DNA from: Gammaproteobacteria bacterium
GTDB lineage: Bacteria > Pseudomonadota > Gammaproteobacteria > Eutrophobiales > Eutrophobiaceae
Direction: 5' to 3'
DNA length: 64,000 bases
Assembly (NCBI GenBank): GCA_004297165.1
Contig: SCUJ01000006.1
Span: forward strand, 620,001-684,000
This document shows positions 1 through 64,000 of the stretch, in pieces. Made by a program: the position numbers and the translations under genes. The notes under the pieces are model-generated. The model was not told the origin of the DNA. It ran no database searches and was given only the letters and a program-made list of their open reading frames with translations. Position 1 is the stretch's first letter. The number at the start of each line of letters is the position of its first letter.

Positions 1-398
1 TGCGGGTGGTCGTGATTTCTTCGTTGATTGCAATCCCCTTCGCCATACTGTTCCCGCTGATGCCAACACCCATGGCGGCGCTGGCCTTGTACGCCGGCAA
101 CACGTTCTTCATGTCGATGGCGCCAGGACCACAGAATGCCGCGCTCGTGATGATCACCCCGAATCAGATGCGGGCGCAGGCCTCCGCCCTGTATTTTTTC
201 CTGTACAACCTCATCGGATCGGGACTGGGACCGTTGCTGGTGGCGGGTTTTACCGATTATATCTTCGGTGCGGAATCGGCCCTGCGCTATTCCCTGAGTT
301 TACACCTCGCGATCCTGAGCCCGCTCAGCGCCTGCATCATCTGGTTCGGACTCAAGTCCTATGGGGAGACCGTGCGGCGAATGAAGGCATTGGACTGA
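1..398 (+). CDS. MFS transporter, C-terminal part (cut by window edge)
   Basis: The reading frame is open to the left edge, so only about the last 130 residues of a larger membrane protein are present. They form four hydrophobic segments with short polar loops, including a small-residue-rich stretch (NLIGSGLGPLLVAGFTDY) typical of the last helices of major facilitator transporters, close to the Spinster-like or hexuronate-type subgroup. The cytoplasmic tail is short and basic (GETVRRMKALD). The GTG at position 6 is probably internal and not the true start. The substrate cannot be inferred. The MFS call rests on helix pattern and general resemblance only. Confidence 0.7.
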   Translation, partial: RVVVISSLIAIPFAILFPLMPTPMAALALYAGNTFFMSMAPGPQNAALVMITPNQMRAQASALYFFLYNLIGSGLGPLLVAGFTDYIFGAESALRYSLSLHLAILSPLSACIIWFGLKSYGETVRRMKALD

Positions 399-402
399 CG
401 GG

Positions 403-903
403 CTAACGATTGAAACTTTCGCCAATCCTTTGATAGCGCTGCTCTTGGATATCCAGATTGATTCTGAAGGTCGCTTGTGAGAGTTCCGCGACAGTCCGGG
501 GGATATTCATCTTTTCAAAACTTGCCATTTCCCAGAGATGCCATAAAGAAGGCGTGCCGGCATATGCCGGTTTAGGAAAATCCCTGTGTTTGAGCATACA
601 CTTGCGGATATTCTGACGTGAGCAGTGCAATATCTCCGCAATATCGGATAGACCAACCAGATCTGGCTTTGCCTCGATCAGCTCAGCCCCCGGGATCGCC
701 GTCTTGACGTTGGCGATTGCGGTTTTAATTGCCGCTGCGGCGGTTCGGGCTGTACGCGCAAACTCCAGGGAGATGCTGCCCGGCTGTCCGGTCCCGACAA
801 GGGCATCGTCGCAACCTGCCTCATACAGTGCATCCAGGTAATATTCAGGATCCTGATGCTCGCCTCGCAGGATAAAACTTAAAGTAAATTCATATCTATT
901 CAT
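403..903 (-). CDS. Antitoxin-like HTH protein, partner of upstream HicA-like gene
   Basis: A 166-residue soluble protein. The N-terminal half (MNRYEFTLSFIL, then EAGCDDALVGTGQPG) resembles a HicB-like partner fold. The C-terminal half carries a helix-turn-helix of the excisionase/MerR type (LVGLSDIAEILHCSRQNIRK) followed by a SLWHLWEM segment. From memory, this architecture recurs as the second gene of a small two-gene module whose first gene is an 80-90 residue HicA-like protein, as here. The frame is open further upstream to 1023, but the ATG at 903 is preceded by AAGG about 8 nt away and matches the family N-terminus. It probably neutralises its partner and binds the palindrome at 1182-1207; both roles are inference. 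Confidence 0.65.
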   Translation of the reverse strand: MNRYEFTLSFILRGEHQDPEYYLDALYEAGCDDALVGTGQPGSISLEFARTARTAAAAIKTAIANVKTAIPGAELIEAKPDLVGLSDIAEILHCSRQNIRKCMLKHRDFPKPAYAGTPSLWHLWEMASFEKMNIPRTVAELSQATFRINLDIQEQRYQRIGESFNR

Positions 904-965
904 CTGCTTTACCTTGATCGTATTTACAGCCATCGATCTTCCGGCGTAACTGGCGGGCATGGATT

Positions 966-1151
966 TCAGGATTTTTTCGGCGTACTCCATACCGATATCT
1001 GGCAAAACAGGCCACACCGGCAATCATTCCTGTTATGCGGACAACGCAAGATACCCCACGCATGCCCTTGTCGTTCGAAAACCTGCCAGCCTTTTAACTC
1101 CGCATAACGAACAACAGCTTCAATTTCCTTATTCGGGTGTTTTTTCCGCAT
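966..1151 (-). CDS. HicA-like small protein, probably C-terminally truncated
   Basis: A 61-residue protein starting MRKKHPNKEIEAVVRYAE, then WQVFERQGHAWGILRCPH and ending SVWSTPKKS. It looks like the first gene of a HicA-like two-gene module with the HTH gene just downstream. The ATG at 1151 is chosen over an upstream one at 1205 because it has AGGGA 8 nt before it, and the upstream extension would run through a perfect palindrome. The familiar tail after STPK (NP.. then HA.QI in the relatives I remember) is missing from this frame. A matching stretch, EYAEKILKSM, is readable in the next frame over the same bases, which suggests a small deletion. Activity may therefore be lost. Toxin function is inferred from context. 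Confidence 0.55.
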   Translation of the reverse strand: MRKKHPNKEIEAVVRYAELKGWQVFERQGHAWGILRCPHNRNDCRCGLFCQISVWSTPKKS

Positions 1152-1181
1152 GTCGCATTCCCTGCATTTTAGAAATATTAC

Positions 1182-1207
1182 CAATGGTTGTCTACTGACA
1201 ACCATTG
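1182..1207. promoter_or_regulatory. Perfect 11-bp palindrome, candidate operator of the TA-like module
   Basis: CAATGGTTGTC, a 4-nt spacer TACT, then GACAACCATTG. It lies about 30 nt upstream of the ATG at 1151 on the minus strand, where an autoregulating HTH antitoxin would bind. There is no T-run on either side, so an intrinsic terminator is unlikely. Confidence 0.5.
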
Positions 1208-1216
1208 ATTCCTGCG

Positions 1217-2887
1217 TTACGGCCCAACGGTTGTCTGCGGTTCCTCCGGCAGGCCATATTCCGCCTCGCCTTGTGGCGCGGGTTCCGGCGCTGGACCGTC
1301 AATCTCCGTAACAGGCGCCAGATCCTCGGGATAGACCTCAGGCGCCTCGTCTTCATCGCCGTTCATATCCACGTCACAGTCGATCTCCTCGTACAACTGC
1401 TCGTAATCGCCGCATTCGAGGGTCTGCGTCTCCGCCAGCAATTCTTCATCGCTGGCGACGATGCCGATATGAAAGGCGGCAAACCCCGGCAGCATGAATT
1501 GATCCAGCGACATCCCCAGCACCCGCCCGCTATAGGGCGAGGCTATCTCGTAATTCTCGCTGGTCAGCGGATTTATTATCGTGCCGAGTTTCGTTCCGCG
1601 CCGGATCCGCGCGCCAATCTTGACGGCGCTCTTGAGGATGCCGCCGTTGTTCACCCGCACCCAGCGTGAGCTGTAGTACACCGGCTGCGGCGACGACCAG
1701 GCCCGTCGTCTGCCGATCATGTCCAGTTTATCCATGAGCGTTTCCAGGGCGCGCACGCCGAAATCGATCTGGTCCTGTTGCAGACTGCCCGGCTCGCCCA
1801 ACTCGAAGGCGACCGCCGGGATCCCCGCGTTGACCGCCGCAGTGCGCAGGTTCCCGCGGATATTGCGGCTGTGCAGCACTGCCGTGGGTCCGAACTGACG
1901 GGTGAATTCGAGGACGCGCGGGTCATCGAGATCGGCGCGCAGTTGCGGGAGGTTGACCCGATTGAGCGAACCCGTATGGAGATCGACGAGGCGATCGCAG
2001 TGCCGGATCACCTCCTCGAAAAAGGAACCGGCTATCCGGGATGCGGAACTGCCCCGGGCATTGCCGGGGAAAAACCGGTTCAGATCGCGCCGGTCCGGCA
2101 GATAGCGCGTGCCGCGCGTGAAACCCAGCAGATTGACTATGGGCACGCCGATCAGCGTGCCGGACAGATCGTGCGGCGAGACACTCGCCATCAGGGTCCG
2201 TACGATCTCGACGCCGTTCAGTTCATCCCCGTGGATGGCCGCGGTCAGGCACAGACGCAGACCCGGCCTGCGGCCGTGAGTGACATACACGGGGGTATCC
2301 AGCGACCCGCCGTACAAGGTCTCGCCCGCGACCCAATGCAACCGCACGGCCTCGCCAGGAGGTACGCTCGCGCCGAGGATGCGGAAATTTTCGTCAGTCT
2401 CCGTTCTTACTGATTCGCCGTTTACAGAGGTACCGGTGATTTCGACGCCGGCAGCGGATGGAGCGACTGAACCGGAGGGAGTAACCTCCGGAGCTGTTGC
2501 TAGACTGTTTTCAACACCGCCTGCGTTCTCCGGCGTCGATGCGGGGGTCGCGGCCTCCGTTGGCGCAGGCGCATTTCGATCCCCTTGCGGATTCAGCAGC
2601 AACTCCAGTTCCGCATCGCTGATGTCCATGGCGGACAGCCAGGCTGGGCGATTGCCATCCGGATCCAGCGCATACGTTTCGCCAGATGATCCGCTGGTTC
2701 CCTGCGCGGAATCATTAATCGAGGTTTTTGCAGGCGGCGTGGTTGGGATTATCGGGATGAGTTCATTCTGGAGATAGGTCTCCGGAGGTGGTTGGCTCGA
2801 ACCTCCATCCGCCTGGGCCGCAACATCTGTAAAGAAACCGCCCAGTGTCAGCAGGAAGGTCACGCCGAGGCAGCGCAGCGATCGCAT
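1217..2887 (-). CDS. AstE/aspartoacylase-like zinc amidohydrolase (M14 family), secreted or periplasmic
   Basis: A 556-residue protein starting MRSLRCLGVTFLLTLGGFF, a signal peptide. A low-complexity Ser/Pro/Glu/Ala-rich linker of about 165 residues follows. The catalytic domain is of the succinylglutamate desuccinylase/aspartoacylase type, with the zinc motif AAIHGDELNGVEIV (H..E) and the later DLHTGS histidine. A beta-rich biotinyl-like segment (VKIGARIRRGTKLG) and a very acidic tail come last. The family removes acyl or aminoacyl groups from amino acids or peptides through bound zinc. The start at 2887 lies 1 nt after the ligase stop codon, so it is translationally coupled as the last gene of the four-gene operon. 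It may remove what the ATP-grasp ligase adds; this is inference from context. Confidence 0.8.
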   Translation of the reverse strand: MRSLRCLGVTFLLTLGGFFTDVAAQADGGSSQPPPETYLQNELIPIIPTTPPAKTSINDSAQGTSGSSGETYALDPDGNRPAWLSAMDISDAELELLLNPQGDRNAPAPTEAATPASTPENAGGVENSLATAPEVTPSGSVAPSAAGVEITGTSVNGESVRTETDENFRILGASVPPGEAVRLHWVAGETLYGGSLDTPVYVTHGRRPGLRLCLTAAIHGDELNGVEIVRTLMASVSPHDLSGTLIGVPIVNLLGFTRGTRYLPDRRDLNRFFPGNARGSSASRIAGSFFEEVIRHCDRLVDLHTGSLNRVNLPQLRADLDDPRVLEFTRQFGPTAVLHSRNIRGNLRTAAVNAGIPAVAFELGEPGSLQQDQIDFGVRALETLMDKLDMIGRRRAWSSPQPVYYSSRWVRVNNGGILKSAVKIGARIRRGTKLGTIINPLTSENYEIASPYSGRVLGMSLDQFMLPGFAAFHIGIVASDEELLAETQTLECGDYEQLYEEIDCDVDMNGDEDEAPEVYPEDLAPVTEIDGPAPEPAPQGEAEYGLPEEPQTTVGP

Positions 2888-2888
2888 C

Positions 2889-3830
2889 TCAGGGCAAGGT
2901 CCGGGACAACTCGACCTTTTCTTTGGCGTTGGCGGTATTGGCGACGGCGGCATCCACGGCCTGCAAACGGAAAGCCAGGCCCTTGCCGTTGGCGATCTGA
3001 ATGCTGAGGCCGGGACGGGCATTCAGTTCCAGCATCAGGGGACCGAGGCGGGCATCGAGCACCATGTCCACGCCGAGATAACCCAGCGGCGCGAGCTCGT
3101 AACAGCGCGCGGCGATCAGGAGCAGGTCGTCCCAGCCGGGGATGGCGCAGCCGGCGAGCGGCGTGTCGAAATCCGGATGTTCGGCGATGCGCCGGTTGTG
3201 ATAAACCCCCAAAGTCGTTACTCCAGTCTTCAGATCGATGCCAACCCCGACAGCGCCCTGATGGAGATTGGCCCGGCCGCCGGACTGGCGCGTGGGGAGA
3301 CGCAGCATCGCCATCGCGGGCACGCCTCTATAGACCAGCACACGGATATCCGGGACGCCGTTATAACTCAGGGAATTGAAGACCGGATCGAAATGCACGC
3401 GATATTCGATGATGGCCTGATCCGGCTGGCCGCCGAGACTGTACATCCCGCTGAGCACATTGACGATGTGATGCCGGACGGCCTCGGCGTCTATAGCCAG
3501 GCCGTCGGTCTTGTAGAACAATTGATTCTTGCGGCGCGCGATCACCATGATCCCGTTGCCGCCGCTGCCATGCGCCGGCTTGATGACGAAATCGTTGATC
3601 CCTTCAATCCCCTTCTGGAAATCGCGGGCGTCATGCACGGTGCGGATCAGGCCATAGAGTTTCGGCACGGCGATATTCGCCTGCATGGCGAGCCGTTTGG
3701 TCAGCACCTTGTCATCGACCAGTTCGTACAGCGAACGGGGATTGTGGTGCATGATATAGCGGCGGTTGCGGGCATTGATGCCCACCACCCCCGCCTTGCG
3801 CAATTTACTCGCCAGTCCCAGCCCCAGCAT
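2889..3830 (-). CDS. Alpha-L-glutamate ligase-like ATP-grasp protein
   Basis: A 313-residue protein of the RimK-related ATP-grasp class. The nucleotide-binding stretch FVIKPAHGSGGNGIMVIARR is clear, and metal-ligating residues near the end occur in LMLELNARPGLSIQIAN. ATP-grasp ligases form amide bonds through acyl-phosphates; RimK relatives add glutamate to a peptide or protein. The ATG at 3830 has GGAG about 7 nt upstream and fits better than the in-frame start at 3878. It overlaps the 3' end of the 7TM gene by 26 nt. The surrounding protease, 7TM and amidohydrolase genes match a conserved neighbourhood predicted for peptide modification near the membrane. Acceptor and amino acid are unknown. 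Confidence 0.85.
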   Translation of the reverse strand: MLGLGLASKLRKAGVVGINARNRRYIMHHNPRSLYELVDDKVLTKRLAMQANIAVPKLYGLIRTVHDARDFQKGIEGINDFVIKPAHGSGGNGIMVIARRKNQLFYKTDGLAIDAEAVRHHIVNVLSGMYSLGGQPDQAIIEYRVHFDPVFNSLSYNGVPDIRVLVYRGVPAMAMLRLPTRQSGGRANLHQGAVGVGIDLKTGVTTLGVYHNRRIAEHPDFDTPLAGCAIPGWDDLLLIAARCYELAPLGYLGVDMVLDARLGPLMLELNARPGLSIQIANGKGLAFRLQAVDAAVANTANAKEKVELSRTLP

Positions 3831-5376
3831 CCTTCTTCTCCACTTCAAGCGCCAGATCGCGGAACCGGAACAGCTCATTCAGGCGATAGCCGGTATAACT
3901 GCCAAACAGGATGGCGATTGCCAGTACCACCAGCAGCAACTCGGGAAAGACGAACATCAGGTGTTGCGCCTGGTCATTGGTCATCACCAAATAACCGAGC
4001 ACCGCCACGGCCAAGCTGCCGAAGCCTTGTTTGAATGCCTCTACCGCGCCGGATTCATCCCAACTGATGGACATGCGCTCGATCACCATGGTCAGGATGA
4101 CCACCGGGAACAGCGCGATGGAGAATCCCTGGATCAACCCCAATTCGTTGCTTAGCAGGCTGATGGCAAGCATCATGATGATCACCAGGGTCAGAACCGC
4201 GGACAACCGCGCCACCAGCAGTAGGTGCAGGTGATTCAGATAAAACCGGAACAGCAGTCCGACGCCCACAATGGCCAGGAACAGGCCGATGCCCCATAAC
4301 AAACCGGTTTCCCGAAAAGCCATGGCGATGAGTATGGGCATGAACGTGCCGAAGGTGGGCACTCCGATGATGGTGCGCATGAACAACACCACCAGGGCGC
4401 CGAGCGGCACCATGATCAGGATGCGGTAGGTGTATTGGGTATTCATGGGCAATTTGTACAACGACCAGGATACCAGCGACGATTTCATGGCGGTGGCGCT
4501 GTCATGGGCAATCAAGGTCAATGCCTGCGGCCGCCGGGAAACGGCAAAATTGATCCCGACGTTTCGGCCATGCTCCACTTCCAGGATCGGATCGTCGTTA
4601 AAGCTCCAGCGCAGAAAATTCGCCGGGTAACCCTTTTCCCCGGTCAAGGGATTGAATCCTTCCCAGCGATCCCCGTTATGGACCTCCAGCCACGGCACCA
4701 GCGATTCATTGACCCGGCCTTCTTCCAGCGGTAGACCCCGCACCATGCGGGTGGAGATCTTCGCCCCCGCGAGGATGTAACGGATCCGTTGCACCCATTC
4801 CTCCGTGCCTGGGGTAATCCCCTTGGTGATGCTCTTGATGTCGCTGTCGGAGCTGGAGTTGTTCAGTCGCACCAGCAACTGGCTGACGAAGGTGAAGATA
4901 TTCGAGGACTCGCTGCGCACGTTATTCAACAACCCCTCGACCACCTGCGCGAGGGCCTCGGGATAATACGGTTTGTCTGGCGCCTGAGGCGGCTTCTCCA
5001 CACCGGCAGATTCCCCCCCTGCCATGGGCGCCTGCGCCAATTCCACCTGATAAAAGAGCCGCTGGGGTCCGCGGGCTTGGCGGATGGACCACTCGGCCAC
5101 CCGTTTCCGGCCGTGCTTTTCCACGTTGAGTCCGTAGTTGCGGGCGATGAAATATTCATCCAGGTTGATAAACTCGCCGGGGTCTGCCGGCAGTTGCAGA
5201 TGTACAGTCGATGCGCGCCGCTGTCCTTCGAACTCCACCCGCGCCTCGGCGGTCCAGATAAAAGATTTCTCATCCGGCCGCAGCGGAAATCCCAGATTGT
5301 TGAATTTCAGATAGGCCAAGCCGAACCCAACGACGGACAGGATCAAGGCCAATATTTGTATATGTCGCCTGCGCAT
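3805..5376 (-). CDS. Inactive transglutaminase fused to seven transmembrane helices
   Basis: A 523-residue membrane protein. An N-terminal anchor (IQILALILSVVGFGLAYL) is followed by about 290 extracytoplasmic residues with a transglutaminase-like core (SDIKSITKGITPGTEEWVQ, then AKISTRMVRGLPLEEGR) that appears to lack the catalytic Cys. The C-terminal half is strongly hydrophobic, about seven helices starting at YRILIMVPLGALVVLFM. This is the architecture known as inactive transglutaminase plus 7TM (UUP1-like), always encoded with an ATP-grasp ligase and a retropepsin-like protease. It probably binds a peptide outside and signals or transports inward; no family member has a settled function to my knowledge. 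It sits 20 nt after the protease gene. Confidence 0.85.
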   Translation of the reverse strand: MRRRHIQILALILSVVGFGLAYLKFNNLGFPLRPDEKSFIWTAEARVEFEGQRRASTVHLQLPADPGEFINLDEYFIARNYGLNVEKHGRKRVAEWSIRQARGPQRLFYQVELAQAPMAGGESAGVEKPPQAPDKPYYPEALAQVVEGLLNNVRSESSNIFTFVSQLLVRLNNSSSDSDIKSITKGITPGTEEWVQRIRYILAGAKISTRMVRGLPLEEGRVNESLVPWLEVHNGDRWEGFNPLTGEKGYPANFLRWSFNDDPILEVEHGRNVGINFAVSRRPQALTLIAHDSATAMKSSLVSWSLYKLPMNTQYTYRILIMVPLGALVVLFMRTIIGVPTFGTFMPILIAMAFRETGLLWGIGLFLAIVGVGLLFRFYLNHLHLLLVARLSAVLTLVIIMMLAISLLSNELGLIQGFSIALFPVVILTMVIERMSISWDESGAVEAFKQGFGSLAVAVLGYLVMTNDQAQHLMFVFPELLLVVLAIAILFGSYTGYRLNELFRFRDLALEVEKKDAGAGTGE

Positions 5377-5396
5377 TTAAGAAATACTCACATCTT

Positions 5397-5918
5397 TCAG
5401 TTCTTTTTTGGCCGCTTGGCCAGCTTGCGCGGGCAACTTCTATCCGCCATGAAGCTCTGCTCCGCATCAACGATAAACCGGCCGGCCAGGGTCTCTCTGC
5501 CCAGGATCATGGGATAATTCATATGGCTCCGATCCGAAAGGGATACCTCGGTCGTTTGGGTTTTGCCGCCGACGCACACATCCAGGGAGATGACATACCG
5601 CGCGGCAGTGCCGCCCGTATCCCCCTTGATCCGGACTTCGCGGACCACCGGCCTCTCAATCGTGAATCCTTTCGGGTAACCTTCCCTTCTGCCGTAGGGG
5701 AATAGAAACCTGACCCACATGCCGGCATTACGCTCAAAAGTTTCTATGTTTTCGGCATGGATGGCGCTGGTCTTCGCCCCGGTATCCAGTTTTGCGCGCA
5801 CCCGCACGCCCCAGGGTTGCAGGTAGGCGCCCTCCAGCCAGCCGACTCTTGCTGGCTCCGCGCTGAGCGGCAAGACGCCGTAAATGGTTAACAGTATGGC
5901 CAGCAGGCCATGCTTCAT
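5397..5918 (-). CDS. RimB-type retropepsin-like (putative zinc/aspartyl) protease
   Basis: A 173-residue secreted protein starting MKHGLLAILLTIYGVLPLSA, a signal peptide. The domain carries the retropepsin-like active-site motif LDTGAKTSAIHA, then SDRSHMNYPMILGRETL, as in the family often annotated as ATP-dependent zinc protease (PF05618). Comparative work places it in the aspartyl protease fold and predicts peptide or tag cleavage. A second possible start lies 21 nt upstream at 5939; the one chosen starts the signal peptide cleanly. It is the first gene of the operon running down to 1217. Upstream, 5940-6097 has no gene and presumably holds the promoter. Confidence 0.85.
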   Translation of the reverse strand: MKHGLLAILLTIYGVLPLSAEPARVGWLEGAYLQPWGVRVRAKLDTGAKTSAIHAENIETFERNAGMWVRFLFPYGRREGYPKGFTIERPVVREVRIKGDTGGTAARYVISLDVCVGGKTQTTEVSLSDRSHMNYPMILGRETLAGRFIVDAEQSFMADRSCPRKLAKRPKKN

Positions 5919-6097
5919 ACTTCTACATCTAATCATCAACTGTCCTATTCCAGTTTGTTCGTGGCGTGGTCCACCACATGAAAAGAATCAGAAACCAGTC
6001 TTGGCGCTTATTGAGTACGGCAAGGGGTTGAAGGCGACTCACATGGGGTTATCAGCGGGAGTTCGTCCAGCGCCCGCGATTATATAACAGAAATCCA

Positions 6098-6652
6098 TTA
6101 TTTTTCAGGGACCAGCACCCCGGCCTCCCGGCCTTCCCGGAATTCATTAAATATGACCCGTTTGGTAAACAGCCATTCCCCGTTACGTTTCACCAGTTCA
6201 TCCTCATAGTGGCCGAAGGAGGTGACGCGCGCCTTGCCCTCCGCGTCGCCACCGACATGCGTCCAGTAGGAACGGGAAGTGGCCCGGTCACCCTGGATAT
6301 CGATCACGATGTTGGTGATGTTGTGGCGGCCGGGGACGGGTCGTACGCCGGGCCGATTTTCCTGCTGCGATTCGCGCACGATACCGGCCATAGTCGACAC
6401 CACGTTCTGGAGTTCCTGCCGGCCTCGCGCCACACCGCTGGCATAATTGATGATCCCATCCTCGGTAAAGGTCGCGGCATAGGCCTTGGGATCCTGGAAA
6501 TCCATGGCGAACAGATAACGGGCCATCAGGTTTTCGATGGCGGCCCGGTCTTCGGCATAGCTGTCCGCCCGCCCCTGGGTAATGGGCAGCAACAGCAACA
6601 ACAGGAATGCGGAAATGCCGGACAGGCGCAGCGTCGATCGGTAAAGGCTCAT
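6098..6652 (-). CDS. Secreted SnoaL/NTF2-like protein
   Basis: A 184-residue protein with a signal peptide (LSGISAFLLLLLLPITQGRA). A cone-shaped NTF2-like domain follows: AAIENLMARYLFAMDFQDPKAYAATFTEDGI, then GRHNITNIVIDIQGDRATSRSYW, ending in FTKRVIFNEF. This matches the SnoaL-like polyketide-cyclase/dehydratase group, in which many members bind small hydrophobic ligands and a few are enzymes. Nothing in the sequence fixes the substrate. It is transcribed away from the DUF488 gene's 3' end on the same strand with a 63-nt gap, and may be single. Confidence 0.8.
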   Translation of the reverse strand: MSLYRSTLRLSGISAFLLLLLLPITQGRADSYAEDRAAIENLMARYLFAMDFQDPKAYAATFTEDGIINYASGVARGRQELQNVVSTMAGIVRESQQENRPGVRPVPGRHNITNIVIDIQGDRATSRSYWTHVGGDAEGKARVTSFGHYEDELVKRNGEWLFTKRVIFNEFREGREAGVLVPEK

Positions 6653-6715
6653 GGCTCCCCCTCTAAATGGTGATGTCGGGACATTATAACGGGCCTGAGA
6701 TGCCCGGCAATCATG

Positions 6716-7069
6716 CTATATATAATGTGTCGTAAGGTATTCCATGAGGGCGACGGCGTTGTTGCACTCGACGTCAGCGGCGGCATACAGCAAGGTTACG
6801 CGCAGTTCACGGGCTGAGACGCGGATGGGCACGAGGATCTCTTCATGCTCCCGCAGCTCGGTGAAGTAACGCCGCTTGAATTCGGGCCAGCGATCGCGAT
6901 CATGCCCGTACCACTTGCGCAACCCGGCGGACGGCGCGCATTCCTTCAGCCATTGATCGATGAGCACATCCGCCCTGGACAGTCCGCGCGGCCATAACCT
7001 GTCCACCAGGATGCGCAAACCATCGTTGATGCCGGGCTCTGAGTAAACCCGTTTGACCTGATACGGCAT
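6716..7069 (-). CDS. DUF488 family protein
   Basis: A 117-residue cytoplasmic protein with the family hallmarks VKRVYSEPGINDGLRILVD, RLWPRGLSRADVLIDQWLK and the late VTLLYAAADVECNNAVAL. DUF488 proteins (YeaO-like) are widespread and largely uncharacterised. The length is normal for the family. No partner gene is evident; the next gene upstream on the same strand is far away. Confidence 0.85.
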   Translation of the reverse strand: MPYQVKRVYSEPGINDGLRILVDRLWPRGLSRADVLIDQWLKECAPSAGLRKWYGHDRDRWPEFKRRYFTELREHEEILVPIRVSARELRVTLLYAAADVECNNAVALMEYLTTHYI

Positions 7070-7158
7070 GGCCTGCTCCGATGCACTAATAAAATCAGGA
7101 TAGACCCGGATGGAGGGGAACTCAATACGCCGGCCCCAGTGGCAAATCCGCCCTTGAT

Positions 7159-7186
7159 GTAGGGGCGAAAAATCTTTCGCCCCTAC
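7159..7186. repeat. Dispersed palindromic repeat (GTAGGGGCGA family)
   Basis: GTAGGGGCGAAA, 4-nt loop AATC, then TTTCGCCCCTAC: a perfect 12-bp stem in the gap before aat. The same core recurs at 19969-19990 and 20007-20029, so this is an interspersed REP-like family. It could also act as a weak terminator or mRNA stabiliser. Confidence 0.7.
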
Positions 7187-7300
7187 AAATGGATTTGGAA
7201 CTGGGACCTGATTAATAAGTGATTAGGGACAGGGAACGGTTTCAATCCGTTCCCTACTATAATAATAGGCAGATGCAGACGTAGGGAGTTTACCCAACCG

Positions 7301-8032
7301 ATGAAACACACCACGGCAGGAAGCGTGCGCAGCCAGCTCTTCTGGGTGGCGGATCAGGCGATCGCGGAGGATTTTCCGCCGGTCGCGAGCGCCCTGAAGG
7401 ACCCGAACGGACTGCTGGCCATCGGCGGCGATCTCTCGCCCGAGCGGTTGCTCAGCGCCTATCGCCGCGGTATCTTCCCTTGGTTCAGCGCCGGGCAACC
7501 GATTCTGTGGTGGTCGCCCAATCCCCGCTGCGTGCTGGAGCCGGATAAAATCAGGATCTCCCGCAGCCTGCGCAAGACCCTGCGCCAAGAGCGCTACCGC
7601 ATCACCTTCAACCAGGCGTTCCGGGAGGTGATCGCCGGTTGTGCGCGCACGGAACATGCGGAGACTGAAACCTGGATCACGCCCGAGGTCATCGCCTCCT
7701 ACACGCATCTGCATGAGCTGGGCCAGGCCCTGTCCGTGGAGAGTTGGGATGCCGAAGGGCTGGCGGGTGGATTGTATGGGGTCGTCATCGGCCGGGTCTT
7801 TTTCGGGGAATCCATGTTCAGCCGGCGCGCCGATGCCTCCAAGGTGGCGCTCGCCAGACTGGGCGAGGCCCTGCATCGAGGCGGCTTCCGGTTGCTGGAT
7901 TGCCAGGTGCATTCCCGCCATTTGCAAAGCCTGGGCGCCATGCCGATGCCGCGCGAATCGTTCGTGAACATCCTGCGGCATTATTGCGAACTGAAACCGG
8001 AAGCGGGTTGGCGGGAGGCGATATCCACATGA
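7301..8032 (+). CDS. aat: Leucyl/phenylalanyl-tRNA--protein transferase
   Basis: A 243-residue enzyme that transfers Leu or Phe from charged tRNA to proteins with N-terminal Lys or Arg, marking them for ClpS/ClpAP degradation. Family motifs are clear: GLLAIGGDLSPERLLSAYR, GIFPWFSAGQPILWWSPNPR, GGLYGVVIGRVFFGESMFS and DCQVHSRHLQSLGA. The length is usual. The stop codon overlaps the bpt start in an ATGA, so the two N-degron transferases are translationally coupled. aat-bpt-infA is a typical gammaproteobacterial order. Confidence 0.97.
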   Translation: MKHTTAGSVRSQLFWVADQAIAEDFPPVASALKDPNGLLAIGGDLSPERLLSAYRRGIFPWFSAGQPILWWSPNPRCVLEPDKIRISRSLRKTLRQERYRITFNQAFREVIAGCARTEHAETETWITPEVIASYTHLHELGQALSVESWDAEGLAGGLYGVVIGRVFFGESMFSRRADASKVALARLGEALHRGGFRLLDCQVHSRHLQSLGAMPMPRESFVNILRHYCELKPEAGWREAIST

Positions 8033-8763
8033 CCGGGAATCAGCAACTCGCCTTCTATGCGACCCCACCCCATCCCTGCAACTACCTCCCGCGACGGGAG
8101 GCGACCACCCTGTTCGCCGACCCCCAGTTCACGAAGAATCCGCAGGTCTATGCCATGCTGGCGGCCTGCGGTTTTCGTCGCAGCGGCGAGCATCTATACA
8201 TGCCGCACTGCCGGACCTGCCGTCAATGCATACCGGTCCGCATCCCCGTCGCCCGTTTCGTCCCATCGGCCAACCAGCAACGGGTCATGCGCCGCAACCG
8301 GGATCTCACGATTCGCAGGCTGCCGCCCGAACTCAACGCCGAACATTTCGCACTCTACCGGCGTTATCTCGCCGTGCGGCATCCCGGCGGCGGCATGGAC
8401 AACCCGACGGAAAAAAATTACCAGGAGTTCCTGACCTCGAGCTGGTCCCTGACCTGGTTCTACGAGATGCGTCGTGGCGAGCGTCTGGTGTGCGTCGCCG
8501 TGGTGGACTTCATGGCAAAGGCGCTGTCCGCGGTCTACACCTTTTTCGACCCCGACGAGGCGCGCTTCAGTCCGGGCAAATTCGCCATCCTTCACGAGAT
8601 CGCCGAGGCGCGCCGTCTCGGCTTCGACTGGCTCTATCTCGGCTACTGGATCCGCGATTCGGAGAAGATGCAATACAAGAACGAATACCAGCCACTGGAG
8701 TACTTTTACGATAATCAGTGGCGCCCCGAGCCGCCGGGGTTAGCCGACAGGCGCGCATCCTGA
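8029..8763 (+). CDS. bpt: Aspartate/glutamate leucyltransferase
   Basis: A 244-residue Bpt (R-transferase-like) enzyme that adds Leu to proteins with N-terminal Asp or Glu. It begins MTGNQQLAFYATPPHPCNYL, with the conserved PHPC-YLP.REATTLF block, then the cysteine pair CRTCRQC, and later FDWLYLGYWIRDSEKMQYK. The start overlaps the aat stop by 4 nt and gives the expected family length; a longer in-frame reading upstream lies inside aat and is rejected. With aat it covers both main secondary destabilising residue classes of the N-end rule. Confidence 0.96.
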   Translation: MTGNQQLAFYATPPHPCNYLPRREATTLFADPQFTKNPQVYAMLAACGFRRSGEHLYMPHCRTCRQCIPVRIPVARFVPSANQQRVMRRNRDLTIRRLPPELNAEHFALYRRYLAVRHPGGGMDNPTEKNYQEFLTSSWSLTWFYEMRRGERLVCVAVVDFMAKALSAVYTFFDPDEARFSPGKFAILHEIAEARRLGFDWLYLGYWIRDSEKMQYKNEYQPLEYFYDNQWRPEPPGLADRRAS

Positions 8764-8832
8764 TCGTCAGGCTTTGCGTGTTGCCGCGATTTAAGGCAAG
8801 ATCGCGCAGGTTTTTTTCAAGCGCGAAGGATT

Positions 8833-9051
8833 ATGGCAAAAGAAGATCAAATAGAAATGGGGGGAACCGTCATTGAAACCCTGCCCAACACCATGTTTCG
8901 GGTCCAACTCGACAATGGCCACATCATCACCGCGCATATATCGGGCAAGATGCGCAAGCATTACATCCGTATTCTGACCGGCGACAAGGTCACCATCGAA
9001 ATGACCCCTTATGATTTAAGTAAGGGGCGAATTACCTACCGCAGCCGCTAG
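8833..9051 (+). CDS. infA: Translation initiation factor IF-1
   Basis: A 72-residue OB-fold protein, [19 protein letters not shown] to GRITYRSR, the standard IF-1 length and sequence. It binds the 30S A site during initiation together with IF-2 and IF-3. The start is preceded by AAGGA (gcgaaggattATG). Its last 36 bases overlap the convergent kdsB coding region, an unusually deep overlap for two essential genes. Confidence 0.98.
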
Positions 9052-9783
9052 CCCCCGGGCACGCTCCAGATCCTCGGGAGTATCGATCCCTATCCCGCAG
9101 GGCGCCGCGGCCTCCGCGACATGGATCCGGTATCCATGATGCAGGGCCCGGAGTTGTTCCAGGCGTTCTGATACCTCCAGCGGCGGCCGCGACAGGGCGG
9201 CATAGATCTTGAGGAATCCCGCGCGATAGGCATAGATCCCGATATGCCGTAACGGCGCGACAGCCATGGCGGAGATCGGTCGATCCGACCACGGCACCGG
9301 GGAGCGGCTGAAATACAGGGCATACTGATTCACGTCCCGCACCACCTTGACAACATTGGGGTTGCGGTAATCCGCCTCATCGGTCAAGACCTCGCATAAG
9401 GTCGCCATCGCCGCCTCGGGCCGGCCGCGGAGGCCGTCCGCCACCTGAGTTACCAGAACGGGAGGCAGACCGTATTCATCCCCCTGTACATTTACAACTA
9501 TGGTTTTGTCATCGATTCCCAATTTGGCCGCGGCCTCGGCGATCCGGTCGGTCCCTGAGGCATGCGTCGCGGCGGTGCGAACGACCTCCGCCCCAAATCC
9601 TGCCGCGCATGCGGCGATGCGTTCGTCGTCGGTGGCAATGTACACATGCCCTACCGCACCTGCCGCAGCGGCCTCATGGACATGCCGGATCAGGGGTTTG
9701 CCTTGTATTTCCAACAATGGTTTGCCCGGCAGGCGGGTGGCGGCGTAGCGGGCCGGGATGATCACTACGCAGTCATCTTTCAT
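9016..9783 (-). CDS. kdsB: 3-deoxy-manno-octulosonate cytidylyltransferase
   Basis: A 255-residue CMP-Kdo synthetase, which activates Kdo with CTP for lipopolysaccharide inner-core synthesis. The N-terminal nucleotidyltransferase motif is [20 protein letters not shown]; later come [34 protein letters not shown] and [13 protein letters not shown]. The GDEYG replaces the commoner GDEPL/P, a small deviation. It overlaps the Trm112-like gene by 4 nt and the 3' end of infA by 36 nt. It belongs to the minus-strand envelope cluster that begins at comEC. Confidence 0.96.
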
Positions 9784-9971
9784 TTCCGGTAGTGATCCAG
9801 CTCTTCGCTATTCAGCGGGCGGGCCTCGTTCTCCAGCATGATGGGAATGCCGTCCCGGATTGGATAGGCCAACCGCGCCGCTATCGAAATAAATTCCTGT
9901 TTCTGTTCGTCATAAACCAGCGGCGCCTTGGTCACCGGGCAGACCAGTATCTCGATCAATTTTTTATCCAT
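9780..9971 (-). CDS. Trm112-like zinc-ribbon protein (YcaR family)
   Basis: A 63-residue protein with [20 protein letters not shown] and [16 protein letters not shown]. Eukaryotic and archaeal Trm112 activate methyltransferases; bacterial YcaR members sit between lpxK and kdsB, as here, and lack most of the zinc cysteines (a single Cys is seen). It overlaps lpxK by 8 nt upstream and kdsB by 4 nt downstream, indicating tight coupling. Confidence 0.93.
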
Positions 9972-10989
9972 TGGCGATCTCCTGCAGCAATACCGTTAAA
10001 CGGTGTACAAAACTCTGCGCCAGACGCGCTGTCACCGGTAGATACCACCAGTTCGGGCGCGCGAAGCGCTGGCATTTTACCGCGTCCTTTTCCGTCATCA
10101 CCACCGGCAAATCGTCATTGAAATCCAGATCCCCGGGTTGAAATGGATGGTGATCGGGAAACTCGTGGCGGATGGGATCAATCCCCAGGAGACGCAGTTG
10201 CTTGAAGAAGCGTCCGGGATTGCCGATACCGGCGACGGCATGCACGGATTGTCCGGAGAACGAACTCACCGGCTGAGAACGCCGCGGATCTCCCACCGCG
10301 CGCAGGTCGTACGGGTCCATCTCCATTAAATGAAAGCGGCCGGCGTTGCCGCCGTTCATGACGACCATGTCGACCGAATCCAGCCGGCTGGCGAATTCCC
10401 GCAGGGGTCCGGCAGGCAGGCAGCGGCGATTGCCGAACAGCCGGTCGCCATCGACGATGGCGATCTCCAGGTCACGATCAAGCCCCAGATGCTGCAATCC
10501 GTCATCGCAGATGAGGATGTCGCAATCCGTATGCTCCAGCAACTGGCGCGCGGCCGTGTAGCGGTCGACGGCGATGGCGACGGGGACACCGGTCCGGCGC
10601 GAGATGAGCAGCGGTTCATCGCCGACAATGGAGGGATCGCTGTCAGGGCGGACCTGTTGGGGTTTCCGGGATTCGAGTCCGCCATACCCGCGGCTGATCA
10701 CGCCTGGGCGATGACCCTGCGCCTTTAGAAATTCGCACAACCAGATCACAAGCGGGGTCTTGCCCGTGCCGCCTACGGTGATGTTCCCGACGACGATGAC
10801 CGGGACCCGCACCCGCCGCGCGGGCAGGACACCGGCGCGATAGATCAGCCGGCGCAGGAGCATGCCGCTGCCGTACAGCCAGCCGAGCGGCGCCAGCATG
10901 CGCGCCAGCGGCGGGTTTTCGTACCAGATTCGCTCCAGGCGCGCCTCGAGCCCGCGATTGGACAGTGGTTTGCCGTTCCCCGGACTCAT
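9964..10989 (-). CDS. lpxK: Tetraacyldisaccharide 4'-kinase
   Basis: A 341-residue inner-membrane-associated kinase that phosphorylates the lipid A disaccharide at the 4' position. The P-loop is seen in [17 protein letters not shown] near residues 68-84. An N-terminal amphipathic/hydrophobic segment ([20 protein letters not shown]) fits membrane association. Downstream motifs include [23 protein letters not shown] and MTEKDAVKC. It overlaps exbD by 4 nt. The common neighbour msbA is absent from this block. Confidence 0.97.
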
Positions 10990-11417
10990 CCCGCTGAAGG
11001 TTCGTCTTCCAGCGCGCGGGTGGCGAAGGTGATGCGGACCAGGCCGAGCTGGCGGGCGGCATCCATGACCCGAATGACCAGTTGATGCCGGGCATCCGCG
11101 TCCGCATTGATGATGATCGGCGGATCCTCCAGGTCCAGGGCGGCGTCGCGCAGGGCCTCGCGGATGGTCTCGATCTGGGTATTCACGAGCGCCTGGTTGT
11201 TGATGAAGATGCGATCGGTCTTGTCGATGGCGATGTTTACCTCATCGACATTGCCTTCCTTGGGCGTCTCGGACGCCTCGGGGAGGGTGATCTTGATCTG
11301 GGATGCGATGTCGAAGGTCGCGGAGACCATGAAGAACAGCAGGAGCAGAAACACCACATCGATGAGCGGCGTGATGTCCACATTGAGTTCGTTTCTCCGT
11401 TTGGGGCGCAGGTTCAT
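10986..11417 (-). CDS. exbD: ExbD/TolR family biopolymer transport protein
   Basis: A 143-residue protein with a short cytoplasmic N-terminus, one membrane helix (VDITPLIDVVFLLLLFFMV) containing the essential Asp, and a periplasmic domain. It works with ExbB to couple proton flow to an energiser such as TonB, or to lipid transport in the lpxK-linked paralogues. It starts 17 nt after exbB and overlaps lpxK by 4 nt, the arrangement found beside lpxK in many gammaproteobacteria. Confidence 0.93.
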   Translation of the reverse strand: MNLRPKRRNELNVDITPLIDVVFLLLLFFMVSATFDIASQIKITLPEASETPKEGNVDEVNIAIDKTDRIFINNQALVNTQIETIREALRDAALDLEDPPIIINADADARHQLVIRVMDAARQLGLVRITFATRALEDEPSAG

Positions 11418-11434
11418 GTCCGGGGTCCTCTGGT

Positions 11435-12052
11435 CTATGACTCCTGCTCGCGCTGGCCGTGCAGGACCTCCACGAGTTTCAGGGCCTCCTGCTCCATGGT
11501 GATCACCAGTTCATCCACGCGGCCCGTGAAATAACGGTAGAACAGCAGGGTGGGAATGGCGATGGAGAGGCCGGCGGCCGTGGTGTATAGGGCCTGGGAG
11601 ATGCCGCCTGAGAGAATGCTGGCGTCGCCGATGCCGTGCACGGAGATCACCGAGAAGACCTGGATCATCCCGAACACGGTGCCGAGCAGGCCTAGGAGCG
11701 GGGAAATCGAGGCAATGGTGCCGAGGGTGTTGAGAAACCGCTCCAGTTCATGCACCACCTGGCGGCCCACCTCCTCGATGCTCTCCTTCATCACCACCCG
11801 ATCGTGCTGGTAATTGACCAGGCCCGCCGCGAGCAGACGGCCGAGCGGAGAGCCCAGCCGCAGTTCCTGTATCCTTTCGACGGTTATGTTCCCGGTCTTG
11901 GCCCATTGCCAGACCTGCGCCACCAGATTCGGGGGGGTGATCCGTTTGGTTTGCAGCGACCAGAAACGTTCGGCGATGATCGCCATGGACAGGATCGAAC
12001 ACGCCAACAGGGGCCACATGAGCAGACCGCCGGCTTTCATCAGTTCAAGCAC
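11435..12052 (-). CDS. exbB: MotA/TolQ/ExbB proton channel protein
   Basis: A 205-residue protein with three membrane helices: LLMWPLLACSILSMAIIAERFW near the N-terminus, then ISPLLGLLGTVFGMIQVF and SQALYTTAAGLSIAIPTLLFY. These carry the Gly/Pro and Thr/Ala residues typical of ExbB/TolQ pentameric channels. It pairs with the adjacent ExbD. Because the pair is embedded in a lipid A gene cluster and not beside tonB, its job may be envelope-related and not siderophore uptake; that is inference. Confidence 0.93.
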   Translation of the reverse strand: MLELMKAGGLLMWPLLACSILSMAIIAERFWSLQTKRITPPNLVAQVWQWAKTGNITVERIQELRLGSPLGRLLAAGLVNYQHDRVVMKESIEEVGRQVVHELERFLNTLGTIASISPLLGLLGTVFGMIQVFSVISVHGIGDASILSGGISQALYTTAAGLSIAIPTLLFYRYFTGRVDELVITMEQEALKLVEVLHGQREQES

Positions 12053-12092
12053 GTTTTCTCCTTCATTCTCGTTATAGACAGACTTGCGTCCC

Positions 12093-14399
12093 TCAATCCC
12101 CCGCCGGATCCCGCGTATGCCAGAATCGTCCGGCTATCCGGCGGTATTCCGTCATGCCGATACCGGTTGCGCGAAAATCCAGCGTGATGGCCCCGGAGCG
12201 CACTGTTGATACCGGCATCGCCCCCGCGGCCCGATAGCGGGCGATTATATCCCGATTCGGCAAGCCAAATCGATTGCGATAGCCCGCGGAGATCAGCACA
12301 TACCTCGCGCCCACGGTCTCGATAAACGTCCTGCTTGAAGAACTCGCGCTCCCGTGATGCGGCGCCACCAGTACCATCGCGGCGAGCTTCGCCCCCTGGT
12401 TGCGCACCAGGAATTGTTCCACTGGCCGCTCGATATCGCCGGTCAACAGCACGCTGCGATCCCCTGTGCCGACTTTGAGCACGCAGGAGGCATTGTTGCC
12501 CTGCATTCGGTGACCCTGAACCGGACTCAGGACCTCCAGATCAACGCCGTCGAGCCGCCAGTGTTGTCCCATCTCGCAAGGCTGGTTCCGGTCATGTTTT
12601 ATCTGTTCGGGAATGCTCGACAGCACCGTGCCTATCTCCAATCCCTCCAGCAAGGCCGGCAGTCCGCCGGCATGGTCGGCATCGCCATGACTGACAAAGA
12701 GCAGATCTATCCGCGATTTCCCCATCTGCCGCAGCCAGGGGAGGATCACTTCTTCTCCGGCATTGCTCTGTTCGCTGTAACGCGGTCCGGTATCGTAAAG
12801 TACGAGATGATGACGGGTCCGGATCGCGGCTGCGAGACCCTGCCCCACATCCAGCAAGGTCAGACTGAATTCCCCCTCGGAAAGTTGCAACGTACCGGGC
12901 GACACCAACGGGAGCAGACAGAACCAGCCGAGCCAGCGACCAGTGAGTCCCCTCGGCGCGAGCAATACCAGCACCGCTATTGTCGCGAAAATCAGGGCAA
13001 TCATGGATGCCGGCGGGACGGCCAGGACGCCCGGGCCCACGGCGGCAAACCATTCCAGCAGACGCCAGAGCCATTCCAGCGTCATCCCGGCGCCCCACAA
13101 GAAGAAACCAGCCGGAAGATCCGCCACCGGCAGCAATGCCACGCCGCCGAGCGTGAGCGGGAGGGTGACCAGACTCACCCAGGGCACGGCGATGAGATTG
13201 GCCGCCAGACCGGTCAAAGGGATCTGCCCGAACCAGACCACAAGCAGGGGCGCGAGGCCGAGCGCCACCACAAACTGGGTGCGGCCCCAGCGCCACCAGA
13301 TCCCGCGGACATCAACCCGGTGCGACATCCCGTACAGGATCAGACCCACAGCGCCGAACGACAGCCAGAAACCGGGCGCGAGGACATCCAACGGATCCAG
13401 CGCCGTGACCAGCAGCAACGCCAGACAGAACACGTGGCTGCGCGAGAGCCGGCGGGAGAATAACGGTTCCGCGAGGACTGCCGCAGTCATGATCAAGGCC
13501 CGCCGCGTCGGCACGGAGAATCCGGCCAGCGCGGCATAGGCGCACGCCACGAACAACGCGGCGATCGCCGCCGCCCGCGGCGCGGCGAGATACTCCGGCA
13601 GAATCCCGCTCCGCGCCCAGAGCAGGCGGACCAGGAAAAACGCCATGGCGGCGATGAGCGCGATATGTTGTCCGGAGATCACCAGCAGGTGCGTCGTGCC
13701 GGTCCGGTTGAGCACCGCCCAATGCTCATCCTCCATGCCCCGGCTGTCGCCGATGACGAGCGCGGGCAGCAGCGCCGCGGGCAATGGCGTATATATCGAT
13801 GCCGTCATGCGTTCCGTGATTAAATGCCGGAGATAAGCAACGCTGTACGGCGTCGCCTTTTCCAGCTTCCGGTTATCGCCGCGCGCGACGACATATCCGG
13901 TGGCGCGTACCCCCTGCCGAAATAACCAGCCCTCATAGTCGAAACCTCCGGGATTCATGGAACCCCAGGGACGCTTGAGTTTCACGTGCAGACGCCAACG
14001 CTGTCCCGGCAATATTTCAGGGGGGTCTTCATACCAACTGATCCGGACGCGCTCGGGATAATCCGCGATGTCTTTTTCGCTTTTCAACAGCCTCTCCGTC
14101 TTGAATACGAATCGACACACATCGTCACGACAGACCGGCAGACCTTCGATCCTGCCCTCGATCGTCAGCGGCGCGCCTTCAAGTGCGGGATCCAGCCGGC
14201 TGTCGAGTAGCAGCCCTGCCCGGAACAAACACCAGCAGAAACCCGCGCCGAGCCATAGCACCCAGCGCACGGCCGGATATCTCCGGGCCGCGAGCGCCAG
14301 CAACAAGAGCGGCAAGAGCAAGGGATACAGCGAGGGCAACTCGCGCAGTTGCAGCAGTATGAGGGCGCCGATGACAAACAACACACATCCTGTGCGCAT
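12093..14399 (-). CDS. comEC: DNA internalization/competence protein ComEC/Rec2
   Basis: A 768-residue polytopic membrane protein. The order is: N-terminal hydrophobic helices and a DUF4131-like region with OB-type strands (LTIEGRIEGLPVCRDDVCRF), the competence-domain helix bundle (TGTTHLLVISGQHIALIAAMAF), and a C-terminal metallo-beta-lactamase domain with SHGDADHAGGLPALL and APHHGSASSSS. ComEC forms the inner-membrane channel for single-stranded DNA during transformation. The ATG at 14399 is used because an in-frame extension to 14585 runs through the palindromic intergenic region. The gene suggests transformability but no pilus genes are present here. Confidence 0.95.
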   Translation of the reverse strand: MRTGCVLFVIGALILLQLRELPSLYPLLLPLLLLALAARRYPAVRWVLWLGAGFCWCLFRAGLLLDSRLDPALEGAPLTIEGRIEGLPVCRDDVCRFVFKTERLLKSEKDIADYPERVRISWYEDPPEILPGQRWRLHVKLKRPWGSMNPGGFDYEGWLFRQGVRATGYVVARGDNRKLEKATPYSVAYLRHLITERMTASIYTPLPAALLPALVIGDSRGMEDEHWAVLNRTGTTHLLVISGQHIALIAAMAFFLVRLLWARSGILPEYLAAPRAAAIAALFVACAYAALAGFSVPTRRALIMTAAVLAEPLFSRRLSRSHVFCLALLLVTALDPLDVLAPGFWLSFGAVGLILYGMSHRVDVRGIWWRWGRTQFVVALGLAPLLVVWFGQIPLTGLAANLIAVPWVSLVTLPLTLGGVALLPVADLPAGFFLWGAGMTLEWLWRLLEWFAAVGPGVLAVPPASMIALIFATIAVLVLLAPRGLTGRWLGWFCLLPLVSPGTLQLSEGEFSLTLLDVGQGLAAAIRTRHHLVLYDTGPRYSEQSNAGEEVILPWLRQMGKSRIDLLFVSHGDADHAGGLPALLEGLEIGTVLSSIPEQIKHDRNQPCEMGQHWRLDGVDLEVLSPVQGHRMQGNNASCVLKVGTGDRSVLLTGDIERPVEQFLVRNQGAKLAAMVLVAPHHGSASSSSRTFIETVGARYVLISAGYRNRFGLPNRDIIARYRAAGAMPVSTVRSGAITLDFRATGIGMTEYRRIAGRFWHTRDPAGD

Positions 14400-14734
14400 G
14401 GGGCAGTCCTTTAGTTGTGTTGCTATGAATGGATCAGTTCCCTGGCTGGAACTTATCCTTATAATACTTCCACCTCTCCCTCCGGGAGAGGCCGCCGCGA
14501 TGCGGCGGGTGAGGGAAAGAAGTGCATCAGGGATCGCATTTCCCTCTTCCCCGACCCTTGGGCCGCATGCTCCCGGCGCGGCCAACCGACTACATCCATG
14601 TAGTCGTCTCCCGGAGGGCGAAGGGAGTTTATTCAGTCGGCTTGCAGCCGACTACATATTAACCCATCGGCTTAAAGTCGAGAATTATTCATCATCAGGG
14701 AAGTTATTATCACGAAGTCATAAATGAATTGCGT
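14400..14734. repeat. Intergenic cluster of four palindromic repeats
   Basis: This 335-nt gap between divergent comEC and the DUF2062 gene holds no convincing gene. Four hairpins are seen: CCTCTCCC-TCC-GGGAGAGG (14473-14491), CCGCCGC-GAT-GCGGCGG (14492-14508), GACTACAT-CC-ATGTAGTC (14588-14605) and GTCGGCT-TGC-AGCCGAC (14636-14652). Such elements are dispersed widely in proteobacterial genomes. Promoters for both flanking genes must also lie here but were not identified. Confidence 0.75.
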
Positions 14735-15253
14735 ATGCGAAATCTGCTCAAACGGATAATCCCCCACCCCCACACCGTCCGGGAACACCGTCATTTGCGT
14801 TTCCTGCCGCGGGATATCCTGCACGATCCGGACATCTTTCATCTGACCCGCCGATCGACCGCGGGCGGCGTCGCGGCTGGATTGTTCGCGGCCTTCATTC
14901 CTTTCCCCGGTCACTTCCTTTATGCCGCGCTGCTCGCGATATTCTTTCGCGTCAATCTGCCGCTCGCCTTTTTGTGTTCCCTGATTACCAATCCCCTGAC
15001 CATCCCGCCCTTTTTCTATCTCGCATACCGCGTCGGGGCACTAATTCTGGCGATGCCGCCACACCCCGTCGAGTTCGAGTTATCCCTCGCCTGGTTCAGG
15101 AATGGATTCCTCGACATCTGGGAACCGCTGTTGCTGGGATCCTTGATCTGCGCGACGGTCTCCGCCCTGATCGGTTATTTCGGAGTGCGTCTTATCTGGT
15201 GGCTGTCAGTCAGCCGTCGCTGGGAAAAGCGCCGCCGCGAGCGGCGGCGCTGA
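14735..15253 (+). CDS. DUF2062 membrane protein
   Basis: A 172-residue protein. A basic N-terminus (RNLLKRIIPHPHTVREHRHL) precedes the DUF2062 domain, with hydrophobic helices in VAAGLFAAFIPFPGHFLYAALLAIFF, LAFLCSLITNPLTIPPFFYLAYRVG and a last helix before a strongly basic tail. The N-P-x-T-x-P-P motif is the family signature. The function is unknown. The ATG at 14735 is preferred to the TTG two codons upstream. Confidence 0.92.
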   Translation: MRNLLKRIIPHPHTVREHRHLRFLPRDILHDPDIFHLTRRSTAGGVAAGLFAAFIPFPGHFLYAALLAIFFRVNLPLAFLCSLITNPLTIPPFFYLAYRVGALILAMPPHPVEFELSLAWFRNGFLDIWEPLLLGSLICATVSALIGYFGVRLIWWLSVSRRWEKRRRERRR

Positions 15254-15262
15254 GTTATTCCG

Positions 15263-17209
15263 TTAATTCTCCCAACCTGACGGCATCCTGTAAGGCACGG
15301 TGCGCAACTGTTCCTCGACGCGACGGATGCGGCCGTTGTCCACCTTGAACAACTGCGCCGCGAGGATCGAATACGGTCCGGTCGAGAGCCGGGTCACCGC
15401 AACATCGCCGACGCCTTTGATCGGGATTGTCTTGCGATCGTGCGGCACGTCGTACAAGGCATGCGAGAGCACGAGGCCGCGTTCGCTGTCGACGACCAGC
15501 GGCCGGACCTCCCGGATCGCCTCGATCTCGCCGAAATAGCCGGCGCTGATCTGCTCCGCACAACCCAGGGCCGTCGGCTTGTAATCCGGATGCGCCGGAT
15601 CGGGCGCGGCGGCATCGGCAACGTCGGTAAGGCGGACACCATTCGCGCGGCGGATGCAATCCTCCGCAAGCGCGGCGCGCGCCCCATCTCCGGCGCCCAG
15701 GGCATCAAAATAGGCGCCAGTCGTTTTGACGAGATCTTCTGCGGTCGCGCCCGCGGCAGTCGCGAAGACCGGATCGACCGAGGTGAAATCGGCCGGGTCG
15801 TTCTGGTAAGGCACGGCGGCGATCATCATCGTCATCGTGCCGCCGCCCGCGCTGCGCGTTTCGCGACGCGTGATCACCGCCTCGATCTCGGTGACGCGCC
15901 GATCCGCGACCTTCAGCCGCACCGCGAGCACGCCCGGCACGCCGGTTTCGACGATTGTGCCGTACCAGCCGACCGTGCCGCTTGTGGGATCGGCGAGACG
16001 GATGCCGTAGTTGCCGCGCTCGGTTGCCGTGCCCCACAGGCCGTCATAGAGCGGCAGCCGTTGGCCGTTCTCGGTGTATTTGACATCGGGCGACACCGGC
16101 AACCTCTTCGCATCATGCGCCACGAGCGCATCAAGGAATTTATCCACAAAAGAATCGAGACAGGCGCGATCGCACGGATCGGACGACGGCGCGGCGGCGA
16201 TCTTATTGGCGATATCGGTCCGTTCGACCCAAGCGTCGCCCGAGGGAAACGCGGGGCGCATACCATAGGGGGATTCGTTCAGGGTCGCTTCGATCTGGCG
16301 GATCATCCCGTCCTCGATGCGCCAGGCCTCGCCAATCGACAACGTGCGCGGTGAGGAGAAATACGGCGGCACGACGGAGGTCTTGCCATTCGACATGTGC
16401 AGTTCGCGCACCGTGCCGTTGTGATCGAACTGGGCAAACGCGAGCACCGTCTGCCGTTCGACATCGACCACGGCGAAACGCCGGTCGCGGATCCGCGTGA
16501 CGAAACCCAGGAAGCCGGTCTGGAACTGCTCGCGGCAGCTCATCGCCGCGAACTCGGTATCCTGTACGTGGCCGTACTTTACGCCGGTCTTGTTGGTCGT
16601 TTGCAGGCCGTGCTCCCAGCGATCGCATTGCGGATGAAAGAAGGTGTAATCGCCCTTCGGGTCGTTGCCCTGCATGCCGGTGAAGTATTTATTCGCGATG
16701 CGCGCCAGTTCCTCGCGGGGCAGACGTTGCTCCGGCGGGATCGTTTCCAGGAATTTCGGGGCCGGCGCGCCGTGTTCCTCGTAGAGAGTGGCTGGCGAGC
16801 GGATGGCGAGCGTTTCGATCTCCTTGATCTTGCCGTCAGCGATCGCGAGCCGCATGTCGAAGATGATCTTTGTGCCGCTCTCCTCGACCACGCCGATCAG
16901 ACCCGCCTGACCCATCTCCGGATCGGCGAAGTAGTGCCGGTACTTGCCGAGTCCGGTCACCGTGCGCCAGAGACCGTCGCCGAGCTTCAGGACCTGCTGG
17001 TTCTCGACGAAGACGACATCGTCGGCGAGCGGCAGGCGGCTCGGGTCGCGCGCCGCGAGCGCCTCGAGGTATTGATTGATGTAACCCTCCAGACAGGCGC
17101 GATCGCAGGCCGCGGATCGATCGCCCTGCGCTGGCGGGTCCGCTGCCAGGATTTCCGTAGAGACCAGGCTGGCGGACAGCGCCAATACGACCAGGCAGAG
17201 TTTGCGCAT
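15263..17209 (-). CDS. Large secreted protein with an internal tandem duplication (DUF8021-like)
   Basis: A 648-residue protein with a signal peptide (MRKLCLVVLALSASLVSTEILA). Two related halves of about 300 residues start CDRACLEGYINQYLEALAA and CDRACLDSFVDKFLDALVA. Each continues through an LP..DV...EN block, GLWRT or GLWGT, a Y...ADP block and IKEIE or VTEIE. A conserved SPYGMRPAFPSG near the end of half one is echoed by VPYRMPSGWEN at the C-terminus. Each half looks like an NTF2-like module plus an extension, resembling DUF8021-type proteins. No catalytic residues are recognisable. The role is unknown; export to periplasm or medium is likely. Confidence 0.7.
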   Translation of the reverse strand: MRKLCLVVLALSASLVSTEILAADPPAQGDRSAACDRACLEGYINQYLEALAARDPSRLPLADDVVFVENQQVLKLGDGLWRTVTGLGKYRHYFADPEMGQAGLIGVVEESGTKIIFDMRLAIADGKIKEIETLAIRSPATLYEEHGAPAPKFLETIPPEQRLPREELARIANKYFTGMQGNDPKGDYTFFHPQCDRWEHGLQTTNKTGVKYGHVQDTEFAAMSCREQFQTGFLGFVTRIRDRRFAVVDVERQTVLAFAQFDHNGTVRELHMSNGKTSVVPPYFSSPRTLSIGEAWRIEDGMIRQIEATLNESPYGMRPAFPSGDAWVERTDIANKIAAAPSSDPCDRACLDSFVDKFLDALVAHDAKRLPVSPDVKYTENGQRLPLYDGLWGTATERGNYGIRLADPTSGTVGWYGTIVETGVPGVLAVRLKVADRRVTEIEAVITRRETRSAGGGTMTMMIAAVPYQNDPADFTSVDPVFATAAGATAEDLVKTTGAYFDALGAGDGARAALAEDCIRRANGVRLTDVADAAAPDPAHPDYKPTALGCAEQISAGYFGEIEAIREVRPLVVDSERGLVLSHALYDVPHDRKTIPIKGVGDVAVTRLSTGPYSILAAQLFKVDNGRIRRVEEQLRTVPYRMPSGWEN

Positions 17210-17241
17210 CGAAGTTCCCCTTAAGTTGATATTATTAAATG

Positions 17242-17955
17242 TCAGGCAGTCCTCTGGGGTGGCGAATTTCCATTCCAGGGGCCGAGCCTGCCCTCATGCA
17301 GGGATTGTACGCGATCCAGCCGCCGCGCCAATTGCAGATTGTGCGTCACCATGACCAGACTGACATGGCTGTTGCGATTCAGCTCCAGCATCGCCTCGAA
17401 GACCTGATTGGCGGTATGCTCATCGAGATTGCCCGTTGGTTCATCCGCCAGGATGCAACGCGGTCGCGTCACCAGGGCCCGCGCGATCGCCGCGCGCTGG
17501 CGTTCGCCTCCGGACATCTCGCCCGGCTTGTGCCGTAGGCGTTGCCCCAGTCCGACCTGTTCCAGGACTTCCGTGGCGCGGCTTTCGGCCTCGGCGGCCG
17601 GGGTCCCCCGGATCAGCAGCGGCATCGCGACGTTCTCGAGCGCGGTGAATTCGTTCAACAGGTGATGAAATTGATAGATGAAGCCGAGATTCAGATTGCG
17701 CACCCTGCCCTGCTCCGCCTCCGGCAGTTCGGAAATCGGCGCGCCGGCCACCATGACGCGGCCGGCTGTCGGCCGTTCCAGACCGCCCAGCAAATGCAGC
17801 AGGGTGCTCTTCCCCGCGCCGGAGGACCCGACGATGGCGATGCACTCCCCCTGATGGACCTCCAGATCGACCCCGTTCAGGACGTCCACCTTGAGGACGC
17901 CATCATCGAAGCGTTTGACCAGCCCGGCACAGGCTATCGCGCAATGATCATTCAT
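17242..17955 (-). CDS. lolD: Lipoprotein-releasing ABC transporter ATP-binding protein
   Basis: A 237-residue ABC ATPase with Walker [21 protein letters not shown], the LolD-typical [19 protein letters not shown], signature [16 protein letters not shown] and Walker [14 protein letters not shown]. It powers release of outer-membrane lipoproteins from the inner membrane to LolA. It overlaps the permease gene by 8 nt. Only one permease accompanies it. Confidence 0.96.
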
Positions 17956-19192
17956 ACCGCAGGGCCTCCGCCGGGAGGGTCTCCGCCGCCCGCCATGCGG
18001 GATACAGCGTGGCGCAGAAACACAGCAGGAAGGCGACGCCGCTGATCGCGATCACATCCGCGCGATGCAGATCGGAGGGAAAGTCGCACACGTAGTAGAT
18101 GTCGCACGGCAGGACATCGATATTGAAGATGGCCTCGAAGTAGCCCACCAGATCGGCGATGTTGAGCGACAACCAGACCCCGGAGATATCGCCGAGGAGC
18201 ATGCCGATCAGTCCAATCAACGTGCCCTGGATCATGAAGATCTTCATGATCGCGCCGGGCGAGGCCCCCATGGTCCGCAATACCGCGATATCCGCCTGTT
18301 TGTCCACCACCACCATGACGAGGGTCGAGACGATATTGAAGGCCGCCACCGCGACAATCAGGCTGAGGATGATGAACATCACCGTCTTCTCGGTCTTGAG
18401 GGCGCGGAAGAAATTGCGGTGCTGCTCCGTCCAGTCGATCACGGCGTATTCCCCCGGGACATCCTGCATCGCCTCACGGCTGATGCGGGGGGCGTTAATC
18501 ACATCGTCGGTCAGGATGACCAGCCCTTCAGGGTGGTCGGCACGATAGAGTTTGAGGATATCGTCCATGTGCGCCAGGGCGAGCGCGCTGTCGTACTCGT
18601 TCATGCCGATCTCGAAGATGCCGCTGACGGTAAAGCGCTTCTGGCGCGGCAGTACCCCGGCCGGCGTGGCGTTGAATTGCGGCGCGACCAGGGTGATCCG
18701 ATCGCCGATATAGACGCCGAGCGTGCGGGCCAGCTCGCTGCCGAGGACGATGTTGAATTCCCCCGACCGCAGATCGTCCAGGGTCCCCGCCGCCATTTTC
18801 CCGCCCACGTCCGAGACCCGTTGCTCGTATTCCGGAATCACCCCGCGGATCACGGTGCCGCTGACCTGGGTATTGTTGGTCAACATGCCTTCGGCGCGAT
18901 AATAGGGCGCCGCGCCCAGAACCCCTGGATGCCCTTCGACCTGTGTTACGATCGCGGACCATTCCCGCAGCTCATCGCCCCGGGCCTGGACGATCGCATG
19001 GGAGACCATCCCCAGGGTGCGATCGGTCATCTCCTTTTCGAACCCGTTCATGACGGACAGGACCGTGATCAATGCCATGACCCCGAGGGTAACGCCCAGC
19101 ACCGAGGACAGCGAAATGAAGGAGATGAAATGGTTGCGCCTGCGCGCCCGCACATACCGAAGGCCGATGAAGGCTTCAAAAGGTCTGAACAT
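17948..19192 (-). CDS. lolC: Lipoprotein-releasing permease, LolC/LolE family
   Basis: A 414-residue permease with four membrane helices: the first near residue 25 ([28 protein letters not shown]), then a large periplasmic domain, then three C-terminal helices of the FtsX domain ([62 protein letters not shown]). The [13 protein letters not shown] start is a LolC/E hallmark, so the ATG at 19192 is chosen over an upstream one at 19240. A second permease gene is not adjacent, so the transporter may be a LolF-type homodimer. Confidence 0.93.
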
Positions 19193-19251
19193 GGCGGCAT
19201 TATAAGTTACTGACTTCGCTTGACCAGAGACAAATGACAATTGCCCAATGA

Positions 19252-19281
19252 CCTATTCCCTATTCCCTAATCCCTATCCCC
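19252..19281. repeat. Short tandem repeat (TATTCCC)n before tsaB
   Basis: About four imperfect copies of a 7-nt unit, TATTCCC, TATTCCC, TAATCCC, TATCCCC, directly abutting the tsaB start codon. The repeat occupies the place of a Shine-Dalgarno sequence, so tsaB has no recognisable ribosome binding site. Confidence 0.6.
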
Positions 19282-19282
19282 T

Positions 19283-19957
19283 ATGAACAGTCTTAACCTA
19301 CTCGCCCTCGACACCGCCACCGAGGCCTGCTCCGCGGCCCTGTCCTTAAACGGTGTAGTGACCGAGCTTTATGAGATCGCCCCGCGCCGGCATGCGGAAC
19401 TGATCCTCGGCATGGTCGATACGTTGCTCGCCAATGCCGGCCTGAGGCTCGGGGACCTTGCGGCGATCGCCTTCGGTTGCGGTCCGGGGGCCTTCACGGG
19501 ACTGCGCGTCGCGGCGGGCGTGACCCAGGGTCTCGCCTTCGGGGCCAACCTGCCCGTCGTGCCGATCTCCACCCTCGCGACCCTCGCGCAAGGTGCGGTG
19601 ATGACACACTCGCACATCATCAGCGCCATCGACGCCCGGATGCGCGAGATCTATTGGGGCATGTATCAGGTCGGACCGGATGGTCTCGTCCTGCCGGTCG
19701 TGCCGGATGCGTTGTCACCGCCGGGTCAGATCGACCTGCCGCCGGCGGGCCGCTGGTATGGGGTGGGCACTGGCTGGCAGACCTATGGCGATATCCTGAG
19801 TGAAAGACTGGGGGATTGTCTTACCGGATATGCGGGTGAACGCTATCCGCGCGCCGCGGACATGATCCCGCTCGCGCTGCGCGATCTTGAACAGGGCAAG
19901 GGAGTCCCGGCGGATTGGGCGCTGCCGGTCTATCTGCGCGACAAGGTGACCTCATAA
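19283..19957 (+). CDS. tsaB: tRNA threonylcarbamoyladenosine biosynthesis protein TsaB
   Basis: A 224-residue ASKHA-fold protein, LLALDTATEACSAALSLNG, HAELILGMVDTLL and AFGCGPGAFTGLRVAAGVTQGLAFG. It is a non-catalytic partner of TsaD in forming t6A37 of ANN-decoding tRNAs. The length is normal. It is divergent from lolC, and the two start regions share a 90-nt gap containing a heptanucleotide repeat. Confidence 0.96.
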   Translation: MNSLNLLALDTATEACSAALSLNGVVTELYEIAPRRHAELILGMVDTLLANAGLRLGDLAAIAFGCGPGAFTGLRVAAGVTQGLAFGANLPVVPISTLATLAQGAVMTHSHIISAIDARMREIYWGMYQVGPDGLVLPVVPDALSPPGQIDLPPAGRWYGVGTGWQTYGDILSERLGDCLTGYAGERYPRAADMIPLALRDLEQGKGVPADWALPVYLRDKVTS

Positions 19958-19968
19958 CCCAAACCGTA

Positions 19969-20029
19969 GGGCGAATACAAGATTCGCCCCTTATAACCCA
20001 ACCGTAGGGGCGATCCTTGTGATCGCCCC
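19969..20029. repeat. Two tandem palindromic repeats (GTAGGGGCGA family)
   Basis: The first is GGGCGAAT, loop ACAAG, ATTCGCCC (19969-19989). The second is GGGGCGATC, loop CTTGT, GATCGCCCC (20007-20029). Each is preceded by ACCGTAGG. They belong to the same family as the repeat at 7159-7186. Their position just after tsaB would suit transcript-end stabilisation. Confidence 0.75.
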
Positions 20030-20251
20030 TTCTCCGGGGGCGGCCCTAAAATCCGATTATATTGATCCAACTCAAGATTTCAGTCCTTCTAATTGGTTAA
20101 ATTGCGTCTACCCCATCAAAGCCGATGCAGAGAGATCAGTTTGATGCGAACAGCCCGGTTGGCGCCGGGCGGTGAAGCCGTGCGCCTGCCATACACTCAT
20201 TATTAATGAAGTAGCTCATAACCGGATTCTCGGGTTTTTGGGACAGCGGTC
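20030..20251 (+). promoter_or_regulatory. Long leader of the Hdr/MetF operon with hairpins
   Basis: About 220 nt with no gene before the HdrA-like start. Visible elements are a 6-bp hairpin GCCCGG-TTGGCG-CCGGGC (20153-20170), a following small hairpin around CGGTGAAGCCG, and a short palindrome TCATTATTAATGA (20197-20209) that could be an operator. No known riboswitch consensus (cobalamin, SAM, THF, glycine, TPP) was recognised by eye. Confidence 0.4.
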
Positions 20252-23200
20252 TTGAATCAAGAGAATATTCAACTGAAAAACTACGCCGGGTCAGACCCGG
20301 TCGGCGCCGTCATGGTCGTTGGCGGTGGCATTGCCGGAATGCAGGCCTCGCTCGACCTGGCCGATGCCGGCTACAAGGTCTATCTCATCGAGAAGAAGTC
20401 CGCCATCGGCGGCCATATGGCGCAGCTCGACAAGACCTTCCCCACCAACGATTGCTCCATGTGCACCATCTCTCCCCGTCTGGTGGAGGTGGGTCGCCAC
20501 CCCAACGTCGAATTGCTGACGGACACCGAGGTCATGGCCCTCGAAGGCGAGGCCGGGGCCTTCACCGCCCGACTGCGCACCAACCCGCGCTTCATCGACG
20601 TTAAGACCTGCAACGGTTGCAGCAAGTGCGCCGAGGTCTGCCCGGTACCCGTAAAGAATCCCTTCGACATGGGCCAGGGTCTCGCGCGCGCCGCGCACAA
20701 GCTCTATCCCCAGGCCACACCCGACGCCTTCGCAATTACCAAGCGCGGAGTCGCGCCGTGCCGCGACGCCTGCCCGGCCGGACAACGGGCCCAGGGTTAC
20801 ATCGCCCTGATCGCCGCCGGTCGCATCGAAGAGGCCTATCGCTCCATCAAGACGGACAACCCCTTCCCCGCGATCTGCGGCCGGATCTGCAACGCCCGTT
20901 GCGAGACTGCCTGCACCCGCGGCAAGGTGGATGAACCCGTTGCCATCCGCGCCCTCAAGCGTTTCGTGACGGACACCGTCCATGCCGCGCCCCGCGCGCC
21001 CATCGATCCCGTACCGCGCAGATTCTCCGAGCGCGTCGCGATCATCGGCTCCGGCCCCTGCGGCCTGACCGCCGCACAGGACCTGTGCCTGCAGGGTTAC
21101 GCGGTCTCGGTGTTCGAGTCCTTGCCAGTGGCCGGCGGCATGCTGCGCGTGGGCGTACCGGAATACCGCCTCCCCGCCCCCATCATCGAGCGGGAGATCC
21201 AGGATATCGTCGATCTCGGCGTGGAATTGAAACTCAACAGCCCGGTCCGGCATATCGAGGATCTGTTCAAGGGCGGCTTCAACGCCGTGTTGATCGCCGT
21301 CGGCGCGCACGAAGGCATCCGCATGAACATCCCCGGCGACAACCTCGATGGCGTGCTCATCAATACCGAATTTCTCCGCGATGTGCGGTTGTGGGACTTC
21401 GACAAGGCGGCGCAACAAACAGCCGGCAAGGGCGATCCCGCCAATCTCGTCCAGGGCAAGCGGGTGGTGGTGGTCGGCGGCGGCGATGTGGCCGTGGATT
21501 GCGCGCGCACCTCGGTGCGCCTCGGGGCGGAGAGCGTCACCATGGCGGTGCGCGGCAGCGGCGGCAAGATGCCGGCCTCCGAACACGAGGTCCACGCGGC
21601 CCGCGAGGAAGGGATCGCGATGCACATCGGGCTCAACTTCCTGCGCGTGGTCGATGACGGCCAGGGCCGTGTCGCGGGACTCGAGGTGGAACGGGTGCTG
21701 CGTTTCGAGACGAAGCCGGACGGCCGTCGCGAGGCCGTGATAGAAGCGAATTCGAAACACATCCTGCCCGCCGATATCCTGATCTTCTCAGTGGGTCAGA
21801 AGGCAGGGCTTGCCTTCCTCCCCGATGACAGTGGCGTGAAACTCACCCGAAGCCGCGAGATCGATGTCAGCCACAAGACCTATGCCACTGACAGGCCGGG
21901 CGTGTTCGCCGCGGGTGATGCCGTGACCGGCACCGCCTTCGTGATCGACGCGGTCGCGAGCGGGCATACCTGCGCCGAGGCCATCCACCGGTATCTGCGC
22001 GGGGAATCTCCGGAACCGGTCTTCCCGCGCGATGAGCGCGTGGCGACCTGGTCGCAGGAGGAACTTGAACTCAAACTGAGAAGCGGCGAGATCAAACGCG
22101 CGCCGCGGGTGCGGGAACGCGACCTTGGCGCAGCCGATCGCCTAAACAATTTCACCGAGGTCCAGACCGGATATACCGCGGAAGAAGCCAAGGCCGAGGC
22201 CCTGCGCTGCCTCTCCTGCGGGGTCTGCTCGGAGTGCGAGAGCTGCGTGCGCGAATGCGGCGTCAACGCCATCGACCTCAACATGCTGAAGAAGGATCGT
22301 ACCCTCGAGATCGGCGCCGTGGTGATGACGCCCGGTTACCGGACCTATCAGGCTGAGCTCTCCGAGGAGTTCGGACTCGGCCGTTTCCCGAACGTGATCA
22401 GTTCCATCCAGTACGAGCGGCTCTTGAGCGCCTCCGGCCCGACCTCCGGCAAGGTGCAGCGCCCTTCCGACAAGGCCCGCCCGCAAAAGATCGCCTACCT
22501 CCAGTGCGTCGGCTCGCGCGATCAGAAACACGATTATTGCTCCTCGGTCTGTTGCATGTACGCCGCGAAACAGGCCTATATGACCCTGGAACACAATCCG
22601 GATACCCAGGTCCGCATCTTCATGATGGACATGCGCGCCTTCAGCAAGAATTACGAGGCCTACTATCAGCGCGCGCGGGAACGGGACGGCATCGAATACA
22701 CCCGCTGCCGGGTCTCCTCGATCAAGGAGAACCCCGTCAACCGCAACCTGGTCCTGAAATATTTCGAGCGCGCCGCGGTCCCCGCCGGCAAGGACGGCAA
22801 CAGTCATCCGGCCCCGCTCATGCAGGAAGAGGAATTTGACCTGGTCGTGCTCTCGGTGGGGATGGAGATCGGCGCGGAGACGCGGGAACTCGCCGGGCGT
22901 CTCGGCATCAGCCTCGACCGCAACGGCTTTTGCGAGACCCGCCAGTATGACCCGCTCCAGACCAGCCGACCGGGCATCTTCGCCGCCGGGACCTTCCGCG
23001 AACCGCGGGACATCAGCGAATCCGTCATCGAGGCCAGCGCCTCGGCGGCGGCGGCCGGGTCCTTCCTCTCCCGCGCCCGCAACACCCGCACCGAGGCCGT
23101 GGCCTATCCCGAACAGAAGGATGTCTCCGGCGAGGAACCGAAGATCGCCGTCTTCGTCTGCCATTGCGGCAAGAACATCAGCAGCGTCGTCAATGTCCGC

Positions 23201-24946
23201 GAGGTCAAGGAATACGCGGAGAAGCTCCCCAACGTCATCCACTGCGAGGAGACCATCTACGCCTGCTCGCAGGACAGCATCGCCGGGATCTCGCAGAAGG
23301 TGAAAAAACTCGGCGCCAACCGCCTGATCATCGCGAGCTGTTCGCCGCTCACCCACGGCAACCTCTTCGAGAGCAGCCTGAAGGCGGCGGGGCTCAACCC
23401 CTATCTCTTCGACATGGCGAACATCCGCAATCAGTGCTCCTGGGTGCACGGCAAGGACAAGCCGAAGGCGACCGAGAAATCGAAGGACCTCGTGCGCATG
23501 TCGGTGGCGCGGACCCGCAAACTGGATCCGCTCACCACCGAGGAGATGCCCATGACCAAGAGCGCCCTGGTGGTGGGCGGTGGCGCGGGCGGCATGGTTG
23601 CCGCGCTGGCGCTGGCCGATCAGGGTTTCCCGGTCGTGCTCGTCGAGCGGACCCGCGAGCTCGGGGGCAACCTGCGGAATATCCGCTACGGCCTGGACGA
23701 ATGGGGCGCGGGCAGCGCCCTCCCCGGCGTTGGCGAGACGGGTTATCTCGATCCACAGGTCTATCTTGCCAGGTTGATTGAGCGCATCGCCCAGCATCCC
23801 CGGATCAGCCTCCACCTCGAGACCGAACTCGCCTCGACCTCCGGCTTCATGGGCAATTTCACCTCCACCCTGAAACCCGTGAACGACTCCCTGAAGGAAG
23901 GCGACCGGATCCAGATCCAGCACGGCGTAGCCATCCTCGCCACCGGCGGTGAGGAATACAAGGGCGACGAATACGGTTACGGGACGAGCAAACGGATCGT
24001 GACCGGGCTCGAATTCGAACAACTGCTGGCGCGGCACGAGCGCGGCGAGATGCGCGCCGACGATCCGCAACTGCCGGACTCGCTGGCCATGATCCTGTGC
24101 GTGGGCCCGGCGGAGAAATACTGTGGCAGGATCTGTTGCAGCACGGCCATGAAGAACGCACTGATCTACAAACGCCTGAAACCGGCGGGCCGGGTGACCA
24201 TCCTGTTCAAGGACATCCGCACCTACGGCTTCAAGGAACGCCTCTACACGGAGGCGCGCATGCAGGGCGTGGTCTTTATTCAGTATGACGATACGAGCCC
24301 ACCGGCGGTGACTACCGAGAGTAATGGTGAATTAAAGATCAAAACCTGGGACGCCATCCTCGGCAAGGAGATCACGCTGACCCCGGATCTGCTGATGCTG
24401 AGCAATCCTATCGTGCCCTCGCCCGCCGCGAAGGAATTGAGCGAGCGCCTGAAGGTGCAGGTGGACATGCATGGCTTCTTCCTGGAGGCGCACGTCAAAC
24501 TGCGGCCGGTGGACTTCGCCTCGGAAGGCATCTTCATGGCCGGGATCGCCCATTATCCGAAACTGCTCGACGAATCGATCATCCAGGCCCAGGCCGCCGC
24601 GGCCCGCGCCGCGAGTCTGATGTCCCATGACACCATCAAGACCGGCGGCAAGGTCGCCAGGGTCAATCAGCGACTCTGCGTCGGCTGCCTCACCTGCGTG
24701 CGCAGTTGTCCCTTCGGCGCGCCGGGCATCGACGACGCGCTGCTCGGGATCGGCGCAATCGATGGCGCGGCGCGGATCATCCCGGCCCTGTGCCAGGGTT
24801 GCGGGGTCTGCGCCGCCGCCTGTCCGGCCGGGGCGATCGAGTTGCTGCATTATACGAATGAACAAATGATGGCCAAGATCGACGCCCTGTTCGACAAGGA
24901 CGGCGCGGAGATGGCCGCACACACGGAGCATCAGCATGAACACTGA
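20252..24946 (+). CDS. hdrA: HdrA-like multidomain flavoprotein with inserted GltD/NfnB-like module
   Basis: A 1564-residue protein, several times the size of simple HdrA. Domain order by approximate residue: HdrA-type FAD fold (VVGGGIAGMQASLDLA, 22-37) with the cysteine-rich NDCSMCTISPRL; ferredoxin-like CNGCSKCAEVCP (120-131); a GltD/NfnB-like unit with N-terminal Fe-S cysteines (170-225), FAD site IIGSGPCGLTAAQDL (264) and NAD(P) site VVVVGGGDVAVDCART (405); a second cluster CLSCGVCSECESCVRECG (653-670); the HdrA CCG-like region YLQCVGSRD (750); a second HdrA unit (FVCHCGKN, 968; VVGGGAGGM, 1107); and a C-terminal 2[4Fe-4S] ferredoxin, CVGCLTCVRSCP and CQGCGVCAAACP. The start is TTG. It is likely the electron-bifurcating or confurcating core of a MetF-Hdr complex; the GltD-like part suggests an NAD(P)H site. 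Mechanism is inference. Confidence 0.9.
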   Translation: MNQENIQLKNYAGSDPVGAVMVVGGGIAGMQASLDLADAGYKVYLIEKKSAIGGHMAQLDKTFPTNDCSMCTISPRLVEVGRHPNVELLTDTEVMALEGEAGAFTARLRTNPRFIDVKTCNGCSKCAEVCPVPVKNPFDMGQGLARAAHKLYPQATPDAFAITKRGVAPCRDACPAGQRAQGYIALIAAGRIEEAYRSIKTDNPFPAICGRICNARCETACTRGKVDEPVAIRALKRFVTDTVHAAPRAPIDPVPRRFSERVAIIGSGPCGLTAAQDLCLQGYAVSVFESLPVAGGMLRVGVPEYRLPAPIIEREIQDIVDLGVELKLNSPVRHIEDLFKGGFNAVLIAVGAHEGIRMNIPGDNLDGVLINTEFLRDVRLWDFDKAAQQTAGKGDPANLVQGKRVVVVGGGDVAVDCARTSVRLGAESVTMAVRGSGGKMPASEHEVHAAREEGIAMHIGLNFLRVVDDGQGRVAGLEVERVLRFETKPDGRREAVIEANSKHILPADILIFSVGQKAGLAFLPDDSGVKLTRSREIDVSHKTYATDRPGVFAAGDAVTGTAFVIDAVASGHTCAEAIHRYLRGESPEPVFPRDERVATWSQEELELKLRSGEIKRAPRVRERDLGAADRLNNFTEVQTGYTAEEAKAEALRCLSCGVCSECESCVRECGVNAIDLNMLKKDRTLEIGAVVMTPGYRTYQAELSEEFGLGRFPNVISSIQYERLLSASGPTSGKVQRPSDKARPQKIAYLQCVGSRDQKHDYCSSVCCMYAAKQAYMTLEHNPDTQVRIFMMDMRAFSKNYEAYYQRARERDGIEYTRCRVSSIKENPVNRNLVLKYFERAAVPAGKDGNSHPAPLMQEEEFDLVVLSVGMEIGAETRELAGRLGISLDRNGFCETRQYDPLQTSRPGIFAAGTFREPRDISESVIEASASAAAAGSFLSRARNTRTEAVAYPEQKDVSGEEPKIAVFVCHCGKNISSVVNVREVKEYAEKLPNVIHCEETIYACSQDSIAGISQKVKKLGANRLIIASCSPLTHGNLFESSLKAAGLNPYLFDMANIRNQCSWVHGKDKPKATEKSKDLVRMSVARTRKLDPLTTEEMPMTKSALVVGGGAGGMVAALALADQGFPVVLVERTRELGGNLRNIRYGLDEWGAGSALPGVGETGYLDPQVYLARLIERIAQHPRISLHLETELASTSGFMGNFTSTLKPVNDSLKEGDRIQIQHGVAILATGGEEYKGDEYGYGTSKRIVTGLEFEQLLARHERGEMRADDPQLPDSLAMILCVGPAEKYCGRICCSTAMKNALIYKRLKPAGRVTILFKDIRTYGFKERLYTEARMQGVVFIQYDDTSPPAVTTESNGELKIKTWDAILGKEITLTPDLLMLSNPIVPSPAAKELSERLKVQVDMHGFFLEAHVKLRPVDFASEGIFMAGIAHYPKLLDESIIQAQAAAARAASLMSHDTIKTGGKVARVNQRLCVGCLTCVRSCPFGAPGIDDALLGIGAIDGAARIIPALCQGCGVCAAACPAGAIELLHYTNEQMMAKIDALFDKDGAEMAAHTEHQHEH

Positions 24947-25427
24947 GACCGTATACGAACCCAACATCGTCGCCCTGTGCTGCATGCACTGCGCCTACGC
25001 AGCGGCGGATCTTGCCGGCAGCTCGCGCTTTGGCTATCCGCCCTCGCTGAAGATTGTCGCCATGCCCTGCACCGGCCGCACCGACATGGGCCATCTGTTG
25101 AAGACCTTCGAGGACGGCGCCGACGGGATCCTCGTCGCGGGTTGACTGCCCGGACGCTGCCACTATTTGAGTGGCAATCTCTACGCAAAGCAAAGGGTCG
25201 ATTACGTCGCCGATCTGTTGCGGCAGATCGGCCTGCAGCCGGAACGCATCCGGATGATCAACATCTCGGCCGGTATGGGGGCGAAGTTCGCCGAGCTCGC
25301 CAGCGAGTTCGCGGCGACGATTGCGTCCCTGGGACCGACCGGCCTGCACAGGCATGACCACGGCCGGGAGATCCCGCTCGCGCCGGATCCCGAGCGCACG
25401 GAACCCGCGGCCGAGAAGGCCGTTTGA
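24936..25427 (+). CDS. mvhD: MvhD-like [2Fe-2S] electron-transfer subunit, probable selenoprotein (TGA read as Sec70)
   Basis: Read through one in-frame TGA (25143-25145), this is a 163-residue MvhD/VhuD homologue: PNIVALCCMHCAYAAADLAG, PCTGRTD, DGADGILVAG-U-LPGRCHY, then LSGNLYAKQRVDYV. The TGA replaces the conserved Cys of the G-C-x-x-G-x-C-H motif. That Cys is Sec in VhuD of some methanogens. Reading continues without frame change on both sides and the downstream sequence is fully family-like, so this is not a random stop. A hairpin starts 12 nt past the TGA. The protein passes electrons between HdrA and partner subunits. It starts 11 nt inside the hdrA 3' end. Sec insertion needs selA/B/C elsewhere in the genome. 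Confidence 0.85.
25158..25176 (+). promoter_or_regulatory. Candidate bacterial SECIS hairpin
   Basis: TGCCAC, loop TATTTGA, GTGGCA (an extra T-A pair is possible inside). The stem begins 12 nt after the in-frame TGA, the distance expected for a SelB-binding hairpin inside a coding region. The usual G at the start of the loop is not present, so the fit to the known bacterial consensus is partial. Confidence 0.5.
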
Positions 25428-25446
25428 TAACAGGTGGTGATGAGAC

Positions 25447-26142
25447 ATGATAGTTGCTGAACAGAAACCGGTGGCGACCCTCAAAGAGATGCTGCGCGGC
25501 AAACGCAAGATCCTCGCCGTGGGCTGCGGGACCTGCGTCGCGGTCTGCTTCGCGGGTGGCAAGCGCGAGGTCGGCATCCTCGCCGCGGCCCTGCGCATGG
25601 CGACCGAACTCGACGGCGCCAGGGTCGAGATCGACGAGGCCATCGTCCAGAGGCAATGCGAATACGAGTACATCGATCCCCTCAAGGACAAATTGAACCA
25701 ATACGACGCCGTCCTCTCGCTCGGATGCGGGGTCGGCGTGCAAACGCTCGCGGACCGCTTCCAGACCACCCGGATCCTCCCGGCCCTGAACACGAAGTTC
25801 ATGGGCGGACCGACCGAACAGGGCGTGTGGGAGGAACGCTGTCAGGGCTGCGGCAACTGCCTTCTGGATGTGACTGGCGGCATCTGCCCCATCACCCGCT
25901 GCTCCAAACAGCTCATGAACGGGCCCTGCGGCGGCACGGATACCGGGGGCCGCTGCGAGGTTGACAAGGAGATCCCCTGCGCCTGGTACATGATCTGGGA
26001 GCGCATGGAAAAACTCGGTCTCCAGGACGAACTCATGGAGGTGCGCCCGCCCAAGGACTGGTCCACGAGCCGCGACGGCGGGGTGCGCAAGATCGTTCGC
26101 ATGGACCTGCGCAAGCCCGATCCCAAGGATTTCCAAGAATGA
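25447..26142 (+). CDS. metV: MetV, zinc/Fe-S partner of methylenetetrahydrofolate reductase
   Basis: A 231-residue protein of the MTHFR C-terminal-domain (MetV) family. Cysteine motifs are spread throughout: VGCGTCVAVC near the N-terminus, SLGCGVGVQT, ERCQGCGNCLLD, GGICPITRCSK and NGPCGGTDTGGRCEVD. In Moorella MetV forms a tight heterodimer with MetF. The flanking genes, mvhD upstream (19-nt gap) and metF downstream (19-nt gap), reproduce that arrangement. It likely relays electrons from the Hdr/MvhD part to the MetF flavin. The family call is strong; the route is inferred from the acetogen complex. Confidence 0.93.
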   Translation: MIVAEQKPVATLKEMLRGKRKILAVGCGTCVAVCFAGGKREVGILAAALRMATELDGARVEIDEAIVQRQCEYEYIDPLKDKLNQYDAVLSLGCGVGVQTLADRFQTTRILPALNTKFMGGPTEQGVWEERCQGCGNCLLDVTGGICPITRCSKQLMNGPCGGTDTGGRCEVDKEIPCAWYMIWERMEKLGLQDELMEVRPPKDWSTSRDGGVRKIVRMDLRKPDPKDFQE

Positions 26143-26161
26143 TCCGCATGGTAATAATGCA

Positions 26162-27169
26162 ATGAACGCCCAAACCGCGACACAGACCGCAACCCCAAAT
26201 CCGCAGCTCAAGTCCGGCAGCAACCTGGAGAAGGTCCTGGCCGCCGGCCACTTCGCCGTCACCGGCGAGATCGGCCCGCCGAAGTCCTGGCGCGCCGAGG
26301 TCATCCGCAAGAAGGCCGGTCTGCTGAAGGGCTGTGTGGATGCCGCCAACATCACCGACAACCAGACGGCGATCGTCCGCATGAGCAGCATCGCCACCGG
26401 CATCATCGTCATGCAGGAGGGTCTTGAGCCGATCATCCAGGTCACCTGCCGGGACCGCAACCGGCTCGCGATGCAGAGCGACATCCTCGGCGCCGCCGCC
26501 CATGGCCTGAAGAATGTCTTGTGCCTGTCCGGCGATCACCAGTCCTTCGGCAACCATCCCGGCGCGAAGAACGTGCATGACATCGATTCGATGCAGCTCA
26601 TACGCATGTTCCGCGACATGCGCGACAGCGGCCTGTTCCAGTGCGGCGAGGCGATCACCGATGGCGGCCCGCCGCTGTTTATCGGCGGCGCGGCCAATCC
26701 CTTTGCCGATCCCGTCGATCTGCGTCCGTTGCGTCTGAAGAAGAAGGCCGTCGCCGGCGTGGATTTCGTGCAGACCCAACTCATCTACGATATGGATCGG
26801 TTTCGTGAATTCATGAAAAAGGTGGTCGAGCTGGGCATTACGGAAGCAGTCAGCGTACTGGCCGGCGTCGGCCCGCTCAAAAGCGCGGGCATGGCGCGCC
26901 ACATGCGGGACAACGTGCCGGGGATGCGCGTACCCGATGCGATCGTAAAGCGCATGGAAGGCGCGGTGAACGGCATCGACAAGGACGACAAGGCCGCCCG
27001 CAATGCGGCCTGGCGGGCCGAGGGCATCAAGATCTGCATCGAACAGATCCAGGAAGTGCGGGAGATCCCCGGGGTGGCCGGCGTGCATGTGATGGCCATC
27101 GAGTGGGAAGAGGCCGTGCGCTCCATCGTCGAGGGCGCGAAACTCCTGCCGCGCCCGGTACTGGCCTAG
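26162..27169 (+). CDS. metF: 5,10-methylenetetrahydrofolate reductase
   Basis: A 335-residue TIM-barrel flavoenzyme: FAVTGEIGPPKSW with the catalytic Glu, ADITDNQ-type segment (AANITDNQTAIVRMSS), QVTCRDRNRLAMQSDIL, LCLSGDHQSFGNHPGAKNV and GVDFVQTQLIYDMDRF. It interconverts methylene-THF and methyl-THF. The sequence is of the acetogen/MetV-dependent type and not E. coli MetF, and it lies in an operon with MetV, MvhD and Hdr subunits in place of an independent NADH-linked gene. The in vivo direction (methyl synthesis or methyl oxidation) is not shown by the sequence. Confidence 0.95.
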   Translation: MNAQTATQTATPNPQLKSGSNLEKVLAAGHFAVTGEIGPPKSWRAEVIRKKAGLLKGCVDAANITDNQTAIVRMSSIATGIIVMQEGLEPIIQVTCRDRNRLAMQSDILGAAAHGLKNVLCLSGDHQSFGNHPGAKNVHDIDSMQLIRMFRDMRDSGLFQCGEAITDGGPPLFIGGAANPFADPVDLRPLRLKKKAVAGVDFVQTQLIYDMDRFREFMKKVVELGITEAVSVLAGVGPLKSAGMARHMRDNVPGMRVPDAIVKRMEGAVNGIDKDDKAARNAAWRAEGIKICIEQIQEVREIPGVAGVHVMAIEWEEAVRSIVEGAKLLPRPVLA

Positions 27170-27173
27170 CGTG

Positions 27174-28574
27174 ATGGACATGTCCGCCAGAGCGAAACCC
27201 GACGCGCCCCTCTCCGCCAGGGTGCTCGATCGCATCGGGCAAAACATCTTCCGTTGTTACCAGTGCGTCAAATGCACCAGCGGCTGTCCGCTCGCGGATC
27301 AATTCGATTTGCGGCCCAACCAGGTCATGCGCAGCCTGCAACTCAATGACGCGAGTGTGTTGAAAAGCAGGGCCATCTGGCTCTGCGCCTCCTGCCAGAC
27401 TTGCGCCACCCGCTGCCCCCAGGAGATCGATGTCACTGGCGTGATGGACCTGCTGCGCATCGAGGCCCGCGAGCGCGGCATCCCGTCCGCGATCCCGGAG
27501 ATCTCCCGCTTCAACGATCTGTTCATGGGACTCATCCGGCGCATGGGCCGGGTTCCCGAGTTGCTGTTGATCCTGATCTACAAACTCGCCACCGGAAAGG
27601 TCTTCACCGATATCCGCATGGGGACGCACATGCTGCTGAAGGGCAAGCTGCGTCTCATCCCGAAGATCGTCCGCACGCCGAGAGAAGTAAAACCGCTCGC
27701 GGATACCGCGGGCAAGGTCGCCTACTTCCCCGGTTGCTCGGGGGATTCCTCCGCCCGCGAATACGATCACACGGTGCGCAACACCGCCAAGGTCCTCGGC
27801 ATCGATCTGGTCGAGCCGCCCGGCTGGGTCTGTTGCGGTTCGAGCCCGGCGCACGCGACCGATCCCGTCGCCGCGCATGTCTATCCCCTGCGCACCATGG
27901 CGACTATCGAGCGGCTGGGCTTGGATACAGTCACCTCGCCGTGCAGCAATTGCTTCTCGCGGCTCAAGATGGCCGAATGCGAGGGCATGGAAGACACCGC
28001 CGCGCTGCAACAGGTGGCCGCGATCACGAATTACGACTACCAGGGCAAGGTGAAGGTGCAGCATTTCATCGACACCATCCTGGATCACGCGACGCCGGCG
28101 CAGATCGCGGAGAAGGTCAAACGACCGCTGCGCGGACTCAAGGTTGCCTGCTATTACGGATGCCTGATCACACGTCCCGCGAAGAAGACCGGCGCGGAAC
28201 ATGCGGAATACCCGATGAAGATGGATTACCTCATGCAGGCACTCGGCGCGGAGACCGTGGACTGGTCCTTCAAGACCGACTGTTGCGGCGGATCGCTCAG
28301 CGTCACCCAGACCGCGGTCTCGCTGAACATGTCGCGCAAGGTGATCCAGAATGCCCGCGACTGCGGCGCGGACGCCGTCATCACCATGTGCCCCATGTGC
28401 CACATGAACCTCGACGCCCGCCAGGATCAGATGGGGATCGATTTCCGCCTGCCCATTCTCCACTCCACTCAGCTCACCTCCCTTGCCTTCGGCCTGCCGG
28501 AGCGGGAGGCCCACCTCGACAAGAACTTGGTCGATCCTAGGCCACTCTTCACGAAGCTCAAACCCGCCCCCTAA
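27174..28574 (+). CDS. HdrC-HdrB fusion, heterodisulfide reductase-like
   Basis: A 466-residue fusion. Residues 1-100 are HdrC-like with two [4Fe-4S] motifs, [12 protein letters not shown] and [13 protein letters not shown] helical linker follows, and then HdrB with two CCG domains: [11 protein letters not shown] with CSNC, and [13 protein letters not shown] with CPMCHMN. HdrB in methanogens binds noncubane clusters that cleave heterodisulfides; bacterial relatives probably use other acceptors. It starts 4 nt after metF and overlaps the yjbQ start by 1 nt. With HdrA, MvhD, MetV and MetF it completes an MTHFR-Hdr complex. A GTG one codon upstream and an ATG two codons downstream are alternative starts. 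Confidence 0.93.
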
Positions 28575-28993
28575 TGAAAAGCTACCGCAAGGAACTCTGG
28601 TTTAACACTCCCTCCCGCCGGGCCTTCATCAATATCACGCAGCAAGTGACGCAGTGCCTGCACGAGAGCGGGATCAAGGAAGGACTCGCCCTGATCAATG
28701 CCATGCACATCACCGCCTCCGTTTTTATCAACGATGACGAGCAGGGCCTGCATCATGACTACGAGGTGTGGCTGGAAAACCTGGCGCCGCACGAGCCAGT
28801 GCATCAATACCGTCATAACGATACCGGCGAGGACAACGCCGACGCGCACATCAAACGCCAGGTCATGGGCCGCGAGGTGGTGGTCGCGATCACGCAGGGC
28901 AAACTGGATTTCGGCCCCTGGGAGCAGATCTTCTACGGCGAGTTCGACGGCGGGCGTAGGAAACGCGTCCTGGTAAAGATTATCGGGGATTGA
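28574..28993 (+). CDS. YjbQ/UPF0047 family protein
   Basis: A 139-residue protein, [55 protein letters not shown] and [14 protein letters not shown], all family signatures, including the His/Asp-rich metal-binding area. YjbQ members show weak thiamine-phosphate-synthase activity, but their main role is unsettled. The ATG overlaps the stop of the hdrCB gene by 1 nt (TAATG), so it is the last gene of the operon. A functional tie to the MetF complex is possible but not evident. Confidence 0.92.
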
Positions 28994-29143
28994 GCTGCAT
29001 AAACGCCTTGGTTTGATCAGGTTTTTATTATCGGCTAATATGCACTCGCTGCATGCGGCACGCCGCTATATACAGAAGAACACTCGGATTTCATTGCACT
29101 TCATCAAAACTATACATTTATATAACCCATTCAAGGGGGAACA

Positions 29144-29512
29144 ATGGATCCACTGATAAGCGAAATATTAAACACAGAAGGCCCTGCCACTTTCGTGACG
29201 GTCGGGGCGGATGGTCCGCATATGGTGGCCACGTGGAATTCCTATCTGGAAGAGGAAGGCGACGACAAATTGCTGATCCCGGTCGGCGGCTACCACAAGA
29301 CGGAAGCCAACCTCAAGGCAGGCAGCGTGCTCGTCATGATGATCGGCAGCAAGAAAGCCCCAGGAAAGCGGGGGCCTGGAACGGGCTTCAGGTTGACCGG
29401 CAGCGCCGAGATCAAGTCCTCTGGAGAACAGTACGAACTCACCAAACAGCGATTCCCCTGGGCCAGAGGAGTCCTGATTTTTAAGATCAGGCAAAGCGAA
29501 CAGTTGCTCTGA
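29144..29512 (+). CDS. Pyridoxamine 5'-phosphate oxidase-like FMN-binding protein
   Basis: A 122-residue split-barrel protein starting MDPLISEILNTEGPATFVTV, then GPHMVATWNSYLEE, LIPVGGYHKTEANLKAG and VMMIGSKKAPG. The fold binds FMN and serves varied redox or sensory roles. It is preceded by a good Shine-Dalgarno (aaggggg before ATG at 29144). The family is confident, the reaction unknown. It is transcribed alone, 150 nt after yjbQ. Confidence 0.85.
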   Translation: MDPLISEILNTEGPATFVTVGADGPHMVATWNSYLEEEGDDKLLIPVGGYHKTEANLKAGSVLVMMIGSKKAPGKRGPGTGFRLTGSAEIKSSGEQYELTKQRFPWARGVLIFKIRQSEQLL

Positions 29513-29785
29513 TAGAACCGGCTCATGCAAGAAAGGATCGCAGTCCAATCCGGTTGATCCGATCTCTGGCGGAAGGAGGACTGGTGGGCCATTAAGTCTG
29601 TATTGGAATCCGTGCGCTAACGACGGGTTAGCGGTGAACGTCGTCAACGGATATCCTCTCCGTGCTGGTCTTCGGCGATTACTCGGCAGGTTTAGGACAA
29701 AAGTAAGCGTCGTTTTTATTGGCGGCGGAAACCCCGCGCCGGTCCCGACTGTCAAAGGTGGCGCCTCCCAACTTCAAGGGAAATC

Positions 29786-30535
29786 ATGTCACCGCCAATA
29801 ACAACATATACGGAAGCACAACTGGAATTTGTCGATCCGTCTGTGTTGAATAGACGCATCGCCACCGCCCTGTTGTTTTCGCTGCTGTTGCATGCCCTGC
29901 TGTATGGTTTGATCTCGCCGCTGCGGAAGACTCCTCCGCATGCCTCACAGCCGATACGCAATATCTCGGTCGTGCTGCAAGCACTGGAGCCGCGTAAAAA
30001 TATACCTGAAGAGAATCCAGCAGTACCCGAGGTACGCGCGCCGGAAACTCCCACGCCAATAACAACGCCCAGGCCGGCTGTACCGCCCGCCAACACAGTG
30101 GTGGAATCGCCGATGGTCCCCGTGGAAGATGTACGTGATGAATCCGAGCTCATCGGTGAACTGACCCTAAAGCCTGACACTGCTCCCGATGCCACTGCCT
30201 TGATCGCGAAGAGCCACGAGATGGCCGGATCGATCGCGACAGAAATGGAGGCCCTGGTCGACGGTACGGCTATTTTTGACAAGTACCTGCGCGAACAACT
30301 GGAGACGGCCCGGCGCAGGGAACAGGCCGATGCGGCGGTCCGCATCATCGTCCCGCCCCGGGAGGTCGGCAGCAATCAGTTCGGCGATCTCGTGATCCGG
30401 GAGAACGGGTATTGCGCCATCATTCCCAGGGATTTCATCCTCTATACCTTCAAGGAGATCAATTCGATCATCCCCATGTCGATGGGCGCGCAATGCGGCG
30501 GCGGTAAAAAGGAAGAATTTACGCTGGTGAAGTAG
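29786..30535 (+). CDS. Membrane-anchored periplasmic protein with TonB-like N-terminus
   Basis: A 249-residue protein. Residues 1-60 include a cytoplasmic stub and one membrane helix with the TonB-like pattern ATALLFSLLLHALLYGLISPL. A Pro/Glu/Thr-rich linker of about 70 residues follows, then a charged helical stretch (FDKYLREQLETARRREQADA) and a small C-terminal domain with two cysteines (ENGYCAIIP and GAQCGGGKK). The TonB receptor-interacting C-terminal domain was not recognised, so it may be a TonB/TolA-like energiser relative or a separate family. AAGGG precedes the start. No partner exbBD lies nearby. Confidence 0.6.
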   Translation: MSPPITTYTEAQLEFVDPSVLNRRIATALLFSLLLHALLYGLISPLRKTPPHASQPIRNISVVLQALEPRKNIPEENPAVPEVRAPETPTPITTPRPAVPPANTVVESPMVPVEDVRDESELIGELTLKPDTAPDATALIAKSHEMAGSIATEMEALVDGTAIFDKYLREQLETARRREQADAAVRIIVPPREVGSNQFGDLVIRENGYCAIIPRDFILYTFKEINSIIPMSMGAQCGGGKKEEFTLVK

Positions 30536-30545
30536 TAAAAGGTTG

Positions 30546-31784
30546 CTATTTGCCGGCGACCGCCGCCGCCTCAGCCAACGCCCGCAACAGATTGCCGCCC
30601 CAGAGTTTCTCGATGTCGGCGTCGGAATAACCGCGCCGGGTGAGCATGGCCGTGACATTCCCTGTCTCCGCCGCGTTGTCCCAGCCGTCGATCCCGCCCC
30701 CGCCGCCGAAGTCCGAGGCGATGCCGACGTGGTCGATGCCCAGCAGGCGCACGGCGTAGTCGATGTGATCGCCGAGGTTTTCCAGGTTGGCGCGCGGCCA
30801 GTGTTCCCGGATGGTCTGAATCCCCTTGGCGTAGCGTTCCTGAATCACGAGGGCCTTGCCCGGCACCTCGGCGGGCGAGTTCATGCCCAAGCTCGTCAAC
30901 AACGCCTTTAATGCGGCTGTTTCCTCCTCCGAAATCTTCCGGAGGTGGGAATCGTACGCGACGATCTGCATGACGCCGCCTTTCGCCGCGAGCGCCCGCA
31001 TGGTCTCGTCGTCGAGATTGCGCGGGTGATCGTAGAGGGTTCTAACGCTCGAATGTGAGGCGATGACCGGGGCGCTTGAGGCGGCGATGGTCTCCAGTGC
31101 GGCATCGCGCGAGACATGCGAGATGTCCACCAGCATGCCAAGCCGGTTCATCTTAGCGATTGCCGTGCGGCCGAGTTCACTCAAGCCGCCGTGCAGCGCG
31201 GCGGGCTCGCCTGGCGCGGCCCTGGCGGAATCGGCAAGGTCATTATGCCCGTCATGCGCCAGCGTCATATAGCGGGCGCCGAGCTGGTAGTAGCGTTCGA
31301 TCAGGCTCAAGTCCCGGCCAATGACATAGCCGTTCTCGATGCCGATCAAGGCAATTAATTTGCCCTCGGCGTGGATGCGCCTGGCATCTGCCGCAGTGAG
31401 AGCCAGGCCGATCCGGTCCGGATATAACTCGTCCGTCATCCGGCGGATGGCGGCGAACTTGGTCAGTGCGGCATCCCGCGCCCGTGCGTAGCCAGCCCCG
31501 GTGCGCGGTCCCTGCCTCACATATACGATGAAAAATCCCGCGGCGAGCCCGCCTTCCTCCATCTTGTCCAGGTCCACCTGTGTCGCACCGCGCCGGCCGG
31601 GATCCGCGGCGGGCGTGGCGAAATCCGGCGGGATGTCGATGTGCGAGTCGATGGTCAGGATCTTGCCGTTCATGACGGTCGCGCCCTCCCCTGCCTGTCC
31701 GGCGGCGCAGACCGCCGCCAGAATGACGGCCATGCCAGTTCGGAAACGCATCAACCCGCGATCCCGAACAGGTTGTTCATTCAA
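30546..31784 (-). CDS. Membrane dipeptidase (peptidase family M19)
   Basis: A 412-residue enzyme with an N-terminal signal-like segment. Zinc ligands occur in LTIDSHIDIPPDF (H.D), IGIENG (E), TLAHDGHNDLAD and VDISHVS (H), with the late HVGIASDFGGGGGIDGW. M19 enzymes are binuclear zinc dipeptidases that also hydrolyse beta-lactam-like or D-amino-acid-containing dipeptides. The HNDLAD is the usual motif. Its start overlaps the upstream FAD oxidase stop by 8 nt, making it the last gene of a flavin-related operon. A second start, MRFRTGMAVILAAV, lies 11 codons inside and would begin the signal peptide more cleanly. Confidence 0.93.
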   Translation of the reverse strand: MNEQPVRDRGLMRFRTGMAVILAAVCAAGQAGEGATVMNGKILTIDSHIDIPPDFATPAADPGRRGATQVDLDKMEEGGLAAGFFIVYVRQGPRTGAGYARARDAALTKFAAIRRMTDELYPDRIGLALTAADARRIHAEGKLIALIGIENGYVIGRDLSLIERYYQLGARYMTLAHDGHNDLADSARAAPGEPAALHGGLSELGRTAIAKMNRLGMLVDISHVSRDAALETIAASSAPVIASHSSVRTLYDHPRNLDDETMRALAAKGGVMQIVAYDSHLRKISEEETAALKALLTSLGMNSPAEVPGKALVIQERYAKGIQTIREHWPRANLENLGDHIDYAVRLLGIDHVGIASDFGGGGGIDGWDNAAETGNVTAMLTRRGYSDADIEKLWGGNLLRALAEAAAVAGK

Positions 31785-33165
31785 TGACCCGCCCGGGATT
31801 CAAGATGTTATTCGGGTCCATCGCACGCTTCAGGGTTTTCATGAGCGCTATCTCTTCCGGTGTGCGCGAGAGGTACAGCCATTCCTTTTTCAGGACACCG
31901 ATGCCGTGTTCGGCGGTGATGCTGCCCTGGTAGCGGCCGATGATTGTATAGACAATGTCGTAGATCGCCTGATTGTCCTCGTGCCTGCCGGTGGTGGCGA
32001 TGAAATGCACGTTGCCGTCGCCGAGATGGCCGAAGGTGACGAATTGCAGCTTGTCGAATCGCGCGGTCAACGCGGCGACGATCTCCTGGAGACATTGGTC
32101 CATGACCCCGAGGGGGATGCCGATGTCGAAGTTGGCCGGGCGCAGCATAGACAGGAGAAATTCGCCCACGGCATCGCGGATTGCCCAGAAGGAGTCGCGT
32201 TCTTCCAGGGTGTTCGCCATGACCACGTCCTGTAACCGGCCGCGCTCCAGTTCCGCGTTGAGGACATTCTGAAAATGTTGCTGATCGAGGTCCGGATCGT
32301 TGCCCTCGGTCTCCAGCAGGATGTAGAAATTGTGCTCCTGGCCGAAGGCGTCGCGCAGGTGATTGACGTTCTCCATCGCGTAGCGATAGTAGTTCGCCCA
32401 CATCACCTCGAAGGCCGTGATGATGCCGAATTGCTGTTTCATGGCCTTGAAGAAGGCGACGACATCCGCGAAGGTCGCCAGACCGCACAGCGCCGACTGC
32501 CGGGACAGGGTCCGGGGGAAGATGCGCAACGTGACCTCGGTCACCACGCCAAGCGTGCCTTCCGAGCCGATGAAGAGTTGCTTCAGATCGAAGCCCGCGT
32601 TGTTCTTGAGCAGCTTGTTGCGCGAACGAATTATCGTGCCGTCCGCGAGCACCGCCTCGAGTCCCAGCACCAGGGCGCGGGCCATGCCATACTGTATTAC
32701 CGAGTTGCCGCCCGCGTTGGTGGAGATGTTGCCGCCGATGTTGCAGGAACCGCGCGCGCCCAGGTCGAGCGGCAGGATGAAACCCGCCTCCTCGGCCGCC
32801 TGCTGGACGGCCTCCAGCGGCGTCCCGGCCCTCGCGGTGATGGTCATCGAATCGGGATCGAGTTCCACGATCCCGCGCAGGCGTTCCAGCGACATGGCCC
32901 ATTCTCCGTGTCTGGGCGTTGCCCCGCCGGAGAGACCGGTCATGCCGCCCTGAATCACGATGGGCTGTCCGGCGGCGTTGCAGAGCGCCAGGGCCTTGCT
33001 CAGATCGTGTGTATCGGCCGGGCGGAGCACGACCTCGGGACGGCAGGGGTTCTCCCGGCTCCAGTCCGCGTGATACCGCGGCGTGACATCCTCTCCGGTC
33101 AAGACCCCTTTGGCGTCCAGCGTCTCGCGTAATCGGTCGATCAGCTTCGTACGCGTCTCATTCAT
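31777..33165 (-). CDS. FAD-linked D-2-hydroxyacid dehydrogenase (GlcD/D-lactate dehydrogenase family)
   Basis: A 462-residue flavoprotein. The N-terminal PCMH-type FAD domain has VVLRPADTHDLSKALALC, IQGGMTGLSGGATP and GARGSCNIGGNISTNAGG. The C-terminal domain has GHLGDGNVHF, ITAEHGIGVLKKEW and MDPNNILNPGRVIE. These match enzymes oxidising D-lactate, D-2-hydroxyglutarate or glycolate; the exact substrate cannot be told. It overlaps riboflavin synthase upstream by 8 nt and the dipeptidase downstream by 8 nt. Confidence 0.92.
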   Translation of the reverse strand: MNETRTKLIDRLRETLDAKGVLTGEDVTPRYHADWSRENPCRPEVVLRPADTHDLSKALALCNAAGQPIVIQGGMTGLSGGATPRHGEWAMSLERLRGIVELDPDSMTITARAGTPLEAVQQAAEEAGFILPLDLGARGSCNIGGNISTNAGGNSVIQYGMARALVLGLEAVLADGTIIRSRNKLLKNNAGFDLKQLFIGSEGTLGVVTEVTLRIFPRTLSRQSALCGLATFADVVAFFKAMKQQFGIITAFEVMWANYYRYAMENVNHLRDAFGQEHNFYILLETEGNDPDLDQQHFQNVLNAELERGRLQDVVMANTLEERDSFWAIRDAVGEFLLSMLRPANFDIGIPLGVMDQCLQEIVAALTARFDKLQFVTFGHLGDGNVHFIATTGRHEDNQAIYDIVYTIIGRYQGSITAEHGIGVLKKEWLYLSRTPEEIALMKTLKRAMDPNNILNPGRVIE

Positions 33166-33808
33166 CTTTATCCCCCAGTTGCATGGCCAGGGTCGCCATG
33201 TTGGATTCCAGGAAAGACTTCACCGTATCCACGATCACCTGGGTGCGGCGATCGATCTCGAAGTTCAAACGATCGTCCGCGCGCATCCCGCCCAGATTGG
33301 TCAGACGCAACGTCTCCGGGATCAGATACACGCGGAAGGTGCTGGCGGTCCGATCCAGATCGCTGACGGTCAGGCTCGCCCCGTGAATGGCGAGAAAGCC
33401 CTTCTCGAAGATATAGCCCCCGCAGGCCGCGGGATAACGCAGCGTGAAGATGCAGTTATCGCCGGTGCGTTCGATGCGCAGTATCTCCAGGGTCCCGTCC
33501 ACATGCCCCGAGATCTCATGACCGCCGTTTTCGGCGCCGGCGCGCAGCGAACGTTCGATATTCACCCAATCGCCGGTCTTGAGCGTCCCCAGCGTGGTCT
33601 TGCGCAGCGTCTCCGCCATGGCGTCGAACCAGACTTCAGCGCCATCGATCTCGCGCACGGTCTGGCAGATGCCGTCGATGGCAACGCTGGCGCCGAGTTC
33701 TAGCCCCTCTCCCAGCGCCGGATCGAGTCGCACCGCGTAACTGAGAAAGTCCGCTTTATGCTCCGCGTGAGTGACCTCCGCAGTGCCTTGAATAATGCCT
33801 GTGTACAT
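33158..33808 (-). CDS. ribE: Riboflavin synthase alpha subunit
   Basis: A 216-residue protein of two lumazine-binding repeats, starting MYTGIIQGTAEVTH. The first repeat keeps the important Cys48 (AIDGICQTVREIDG) and GGHEISGHVDGTLEI. The second has GGYIFEKGFLAIHGASLTVSDL and IPETLRLTNLG. It resembles the E. coli RibC type and converts two lumazines to riboflavin plus a pyrimidinedione. Two features depart from the commonest form: Tyr for Phe at position 2, and CQT for CLT. The rib operon is not nearby; the gene is embedded between two flavoenzyme genes. Confidence 0.92.
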   Translation of the reverse strand: MYTGIIQGTAEVTHAEHKADFLSYAVRLDPALGEGLELGASVAIDGICQTVREIDGAEVWFDAMAETLRKTTLGTLKTGDWVNIERSLRAGAENGGHEISGHVDGTLEILRIERTGDNCIFTLRYPAACGGYIFEKGFLAIHGASLTVSDLDRTASTFRVYLIPETLRLTNLGGMRADDRLNFEIDRRTQVIVDTVKSFLESNMATLAMQLGDKDE

Positions 33809-33847
33809 GCTCAGCAATCCCCGCCGCAGGTCCGATTCAGCCGATAC

Positions 33848-34993
33848 TCAAGCGCCTTGTCCGGCCTTTTTTGCCTTGCGTTCCGCCTTTTCACGCTGCT
33901 TCTTTTCCGTAACACAATAGATCCCGCCTTCGGTGAGTCCAGGGGTGAAACATTCATTGCAGGAGACGCACGGCGAAGGGGCGCGATCGCCGGACTCCCA
34001 GCGCCGCGGCAGACCCGGCTCCCGGATAAGTGGGCGGGCGAAGGCGACATAATCAAGCCCGTCCTCCGTCACCGTGCGTTCGGCAACCTCGCATGATCGG
34101 ATTCCCCCGACCAGGGCGACGGGGCATTTCACCGCCGCCTTGATCGCCAACGCCGCCTCGCGGTTGTAGGCCTCCTGCGCCGGCCGCAGGATCTTCTTGC
34201 GCACCGGGGACTTCATCCCCGAGGCGGGCGTGCCTGAGGAGACTTCGATCATGTCGATCCCGGCCGCCGAGAGCAAGCGGGCCGCGCTGACAGCCTCTTC
34301 AAGTTCGAGACCGCCGGGGACATTGTCCCGCGCATTCAGTTTGATAAGTACAGGATAATCGGCGCCGACCGCCGCGCGCACCGACCGATAAACCTCCATG
34401 AGGAAACGGCAGCGGTTCTCGATGCCGCCGCCCCACTCGTCCATGCGCCTGTTGGTGAGCGGCGATAAAAATTGATTAATGAGGTAACCGTGCGCCCCGT
34501 GCAGTTGCACCGCATCCGCGCCCCATGCCTTGGCCCTTGCTGCGGCAGCGGCAAAGGATTGAATGATTTCCCTTATGCCCGCCGCATCCAGCGCCTCGGG
34601 CGTCTCCTGAAATTGCGGGACGGCGACAGCGGAAGGCGCTTGCGGCTGCCGGCCGATGCGACCGGAATTCGTCTGGCCGCCAGCGTGGACAAGTTGAATC
34701 GCAAGCCGCCCGCCCGCGACATGCACGGCCTCGATCAAACGGCGGAAATCCGGCGCCAGTTCATCGCTATCGATCCCCAGTTTACCGGGGAGCTGTTTCC
34801 CCAGCGGATGCACGAAGGCATAGCCGGAGATGATCAGCCCGACGCCGCCGCGCGCAAGCGCGACATAACAGTCAATCAACTTTTGGGTGGGATGACCGCG
34901 CTCATCGCACATGCCTTCCCAGGTAGCCGAACGGATCATGCGATTCTGCAAACGCATGCCGTTTACTGTCGTGGACTCGAATAATCGGGTCAT
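33848..34993 (-). CDS. NADH:flavin oxidoreductase, Old Yellow Enzyme family
   Basis: A 381-residue TIM-barrel FMN enzyme: LQNRMIRSATWEGMCDE at the N-terminus, GGVGLIISGYAFVH, AIQLVHAGGQTNSG, the catalytic QLHGAHGYLINQFLSPLTN, and VALVGGIRSCEVAE near the phosphate site. A C-terminal CVSCNECF is kept, but the NAD-binding half of the two-domain 2,4-dienoyl-CoA reductase type is absent. The ATG at 34993 has GGAG upstream; earlier in-frame starts exist (35014, 35062). It is the first gene of the flavin-related operon, 39 nt ahead of riboflavin synthase. Confidence 0.92.
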   Translation of the reverse strand: MTRLFESTTVNGMRLQNRMIRSATWEGMCDERGHPTQKLIDCYVALARGGVGLIISGYAFVHPLGKQLPGKLGIDSDELAPDFRRLIEAVHVAGGRLAIQLVHAGGQTNSGRIGRQPQAPSAVAVPQFQETPEALDAAGIREIIQSFAAAAARAKAWGADAVQLHGAHGYLINQFLSPLTNRRMDEWGGGIENRCRFLMEVYRSVRAAVGADYPVLIKLNARDNVPGGLELEEAVSAARLLSAAGIDMIEVSSGTPASGMKSPVRKKILRPAQEAYNREAALAIKAAVKCPVALVGGIRSCEVAERTVTEDGLDYVAFARPLIREPGLPRRWESGDRAPSPCVSCNECFTPGLTEGGIYCVTEKKQREKAERKAKKAGQGA

Positions 34994-35053
34994 GAGGAAG
35001 TCTCCGTAATTCATTATATAAGTATGCCGGACAAGGCTAACGCGAAAGAACAC

Positions 35054-35108
35054 TCTCGCCAAGTGCGCAAAGAACCGAAATGTTCCATCCCATGGCGTCT
35101 TGGCGAGA
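35054..35108. repeat. Inverted repeat TCTCGCCAAG/CTTGGCGAGA
   Basis: Perfect 10-nt arms at 35054-35063 and 35099-35108 with a 35-nt centre in the gap between divergent operons. The AAGTGCGCAAAG-type core resembles dispersed repeats seen in many bacterial intergenic regions. Confidence 0.5.
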
Positions 35109-35168
35109 TCACCACAGGAATTAAACCAAGCCAGCCATCGTAAAAATATATTTGCTCAAGTAAAATTA

Positions 35169-35192
35169 AGTGATATAGTAATATATAACACT
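35169..35192. promoter_or_regulatory. Candidate operator of the YtrA-type regulator
   Basis: An AT-rich imperfect palindrome, AGTGATATA, then GTAA, then TATATAACACT, lies 46 nt upstream of the GIN-domain gene. YtrA-class GntR repressors bind AGTGTA-like palindromes upstream of their own ABC transporter operons, and such a regulator is the second gene of this operon. It overlaps likely promoter sequence (TATAG/TATATA). Confidence 0.5.
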
Positions 35193-35237
35193 ATAGCAAC
35201 AGATAATGACCGCCCAAAATTGTCGCGAGGTGCGCCC

Positions 35238-36137
35238 ATGTTGAAGACTTCCAGCCTTACGCTGTTTCTGCTGACTTTCCTCACTCTGCCTGTGGCGGCG
35301 GAGGAAGTCACCCGCCGCGTGGACCTGGATGGCGTCACCCGCATCCGTATGGATGGCTCAAACAACCTGCATTTTACCCAGGGCGATGATGAACATGTCT
35401 CCATAACCACGGAAAAGGAGATGCTGGAGCGCGTCGATGCCCGGGTCGAAGGCAATCTGTTGCACCTCTCCCGCAAACGCCAGCAGAAAGGCTGGGGCTG
35501 GTTCAACAACGATTGGGGCAATAACCAAACCCCGGTGTATTTCGAGGTGGAGCTGAAGGACCTGAGTCAACTCCGGATTAACGGCGCCGGCAAGGTGGTC
35601 ATGGATGAGTTGGAAACCCCTAAGTTGACCCTGAACGCGGCGGGCAGCAGCGATTTCGAACTTGCCACGCTTAAGGCCGGAGAATTGAGATTACGCATGG
35701 CCGGCAGCAGCCGGCTCGAAGCGAAGGCTATCGCAGCAAAAGAAATTGAGGTACAGATCTTCGGCTCGGGCAAACTGGAGATCCCGGAGGTGACCGCGGA
35801 TGGCGTCGAATTGGCTATCGCGGGATCCGGAGATATCGAGGTCGATCGCCTGGAAACAAAAGACCTGGAGATTTCCATTAACGGATCCGGCGATGTCACC
35901 CTGGCTGGCAGCGTCGATTCGCAACGCCTTGCCGTCAACGGCTCGGGAAAATACCGGGCCTATGGGTTGGCGAGCCGGGCCGCCGATATCGAGGTCAACG
36001 GATCGGGCAGCGTCGAGGTGAATGTCCGGGAACAACTCACGACGGAGTTGAGCCGGGGCAGCGTGGTCACCTATCAGGGCGGACCGGATCTGAATATCGA
36101 CGCCAGCGGCGGCGGACGGGTGCGCCGGGCTGACTGA
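35238..36137 (+). CDS. Exported GIN-domain (DUF2807) protein
   Basis: A 299-residue protein. A signal peptide (MLKTSSLTLFLLTFLTLPVAA) precedes a parallel beta-helix-like domain built from repeated strands: LRINGAGKVVMDELE, LTLNAAGSSDFELATL, LRMAGSSRLEAKAI, VQIFGSGKLEIPEV, LAIAGSGDIEVDRLE and ISINGSGDVTLAG. The G-S-G/D repeat every 20 or so residues is the hallmark of the head-GIN domain. It probably lies in periplasm or outer surface; function unknown. First gene of the regulator/ABC operon (20-nt gap to the regulator). Confidence 0.88.
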   Translation: MLKTSSLTLFLLTFLTLPVAAEEVTRRVDLDGVTRIRMDGSNNLHFTQGDDEHVSITTEKEMLERVDARVEGNLLHLSRKRQQKGWGWFNNDWGNNQTPVYFEVELKDLSQLRINGAGKVVMDELETPKLTLNAAGSSDFELATLKAGELRLRMAGSSRLEAKAIAAKEIEVQIFGSGKLEIPEVTADGVELAIAGSGDIEVDRLETKDLEISINGSGDVTLAGSVDSQRLAVNGSGKYRAYGLASRAADIEVNGSGSVEVNVREQLTTELSRGSVVTYQGGPDLNIDASGGGRVRRAD

Positions 36138-36157
36138 ACCTGAAGAGACAGACGATC

Positions 36158-36520
36158 TTGCATATCTGGAACGACAATCATCCGATCTACCTGCAGCTCA
36201 GGGAGCGGCTCATCGCGCAAATCCTGGAAGGACGGCTGAAGGAAGGCGAGGCCATTCCCTCGGTGCGCCAGGTGTCGACGGAATACCGCATCAACCATCT
36301 GACCGTCGCCAAGGCCTATCAGGAACTGGTGACCGAGGGACTCCTGGAGAAACGTAGGGGGCTGGGCATGTTTGTACTCAAAGACGCGCAGAAAAAACTG
36401 CTGAAATACGAACGGGAACGCTTTCTGGCGGAGGAATTTCCGGAATTTTTACGGCGGATCCGCCGCCTCGGGCTCGACAAGGAGGAACTCATCCGCATGA
36501 TCCGCGAGGCCGGCGCATGA
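36158..36520 (+). CDS. GntR-family transcriptional regulator, YtrA subfamily
   Basis: A 120-residue short GntR protein: the winged HTH (PIYLQLRERLIAQILEGRLK, EGEAIPSVRQVSTEYRIN, EGLLEKRRGLGMFV) plus a small helical C-terminus without an effector domain, as in YtrA. The frame starts with TTG at 36158; MHIWNDNHPIY is the family N-terminus, so the TTG is accepted. It overlaps the downstream ATPase by 4 nt. Likely a repressor of its own operon, acting at the palindrome 35169-35192. Confidence 0.92.
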   Translation: MHIWNDNHPIYLQLRERLIAQILEGRLKEGEAIPSVRQVSTEYRINHLTVAKAYQELVTEGLLEKRRGLGMFVLKDAQKKLLKYERERFLAEEFPEFLRRIRRLGLDKEELIRMIREAGA

Positions 36521-37374
36521 GCGAGCCCATCGTCAGTCTCCGCGACGTCAGCAAACGCTACGGCGACACCTTGGCGTTGGATCAGGTGAATCTGTCCATC
36601 CAGCCCGGCCGGATCGTCGGGCTGGTCGGACCCAACGGGGCCGGCAAGACCACCTTGCTGAAATGCCTGCTCGGTCTCGCCCCTTACACCGGATCGATCC
36701 GGGTCATGGGCAAGGAGCCGGTGCGGCAACGGCAGGAATTGCTGCGGGATGTCTGCTTCATCGCCGACACGGCGATCCTGCCCCGCTGGATCAAGGTCCA
36801 TCAAGCCCTGGACTTTCTCGCCGGAGTGCATCCCCGTTTCAACCGCGCCAAGGCGGAGGCCTTTCTGAAAGAGACCAAGATCGGCCGTGACAAAAAAGTC
36901 AAACAGCTTTCCAAAGGCATGATTACGCAGTTGCATCTGGCGCTGGTCATGGCGATCGATGCCCGCCTGCTGGTGTTGGACGAACCGACGCTGGGACTCG
37001 ATATCCTCTACCGCAAGCAGTTCTACACCAGTCTCCTCAATGATTACTTTGATCAGGAGCGCACGATCCTGGTGACGACCCATCAGATCGAGGAGGTCGA
37101 GGACCTGCTTACGGATCTGGTCTTCATCCGCGACGGCCGCCTGATCCTCGACAAATCGCTGGAGGATTGTCAGGCGTCGTTTGCGGAATTGGAAGTCGCT
37201 CCGGAACATGTCGATCGAGCCCGCGCCCTGGGCCCCTTCCACGAACGCTCGGTATTGGGCAGCAGCGTCATGCTGTTCGAGAACAAATCGCGCGAAGAAC
37301 TCGCCACTCTCGGTCGGTTGCGGATCCCCGGCATCGCGGACCTGTTCGTGGCGAAGATGCAGCAGGGAGTCTGA
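36517..37374 (+). CDS. ABC transporter ATP-binding protein
   Basis: A 285-residue ATPase with Walker A LVGPNGAGKTTLLKCLLGL, signature QLSKGMITQLHLALVMAI (an LSKGM variant) and Walker B ARLLVLDEPTLGLDILYRK. A C-terminal extension of about 70 residues follows, as in exporters regulated by YtrA-like repressors. It pairs with the next-gene permease. Cell-envelope stress export is typical of the family; the substrate is not shown. Confidence 0.93.
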   Translation: MSEPIVSLRDVSKRYGDTLALDQVNLSIQPGRIVGLVGPNGAGKTTLLKCLLGLAPYTGSIRVMGKEPVRQRQELLRDVCFIADTAILPRWIKVHQALDFLAGVHPRFNRAKAEAFLKETKIGRDKKVKQLSKGMITQLHLALVMAIDARLLVLDEPTLGLDILYRKQFYTSLLNDYFDQERTILVTTHQIEEVEDLLTDLVFIRDGRLILDKSLEDCQASFAELEVAPEHVDRARALGPFHERSVLGSSVMLFENKSREELATLGRLRIPGIADLFVAKMQQGV

Positions 37375-37378
37375 AGGC

Positions 37379-38350
37379 ATGAACGTCTATCTGAGTCTGA
37401 TCAAACGGGAGTTTCAGGAACATTCCGGCCTGTTCATCTTGCTGCCCGCCGCGGTGACAGCCGGGCTAATCCTGATCATGTTGTATACCGCATGGAAATT
37501 CCCGCCGAACAGCGCCTTGTTCGAATTCGGTCTTATCGAACTCGTGGTAAATGAGGAACCGGATGCCGAGGCCGACACGGTGAAGCGGCAGGACTACATC
37601 GTCGATTTCGAGGCCGGCAGGTTGCGCCCGCTGGAACAGGGCGCCGACGCGGACGCAAACGGAACGACCGTGAGCGAGATCGTGTCGGAGTCACTCTACG
37701 GGATTCATATGCTTTACCAGTCGCTCGCCGGGTTCGTCATGGTCTTTTATCTGCTCTATTGCCTGTATTCCGATCGCAAGGACCGCAGCATCCTCTTCTG
37801 GAAGTCGATGCCGATAGCGGAATTCAAGAATGTCGCGGTCAAATTTCTGGTGGCCGTCCTGGCCGTGCCGCTAATCGCCATGGCGTTCTCTTGGGTTGTC
37901 GAGCTGGGCTTCCTGTCGCTGGTCGCCTATATGGTGGACAAGGGCGCCCCGGAGATCTGGGCATCGGCCTGGCCGAACATCGAGATCTTCCCGTCCTTGA
38001 TCCGTCAGGCGTGGTCCCCTTTCTGGATCGCCCTGTGGATGCTGCCCATCAATGCCTGGCTGATCTTCTCTTCGGCCCTCGCCCGGCGCGAACCCTTTCT
38101 CATCGCGCTAATACCTATAGCGGGCGTGATGATAATCGAGACGCTGAGCTTCGGCACCAATTACATCAGTGGTTGGATCGGGGAGCATTTTGTCCATATC
38201 TCGCTCCAAAGTCCCAGTCTGCCGCCGGATACCGCACAACAACTCTATGGCGGCGGCCTCGGCGTCGCGGACCTGATTGCGGGCGTGGTCCTTGCCGGCG
38301 CCCTGCTTGGCGGCGCAGTCTGGTTGCGTAATTACCGGTTTGAATTATGA
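37379..38350 (+). CDS. ABC transporter permease
   Basis: A 323-residue membrane protein beginning MNVYLSLIKREFQEHSGLFI, with about six helices: LFILLPAAVTAGLILIMLY, LAGFVMVFYLLYCLYSDRKD, FLVAVLAVPLIAMAFSWVVEL, LWMLPINAWLIFSSALA, FLIALIPIAGVMIIETLS and ADLIAGVVLAGALLGGAVWL. The D-R-K-D-R-S-I-L-F-W-K-S pattern after helix two is typical of ABC-2 permeases. It starts 4 nt after the ATPase stop; a longer in-frame reading upstream lies within the ATPase and is rejected. Confidence 0.9.
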   Translation: MNVYLSLIKREFQEHSGLFILLPAAVTAGLILIMLYTAWKFPPNSALFEFGLIELVVNEEPDAEADTVKRQDYIVDFEAGRLRPLEQGADADANGTTVSEIVSESLYGIHMLYQSLAGFVMVFYLLYCLYSDRKDRSILFWKSMPIAEFKNVAVKFLVAVLAVPLIAMAFSWVVELGFLSLVAYMVDKGAPEIWASAWPNIEIFPSLIRQAWSPFWIALWMLPINAWLIFSSALARREPFLIALIPIAGVMIIETLSFGTNYISGWIGEHFVHISLQSPSLPPDTAQQLYGGGLGVADLIAGVVLAGALLGGAVWLRNYRFEL

Positions 38351-38368
38351 ACGCAGTATGCGACTGAC

Positions 38369-38662
38369 TCAGTGCGCCTTGGCATATTCCCGCAGCACCT
38401 CGACCACCTCGATCCGGTAATCCTCGTACCAGCGCTCCCGCCCAAGGGCCTGCGCGGCCTGGTGTTCCGGGTCTTCGCGCCATGAGCGAATGTCGTCGAG
38501 GGAATCCCACCAGGAGATGCTGAGTTCCTGCTTGCCCTCGCTGAAGGAGACGAAATCCCGGCAGTTGTAGCGAGAAAATGCAAGCTGTCGCAGACGGCCC
38601 GCGGTGGAATCATAGTCAGGATCGAGTTGTCCGATCGTGGCGCGGAAGATCACCGCGTACAT
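38369..38662 (-). CDS. Antibiotic biosynthesis monooxygenase (ABM) domain protein
   Basis: A 97-residue ferredoxin-like-fold protein: YAVIFRATIGQLDPDYDSTA, then SISWWDSLDDIRSWREDPEHQAAQALGRERW. The ELSISWWDS and W..DPEHQ blocks are the ABM signature. Members range from heme-degrading or quinone monooxygenases to proteins of unknown role; no cofactor is visible. It precedes the cytochrome c' gene's 3' end on the same strand by 12 nt. Confidence 0.85.
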   Translation of the reverse strand: MYAVIFRATIGQLDPDYDSTAGRLRQLAFSRYNCRDFVSFSEGKQELSISWWDSLDDIRSWREDPEHQAAQALGRERWYEDYRIEVVEVLREYAKAH

Positions 38663-38674
38663 GATCGATTCTTG

Positions 38675-39175
38675 TTACTCATGGTCATGGGCATGTTCCT
38701 CGGGTTGCGAGAATCCGGGGAACCTGGCTGGCGTGTAGAGCGCATGACAGGTCGTACACGCCTCGATGAGACGGTAGAAATGAAACGCGCTGAGCTCCGC
38801 GTCATGCTTCCCGGCCGCCGCCGCGAGTTTAGCCGCTTCTTCATGGAATGCCCCATCCAGCCGCTTGAAATGGTCGGGCAATGCGCTTTCGAGTTCCTCG
38901 CGCTGCGCCTTGGACAGTTGTTTCTCGAGGATGTAACTCTCCTGTATTTCCTTGCCAATCCGGGCCACGTTCTCCCAGTCCGCCGCCGCGATGGCGCCGG
39001 GCAACGTGTTCGCCCCTACGAGCAGCGCCTGCATTTCCCCGCGCAACAGTTCCATAAGTTCCAGGGACAGATTGAGATTAGCGCCAGGGGGATGCTCATC
39101 CTCTGCAATGCTATTCGACGATATGGCAACCAAAGCGTAAACCATTAAACCGGCAAGTCTACGGAGAGGCAACAT
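38675..39175 (-). CDS. Cytochrome c'-like heme protein
   Basis: A 166-residue exported protein: signal segment (RLAGLMVYALVAISSNSIAE), a mostly helical body (LELMELLRGEMQALLVGANT, WENVARIGKEIQESYILEK), and a single heme c motif ACTTCHALY near the C-terminus. A helical bundle with a C-terminal CXXCH is the pattern of cytochrome c', which binds NO or CO in the periplasm. The His-rich tail HAHDHE may bind metal. It lies between the ABM gene and a hypothetical gene on the same strand. Confidence 0.75.
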   Translation of the reverse strand: MLPLRRLAGLMVYALVAISSNSIAEDEHPPGANLNLSLELMELLRGEMQALLVGANTLPGAIAAADWENVARIGKEIQESYILEKQLSKAQREELESALPDHFKRLDGAFHEEAAKLAAAAGKHDAELSAFHFYRLIEACTTCHALYTPARFPGFSQPEEHAHDHE

Positions 39176-39182
39176 AACCCGG

Positions 39183-39956
39183 TCAGCGCTTGAAGATATT
39201 TTTCAATCGGGAGGCTGTGGACTCCAGCCTCGTCTCGGCTTTGGCAGCCTCCTCCGGCGCCGCCTTCGCCTGTTTTCCCTGGCTCAGTTTCTCTTGAAGT
39301 TGCCGGCGTAATTCCTCCGGCATGGTATAGCCGGCCAGCTCCATGAATTTATTTTGATGTCCCAGTATGAACTTGGCGAACTCATCCATGAATTCCTCAT
39401 TAATTGTTTCAGGTTTGATGCGGATCTGTTGCGCCCCTGGCGCGGAAAAATTTTCGATCGTGAGATTTATCATCCTGTCCGGCAAACTCGCTTCACACTT
39501 GATCCTGGTGGTAAACAGGGGTTTTATCACAAAAGCGCTCCTGTTCGCGCCATCATTCGTTTCATCGAATTTCGTGGCGAGATCCTTCAACAGGGTGCGA
39601 ATCTTGTTAATCATCACGTCATTACCGACAGAAAGACGTTGATTATGCTCGCCTGTGAGTTCATACCTGACGGTAAATGACCGGCCGTCCTTCTGCTGAT
39701 CCGGATTAAATTTGAAATTCCTTTTTTTCAGTTTTCGAAAGGTCACATCCTTGGTCAAGGTGAAGATGTGATCGTCGTCAGGCTCAAGAGAATTAAGCGT
39801 TTCAACCAGATCTTTGAGGTATTGTCTGAGCGTGAAGAGTTTTGGGGCGATGAGGTGCCAGTTGACCTCTTCGCCGCGCAATGTCTTGCTGGAATCCAGG
39901 GTCCCCTGGGACTGTTTCTGCTGCGCCTGTTTTTTCAGATCGTCTAGTAGAGCCAT
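39183..39956 (-). CDS. Hypothetical cytoplasmic protein
   Basis: A 257-residue soluble protein not recognised with confidence. It starts MALLDDLKKQAQQKQSQG, a Gln-rich helix, has a core with many charged strands (FRKLKKRNFKFNPDQQKDG, RLSVGNDVMINKIRTLLKDL, NLTIENFSAPGAQQIRIKPE) and ends with a helical, Lys/Ala-rich tail (KAAPEEAAKAETRLESTA). No signal peptide or membrane segment is present. The ATG at 39956 is preferred to one 18 nt upstream. The neighbours (cytochrome c' and gcvH) give no clear hint. Confidence 0.7.
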   Translation of the reverse strand: MALLDDLKKQAQQKQSQGTLDSSKTLRGEEVNWHLIAPKLFTLRQYLKDLVETLNSLEPDDDHIFTLTKDVTFRKLKKRNFKFNPDQQKDGRSFTVRYELTGEHNQRLSVGNDVMINKIRTLLKDLATKFDETNDGANRSAFVIKPLFTTRIKCEASLPDRMINLTIENFSAPGAQQIRIKPETINEEFMDEFAKFILGHQNKFMELAGYTMPEELRRQLQEKLSQGKQAKAAPEEAAKAETRLESTASRLKNIFKR

Positions 39957-40102
39957 TTCATATCGAACCTTCAAAAGCAGTTGCTATTACCCCTCCATCT
40001 TTTCATACGGCAGTGTCATTCGCTTCCTGATACAAGGATATATCATCTCCACTGGATTGGCATGACCAGAATGGGCGGCAGAGGAATAATTTGTGGCTGA
40101 CA

Positions 40103-40480
40103 TTAAAGACCGGCGATATAAGACTCGTAGGTCTCCTGGTCCATCAGGCCGGCAATGAAATCAAGACCCTCCGGACGCATCCGGAAGAACCAGCCGTCAC
40201 CCAGGGGATCGCGGTTCACAGTCTCGGGCGACTCCACGAGGAGGGGGTTGACCGCGACCACGCTACCGTTCACCGGCGCCGCTATTTCATCGGCGGTCTT
40301 GACAGACTCTATCACCGCGGCGGTTTCCCCCTGCTTGAGCAGCCGGCCCGGTTCCGGCAATTCGACATACACCACATCGCCCAATTGATCCTGGGCATAC
40401 TGGGTAATGCCGACTGTAATGGCGCCGTCCGGTTCACTGCGGATCCAGGCATGACCCTCGGTAAACTTCAACTCATTCAT
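40103..40480 (-). CDS. gcvH: Glycine cleavage system H protein
   Basis: A 125-residue lipoyl carrier. The lipoylation Lys is in AVIESVKTADEIAAP (about residue 61), and the N-terminal FTEGHAWIR and TQYAQDQLGDVVYVELP are typical. It shuttles the aminomethyl group between P, T and L proteins, which deliver methylene-THF. It stands alone here without gcvT or gcvP. It feeds the same C1-THF pool used by the MetF complex at 26 kb. Confidence 0.97.
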   Translation of the reverse strand: MNELKFTEGHAWIRSEPDGAITVGITQYAQDQLGDVVYVELPEPGRLLKQGETAAVIESVKTADEIAAPVNGSVVAVNPLLVESPETVNRDPLGDGWFFRMRPEGLDFIAGLMDQETYESYIAGL

Positions 40481-40538
40481 TTATTTTAGTTCCAACCTTA
40501 TGACATCGGGGCAGGATTATACAAGGATACCCGATACT

Positions 40539-41336
40539 TTAAATCAGACAGACGTCCAGCCAGCGCACACTGGTTTCGATCCGGCCGTCAGGGTGCAATT
40601 CGAGCAGGCGATATGCCGGCGGCAGGTCGTCCCTGACCGGCAACAAAGTCGAGGGTTTGAATTGCGCACAGGTCGAGGGCGTCCCGTAAAGGTTGATGTC
40701 TCCCCGGCGCCCCTGATATTCCTGGTGGATATGTCCCCACACGACTCCACGCACCGACGGCCGGCATTCCACTACGGTCCAGAACTCGGCGGCATTTTCG
40801 AGCATCATGTTGTCCATCCAGACACAATCGATCCGCGTCGGGTGATGGTGCAAAGCGATCAACCGGTTCGAAGGGCTGTCTTCGTTCAAGGTCGTGGACA
40901 GAAATCCCAGCTCGCTCGCACTCAACCTGCCGCTGTGACGCCCCGTCAGATGGCTGTCGAGCAGCAGGATCTGCCATGCCTTGCTATTGACAAGCCTTGG
41001 CGTGTTGATAAATCCGAGATTCAATAGCTCGCGCATGAGAGTCGGATCATCGTGGTTGCCGGGCAGGCAGCAGACCGGGGTCTGGAGTTCGCCGAGCAGC
41101 GCCGCGAGTCGTCTATAAGCCGCCGCGGACGGGTCATGCACCAGATCGCCGGTCACCAATACCAGATTCGGTCCGGGCTTCAACTTGCCGATGGCGGCAA
41201 TGACCGCCGCGAGACTCGCATGGGTATCGACCCCCATGAAGGCATCACCAGGCGCTTCCAGGATATGCGTATCCGTGATCTGCGCCACCCGGATTACGCC
41301 ATCATCAGTCAGAGAAATGGTCTGCGGAATGCCCAT
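40539..41336 (-). CDS. cpdA: 3',5'-cyclic-AMP phosphodiesterase
   Basis: A 265-residue calcineurin-like metallophosphoesterase: RVAQITDTHILEAPGDAFMG, LVTGDLVHDPSAAAYRRLA, CLPGNHDDPTLM, LHHHPTRID and VVWGHIHQEYQG give all five metal-binding motifs. Family members hydrolyse cAMP in gammaproteobacteria, and GDAFMGVDTH is typical of CpdA. The start of the gene lies close to that of asnS, which is divergent with a 55-nt gap. Confidence 0.92.
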   Translation of the reverse strand: MGIPQTISLTDDGVIRVAQITDTHILEAPGDAFMGVDTHASLAAVIAAIGKLKPGPNLVLVTGDLVHDPSAAAYRRLAALLGELQTPVCCLPGNHDDPTLMRELLNLGFINTPRLVNSKAWQILLLDSHLTGRHSGRLSASELGFLSTTLNEDSPSNRLIALHHHPTRIDCVWMDNMMLENAAEFWTVVECRPSVRGVVWGHIHQEYQGRRGDINLYGTPSTCAQFKPSTLLPVRDDLPPAYRLLELHPDGRIETSVRWLDVCLI

Positions 41337-41391
41337 GGCGCTGGATTATAATACGGCGACGCCAAAGAATACTTACAACGCCGGAGCAACC

Positions 41392-42771
41392 ATGAGCCAC
41401 AGCGTAAAATCGTTATTGCGCGCCGAATCCGCCCTGCCGGACATTACCCTCAAGGGCTGGGTCCGCACCCGCCGCGACGCGCGCGATTTCTCCTTCCTGG
41501 AAGTGAATGACGGTTCCTGTCTCGCGAACCTCCAGGTTATCGTCGCGGCCGGACTGCCGGGTTATGAGACGATCAAGCAGTTCAACACCGGGGCCGCCGT
41601 CAAGATTCAGGGAGACCTGGTGGAATCGCCGGGCAAGGGACAGCGCTGGGAGTTGCGCGCCACCGCCATCGAACTCATCGGCGGGGCCGGCGAGGATTTC
41701 CCCTTGCAAAAAAAACGGCATACGGATGAGTACCTGCGCACCATCGCCCATCTGCGCCCGCGCACCAATAAATACGGGGCGATGTTCCGCCTGCGTTCGC
41801 GGCTGGCGCACGCGATCCATTGTTTCTTCCAGGAGCGGGGTTTCCACTGGATTCACACGCCCATCATCACCGGCTCCGACTGCGAAGGGGCCGGCGAGAT
41901 GTTCACCGTCACCACCCTGGATCTCGCCCAGGCGCCGAAGGTGGCGGGCAAGGTGGATTTCAACCAGGATTTCTTCGGCCGCGAGGCGCATCTGACCGTC
42001 TCCGGCCAATTATCCGTCGAGACCTGTTGTCTCGCGCTGGGGAAGGTTTACACCTTCGGTCCGACCTTTCGTTCGGAGAATTCGAACACCAGCCGGCACA
42101 TGGCCGAATTCTGGATGATCGAACCGGAAGTGGCCTTCGCCGACCTCGCGGCGGACATGACCCTCGCGGAAGAGTTGATCAGATATCTGGTGCGCTTCGT
42201 GTTGCAGGAATGCGCCGAAGACCTGGATGTCTTTGCCCGGTTCGTGGACCAGGGTTTGATCCCGCGGCTCGAAAACATCGCCTCCCACGACTTCATCCGC
42301 CTGTCTTATACCGACGCGATTGCCATCCTCCTCGGCAGCGGCCACAGCTTCGAGTACGCCCCGGCCTGGGGACGCGACCTGCAATCCGAGCACGAACGTT
42401 TCCTCACCGAGGTGCATTTCAAACAGCCGGTCATCGTTCATGACTATCCGAAAGAGATCAAGGCCTTCTACATGCGCTGCAATGATGACGACCGGACCGT
42501 CGCCGCGATGGACGTGCTGGTGCCCGCCATCGGCGAGATCATCGGCGGCAGTCAGCGCGAGGAACGGTTGGATGTGCTGACCGGCCGCATCGAAGCGACC
42601 GGGGGCAGGCAGGAGGATTACTGGTGGTATCTGGATACTCGGCGCTTCGGGAGCGCCCCGCATTCCGGTTTCGGTCTGGGGTTCGAACGGTTACTGATGC
42701 TGGCGACGGGTGTCGGCAATATCCGGGATGTCATCCCCTTCCCGCGCACGCCGCGATCCCTGGAATTCTAA
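41392..42771 (+). CDS. asnS: Asparaginyl-tRNA synthetase
   Basis: A 459-residue class II synthetase. The N-terminal OB fold (VKSLLRAESALPDITLKGWV) is followed by motif 2 (TFRSENSNTSRHMAEFWMIE) and motif 3 (GLGFERLLMLATGVGNIRD). SGQLSVETCCLALGKVYTFGP identifies AsnRS over AspRS. The ATG at 41392 gives the standard length; the in-frame extension upstream overlaps cpdA. Confidence 0.97.
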   Translation: MSHSVKSLLRAESALPDITLKGWVRTRRDARDFSFLEVNDGSCLANLQVIVAAGLPGYETIKQFNTGAAVKIQGDLVESPGKGQRWELRATAIELIGGAGEDFPLQKKRHTDEYLRTIAHLRPRTNKYGAMFRLRSRLAHAIHCFFQERGFHWIHTPIITGSDCEGAGEMFTVTTLDLAQAPKVAGKVDFNQDFFGREAHLTVSGQLSVETCCLALGKVYTFGPTFRSENSNTSRHMAEFWMIEPEVAFADLAADMTLAEELIRYLVRFVLQECAEDLDVFARFVDQGLIPRLENIASHDFIRLSYTDAIAILLGSGHSFEYAPAWGRDLQSEHERFLTEVHFKQPVIVHDYPKEIKAFYMRCNDDDRTVAAMDVLVPAIGEIIGGSQREERLDVLTGRIEATGGRQEDYWWYLDTRRFGSAPHSGFGLGFERLLMLATGVGNIRDVIPFPRTPRSLEF

Positions 42772-42775
42772 CCCG

Positions 42776-44035
42776 TTAACCGACCAGGTAGACCGCGGCG
42801 ATGCCGGAGAGGCCCAGCGCCACGGCAATCGGGATCATCGTCCGGCGCAGGGCGGCGGCGCCCAGCCAGATGGTCATGCCGCTCTTCACCAGGGTATTGG
42901 AGATGACGGCGATGACGATTGTGCGCGCGGCGGGCGCGGCGCTCTCCGGATCGGACAAGGCGAGATTCGCCATCGACAGCGAGATGGCGTCCACGTCGGT
43001 GAGCCCGGCCAGCGCCCCGGCGACATACAAACCTGTATTGCCAAAATAGACCTGCGCCGCCTTCGCGATAAAGACCACCACTGCGAACAACCCGCCAAAT
43101 TTAATCGCCTCGCCCAGTTCGAACGGATTGTGGCCGGACTCCACCTCGGCCTTCTCGGTGCTGCGGCCCTTGCGCCAGAGCAACACGCAAACGCCCAGAC
43201 TCACAACGCCCAACACCACGAGACCGGAGGCCAGATGCATCGCGAGCGCGGCATTGATAACCGCCACTTCGATGACCACGCGGAAGAACATCACCGTCCA
43301 GGATAACAGGATCGCCAGCGCCAGCACGGGCGCGAGGATATCGGCCTCCTTGCGGCTGCGCTGGGAAAAACCCAAAGTGACCGCGGTGCTGGAGACGAGT
43401 CCGCCAAGCAGGCCGGTGATGCCGAAGCCGTGCTCCCTGCCGACGACCTTGATCAGGATATACCCGACGAAATTCAGACCCGCAATCAGCACCACCATCA
43501 GCCAGGTCTTGTAAGGATTGATGACCTCCAGCCCTTCCGGTCCGTAATTGGCGTTCGGCACCAGCGGGAGGATGATCAAGGTAATGATCGCGAACTTGAG
43601 CGTAGCCTCGACATCCGAGGACTCGATTCGTTTCGCCAGATCATGCAGCCAGCCCTTCAAGGCCAGCAACAGCATGCAGGAGACGGTAATCGCCCCGGCG
43701 ATCCCGACTTGTCCCCAGGCGCACAAGCCGCCGATGAAAAAGGTCAGCAGGACCGATACTTCAGTGGTCATGCCGAGATCCCCTGCCCGCGCGGTCATGA
43801 TATAAGCGGCAACGATGAGCCCGGCAATCGCGGTGAAGACCACGGCCGGGAACCAGGCGAGTCCGGAATGAATCCCGGTAAATACCGCTGTCGCCCCGAG
43901 CAGGGCGACGAGGGCGAAGGTGCGCACGCCGGCAAAGCTCTGCCGCTGGTCCCGCGTGCGTTCGCGTTCCAGCCCGATGAGCATGCCGAGCCCGAGAGCG
44001 GCGCCAAACTGCCAGGCGGCTTCGATGTCGATCAT
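42776..44035 (-). CDS. MgtC/SapB and DUF4010 membrane protein
   Basis: A 419-residue polytopic protein. The N-terminal MgtC-like part (FGAALGLGMLIGLERERTRDQ, FAGVRTFALVALLGATAVF) precedes the DUF4010 region with repeated helices and LTDVDAISLSMANLA. Family members are implicated in magnesium or phosphate homeostasis and virulence in some pathogens; this larger DUF4010 type is uncharacterised. The ATG at 44035 is used in place of TTG at 44038. It is convergent with asnS, with only 4 nt between stops. Confidence 0.9.
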   Translation of the reverse strand: MIDIEAAWQFGAALGLGMLIGLERERTRDQRQSFAGVRTFALVALLGATAVFTGIHSGLAWFPAVVFTAIAGLIVAAYIMTARAGDLGMTTEVSVLLTFFIGGLCAWGQVGIAGAITVSCMLLLALKGWLHDLAKRIESSDVEATLKFAIITLIILPLVPNANYGPEGLEVINPYKTWLMVVLIAGLNFVGYILIKVVGREHGFGITGLLGGLVSSTAVTLGFSQRSRKEADILAPVLALAILLSWTVMFFRVVIEVAVINAALAMHLASGLVVLGVVSLGVCVLLWRKGRSTEKAEVESGHNPFELGEAIKFGGLFAVVVFIAKAAQVYFGNTGLYVAGALAGLTDVDAISLSMANLALSDPESAAPAARTIVIAVISNTLVKSGMTIWLGAAALRRTMIPIAVALGLSGIAAVYLVG

Positions 44036-44179
44036 CAAGGTTTCTGCCGGTTGTCACACATGATTTCTAACTATAGAGTACGGTCAGATTTCCGGCAAAC
44101 CTGTGATGGTCTTTAAGTAAACTCCCGGTTTATACTGCCGGCATCAACAAGATCTTCCCATCTTAAGGAGACCGCCGCC

Positions 44180-45352
44180 ATGAACGCCCTCTACCGTTGT
44201 CTTGCCCTGATTCCAGGACTGCTCTGCGGCATCAGCCTCAACGCCCAGCAAATGCCGCCGGGCTCAGGGGTGGCCGTCAATCCGGTGACCCTCAATCCGG
44301 CGGAGAATCTGCACCGCATAAAACTGCCGGAAGGATTCAAGATCGAGATCTATGCGAACAACGTCCCTGGCGCGCGTTCCATGAGTCTCGGGCCGGACGG
44401 CACGCTCTACGTCGGCACGCAATCCACCGCCAGCCGCGAGAATATCGGCAAGGTCTACGCCGTGCGCGACCAGGACGGCGATGGCGTGGCCGAAACGGTG
44501 AAGGTGGCGGTCGAGGGTTTGAACATGCCGAACGGCGTGGCCATTCATGACGGGAACCTCTACGTCGCGGAACTGGAGCGACTGGTCCGCTTCGACGCCA
44601 TCGCCAAACACCCGGACAAGGCCCCCGAACCCAAGGTGCTCGATTCCGGTTTCGGCAACACCTGGATGCACGGCTGGAAATTCCTCCGCTTCGGACCGGA
44701 CGGCAGGCTTTATATGGCGGTGGGATCGCCCTGCAACAACTGCGTGCCGGATGACCGTCATGGCCAGATCGTCCGCATGGATGCCGATGGCGGGAATCGC
44801 GAGGTCTTCGCCAGTGGGGTGCGCAATTCCGTCGGTTTCGACTGGCAGCCGGAGACCGGCGAGTTATGGTTTACGGACAACGGCCGCGACATGTGGGGCG
44901 ATGATATTCCTCCGGACGAACTCAATCATGCCCCGAACGCCGGTCTCCATTTCGGTTTCCCCTACAGCTATGGTAAGGCGACCGCGGATAAGGATTTCAC
45001 CCCGCCCGCAGGTCTTGAATTACAACCCGCAGCGCTCGAACTTCCGCCACATAACGCCGCCATCGGCATGCGTTTCTATACCGGCGCCGCGTTTCCGGAG
45101 ACCTATCGCAAGCAATTGTTCATAGCCCAGCACGGTTCGTGGAACAGCAGTACGCCGGTCGGTTACCGCGTGATCCTGGTGCGCATCGAGAACAATCAGG
45201 CGGTTGGCTGGGAGGATTTCGCCAATGGCTGGCTTATGGAGGACAAGCACTACTGGGGGCGTCCGGTGGACCTGGAAGTGATGCCCGACGGCGCACTGCT
45301 GGTCGCGGACGATCACGCCGGCGTGATCTACAAGATCAGTTACGGTAAATAA
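44180..45352 (+). CDS. PQQ-dependent sugar (L-sorbosone-type) dehydrogenase
   Basis: A 390-residue secreted beta-propeller protein. A signal peptide (LYRCLALIPGLLCGISLNA) is followed by LPEGFKIEIYANNVPGARSM, SLGPDGTLYVGTQ, LRFGPDGRLYMAVGSPCNNC, WFTDNGRDMWGDDIPPDELN, HFGFPYSYG and MPDGALLVADDHAGVIYKI. This matches the glucose/sorbosone dehydrogenase fold with a PQQ site. The CNNC pair is typical of the sorbosone branch. A Shine-Dalgarno AAGGAGA precedes it. Substrate unknown. Confidence 0.9.
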   Translation: MNALYRCLALIPGLLCGISLNAQQMPPGSGVAVNPVTLNPAENLHRIKLPEGFKIEIYANNVPGARSMSLGPDGTLYVGTQSTASRENIGKVYAVRDQDGDGVAETVKVAVEGLNMPNGVAIHDGNLYVAELERLVRFDAIAKHPDKAPEPKVLDSGFGNTWMHGWKFLRFGPDGRLYMAVGSPCNNCVPDDRHGQIVRMDADGGNREVFASGVRNSVGFDWQPETGELWFTDNGRDMWGDDIPPDELNHAPNAGLHFGFPYSYGKATADKDFTPPAGLELQPAALELPPHNAAIGMRFYTGAAFPETYRKQLFIAQHGSWNSSTPVGYRVILVRIENNQAVGWEDFANGWLMEDKHYWGRPVDLEVMPDGALLVADDHAGVIYKISYGK

Positions 45353-45374
45353 GTATCGGGCGACAATCCGTGGG

Positions 45375-47300
45375 TCATTCCCCCGCGCGTTCATGCGCGC
45401 GGAAAAATGCCTCGACCTCGGCCAACTCGCTGGTATAACGGACATCCGGCAGGCTCTTGATGAAGATCCTGCCGTACGCCTTGGTCTTCAGTCGCGGGTC
45501 GCAGAGCATCAGCACCCCGTAATCATTGCGGTCACGGATCAGCCTTCCCACACCCTGTTTCAAGCTGATCACCGCCTCGGGGATCTGATAATCCATGAAA
45601 GGGCTCCCGCCCTGCTCCTCCAAACGCCGCAACCGCGCCTGGAGCACCGGATCATCCGGCGCGGCGAAGGGCAGCTTGTCGATGATCACGCAGGAGAGCG
45701 CCTGTCCCCGCACATCCACCCCCTCCCAGAAACTGCTGGTTCCCAGCAGCACTGCGTGACGGGTCTTGCGAAAGAGATCCAGGAGTTCGGTTCTCGGGGC
45801 ATCGCCCTGAACCAGGATCGGAAAATCGATTTTCCCCACGAGGTGCTCGGCGGCCTCGCGCATGCCCCTGTGACTGGTAAAAAGCAGGAAGGCCCGCCCT
45901 CGGGTCAGTCGCAACACCGGAATGCTCGCCTCCATGACCGCGGCAGTATAGCCTGGCTCGCGCGGGTCCGGCAGACCTGCCGGCAGGTAACACATTGCCT
46001 GGGTGCGAAAATCGAAAGGGCTCGGCCAGACCTTCGCCGCGACTTCCTGCAATCCCAGTTGCGCAGCGAAATGACGGAAATTGCCATCCACGGCAAGCGT
46101 CGCCGAGGTGTAGATGACCGGACAGGCGTAATCCCGCAAACGCTCCTGAAAGACCCCGGCAACATCGAGCGGCGTCTGGTGCAGAAACAGTCCTTGCCCC
46201 CTGGTCTCCAGCCATTGAATGGCGCCATCGGCCTTTTCTCCATCGAACTCATCCAGGTGTCGCAGCACGCCTTGCAGACGTTTCAGACAGTTGTCGAGTT
46301 GCTTGCCGCGAGCGGCAAATTCGTCAAGCACACGGCCAAGATCCCCAAGACATCCACGAAAGTTCCGGATGGCATCGGCCACGCCCTCGCCTTTGCGCGC
46401 CTCAAACCAGGCGGCGCGCCGGTCATTGCGACCGAAGGTCAGACGCAGGTCCCGCACACCGAGTTCCAGTCGATCCAGTAACCTTTCGAACTCCGGCAGA
46501 TCGGCGGCCTCGACGCGATAGGCCAGCCGGCAGTCGCGCGCAAGCTCCAGCACCTGACGGCTGCCGAGTGTGTTGGTGAAGAATTCGGAGGCCAGATCCG
46601 GCAAGCGATGCGCCTCGTCGAAAACCAGAAGGTCCGCGACCGGCAGCAGTTCGCCATAACCCTGCTCGCGCAATGACATGTCCGCGAGAAACAGATGATG
46701 ATTCACCACGACGATATCCGCCTCCGCCGCGAGCCGGCGCGCCCGATAGACGTGGCAATCCGCATAAGATTCGCATTCCTGGCCCAGACAGTTCTCGACC
46801 GTCGAGACAATGGAATGGCGGATCGCGGCCTGTTCGGGGATCCCCGTCAACTCGGCGAGATCCCCGGTTACCGTTTGCGTGGACCACTGCCGGACTTGCG
46901 GCAGATAGCCGAGATTTCTGCGGCTCAGGTTGCCGCCGTCCTCCTCGGCGAGTTGCAGCCGGTGCAAACAGAGATAATTCGCGCGCCCTTTGAGGATGGC
47001 GATGTTGATCGGCGAACCGAGCGCCTCCCGAATGATGGGGATGTCCTTCTGATACAACTGATCCTGGAGGTGTTTGGTCGCGGTGGAGATGATCGCCTTG
47101 CCGGCGGATTGGATGGCGGGGATCAGATAGGCGAAGGTCTTGCCCGTCCCGGTGCCGGCCTCGCAGATGAGCGATTGACCCTGATCGAGGGCCTCGGCGA
47201 TGGCCTCCGCGAACGCCTGCTGCTGGGGCCGGGCCTGATAACCTTCGATCAGGCGGGCCAGGGGACCGTCATCGGCGAGGACCTCGGAGGGACTCAACAT
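45375..47300 (-). CDS. dinG: DinG/YoaA-type ATP-dependent DNA helicase
   Basis: A 641-residue XPD-like superfamily 2 helicase: Walker A ICEAGTGTGKTFAYLIP, four cysteines expected to hold an Fe-S cluster around NCLGQECESYADCHVYRAR, DEAH box VFDEAHRLPDLASEFF, and motifs V/VI in VLLGTSSFWEGVDV and GVGRLIRDRNDYGV. The YoaA-like members remove DNA damage or R-loop structures. It is the last of three coupled genes efp-epmA-dinG (8-nt gap to epmA). Confidence 0.94.
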   Translation of the reverse strand: MLSPSEVLADDGPLARLIEGYQARPQQQAFAEAIAEALDQGQSLICEAGTGTGKTFAYLIPAIQSAGKAIISTATKHLQDQLYQKDIPIIREALGSPINIAILKGRANYLCLHRLQLAEEDGGNLSRRNLGYLPQVRQWSTQTVTGDLAELTGIPEQAAIRHSIVSTVENCLGQECESYADCHVYRARRLAAEADIVVVNHHLFLADMSLREQGYGELLPVADLLVFDEAHRLPDLASEFFTNTLGSRQVLELARDCRLAYRVEAADLPEFERLLDRLELGVRDLRLTFGRNDRRAAWFEARKGEGVADAIRNFRGCLGDLGRVLDEFAARGKQLDNCLKRLQGVLRHLDEFDGEKADGAIQWLETRGQGLFLHQTPLDVAGVFQERLRDYACPVIYTSATLAVDGNFRHFAAQLGLQEVAAKVWPSPFDFRTQAMCYLPAGLPDPREPGYTAAVMEASIPVLRLTRGRAFLLFTSHRGMREAAEHLVGKIDFPILVQGDAPRTELLDLFRKTRHAVLLGTSSFWEGVDVRGQALSCVIIDKLPFAAPDDPVLQARLRRLEEQGGSPFMDYQIPEAVISLKQGVGRLIRDRNDYGVLMLCDPRLKTKAYGRIFIKSLPDVRYTSELAEVEAFFRAHERAGE

Positions 47301-47308
47301 GCCAGGAT

Positions 47309-48271
47309 TTATCCCGGGCCTGAATGGGGAAAGGCCAGCACGTCATCGATCCGCTTTACTCCCAGCATCGCCATCAACAATCGATCCAGACCGACCGCGA
47401 CGCCGGCGCATTCCGGCAGGCCATGACGCATGGCGGCAATGAGTTTGTCATCCACGGGCATGGTTTCCAGACCCCGCCGGGCGCGTCTTTCATTATCCCG
47501 CAAAAACCTTGAATCTTGTTTAAGATAGTCAGTTAATTCATTGTATCCATTCGCTATTTCAATGCAGTCTAGAAACAACTCGAAGCGTTCGGCAACCTGT
47601 GGATCGCCTTCACGGATCCTCGCCAGTGCGGCCTGGCAGACCGGGTAGTCATAAACGAATATGGGCGCCTCGCCCAGCCTTGGGGCAACCGCATGACTGA
47701 AGAGAAAATCGAGCAGGACTGATCTGTCATCCTCTGTCGATGCCAAACCATGTCCAGCCGCCGCGGCCTGCAATTCTTCGATACCCGCCGTGTGCGGATC
47801 CAGACCGCAATGGGTTACGAATGCCGCGCCGTAGGTTATGCGTCGCACGGCTGGTAATCCCAACGCGCGGATTAGTTCCTCCAGTTCCGTCATCAGATGT
47901 TGGTGATCGAACCCCAGCCGATACCATTCGAGCATCGTGAATTCCGGCTGATGTAATCGGCCGATTGGATCGTCCCTAAAGACGCGGACAATCTGGTAGA
48001 TGGGACCGGCGCCCGCGGCGAGCAGCCGCTTCATGGGAAACTCCGGCGAGGTATGGAGATAGAATTGGCGTGGACCGGCGCCACCGTGCCGGATGTTGGC
48101 GCTCAGGCACTCTATATTCGGGTCCGTGTTGCCGGAGACATCGAGGATCGGCGTCTCCACTTCCATGATGCCGCGCCGTTCCATGAAGGCGCGGATCCGT
48201 CGCAGGAGATCAGCCCTGGCTGTCAGGATCGAAAGATCGCAGCGTGGACGCCAGTCAGGTTTATTCGACAT
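47309..48271 (-). CDS. epmA: EF-P--(R)-beta-lysine ligase
   Basis: A 320-residue class II lysyl-tRNA-synthetase-like protein lacking the anticodon-binding domain: RRIRAFMERRGIMEVETPIL, FYLHTSPEFPMKRLLAAGAG, FRDDPIGRLHQPEFTMLEWYR and CAGVAVGLDRLLMAMLG. It attaches beta-lysine to Lys34 of EF-P. efp is immediately upstream on the same strand and epmB is divergent next door, so all parts except the EpmC-like hydroxylase lie together. Confidence 0.95.
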   Translation of the reverse strand: MSNKPDWRPRCDLSILTARADLLRRIRAFMERRGIMEVETPILDVSGNTDPNIECLSANIRHGGAGPRQFYLHTSPEFPMKRLLAAGAGPIYQIVRVFRDDPIGRLHQPEFTMLEWYRLGFDHQHLMTELEELIRALGLPAVRRITYGAAFVTHCGLDPHTAGIEELQAAAAGHGLASTEDDRSVLLDFLFSHAVAPRLGEAPIFVYDYPVCQAALARIREGDPQVAERFELFLDCIEIANGYNELTDYLKQDSRFLRDNERRARRGLETMPVDDKLIAAMRHGLPECAGVAVGLDRLLMAMLGVKRIDDVLAFPHSGPG

Positions 48272-48310
48272 CCGGCAATCCCGCGCGGGCCGGGCGGAAA
48301 AACTTCCCGG

Positions 48311-48880
48311 CTATTCCTTGATCCGGCTGATGTAAGTCTCGGTCCGGGTATCCACCTTGATGGTCTCGCCCTCCTCGACGAACAGCGGAACCTTGACCAC
48401 CGCGCCGGTCTCCAGCTTGGCGGGCTTCGTGCCGCCCGTGGCGGTGTCACCGCGGACCCCGGGATCGGTTTCGGTAATCTTCAGGATCACGAAGTTCGGC
48501 GCGGAGACGCTGAGCGGGTTACCGTTCCACAAGGTCACATCGCACATCTCCTCGCCCTTGAGCCACTTGGTCGCCTCCCCCATCGCCTCCCTGGTCGCAG
48601 CCAGTTGCTCGAAGCTGGACGGGTCCATGAAATACCACATCTCGCCGTCGTTGTAGAGATATTGCAGGGCGAGATCCACGACATCGGCGCCCTCCACGCT
48701 CTCGCCGGATTTATAGGTCTTCTCGATCACCCGACCGGTCTTGAGGTTGCGCATCTTGACGCGGTTGAAGGCCTGACCTTTCCCCGGCTTCACAACATCG
48801 TTGTCCAGGATGGTGAAGGGCGAGCCGTCGATCATCAGTTTCAATCCATTCTTGAATTCGCTTGTGCTGTAGAAGGCCAT
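48311..48880 (-). CDS. efp: Elongation factor P
   Basis: A 189-residue [22 protein letters not shown], with the modification loop [10 protein letters not shown] in which Lys34 is the beta-lysylated residue. The three-domain beta-barrel length is normal and the end ([11 protein letters not shown]) typical. EF-P relieves ribosome stalling at polyproline. The ATG at 48880 fits the family; an in-frame extension to 49078 overlaps epmB and is rejected. Confidence 0.97.
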
Positions 48881-48929
48881 AGAGTTTTCCGGGGTGATTA
48901 ACAAAGCGGCGTATGATACCTTGAAACCC

Positions 48930-49910
48930 ATGACGATGACGAGTTGCGAGGCAGAATCCCGAAGAATTAACAAGCGTCTGCCGGGAGTGTTGCAACAGCT
49001 TGCCATCGACCCGTCGGCCATTGCGCTTGCGGGGCAAGGCGCGGCGGAATTTCCCTTCAAGGTCCCACTCTCTTTCATAAAGCGGATGCGTCACGGCGAC
49101 CACGCCGATCCCCTGTTGCGGCAGGTGCTCCCGGCGGCTGATGAAGATCTTGAACGAGAAGGCTTCAGCGCGGATCCCCTTCAAGAACAAGGGCAGGCAC
49201 AGATCCCCGGCCTGCTCCACAAATACCGTGGACGGGCGCTGCTGATCGCCACGGGGACCTGCGCCATCCATTGCCGCTACTGTTTCAGACGGCATTTCCC
49301 CTACCCGGAGAAACAGGACTTCCAGCCGGCGCTGGGTTATCTCGCACAGGACACGAGTCTCCATGAAGTCATCCTGAGCGGCGGGGATCCCTTGAGTCTG
49401 CCGGACAGCAAACTCGGCGGTTTGATCGAGGCACTCGCCGCCATCCCGCACCTGCAGCGCCTGCGCATCCACAGCCGGATCCCGGTGGTCCTGCCGGAAC
49501 GCATGACGCCGTTGCTGATACGCCGACTGACCCACAGCCGTCTGCCGGTGGTCATGGTGATCCATTGCAATCATCCGAATGAGATCGATGGCGAGGTGGA
49601 ACAGGTGCTCTCGGTCATGCACCGCGCTGGAATCACACTGTTGAATCAATCCGTCCTGCTGCGCGGGATCAATGACGACCCCGAGGTGTTGGCTGCCTTG
49701 AGCGAGCGATTATTCGCCGCCCGCGTTCTGCCCTACTATTTGCATCTGCTCGACCCGGTGCGGGGCGCCGCCCACTTCGATGTCCCGGAACCGGAGGCAC
49801 AACGGATCATGCACGACCTCGGCAGCCGCCTGCCCGGCTACCTCGTCCCGCGCCTGGTGCGGGAAGAAGCGGGGGCGCCTTACAAGCTGAATAAACAAGC
49901 GATGGGTTGA
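48930..49910 (+). CDS. epmB: EF-P beta-lysylation protein EpmB (lysine 2,3-aminomutase)
   Basis: A 326-residue radical SAM enzyme with [15 protein letters not shown] holding the [4Fe-4S] cysteines. Other family features are [36 protein letters not shown] and a PLP-binding Lys region toward the C-terminus ([12 protein letters not shown]-type end). It converts (S)-alpha-lysine to (R)-beta-lysine for EpmA. An in-frame GTG at 48894 is an alternative start; the ATG at 48930 is preferred on family length. Divergent from efp with overlapping control regions. Confidence 0.95.
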
Positions 49911-49917
49911 GCCTCTA

Positions 49918-50184
49918 CTACTCATAGTGCGTCCACATGCGCAGCACACGGACGACGCGCTCCTTTGGAAATACCTCATAGACCAAACGATGCTGGATGT
50001 TGATGCGCCGCGAGTAGGCGCCGGCCAAGTCGCCTGCGAGTTTCTTGTATGGCGGCGGATTTTGAAACGGGTCGGCAGTTAGAACAGTGATCAATTCCAG
50101 CGCTTTGTCCTTCAACCCTGCGCTAGCCAGTTTTTTTGCGTCCTTCTGTGCATGCTTCGAGTAGACGATCCGCCAACTCACCAC
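49918..50184 (-). CDS. Toxin of the YoeB/Txe family
   Basis: An 88-residue RelE-superfamily toxin: WRIVYSKHAQKDAKKLASAG, LKDKALELITVLTADPFQNPPPYKKL, GDLAGAYSRRINIQHRLVYEV and VRVLRMWTHYE, all in YoeB order. YoeB cleaves mRNA at the ribosomal A site. It overlaps the antitoxin gene by 7 nt, the usual toxin-second arrangement, and seems intact, including the conserved C-terminal W-T-H-Y end. Confidence 0.95.
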   Translation of the reverse strand: MVSWRIVYSKHAQKDAKKLASAGLKDKALELITVLTADPFQNPPPYKKLAGDLAGAYSRRINIQHRLVYEVFPKERVVRVLRMWTHYE

Positions 50185-50420
50185 TTAAGCTCCTTGGCGC
50201 TCCTGCCAAGAGGTTCAGCCATACCTTCCTTGATCGATTCGCGCATGCCTGGGATCGAAAGCAGGTAGAGAGTTTCCTGGATTGCGTCCCAATCCTCGGT
50301 GGATAGGAGAACGGCGCTGGTCCTTTTTCCGACTATATGGATTGGTTGATGCGACTCGGCCGCCTGGTCGATGAGGCGGTACAGATTGGCGCGTGCTTCA
50401 CTCGCGGTCAGGGTAGTCAT
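50178..50420 (-). CDS. Antitoxin of the YefM/Phd family
   Basis: An 80-residue protein, MTTLTASEARANLYRLIDQ, HQPIHIVGKRTSAVLLSTEDWDAIQETLYLL, the YefM N-terminal DNA-binding fold, followed by a flexible acidic/hydrophobic C-terminus that binds YoeB. It likely represses its own promoter upstream. This pair looks functional, unlike the other toxin-antitoxin remnants within the next 800 bp. Confidence 0.95.
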   Translation of the reverse strand: MTTLTASEARANLYRLIDQAAESHQPIHIVGKRTSAVLLSTEDWDAIQETLYLLSIPGMRESIKEGMAEPLGRSAKELKW

Positions 50421-50814
50421 GTTCGATCTCCAATCTCAGGAGTTTTTATAGTACGTAGTTACGTACGTCTCGTCAACCCGCATGACGACTCGAACAACCC
50501 ATCGTTCCCCTGCGACACAAGATTAGAACGCGTTTTGGACGAGTGCTACACTAGTCAGCATCCTAGTCAGTTGGAGGTTATGCCATGCAATCATGGCCCG
50601 TACAGGATGCAAAGGCCCGTCCTTCGCTGAAAGAACTACTGCTGTCGAACCAGGCCCGTACCAATTTGGTCGTCCCCGTCCGCGGTCGGTCTCACAGACG
50701 CGCTCCCGCAGTCCTGAGATAAACGAGATGTATTTACTAGTCTCGGAGCTACGGAAGCTATAACCGTACGGCGTGAGCGTTTGGGTATACGCCATCGCTG
50801 TCATGCCCTTTTTT
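50421..50814. other. Gap with decayed antitoxin, no intact gene
   Basis: This 394-nt stretch between the divergent YefM and DUF433 genes has no intact gene. It holds the yefM promoter area, including a short palindromic GTACGTAGTTACGTAC near 50450-50466 that could be the YefM operator, and the Phd-like remnant at 50585-50722. Confidence 0.5.
50585..50722 (+). pseudogene. Decayed Phd/YefM-type antitoxin remnant
   Basis: A GGAGG Shine-Dalgarno precedes a short frame starting MQSWPVQDAKAR, which matches the well-known Phd antitoxin N-terminus. The sequence then loses the family pattern (PSLKELL...) and ends after 45 residues. A related-looking stretch (SFAERTTAVEPGPYQ) is seen in another frame, suggesting frameshifts. 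No toxin partner remains next to it. Confidence 0.5.
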
Positions 50815-51030
50815 ATGATCAGCGTAATCGACATCGATCCGGAAATCATGGGAGGAACGCCTGTATTTAAAGGTACGCGGGTTCCCATCCAAAACCTTTT
50901 TGATTACATCGAAGGCGACGAATCCCTGGAAGAGTTCCTCGACGATTTCCCTTCTGTTACAAGGCAACAGGTAATCCAACTCCTGGAAGATCTCAAAGCC
51001 CAAGCTATTAATCCACCGAAAGCTGCGTGA
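50815..51030 (+). CDS. DUF433 antitoxin-like protein
   Basis: A 71-residue protein: IDIDPEIMGGTPVFKGTRVP, IQNLFDYIEGDESLEEFLDD, FPSVTRQQVIQLLEDLKA. DUF433 proteins are helix-turn-helix-like antitoxins paired with DUF5615 PIN-like toxins, and such a toxin (broken) begins at its stop codon. Several in-frame starts upstream are possible (50803, 50773); the one chosen matches family length. It may be a surviving antitoxin without an active toxin. Confidence 0.85.
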   Translation: MISVIDIDPEIMGGTPVFKGTRVPIQNLFDYIEGDESLEEFLDDFPSVTRQQVIQLLEDLKAQAINPPKAA

Positions 51031-51181
51031 AAGTCCTGCTGGATGAATGCGTTCCCAGAAAATTCGCTTCCCTGTTACCTGGCATACGGTAACGACGGTC
51101 GTCCAAGCCGGGTGGAAAGGCATCGCCAAAAGGAAAAAATGGTCAGATTTATTTATTAAAAAATCGGCCCCTTTTTCCTAG
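51027..51181 (+). pseudogene. DUF5615 PIN-like toxin, frameshifted and truncated
   Basis: It starts with GTG overlapping the DUF433 stop, reading KVLLDECVPRKFASLLPG, the family N-terminus with its acidic metal ligands. The frame then hits TAA (51090). One frame over, from about 51083, the expected continuation HTVTTVVQAGWKGIAK is seen, so a single-base deletion near 51081-51083 broke the gene. After that the sequence runs into an AT-rich inverted repeat (AGGAAAAA at 51131-51138 with TTTTTCCT at 51172-51179), so the C-terminal half is also missing. Confidence 0.75.
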
Positions 51182-51194
51182 CTCTTGTTGGCAG

Positions 51195-52898
51195 TCATAT
51201 CTTCCACACCTTTGTGTACGCACGATCTGCAAGTACCTGGGTCCGCGCTTCAATATCTTGCGCGGTCCAGTCTGTAGCCGAAGCGATTTCTGTCGGCAAG
51301 ACAAATCCTGCAACCCGTAGGATCTTCTTCTTTTCTTTGAACGACTTATCCCCCAACTTGGAGTTCATATCGCCCGAAAGGAGAATAAGATTGCCCAATT
51401 GTCCAACAATTCCCTCGGTGAAATCACCAGTACCAACGCAACTCTGCGGTACCAAGTGCTCAATGGTCATTGAGTCGTAATCTATGGTCGTCCCAGTTGT
51501 TTTTGCTTTGTCGAACCCAACTAATATGTACTTCACGAGAGCGCGTTGTTTGGTGATTTCATCGGTATAGACGATCTGCGGAAAAAGCGCCTTGAACTCG
51601 CCCAATACGGGGACTCGATCCCGTAACTTCTCCTTGAGTTCCTTTATGACACTGAGTGCTGTAGCGAGATCGTGCGACTCAAACAGGCGCCGACCGAGTG
51701 ACGCGTACATTTCTGAGATTCCGCCCGACGACCTTTGCGATGTAACGGCTGTGAACAGGAAGTGGAACTTTTCGATCGCCACTAGTGCATCCTCAAGGTG
51801 CCGCTTTTTGATAGTCTTTCCCTTGAACGACCTAAGAAGTGAAAGTACGCAGGGCGTCTGTTGCTTGACGCGGAAAAGTTGCAGCGCATTGAGGGCCTCT
51901 GGTATGCGCCTGTCCTGCTTGGGCCACTTACCGAATGTGACTTCGTGAATCATCCTGTAAAGACTGGCGTCTGAAACGAGCGAGTCGAGGAACGCCTTGG
52001 TCTCCGCCTTTGTAATCCGACGTTTTAGGGTCTTGTAGAGGGTCTTGGCGGACAAGTAGTCGTAGCGCGATAGCCAGAAGTGATGGAGAAATGAATCCGT
52101 CTCGAGATCACAGGCCGCCGCCTGAATTGTCTCAAGCATGCGCTGCCACTTGACCTTTGTTTGGTCTATGGATGCGCTCTTCGTCTTGAGATGTTTGTTC
52201 ACATGGTTCTTGACTAGATCTGTTAAACTTAAATCCTTCCCCCGCGTATTTAGTGTCTCGAAGATGATGTACGCATCGTCCTCATCGTCGAGTTTCACAC
52301 AGATCACCTTCAGGTTCAGCAGTGCATCGCGTATATCAGTCAGTTTCTGTTTGATCGCAACCTTCTTCTTGTTTTCAGAAAGGCTCGGGTCAGATGATTG
52401 ACTCGTGATGACGTCACCGACCAGGCTCGTGAGTTGGTCGAAGGCAGATTGTAGATTCTGTTCCTCTGCAAGCGGGTTCACAGGAACGTCGGGTGCACCC
52501 CACTTGAGGATGTGATCCTGAAAGAATGGGTAGGATGTCTCCGTGGATAGAATGAATTCCGGCTTGTTGTCTATGTTCTTGCGTTCAATCAATCCGTGAA
52601 TTCCTTGGGCCAGATCATTGAAACCTTGTGTATCAAGCGTGTTCCGCAAAACAGCGAGAAGTAGGGTGATAGTCGTTAGCCGCTGTTGCCCATCGACGAC
52701 TCCAAATCGCTGATTGCCGTCCTTGAATACGACCATAGAGCCGATGAAGTAGTCTGTCGGTCTGTCTTTAACTATATCGTCCCAAAATTCCTGAATATTC
52801 TCGCGAGTCCAAGAATATGGACGCTGGAAACGAGGAATGCGGTAGTAGCCGGATGAAAGGAGGGTTCTAATCTCTTGGTCAGTGGATTCAATCTTCAT
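51195..52898 (-). CDS. DUF262/DUF1524 protein (GmrSD-like defence nuclease family)
   Basis: A 567-residue protein. The N-terminal DUF262 (ParB-like NTPase) has YYRIPRFQRPYSWTRENIQEFWDD, YFIGSMVV and VVDGQQRLTTITLLLAVLR (DGQQR nucleotide motif). The C-terminal DUF1524 has YDSMTIEHLVPQS and GNLILLSGDMNSKLGDKSF, an HNH-type nuclease pattern (EHxxP..N..LL..N). The two halves form the GmrSD type IV restriction arrangement, in which modified phage DNA is cut with NTP use. No other restriction genes adjoin. Codon use is visibly more AT-rich than the neighbours, suggesting acquisition. Confidence 0.88.
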   Translation of the reverse strand: MKIESTDQEIRTLLSSGYYRIPRFQRPYSWTRENIQEFWDDIVKDRPTDYFIGSMVVFKDGNQRFGVVDGQQRLTTITLLLAVLRNTLDTQGFNDLAQGIHGLIERKNIDNKPEFILSTETSYPFFQDHILKWGAPDVPVNPLAEEQNLQSAFDQLTSLVGDVITSQSSDPSLSENKKKVAIKQKLTDIRDALLNLKVICVKLDDEDDAYIIFETLNTRGKDLSLTDLVKNHVNKHLKTKSASIDQTKVKWQRMLETIQAAACDLETDSFLHHFWLSRYDYLSAKTLYKTLKRRITKAETKAFLDSLVSDASLYRMIHEVTFGKWPKQDRRIPEALNALQLFRVKQQTPCVLSLLRSFKGKTIKKRHLEDALVAIEKFHFLFTAVTSQRSSGGISEMYASLGRRLFESHDLATALSVIKELKEKLRDRVPVLGEFKALFPQIVYTDEITKQRALVKYILVGFDKAKTTGTTIDYDSMTIEHLVPQSCVGTGDFTEGIVGQLGNLILLSGDMNSKLGDKSFKEKKKILRVAGFVLPTEIASATDWTAQDIEARTQVLADRAYTKVWKI

Positions 52899-53111
52899 GA
52901 ATATCTACCCATGTGAGAAAGCTATTCTTCATCACCAACGAGCCTGTAGAAAAAGTCAGAAAATATGGCAATTTACAAAAATTAACGCAAGCGGACATTA
53001 ATTCATGCCTGCATTAAACACAATGCCATCGCACGGCTTTCAGGTTTTGATGAAAGAGCTGCAAACACCCAGTCATGGCGAGCCCCCCAAATTGGTACAA
53101 GTACGTTCCAT

Positions 53112-53146
53112 CATCCATTTCATCCATTTCATCCATTTCATCCATT
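53112..53146. repeat. Tandem 9-nt repeat CATCCATTT
   Basis: Nearly four identical head-to-tail copies (35 nt). A short microsatellite-like array with no spacers, so not a CRISPR. It lies in an untranslated spacer. Confidence 0.85.
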
Positions 53147-53254
53147 ATAGCTATCGGACTAAAGGAACACATATCACCAGGGACAGAGTAGGCAAAGGAT
53201 TCCCCGGATTCCGCTAAATCCGAGCTACGTTTGCCGGATTCTGGCAGCATCTGA

Positions 53255-53334
53255 GTAGGTTGGGCTGAGTGCAGCGATGCCCAACATCCAACAAAACACA
53301 AATGTTGGGGTTCGTTTCACTCACCCCAACCTAC
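53255..53334. repeat. Dispersed palindromic repeat GTAGGTTGGGCTGAG...
   Basis: An 80-nt element with ends GTAGGTTGGG and CCCCAACCTAC and an inner inverted pair GCCCAACATC/AATGTTGGGG. It belongs to a widely seen family of REP-like hairpins that carry GTAGGTTGGGCTGAG ends. The palindrome would form a long stem in RNA or DNA. Confidence 0.75.
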
Positions 53335-53452
53335 GATGGAATGAAATGGAATCCAGGTAAGGTTCCCCGGATTGATGGACAGGAGTTCGAATGTCGCGGG
53401 TGCAGGGAAGCACGGGAGCGACCGCTGCGCTACATCCAGGCTACTTTCTTTC

Positions 53453-55720
53453 TCATTCCGCCGCCTGACCCGTCTGCGTCCCCGCGACTTCGATCCTGGA
53501 GATCTGCCGGAAGCCGCGCGGGAGCATATTGCCCCGGCGGCCGCGTTCGCCGCGGAAGTTTTCGAGAACGGCGGGTTTCAGGGTCAGTTGCCGCTTGCCG
53601 GAGTGCAGCAGGAGGGAATCGCCGGTCTTGAAGGCGCACAGGGCGACGACGTATTCCTCGCGGGCCTTTAATTTTGCCGGCGGAATCTGAATGATCTTGA
53701 GGCCCTTGCCCTTGGCGAGCACCGGCAATCCATTGAGGGCCGTGACCAGGAGGCGGCCGCTGGTGCTGACCGCGGCGATACAATCCATATCGGTACTATT
53801 GATGATCTCCGGCGCCAGGACCTTCGCGCCGCTGGGCACGCTCAGCACGAACTTGCCGTTCTTGTTCCGCGTATGGAGGTCTTCGAGTTTCGCCCGGAAA
53901 CCATAGCCCGCGTCCGTCGCGAGCACGTATGCAGCATCCGGGTCGCCCAACATCGCGCCCTCGAAACTCGCCCCGTCCGGCGGATTGACGAAACTCGACA
54001 GAGGGTCGCCGAGGGAGCGGGCCGAAGGCAGGAGATGCGCGGGGATGGCGTAGCAACGGCCGGTGGAATCGAGGAATACCGCCAACTGGTTGCTGCGGCC
54101 GCGGGCGGCCTGTTTGAAACCGTCGCCGGCGCGGTAATTAAGCGATTCCGGATCGATGTCATGACCCTTGGCGGCGCGCACCCAGCCCTTCTCGGACAGG
54201 ATAATCGTCACCGGTTCGGTCGGCGTTAATTCGGTTTCGGCGATCGCCCTGGCCTCGTTGCGGACCACCAGCGGCGAGCGGCGAGCGTCGCCATAGTTTT
54301 CCGCATCAGATGTGAGTTCGTTTTTCACCAGGGTCTTCAGGCGGGCGCGGGAATCCAGGATCTGTTGCAGACCCTTGCGCTCCTGGTCCAGTTCGTCCAG
54401 TTCGCCCTTGATCCGGATCTCCTCCAGCTTGGCGAGTTTGCGCAGCTTGAGTTCCAGGATCGCCTCGGCCTGTTCCTCGCTCAATGCGAAACGCTTGATC
54501 AATTCCTGTTTGGGCTCGTCCTCGAAGCGGATGATGGCGATCACCTCGTCGATATTGAGATAGGCGATCATCAGACCTTGCAGGAGATGGATCTGCCGTT
54601 CGAGTTTATCGACGCGAAATTGCAGGCGCCGGCGGACGGTCTCCAACCGGTACTGCAACCATTCCTCCAGGATCAGCTTGATATCCTTGACCTGGGGTTT
54701 GCCATTCAATCCGATCATGTTCATGTTGACGCGATAGCTGCGTTGCAGATCGGTGGTGGCGAACAGATGCGACATCAGTTCTTCCAAATCGACGCGATTG
54801 GAGCGCGGCGTCAGCACCAGCCGGACCGGGTTCTCGTGGTCCGATTCGTCCCGGAGGTCCTCCAGCAGCGGCAGTTTTTTCGCCTGCATCTGCGCCGCGA
54901 TCTGCTCCAGGATGCGGTTGCCCGAGGCCTGATAGGGCAGCGCGGTAATGACGATATTACCCTCCTCCTTCTCCCAAATGGCGCGCGTCTTGATGGCGCC
55001 ATTGCCGGTCCGGTACATCTCCCGGATCTCTTCCGGCGAGGTGATGATCTCGGCCCTGGTGGGGTAATCGGGTCCGTGGATCAATTCGCACAGTTCATCG
55101 ATGTCGGTCTTCGGCTGCTCCAACAGGCGGATGCAGGCGGCGACCACCTCGCGCAGGTTGTGCGGCGGGATATCGGTCGCCATGCCCACGGCGATCCCCA
55201 TGGCGCCATTCAGCAGGACATTGGGGATCCGGGCCGGAAGCAGCCGGGGCTCGTTGACGGTGCCGTCGAAATTCGGGACCCAATCGGCCGTGCCCTGTTC
55301 GAGTTCCGACAACAGGAGTTCCGCATAGCGTTGCAGGCGGGATTCGGTGTATCGCATGGCGGCGAAGGACTTCGGATCGTCCATGGAGCCCCAGTTGCCC
55401 TGCCCGTCGATTAATGGATAGCGATAACTGAAGTCCTGCGCCATAAGCACCATCGCCTCGTAGCAGGCGCTGTCCCCGTGCGGGTGATACTTGCCGAGCA
55501 CATCGCCCACCGTGCGCGCGGATTTCTTGAACTTCGCGGTGGACTTCAGCCCCAACTCGGACATGGCGTAGACGATGCGCCGTTGCACGGGCTTCAGGCC
55601 GTCGGCGATGCTGGGCAGGGCGCGGTCGAGGATTACATACATCGAGTAATCCAGATAGGCCCGCTCGGTGAACTCGTGTAAAGGCTGCCGTTCGATAGCG
55701 AGGGTCAAGGTGTCGCTCAT
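53453..55720 (-). CDS. parC: DNA topoisomerase IV subunit A
   Basis: A 755-residue type IIA topoisomerase subunit. The catalytic Tyr124 is in [16 protein letters not shown]. The quinolone-determining region [15 protein letters not shown] keeps Ser84 and Glu88. Central [12 protein letters not shown] and the C-terminal beta-pinwheel repeats are present. The length matches ParC and not GyrA (which has a longer end). It decatenates daughter chromosomes with ParE, whose gene is not in the window. On the minus strand, stop near the repeat-rich spacer. Confidence 0.95.
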
Positions 55721-55897
55721 CCTGTCTTCCGTCCATTAGGTTTTTAAGTTGCGCCTATGATATGGCTATTTCCGTTCAAGGCAATCGCGAGAGGTATATT
55801 ATTCATAACAGCGACTGTGCTATCGTTAGGCGCGAGGTTAGATAGCTCAACCGGCGATAATAACAACACCGGGAACCGAACCCGATTAAAGGAATCC

Positions 55898-56575
55898 GTG
55901 CAAAAACCCATGAGCAGCAACGGAAGAAAAACCATACCCCGGGATAAAACGACGCCAAAAGCCAGGACGCTCCGGGAGGAATTGAGACAAGTAACCCACG
56001 AGCGTTTGCTGAACGCGGCCAAGGAATTGCTGGAAAAGAAAAACGCCGAATCCATTACGGTCGATCAGATAGCGAAACACGCCGGCACCAACCGGACCAC
56101 CTTTTATCTCCACTTCGAGGATAAAACCGATATCGCCTTCAAGATCAGGGCCAGATACCGGTCCGGCGATATACAAACCATATCCCGCTACCTCTCCGAC
56201 CCTGATGGGATTTCCAAAGCGGATATCTCCAATTGGATCAGACACCGGGCAAGGTTTTTTTCCAAGCACCGTGAAATCATCAAACTCGGTACGGAATCGC
56301 TGAACAAGAGGCCTGATCACGTGCGGCAATTTCTCGATCAAACCCGAGATATATTAAATACTGCCTTCGCGGGGTTCCTCTCACGATTCGGAAATGAAGA
56401 ACAAGACCTCGTGCTGGCCGAGTTGCTCCTCTGTTCCGTGATGCTGAACCGTTATCTTTATATGACGGTTATCCAGGATCTGAAGATGCCTTTCAAGAAG
56501 GCCCCGGACGCCATGGTGAATATCTGGTTTAATCTGCTCACCCGTCGCCCGGACAGGAAGCGCAAGCCGAAATAA
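55898..56575 (+). CDS. TetR/AcrR-family transcriptional regulator
   Basis: A 225-residue protein with N-terminal HTH (AAKELLEKKNAESITVDQIAK, HAGTNRTTFYLHFEDKTDIAFKI) and a helical C-terminal ligand domain. The frame is open from 55757. The GTG at 55898 has AAGGA 4 nt before it and is preferred; an ATG at 55910 is an alternative. It precedes a TonB receptor gene on the same strand with a 198-nt gap and probably regulates it; that is inference. Confidence 0.85.
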   Translation: MQKPMSSNGRKTIPRDKTTPKARTLREELRQVTHERLLNAAKELLEKKNAESITVDQIAKHAGTNRTTFYLHFEDKTDIAFKIRARYRSGDIQTISRYLSDPDGISKADISNWIRHRARFFSKHREIIKLGTESLNKRPDHVRQFLDQTRDILNTAFAGFLSRFGNEEQDLVLAELLLCSVMLNRYLYMTVIQDLKMPFKKAPDAMVNIWFNLLTRRPDRKRKPK

Positions 56576-56648
56576 TAGTCATTACAGATGATTGCACTAT
56601 TTTGTTTATCCATAACCCTTATACAGGATAACGGCGTTTTAACGCAGC

Positions 56649-56680
56649 TTGTAAATTCACACAACACGTGTAAATATAAT
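56649..56680 (+). promoter_or_regulatory. Possible promoter of the TonB receptor gene
   Basis: TTGTAA (56649-56654) and TATAAT (56675-56680) separated by 20 nt, longer than ideal. A palindromic core ACACGTGT (56665-56672) lies between them, a possible regulator site. About 90 nt of leader follow before the ATG-like start. Confidence 0.35.
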
Positions 56681-56773
56681 GCTTGGCTATGTCTCAGCCG
56701 ATGGCCTCTTTTCCCGCACAGTGGAACGGGGCGCCGGTACACCTAACAATCAGAATATTCGGGGGGTAATCGC

Positions 56774-59233
56774 GTGAAGCTATCATCCATAATCATGATC
56801 GATTCACAGCACAGGTTTGAATCGTTAAACGCCGTTTCCAGACTCGCGATAGCTGCATTCGCAGCGGCGCCATTACTCATCTCGGCGCCAGCGCAGGCAC
56901 AAGGCGAGATCGAGGAAGTCGTGGTAACCGCGGAGTTCCGCGAGGCGAATGTGCAGGATACGCCCATCGCCATTACCGCGGTCACCGCCGAGATGCTGGA
57001 GTCGCGCAACCAGTACAATATTTACGAGGTCGCCGCGCAGGCCCCCAATGTCACGCTTCAACCGGCGGGCCAGAGCTTTGCCGGAATGTATGCCTATATC
57101 CGTGGCATCGGCCAGTACGACTTTATCTATGCCGTCGAACCCGGCGTGGGCATCTATGTGGATGACGTCTATTACTCCACCCTGAACAATTCCCTGCTTG
57201 AATTGCTGGATATACAGCGCGTGGAGATCCTGCGCGGACCGCAAGGGACGCTCGCAGGCAGAAACTCCATTGGTGGAGCGGTCAAGCTCTATTCGAAAAA
57301 GCCCGGCGAGGAGCAAGGCGGTCAGGTGCAGTTGTCCTACGGCAGCTATAACAAGATCTCTGGCAACGCCTCAGGCGATTTCACGCTGCTCAAGGACACG
57401 CTCTTTGCGCGATTCGCCGTCGCGGCAAAGTCCCGTGACGGTTATGTTGATATGCTCGACTACGGTTGCGTTTATCCGGGGTCTGGCGTCCCGACAATGC
57501 GCGCCAGCGACGGCTGCAAGACGGGCGAACTCGGTAGTCAGCAATACGTCTCGGGCCGCGCCTCCTTCCGCTGGCTGGTCAACGATGACATCGAGGTCAA
57601 TCTGATCGCCGATGTGCTGAACGACGACTCCGGCGCCGGACCGGCCGTGCTTCTATATAATCACAAACCGACGGCCACTCCGCTTTGCGCCCCCGATGAC
57701 GGCAATCCGGCCACTCCGTTGGTGTGCTACCTGAACAACATTTTCGTACCCTACGGACCAAACGCCCCGGCGAACGCCATCAATGACCCGTATGTGAATT
57801 ACGGAAACTTCCTGGATATGACGGCGGCCACTCCCACGACGCCCTGGAAGCCGGTGCAAATGGAGCCGATCTCCCAACTGGACCAGTGGGGCATCTCGGG
57901 GCAGATAGACTGGCAGATCAACGAGGACCTGTCGCTGACATCGATCACCTCCTACCGAACTTATCAGAACATCTTCAACGCGGACGCGGACGGTTCGCCG
58001 GTCGCTGTCTCCATGGTCGGCAGCAATCTCGACCACTGGTCGGTCACCGAGGAAGTTCGCCTGAACGGCGACTTCAACGATATCGTGGACTGGACCCTGG
58101 GCGGTTACTACCTGGATCAAGAAGGAATCTATGAGGCACGAGTCGATCTGAACTACGCGAATCTCGATTTCGTCCATGGTCCAGACATAACGCCTTCTTC
58201 ATCTTTGGCGTTTTTCGGACATGCCACCTGGCATATCAATGACCAGTGGAACATCTTCGCTGGCCTACGATATTCCGATGAAGAGAAGGATTACACCCAT
58301 CGCCGGAGAAATCCGGATCTTTCCATCATTAGCTCAACACCCGGCGTGCCCAACTTCAACGTCGGATCTCTACACCTCGCGAAAGACAGCTTCGCGGATG
58401 ACCGCATCGATTATCGCGTGGGCACGGATTACGCCTGGACGGATGATTTCATGACCTATTTCCAGGTCTCCACGGGTTACAAGGGCGGCGGCGTGAATCC
58501 GCGCCCCTTCTTCCTCGTGCAGATGAAGCCCTTCGGCCCGGAAGAACTGACCACCTTCGAGGTCGGTTTCAAGTCCACGTTGCTGGATAACCGCATGCGC
58601 CTCAATGGCGCCGGCTTCTTCAACGACTATACCGATATCCAGTTGAACCTGAGCGCCTGTGAACGCCCGGCTGGCCCGCCCTTCAACGGCGTGCCTGGCG
58701 CGCCCTGTGCCGCGCCGCGCAACGTCGGCGACGCCGATGTCTGGGGCGCCGAGGTTGAGGTGGAATACTATCCCATCGAATCCATTGCCATCGACGCCTC
58801 CATCAGTTGGCTTGATTTCGAATACACACGCGTAGACCCCGGAGCACTGACAGGTAGTTCAATAGCGCCTCTGGATATGGTCGCCCCCTTCACCCCGGAG
58901 ATCAAATGGAGTATCGGCGCACAGTACACCTTCGCCCCGACCGCCTATGGCACCTTCGCTGCCCGGATCAACGCCAACTACCAGGATCAGATCTATTCCA
59001 CGCCGACCAACGACACCTACAACCTCATCGATGATTACACCCTGATCAACGCCCGCCTCACCTGGGATTCGCCCGATGAAGATTGGCAGGCCGCGCTGGA
59101 GTTCAACAACATTACCGATGAGCTGTACTATCTGAACCTGTTCGATCAGCATCAAACCACCAGCGTCGGCCAGGTCATCGCGAACCCCGGCCTGCCTTTC
59201 ACCTGGGGCATCAGCATCAAGCGCTATTTCTAG
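56774..59233 (+). CDS. TonB-dependent outer-membrane receptor
   Basis: An 819-residue receptor: signal peptide region ending ISAPAQA, a TonB-box-like EIEEVVVTAEFREANVQDTP, the plug domain (YIRGIGQYDFIYAVEPGVGIYVDD, RGPQGTLAGRNSIGGAVKLY), then a 22-strand-type barrel with frequent YFNDYT-like aromatic girdles, ending ISIKRYF with a C-terminal Phe for BamA. The plug is close to receptors of the sphingomonad/oligosaccharide or steroid-type group. The ligand is not predicted. An intrinsic terminator follows. Confidence 0.94.
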   Translation: MKLSSIIMIDSQHRFESLNAVSRLAIAAFAAAPLLISAPAQAQGEIEEVVVTAEFREANVQDTPIAITAVTAEMLESRNQYNIYEVAAQAPNVTLQPAGQSFAGMYAYIRGIGQYDFIYAVEPGVGIYVDDVYYSTLNNSLLELLDIQRVEILRGPQGTLAGRNSIGGAVKLYSKKPGEEQGGQVQLSYGSYNKISGNASGDFTLLKDTLFARFAVAAKSRDGYVDMLDYGCVYPGSGVPTMRASDGCKTGELGSQQYVSGRASFRWLVNDDIEVNLIADVLNDDSGAGPAVLLYNHKPTATPLCAPDDGNPATPLVCYLNNIFVPYGPNAPANAINDPYVNYGNFLDMTAATPTTPWKPVQMEPISQLDQWGISGQIDWQINEDLSLTSITSYRTYQNIFNADADGSPVAVSMVGSNLDHWSVTEEVRLNGDFNDIVDWTLGGYYLDQEGIYEARVDLNYANLDFVHGPDITPSSSLAFFGHATWHINDQWNIFAGLRYSDEEKDYTHRRRNPDLSIISSTPGVPNFNVGSLHLAKDSFADDRIDYRVGTDYAWTDDFMTYFQVSTGYKGGGVNPRPFFLVQMKPFGPEELTTFEVGFKSTLLDNRMRLNGAGFFNDYTDIQLNLSACERPAGPPFNGVPGAPCAAPRNVGDADVWGAEVEVEYYPIESIAIDASISWLDFEYTRVDPGALTGSSIAPLDMVAPFTPEIKWSIGAQYTFAPTAYGTFAARINANYQDQIYSTPTNDTYNLIDDYTLINARLTWDSPDEDWQAALEFNNITDELYYLNLFDQHQTTSVGQVIANPGLPFTWGISIKRYF

Positions 59234-59286
59234 GATTAATAATAAGAACGAGCACGGGCATCACGCCCGTATCAGCAGGAACTGGA

Positions 59287-59313
59287 GGGCACACGCAAGT
59301 GTGCCCTTTTTTT
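59287..59313 (+). terminator. Intrinsic terminator after the TonB receptor gene
   Basis: GGGCACAC, loop GCAA, GTGTGCCC, then seven T. An 8-bp GC-rich stem, tetraloop and U-run fit a strong rho-independent terminator for the plus strand. On the minus strand the T-run would be missing, so it does not serve the opposing operon, which ends 3 nt further on. Confidence 0.95.
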
Positions 59314-59315
59314 GC

Positions 59316-60467
59316 TTACTCGCGCAAAGCCTGTTCGAAGTCCTGGATAAGATCCCCGGTATTTTCGATGCCGACCGAGACCCGCACCAAGCCATCGGAG
59401 ATGCCGAGGGCGTGACGCTCGCCGGCCGTCAATCCCGCATGTGAGGTAATCGCCGGCCTCGTGATTAACGTCTCCACGCCGCCGAGGCTCGGCGCGACAA
59501 TGGGCAGGGTGAGCCGGCCGAACAGCCGCTCCGCGGCCGCTGCCCCTCCCTTCAGATCGAAGCTCAACATCGCGCTGAACCCGTCGAAGAGTTCGCGCGT
59601 GCGCCGATGCGATGGATGACTCGGCAGCCCCGGATAATTAACCCGGATGACTGCCGGATGCCGCTCCAGGAATTCGGCCAGCCGCTGCGCGGTCTCGCTT
59701 TGCTGGCGCATCCGCACCGCAAGCGTCTTGATCCCCCGGTGCAACAGGAAACACGCATGGGGATCCAGGGTCGCGCCCAAGTGGTCGAGCTTGTGTTTGA
59801 CCCGCTCCACGAGTTCCGACCTGCCGAGTACCGCGCCGGCTACCAGATCGTCATGTCCGTTCAGATATTTGGTGCAACTGTGCAGACTCAGATCGAAACC
59901 ATGTTCGAGCGGGCGAAAGTTGATCGGGCTCGCAAAGGTGTTGTCGATCAGCGAGACCAGGCCATGCTCACGCGCGAATGCGGTCACGGCCTTGAGGTCC
60001 GCGACCTGCAACAGCGGATTGGAGATGGATTCCACATAAATGCATTTCGTAGTGGCGCGTAACTTCGCCACCCAGCCTGAGCTGTCTTCGCCATCGATAA
60101 AATCGACCGTGATGCCGAGCGGCGGCAGGTCCTTGGTGATGAAATCGTGCGTGCCGCCGTACAGGCAATCCTGCGCCAACAGGTGATCGCCCGCGGACAG
60201 GAGGGTTAGCAAGGTAGTCGTGATCGCCCCCATCCCGCTGGCGGTCACCAGCGCCGCCTCGGCGTTTTCCAGCGCCGCCAGTTTTTCGTGCAGCGCGAGG
60301 TGATTGGGGGTGTTGTTCAGACGGATATAGCGCAGGTCGTGATAATTGCCCGTCCCGGCATTCAGATAGGTCGAGGATTGAAAGATCGGCATCCCCACCG
60401 CGCCGCCGATGCGGGGTTCGCCGGCATGGATGAGCCGGGTCTCAATGGCGCCTGTTTTTCTGGACAT
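59316..60467 (-). CDS. Trans-sulfuration PLP enzyme (cystathionine gamma-synthase/lyase family)
   Basis: A 383-residue fold-type I PLP enzyme: ETRLIHAGEPRIGGAVGMPI, VTASGMGAITTTLLTLLSAG, SNPLLQVADLKAV, the PLP Lys in SLHSCTKYLNGHDDLVAG and SLGGVETLITRPAITSHAG near the end. The family includes cystathionine synthases and lyases, O-acetylhomoserine sulfhydrylase and methionine gamma-lyase, and the sequence does not settle which. The region LYGGTHDFITKDLPPLG is typical of the group. It begins 11 nt after the flavoprotein gene, so it is in an operon with the oxidase cluster. Confidence 0.92.
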   Translation of the reverse strand: MSRKTGAIETRLIHAGEPRIGGAVGMPIFQSSTYLNAGTGNYHDLRYIRLNNTPNHLALHEKLAALENAEAALVTASGMGAITTTLLTLLSAGDHLLAQDCLYGGTHDFITKDLPPLGITVDFIDGEDSSGWVAKLRATTKCIYVESISNPLLQVADLKAVTAFAREHGLVSLIDNTFASPINFRPLEHGFDLSLHSCTKYLNGHDDLVAGAVLGRSELVERVKHKLDHLGATLDPHACFLLHRGIKTLAVRMRQQSETAQRLAEFLERHPAVIRVNYPGLPSHPSHRRTRELFDGFSAMLSFDLKGGAAAAERLFGRLTLPIVAPSLGGVETLITRPAITSHAGLTAGERHALGISDGLVRVSVGIENTGDLIQDFEQALRE

Positions 60468-60478
60468 GACTCCGTACC

Positions 60479-62002
60479 TCAGGGCATGGGATTGGAAACA
60501 TTATTGGGGTCAAAGGCCTGTTTGATCCGCTCCGCCCAGACATGGCAGTTGCTGTAGAGTGGCCCCAGCCTTTGCAGCATCGCCCCGGTGCGCGGCGGCG
60601 AGCTGCTGTGATAGCCATGGCCGATATCCGTTTCCTGGGATCGCCGCATGAAATTCATCCCGATGTTGGCCCAGTCAGGATGGCCGCGGTCCCACAGGAA
60701 TAACAATTCGATATGGGCAAAATGACCGTATTCCCCAGGCGTAATCATGAAGTTGTCCGGGGCGTTGAGGATCATCCCCTTATCGATGAATTCGGTCATG
60801 AATTCGGGGATGGCTCTGGCCACTTCGAACATGTGATGAATGGAATCGCCGCTCAGCTTTGCCGGCGCCCAGGCCCCGCCGAGACGCAGCACTCGTTGCA
60901 GGAATCCCACCAGGATGTAGAAATCCATGTTGTCCTCGTAGATGCGTTGGACGGATGCGTCTACCGGTTCACCCCCGGTCTCCCCGATGATGTCCATAAG
61001 GACAGCCTCTTCGTAGGCCATCTCCTCCGGCGATTGCGTCGCCAGATAAACGTACAAGGGTCGGGCCAGCTCGCGCTGAAACAGCCCGCTGTTCCACAGA
61101 TCCCAGAAGTCATTGGCCGATTCCGTCGCAAGCAGGGCCGCAGACGCGTTAAAAAATTTCATCACGGAAAAACCGATCTCCGCCTTGCCCACCTCCACCA
61201 TCGCCCGTTCCAGTTTTCCCAGGTCCGGGAATTTGAAGATGTGGATGCGGTGGCAATCCCGCGGCAGGCGGATCTTGTAGGATGGCGAGCGGCCCTCGGT
61301 CGGCATCTCCGCCGGTCCGCGCCAGTGATCGAGGCCGATCGCAATCCGGGTGATGACGCCCATGCCGCCCCATTGACCGGTGAAACCCTTGATCAGGCCG
61401 CGCAGGCTGGGGCCGGGGCCGTCCGCGCAGAACCAGCCGGAATCCGTGGCGAGCGAACCCACGCGCAACAGTTCGCCCGAAGGCAGTACCCATTCCACGC
61501 CGCAGATGTAGCGATTGGTTCGCGAGGACCCGTATTCGTTGTGATTGTCGCCGGAGGCGCAGGCGAAATTCGACAGCACCGAGCCGCCCGGACCGACGGA
61601 GGCCACCGGGTAGCTCAATCCCAGGTGCATGAGTTCCGTGCGCAGTTGTCCGTGACGCACGCCAGGCTCGATCACGGCGTAGCGATCCTCCGCGTTGATC
61701 TCCTCGATCCGGTTCATCCGTTTCAATTGGAGAATGATCGTGCCCGGTTCGCTCGGATAGGCAAAGACGATCAGGCTGGAGATGACCGCGATATATTTGA
61801 TTTTGTATTTGTTGCAGATCCGGACGATCGCCTGCACCTCCGCCGTGCTGCCTGGCAGGAGCACGGCCTCGGGGCTCTGCGGAGGCGTCGCGATATTAGG
61901 CAGGGGTTGCCGGAGGGCGGCGAGGATATAGGGGCGATCGCTGATGTAACGCGCGCCGACCACCGCTTCCAATTCTTCGTATATATGCTTGGGCAAGCTC
62001 AT
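60479..62002 (-). CDS. FAD-binding oxidoreductase of the GlcD/GlcE type (A)
   Basis: A 507-residue flavoprotein. The PCMH-type FAD domain has VLLPGSTAEVQAIVRICNKY, YAVIEPGVRHGQLRTELM, GGSVLSNFACASGDNHNEYG and a W-G-G-M-G segment (TGQWGGMGVITRIAIGLD). The C-terminal oxidase domain ends IKQAFDPNNVSNPMP. The N-terminal half keeps the FAD contacts, but GHLGDGNVH-type motifs of standard D-lactate dehydrogenases are altered. It lies 19 nt after the iron-sulfur gene, and a second similar flavoprotein lies on its other side. Substrate unknown. Confidence 0.9.
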   Translation of the reverse strand: MSLPKHIYEELEAVVGARYISDRPYILAALRQPLPNIATPPQSPEAVLLPGSTAEVQAIVRICNKYKIKYIAVISSLIVFAYPSEPGTIILQLKRMNRIEEINAEDRYAVIEPGVRHGQLRTELMHLGLSYPVASVGPGGSVLSNFACASGDNHNEYGSSRTNRYICGVEWVLPSGELLRVGSLATDSGWFCADGPGPSLRGLIKGFTGQWGGMGVITRIAIGLDHWRGPAEMPTEGRSPSYKIRLPRDCHRIHIFKFPDLGKLERAMVEVGKAEIGFSVMKFFNASAALLATESANDFWDLWNSGLFQRELARPLYVYLATQSPEEMAYEEAVLMDIIGETGGEPVDASVQRIYEDNMDFYILVGFLQRVLRLGGAWAPAKLSGDSIHHMFEVARAIPEFMTEFIDKGMILNAPDNFMITPGEYGHFAHIELLFLWDRGHPDWANIGMNFMRRSQETDIGHGYHSSSPPRTGAMLQRLGPLYSNCHVWAERIKQAFDPNNVSNPMP

Positions 62003-62021
62003 ATTCCGCGATCCTTTCTTT

Positions 62022-63272
62022 TCAGATAGCCCGGGTGATGAGTTCGGTGAGATCGAAATATTTCATTGATTGCGCCTCGGCGGTCAGGGCATCTTCCAGG
62101 TTCGATCGGCAGAAGGGACAAGCCGAGACCACGGCCGCTGCCCCCGTGGACGCCGCCTCCTCGATTCGATCCAGCGCCGTCTCTCGCGCCTGTTCGGGGA
62201 AGGCGGAACGCACGCCGCCACCCGCGCCGCAACAATAGGCGTTCTCTTCGTTGCGGGTCATCTCCCGCAATTCCAGTCCGGGAATGGCGCGGAGGACCTC
62301 GCGCGGGGCGTCGTAAACGCCGTTCGTTCCACGCCGCCATTGCTTCGGCGGGACATGCAGGCCAAAGGCCCTGATCTCGCCCTGCCAGGGGACGTACGGC
62401 TCGGAGCACCGCCCCAGATGGCAGGGATCGTGATAAGTGACCTTCAGATCGACCGGCCGTTGAAAATTCAGGTAGCCTTCGCGCAGGGCATCGCGCGCCA
62501 CCTCCGCGATGTGACGAACCTCGAAGTCGGGTTCCGAGTAACGGGGATAGATATTGCGCAAGGCGCCGAAACACTCCGCGCAACTCGTGATCACGGTCTT
62601 GATCCCCCGCTCGCGCATGACCGCAAGGTTATGCTCGACCTGACGCGCCGCGGCCTCGCGCTGGCCCGTCTGCCACAGCGGATTGCCGCAGCAATATTCG
62701 GCGCCGCCCAGGACGGTGAAATCCACGCCGCAGGCATTCAGGATCCGCGCGGTATTGCGGGCAATGTCGGTGTGCATGTAAGACGCCGAGCAACCCACGA
62801 AGTAGGCGACGGGGCTCTCTGCCGAGACCTTGATTTCATCGGTCAACCAGTCCTGCCGTTTGGCGTGATCGTGACCGTAGATGTTATGGTTCTTCTCGAT
62901 CCTCTCCGCCATCTCCCGGTGGGCGGGTAACGGCCCCTGTCCGTCCTCGACGCACTTCGCCCGCATGGCCAGGATCGTCTCCAGGACCTCCATGTCGCGG
63001 ACGGACTTGCAATTGACATCGCAGGCCCCGCAGGTCGTGCAGGAATAGATCAGATTGATGAGCCCCGGCTCGTACTGCAGGCGGCCTTCCAGCAGCTCAC
63101 GGGCGATATTGATCAACCCCTGGCCGGAATAGGCATCGAAATGAAATTGCGCATGGATCGGACAGATCTCGGCGAAGCGCCAGCCCCTGGTCTTGGGGCC
63201 CAGCAGCCACTTGCATTGCCCGCAGTGATTGCAGGATTCCATGGTATGACGGTAATCGGCCAGTTGCGTCAT
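62022..63272 (-). CDS. (Fe-S)-binding protein with CCG domains (GlcF/HdrD-like)
   Basis: A 416-residue protein. The N-terminal pair of cluster motifs is CNHCGQC..., an unusual spacing to CPIHAQFHF, and CTTCGACDVNCKS. Two CCG domains follow: CCGNPLWQTG with CAECFG, and HDPCHLGRCSEPY with CCGAGGGVRSAFP plus CPFCRSNLEDA. This is the layout of GlcF and HdrD, which pass electrons from a flavoprotein to quinone or another acceptor. The ATG at 63272 starts MTQLADYRHTMESC; an upstream extension overlaps the next gene. Confidence 0.92.
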   Translation of the reverse strand: MTQLADYRHTMESCNHCGQCKWLLGPKTRGWRFAEICPIHAQFHFDAYSGQGLINIARELLEGRLQYEPGLINLIYSCTTCGACDVNCKSVRDMEVLETILAMRAKCVEDGQGPLPAHREMAERIEKNHNIYGHDHAKRQDWLTDEIKVSAESPVAYFVGCSASYMHTDIARNTARILNACGVDFTVLGGAEYCCGNPLWQTGQREAAARQVEHNLAVMRERGIKTVITSCAECFGALRNIYPRYSEPDFEVRHIAEVARDALREGYLNFQRPVDLKVTYHDPCHLGRCSEPYVPWQGEIRAFGLHVPPKQWRRGTNGVYDAPREVLRAIPGLELREMTRNEENAYCCGAGGGVRSAFPEQARETALDRIEEAASTGAAAVVSACPFCRSNLEDALTAEAQSMKYFDLTELITRAI

Positions 63273-63282
63273 TACGTCTCTC

Positions 63283-64000
63283 TCATTCGAAACAGAGCTT
63301 GCCGGGATTGAGGATATTGTTGGGATCGAAGATCCGCTTGAGCTCGCGCAAGGCAGCGACACCCTCCGCGTAATCCCGGTAGACGAGATCCGCCCAGGCG
63401 CCGTAAGGTCGGCTGAAAAAGGCCCCGTGATTCATGAGCGCCTCCGGCGCCTCCGCCGATAACCGGGCCAGGGCCGGGTCCGCGCCGGAGAAATGAAACT
63501 CGCAATGACATCCCCTCCCCTGCGTCACCGGTTGGATATAACCGCCGATCTCCCCATTAACGCCAGCGTCGCGCGCTAATTCCTGCATGAGCAGGATCAA
63601 CGAGGCCACCTTGCTCATCGGGCAGAGAAAAAAGATATCATGGGAATCCCCGGAGCGTAATTTCCAGTGCGGCGTCTCCGGCCAGGGATTTTCCAGACTT
63701 TCGAGCAACTCTGCGCCCCTGGCTCGAAGCCCCGGGAGATCGGGCTCGATGGCGATGCCCAAGCGGTCGCCGACATCGAACAGGTGTTTTTCCTGCACTC
63801 GCACCCGCTCCTCCGGCCGCCGTTGATAACCGGAAATGGCGAGCAGGATGGTCCAGGGCGGGAGCGCCGCCTGCAAGCGCGCGAATTCCCGCGCGTCATC
63901 CCCGGCCAGGATCGCCGCCAGGGTATGCCTGTTCAACGCCAGACATTCATCGACGATCCGCCGGCGTAGCAATTCATTCATGGGCGCGGTCAGTCTCCCA
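63283..64000 (-). CDS. FAD-linked oxidase, GlcD-like (B), cut by window edge
   Basis: Only the C-terminal part, at least 232 residues, is present; the frame stays open to the right edge, where GRLTAPMNELLRRRIV reads on. The FAD-oxidase C-terminal domain shows IGGYIQPVTQGRGCHCEFHFSG and the end KRIFDPNNILNPGKLCFE. The cysteines in GRGCHCEFHF are unusual. It is presumably the first visible gene of the operon that continues with the CCG protein and flavoprotein A, forming a two-flavin, one-iron-sulfur oxidase. The substrate is not evident. Confidence 0.85.
   Translation of the reverse strand, partial: GRLTAPMNELLRRRIVDECLALNRHTLAAILAGDDAREFARLQAALPPWTILLAISGYQRRPEERVRVQEKHLFDVGDRLGIAIEPDLPGLRARGAELLESLENPWPETPHWKLRSGDSHDIFFLCPMSKVASLILLMQELARDAGVNGEIGGYIQPVTQGRGCHCEFHFSGADPALARLSAEAPEALMNHGAFFSRPYGAWADLVYRDYAEGVAALRELKRIFDPNNILNPGKLCFE

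Follow-up and report, generated by a model that had tools for sequence, protein, structure and literature searches.

The closest described relatives of this locus are the Hdr-type methylene-tetrahydrofolate (THF) reductases, whose gene set is known from Moorella and Sporomusa (PMC9430772). In these systems MvhD interacts with HdrA, HdrB and MetF, the Sporomusa interactions having been found by pulldown (PMC9430772). Structures of Hdr complexes show that MvhD holds a [2Fe-2S] cluster and relays electrons in the direction of the HdrA FAD (PMC12350162). The MvhD family is also listed as a selenoprotein family with up to two selenocysteine (Sec) residues (PMC13188914). Sec-containing MvhD/FrhD has been reported in Desulfobacterium (PMC2702500), Desulfococcus (PMC5109826), and Moorella, Syntrophobacter and Geobacter (PMC1794560), as well as in Carboxydothermus and archaea (sources for the family's list: PMC2702500, PMC5109826, PMC1794560 and PMC13188914). 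A 2006 survey found FdhA to be the only selenoprotein in most gammaproteobacteria (PMC1794560), and a 2026 review described Sec-containing [NiFe] hydrogenase subunits, FrhD/MvhD included, as restricted to sulfate reducers and methanogens.

We analysed a 64,000-nucleotide window of a gammaproteobacterial genome (3.53 Mb, 13 contigs, 98.95% complete, 0 contamination). Its mvhD gene, which belongs to a Moorella-type HdrA-MvhD-MetVF-HdrCB operon, is very likely a selenoprotein form, with the in-frame UGA at codon 70 (UGA70) as its Sec codon.

An Hdr-type methylene-THF reductase operon

The genes of an Hdr-type methylene-THF reductase, hdrA, hdrBC, mvhD, metV and metF, were found in one operon on the forward strand. 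The hdrA gene (20252–24946) encodes a 1564-aa protein with Cys only, in which HdrA is joined to a GltD/Nfn-like NAD(P)H module (Pyr_redox_2 in four stretches, Fer4_20, Fer4). The ATG of mvhD (24936–25427) overlaps the hdrA stop codon, and the mvhD stop is followed, 19 nt on, by metV, encoding the MTHFR-associated FeS subunit (25447–26142; PF12225, 1.2e-35). The metV gene is followed by metF (methylene-THF reductase; 26162–27169; PF02219, 4e-36) and by an HdrC-HdrB fusion (27171–28574) with CCG domains and Fer4_17, whose match to the HdrB model TIGR03288 (2.3e-45) is below the cut-off. The initial annotation had placed MvhD next to MetF and MetV, and both genes indeed lie directly downstream.

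The gene set is the same as that of Moorella and Sporomusa HdrABC-MvhD-MetVF. The Moorella HdrA is likewise large, with a fused extra module (162.8 kDa, PMC9430772), and the HdrBC fusion resembles that of marine Chloroflexi (PMC5736913). The locus differs from the Moorella and Sporomusa systems in its order, hdrA-mvhD-metV-metF-hdrCB, in the Sec proposed here for MvhD, and in a host that is not an established acetogen.

A Cys-type MvhD paralogue (L015; G000:C13:560673-561044; 255 aa), only about 42% identical to mvhD, was found between an HdrA-like gene and a gene for a NuoE-like [2Fe-2S] protein of thioredoxin fold, and these neighbours indicate a second Hdr electron-transfer locus in the genome. 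Elsewhere in the window, a GmrSD-type restriction endonuclease gene (51195–52898, reverse strand) lies in a region whose GC3 is lower (0.59) and was possibly acquired.

An in-frame TGA at a conserved cysteine of MvhD

The interval 24936–25427 is a 164-codon frame. When the TGA at 25143–25145 (codon 70) was read as U, translation gave 163 residues followed by a TGA stop: MNTETVYEPNIVALCCMHC...DGILVAG-U70-LPGRCHYLSGN...EKAV. The FlpD profile (PF02662; FlpD/FrhD/VhuD family) matched residues 11–133 of this product over profile positions 1–123 of 123, spanning the TGA (E 5.6e-45; 152.8 bits against a cut-off of 22.3). This confirmed the earlier statement that family sequence runs gapless and in the same frame on both sides of the TGA; MvhD/FlpD is encoded continuously across it. 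The split by gene callers was also as first described, into a 69-aa frame and a second frame at 25167–25427, and the case illustrates how such programs divide and lose UGA-containing genes.

The composition and divergence of the two parts of the gene were compared. GC contents at the three codon positions were alike before (0.58/0.49/0.84) and after (0.68/0.47/0.83) the TGA. Against relatives of 72–76% identity, dN was low on both sides; for the homologue L034 it was 0.076 before and 0.114 after the TGA, with dS about 1.7 or saturated.

Residues C16, C19, C45, C70 (U here) and C75 were invariant in the alignment of mvhD homologues (A2). The initial annotation had located the TGA at the conserved Cys of the family and had proposed an alignment of column 70. 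This column was Cys in every other homologue read, encoded by TGC or TGT in L034–L037, L018, L039 and L081–L085, which are all the MvhD orthologues of this type that were readable. Inner-TGA flags at L041 and L042 proved to be ordinary C-terminal stops and were rejected as Sec, and L074 and L085 were rejected as UGA orthologues on account of a Cys at the codon-70 column. Three further flagged loci (L075, L076 and L079), in which this column was not placed by the motif search, stand outside the Cys/UGA tally.

A structural homologue, PDB 9sfi_K, has a non-standard residue (X) at the columns of C19 and C70. As a control, Sec140 of E. coli FDH-H (1aa6) is printed as X in the same structure library; we therefore read the X residues of 9sfi_K as Sec, and this entry is a probable structural precedent for Sec at the codon-70 column. 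An AF2 model of the full-length product, with U modelled as C, matched MvhD of Methanothermococcus (5odh_D) with a TM score of 0.87 (by target length) and an rmsd of 1.8, as expected for the MvhD fold. Given this match of the full-length model, the predicted fold requires the segment of MvhD encoded downstream of the UGA.

The protein shares with the Sec-FrhD/MvhD/VhuD of sulfate reducers, acetogens and methanogens its PF02662 family, an adjoining hdrA and a probable Sec at the same column (9sfi_K). It differs from them in its gammaproteobacterial host, in its operon partner metVF and in having one Sec only: both Cys residues of the first CxxC (C16, C19) are kept, while in 9sfi_K an X occupies the C19 column too.

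Selenocysteine machinery and the hairpin after the UGA

Profile searches of the contigs detected selA, selB, tRNA-Sec and selD, the set expected of a bacterial selenoprotein producer, in the source genome; absence of this machinery had been named at the outset as grounds for abandoning the Sec proposal. Contig C2 contains selA (584 bits), selB (363 bits; cut-off 242) and a tRNA-Sec with anticodon TCA. Other selB-profile matches, at 184–194 bits, were in the EF-Tu range below the cut-off and were not counted as SelB. A second tRNA-Sec profile match above the cut-off was found at C13:578010 (48.6 bits). About 1 kb after selA, a partial match to the SelA C-terminus (L011, G000:C2, 9059–9253, forward strand; profile 305–366; 30.6 bits) is perhaps a duplicated fragment.

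Besides mvhD, three genes have a TGA at known Sec sites. The formate dehydrogenase gene fdh contains ARL-U-HAPTVTGL, and selD, on contig C13, has its own in-frame TGA at the usual Sec position (TCG-U-AAKIG). The third, a 563-aa UGSC-family fusion (L011, G000:C2, 4765–6456, forward strand; TGA 5083–5085; ILAVGD-U-GSCTKYLVYDS), is located between selB and selA; its N-terminal part matched the NCBIfam UGSC model at 74 bits, short of the 125 bits set as equivalog cut-off. Selenoproteins of the UGSC family have been described before, both alone and fused to a further domain (PMC2398784). The machinery together with these TGA codons indicates that several proteins of the organism very probably contain Sec. 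These three genes, the Sec machinery and the probable Sec in the 9sfi_K column support the initial view of mvhD as a probable selenoprotein.

A hairpin was proposed early on, as a 6-bp stem 12 nt downstream of the UGA. The hairpin and its 12-nt spacing were confirmed; the stem, however, is 7 bp long (UGCCACU-AUUUG-AGUGGCA, 25158–25176, forward strand; local energy −9.5 kcal/mol) and is a candidate SECIS apical stem-loop. It forms part of a wider imperfect hairpin with two 3-bp lower helices (25147–25187, forward strand; MFE −14.9 to −15.2 kcal/mol). The local energy surpassed about 99% of synonymous recodings (P about 0.01); the stability of the wider region was not unusual relative to shuffles and recodings (z −1.27; P 0.12–0.45). 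Hairpins of comparable strength were lacking at this position in five Cys relatives.

The bSECIS model specifies an upper stem of 4–16 bp with an apical loop of 3–9 nt, 16–37 nt from UGA to loop, an MFE of at most −7.5 kcal/mol, and a G at loop position 1 or 2, or at both (PMC13188914, Fig. 2). The mvhD hairpin agreed with three of these four constraints: stem and loop (7 bp, 5 nt), spacing (loop starting 19 nt after the UGA) and energy (hairpin −9.5 kcal/mol; 45-nt segment −14.9 kcal/mol). It lacked the loop G, the loop being AUUUG (or UAUUUGA), and no alternative hairpin with a loop G was found in 75 nt of mvhD. An Rfam search of mvhD returned no SECIS match, only chance-level hits. Because of the missing loop G, we did not file the hairpin as a standard bSECIS, and the case for a SelB-binding element is weaker than first supposed. 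Like E. coli-type bacterial SECIS elements, the hairpin lies inside the coding region just after the UGA, and it agrees with them in the length of its stem, the size of its loop, its spacing and its energy; the loops of those elements, however, start with G or GU. Some bacterial SECIS elements do not satisfy the bSECIS model (PMC13188914, for one). The RNA evidence is thus suggestive, not decisive.

The other Sec genes were examined in the same way. The fdh and selD elements of the source genome, both with apical loop GGUCU, and the selD element of the related genome G019 agreed with all bSECIS constraints. The UGSC gene had a weaker, imperfect stem with a GU-initial loop as a near-optimal fold. 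Two genera of one family, represented by G019 (L047) and the source genome (L012), have Sec-SelD with nearly identical SECIS elements (loops GUCU and GUCC); seven other SelD matches in the order lack a stop, and their frames, about 750 residues long, appear to encode fused forms. After the UGA of mvhD, four rare codons (GGA, AGT, GCA and AGG) occur in 17 codons, a density reached in 4.6% of windows in other genes. This is a weak sign of selection for RNA structure, because GGA is also found in the Cys relative L082.

We propose that ribosomes arriving at UGA70 would be served by SelB with Sec-tRNA, aided by the stem-loop 12 nt on, so that Sec would take the place of the family's conserved Cys in G-C/U-x-x-G-x-C-H. 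Within an HdrA-MvhD-HdrCB-MetVF complex, the complete MvhD would then act as electron connector through its [2Fe-2S] cluster, with U70 presumably at or near the cluster, perhaps as a ligand, and the complex may couple NAD(P)H and/or ferredoxin to methylene-/methyl-THF.

Origin of the UGA and alternative readings

The closest relatives of mvhD are Cys forms in gammaproteobacterial MAGs (L034, L035/G005, L036 and L037; 72–76% identity). Their neighbours are alike where read (hdrA and metV, at L018), and they differ in having TGC or TGT at codon 70 and no SelB above the cut-off in the genome: selB was not detected at this level in G005 (= G419), G418, G420 or G421, and selA was not detected in G418, G420, G421, G906, G885, G835 or G848. 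In G315, MvhD (56% identity) is a Cys form, yet the genome has SelB. No second UGA-bearing mvhD orthologue was found in samples of 53 genomes of the order, 369 of the class, 398 of the phylum and 109 of other orders (partly overlapping), and a congeneric genome (G002, 76% complete) gave no mvhD match. A UGA in at least two orthologues is a published criterion for a new selenoprotein family; membership of a known family does not depend on it. In the tree, the UGA sequence grouped with four Cys sequences (support 90/96), the order inside the group being unresolved. The simplest reading is a Cys-to-Sec change in the source lineage, although repeated loss of Sec may also account for the pattern.

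The same distribution could reflect a recent nonsense mutation of a Cys codon (TGC or TGT) to TGA, leaving a dead gene or a 69-residue fragment, with the hairpin a by-product of coding for C-H-Y-x-x-G-N. The uniformly Cys close orthologues, the position of the UGA sequence inside a Cys clade, the lack of a conserved UGA in the other sampled genomes and the missing SECIS G are all consistent with this. However, the Cys version of the gene allows 39 single-base nonsense changes within codons 1–135, and just one of them produces TGA at codon 70, a known Sec column. Decoding of Sec in other genes of the genome, the intact remainder of mvhD and of the operon, and a local hairpin above about 99% of recodings also argue against it, and we consider such a mutation unlikely.

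A base-calling or assembly error, with TGC or TGT read as TGA in an ordinary Cys-MvhD, is suggested by the single genome and by codons one base apart; given the few contigs, high completeness and absence of contamination of the assembly, and the very low chance of a random error at codon 70 in a genome with Sec machinery, it is highly improbable. Least probable of all, and barely credible, is a regulatory UGA at which low selenium would cause termination, so that metVF and hdrCB, further along the operon, would be translated less, with Sec inserted only in part. The weak appearance of the SECIS and the tight operon, in which mvhD overlaps hdrA and metV follows at 19 nt, would suit such a switch, but the Cys paralogue L015 lies in another Hdr locus and is only about 42% identical to mvhD.

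The Sec reading of UGA70 is therefore preferred. While Sec-MvhD as such is known, its gammaproteobacterial host, its place in a metVF operon and the atypical SECIS appear to be new. The initial annotation had called a Sec-MvhD by MetF/MetV in a gammaproteobacterium little documented; in the part of the literature covered, we found neither a gammaproteobacterial Sec-MvhD nor one encoded by a metVF operon, although the Moorella Sec-FrhD may be its metVF-linked copy. We see about an even chance that the locus records a lineage-restricted Cys-to-Sec switch in a gammaproteobacterial Hdr-MetVF electron connector, its UGA being read through a hairpin without the apical G/GU of the genome's other SECIS elements, a single SelB thereby recognising two types of SECIS.

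If true, these findings would extend the range of Sec-MvhD to gammaproteobacteria and make Sec part of an Hdr-type methylene-THF reductase complex. With canonical SECIS elements in the same genome for comparison, mvhD would also be a case in which departures from the G-loop model can be tested.
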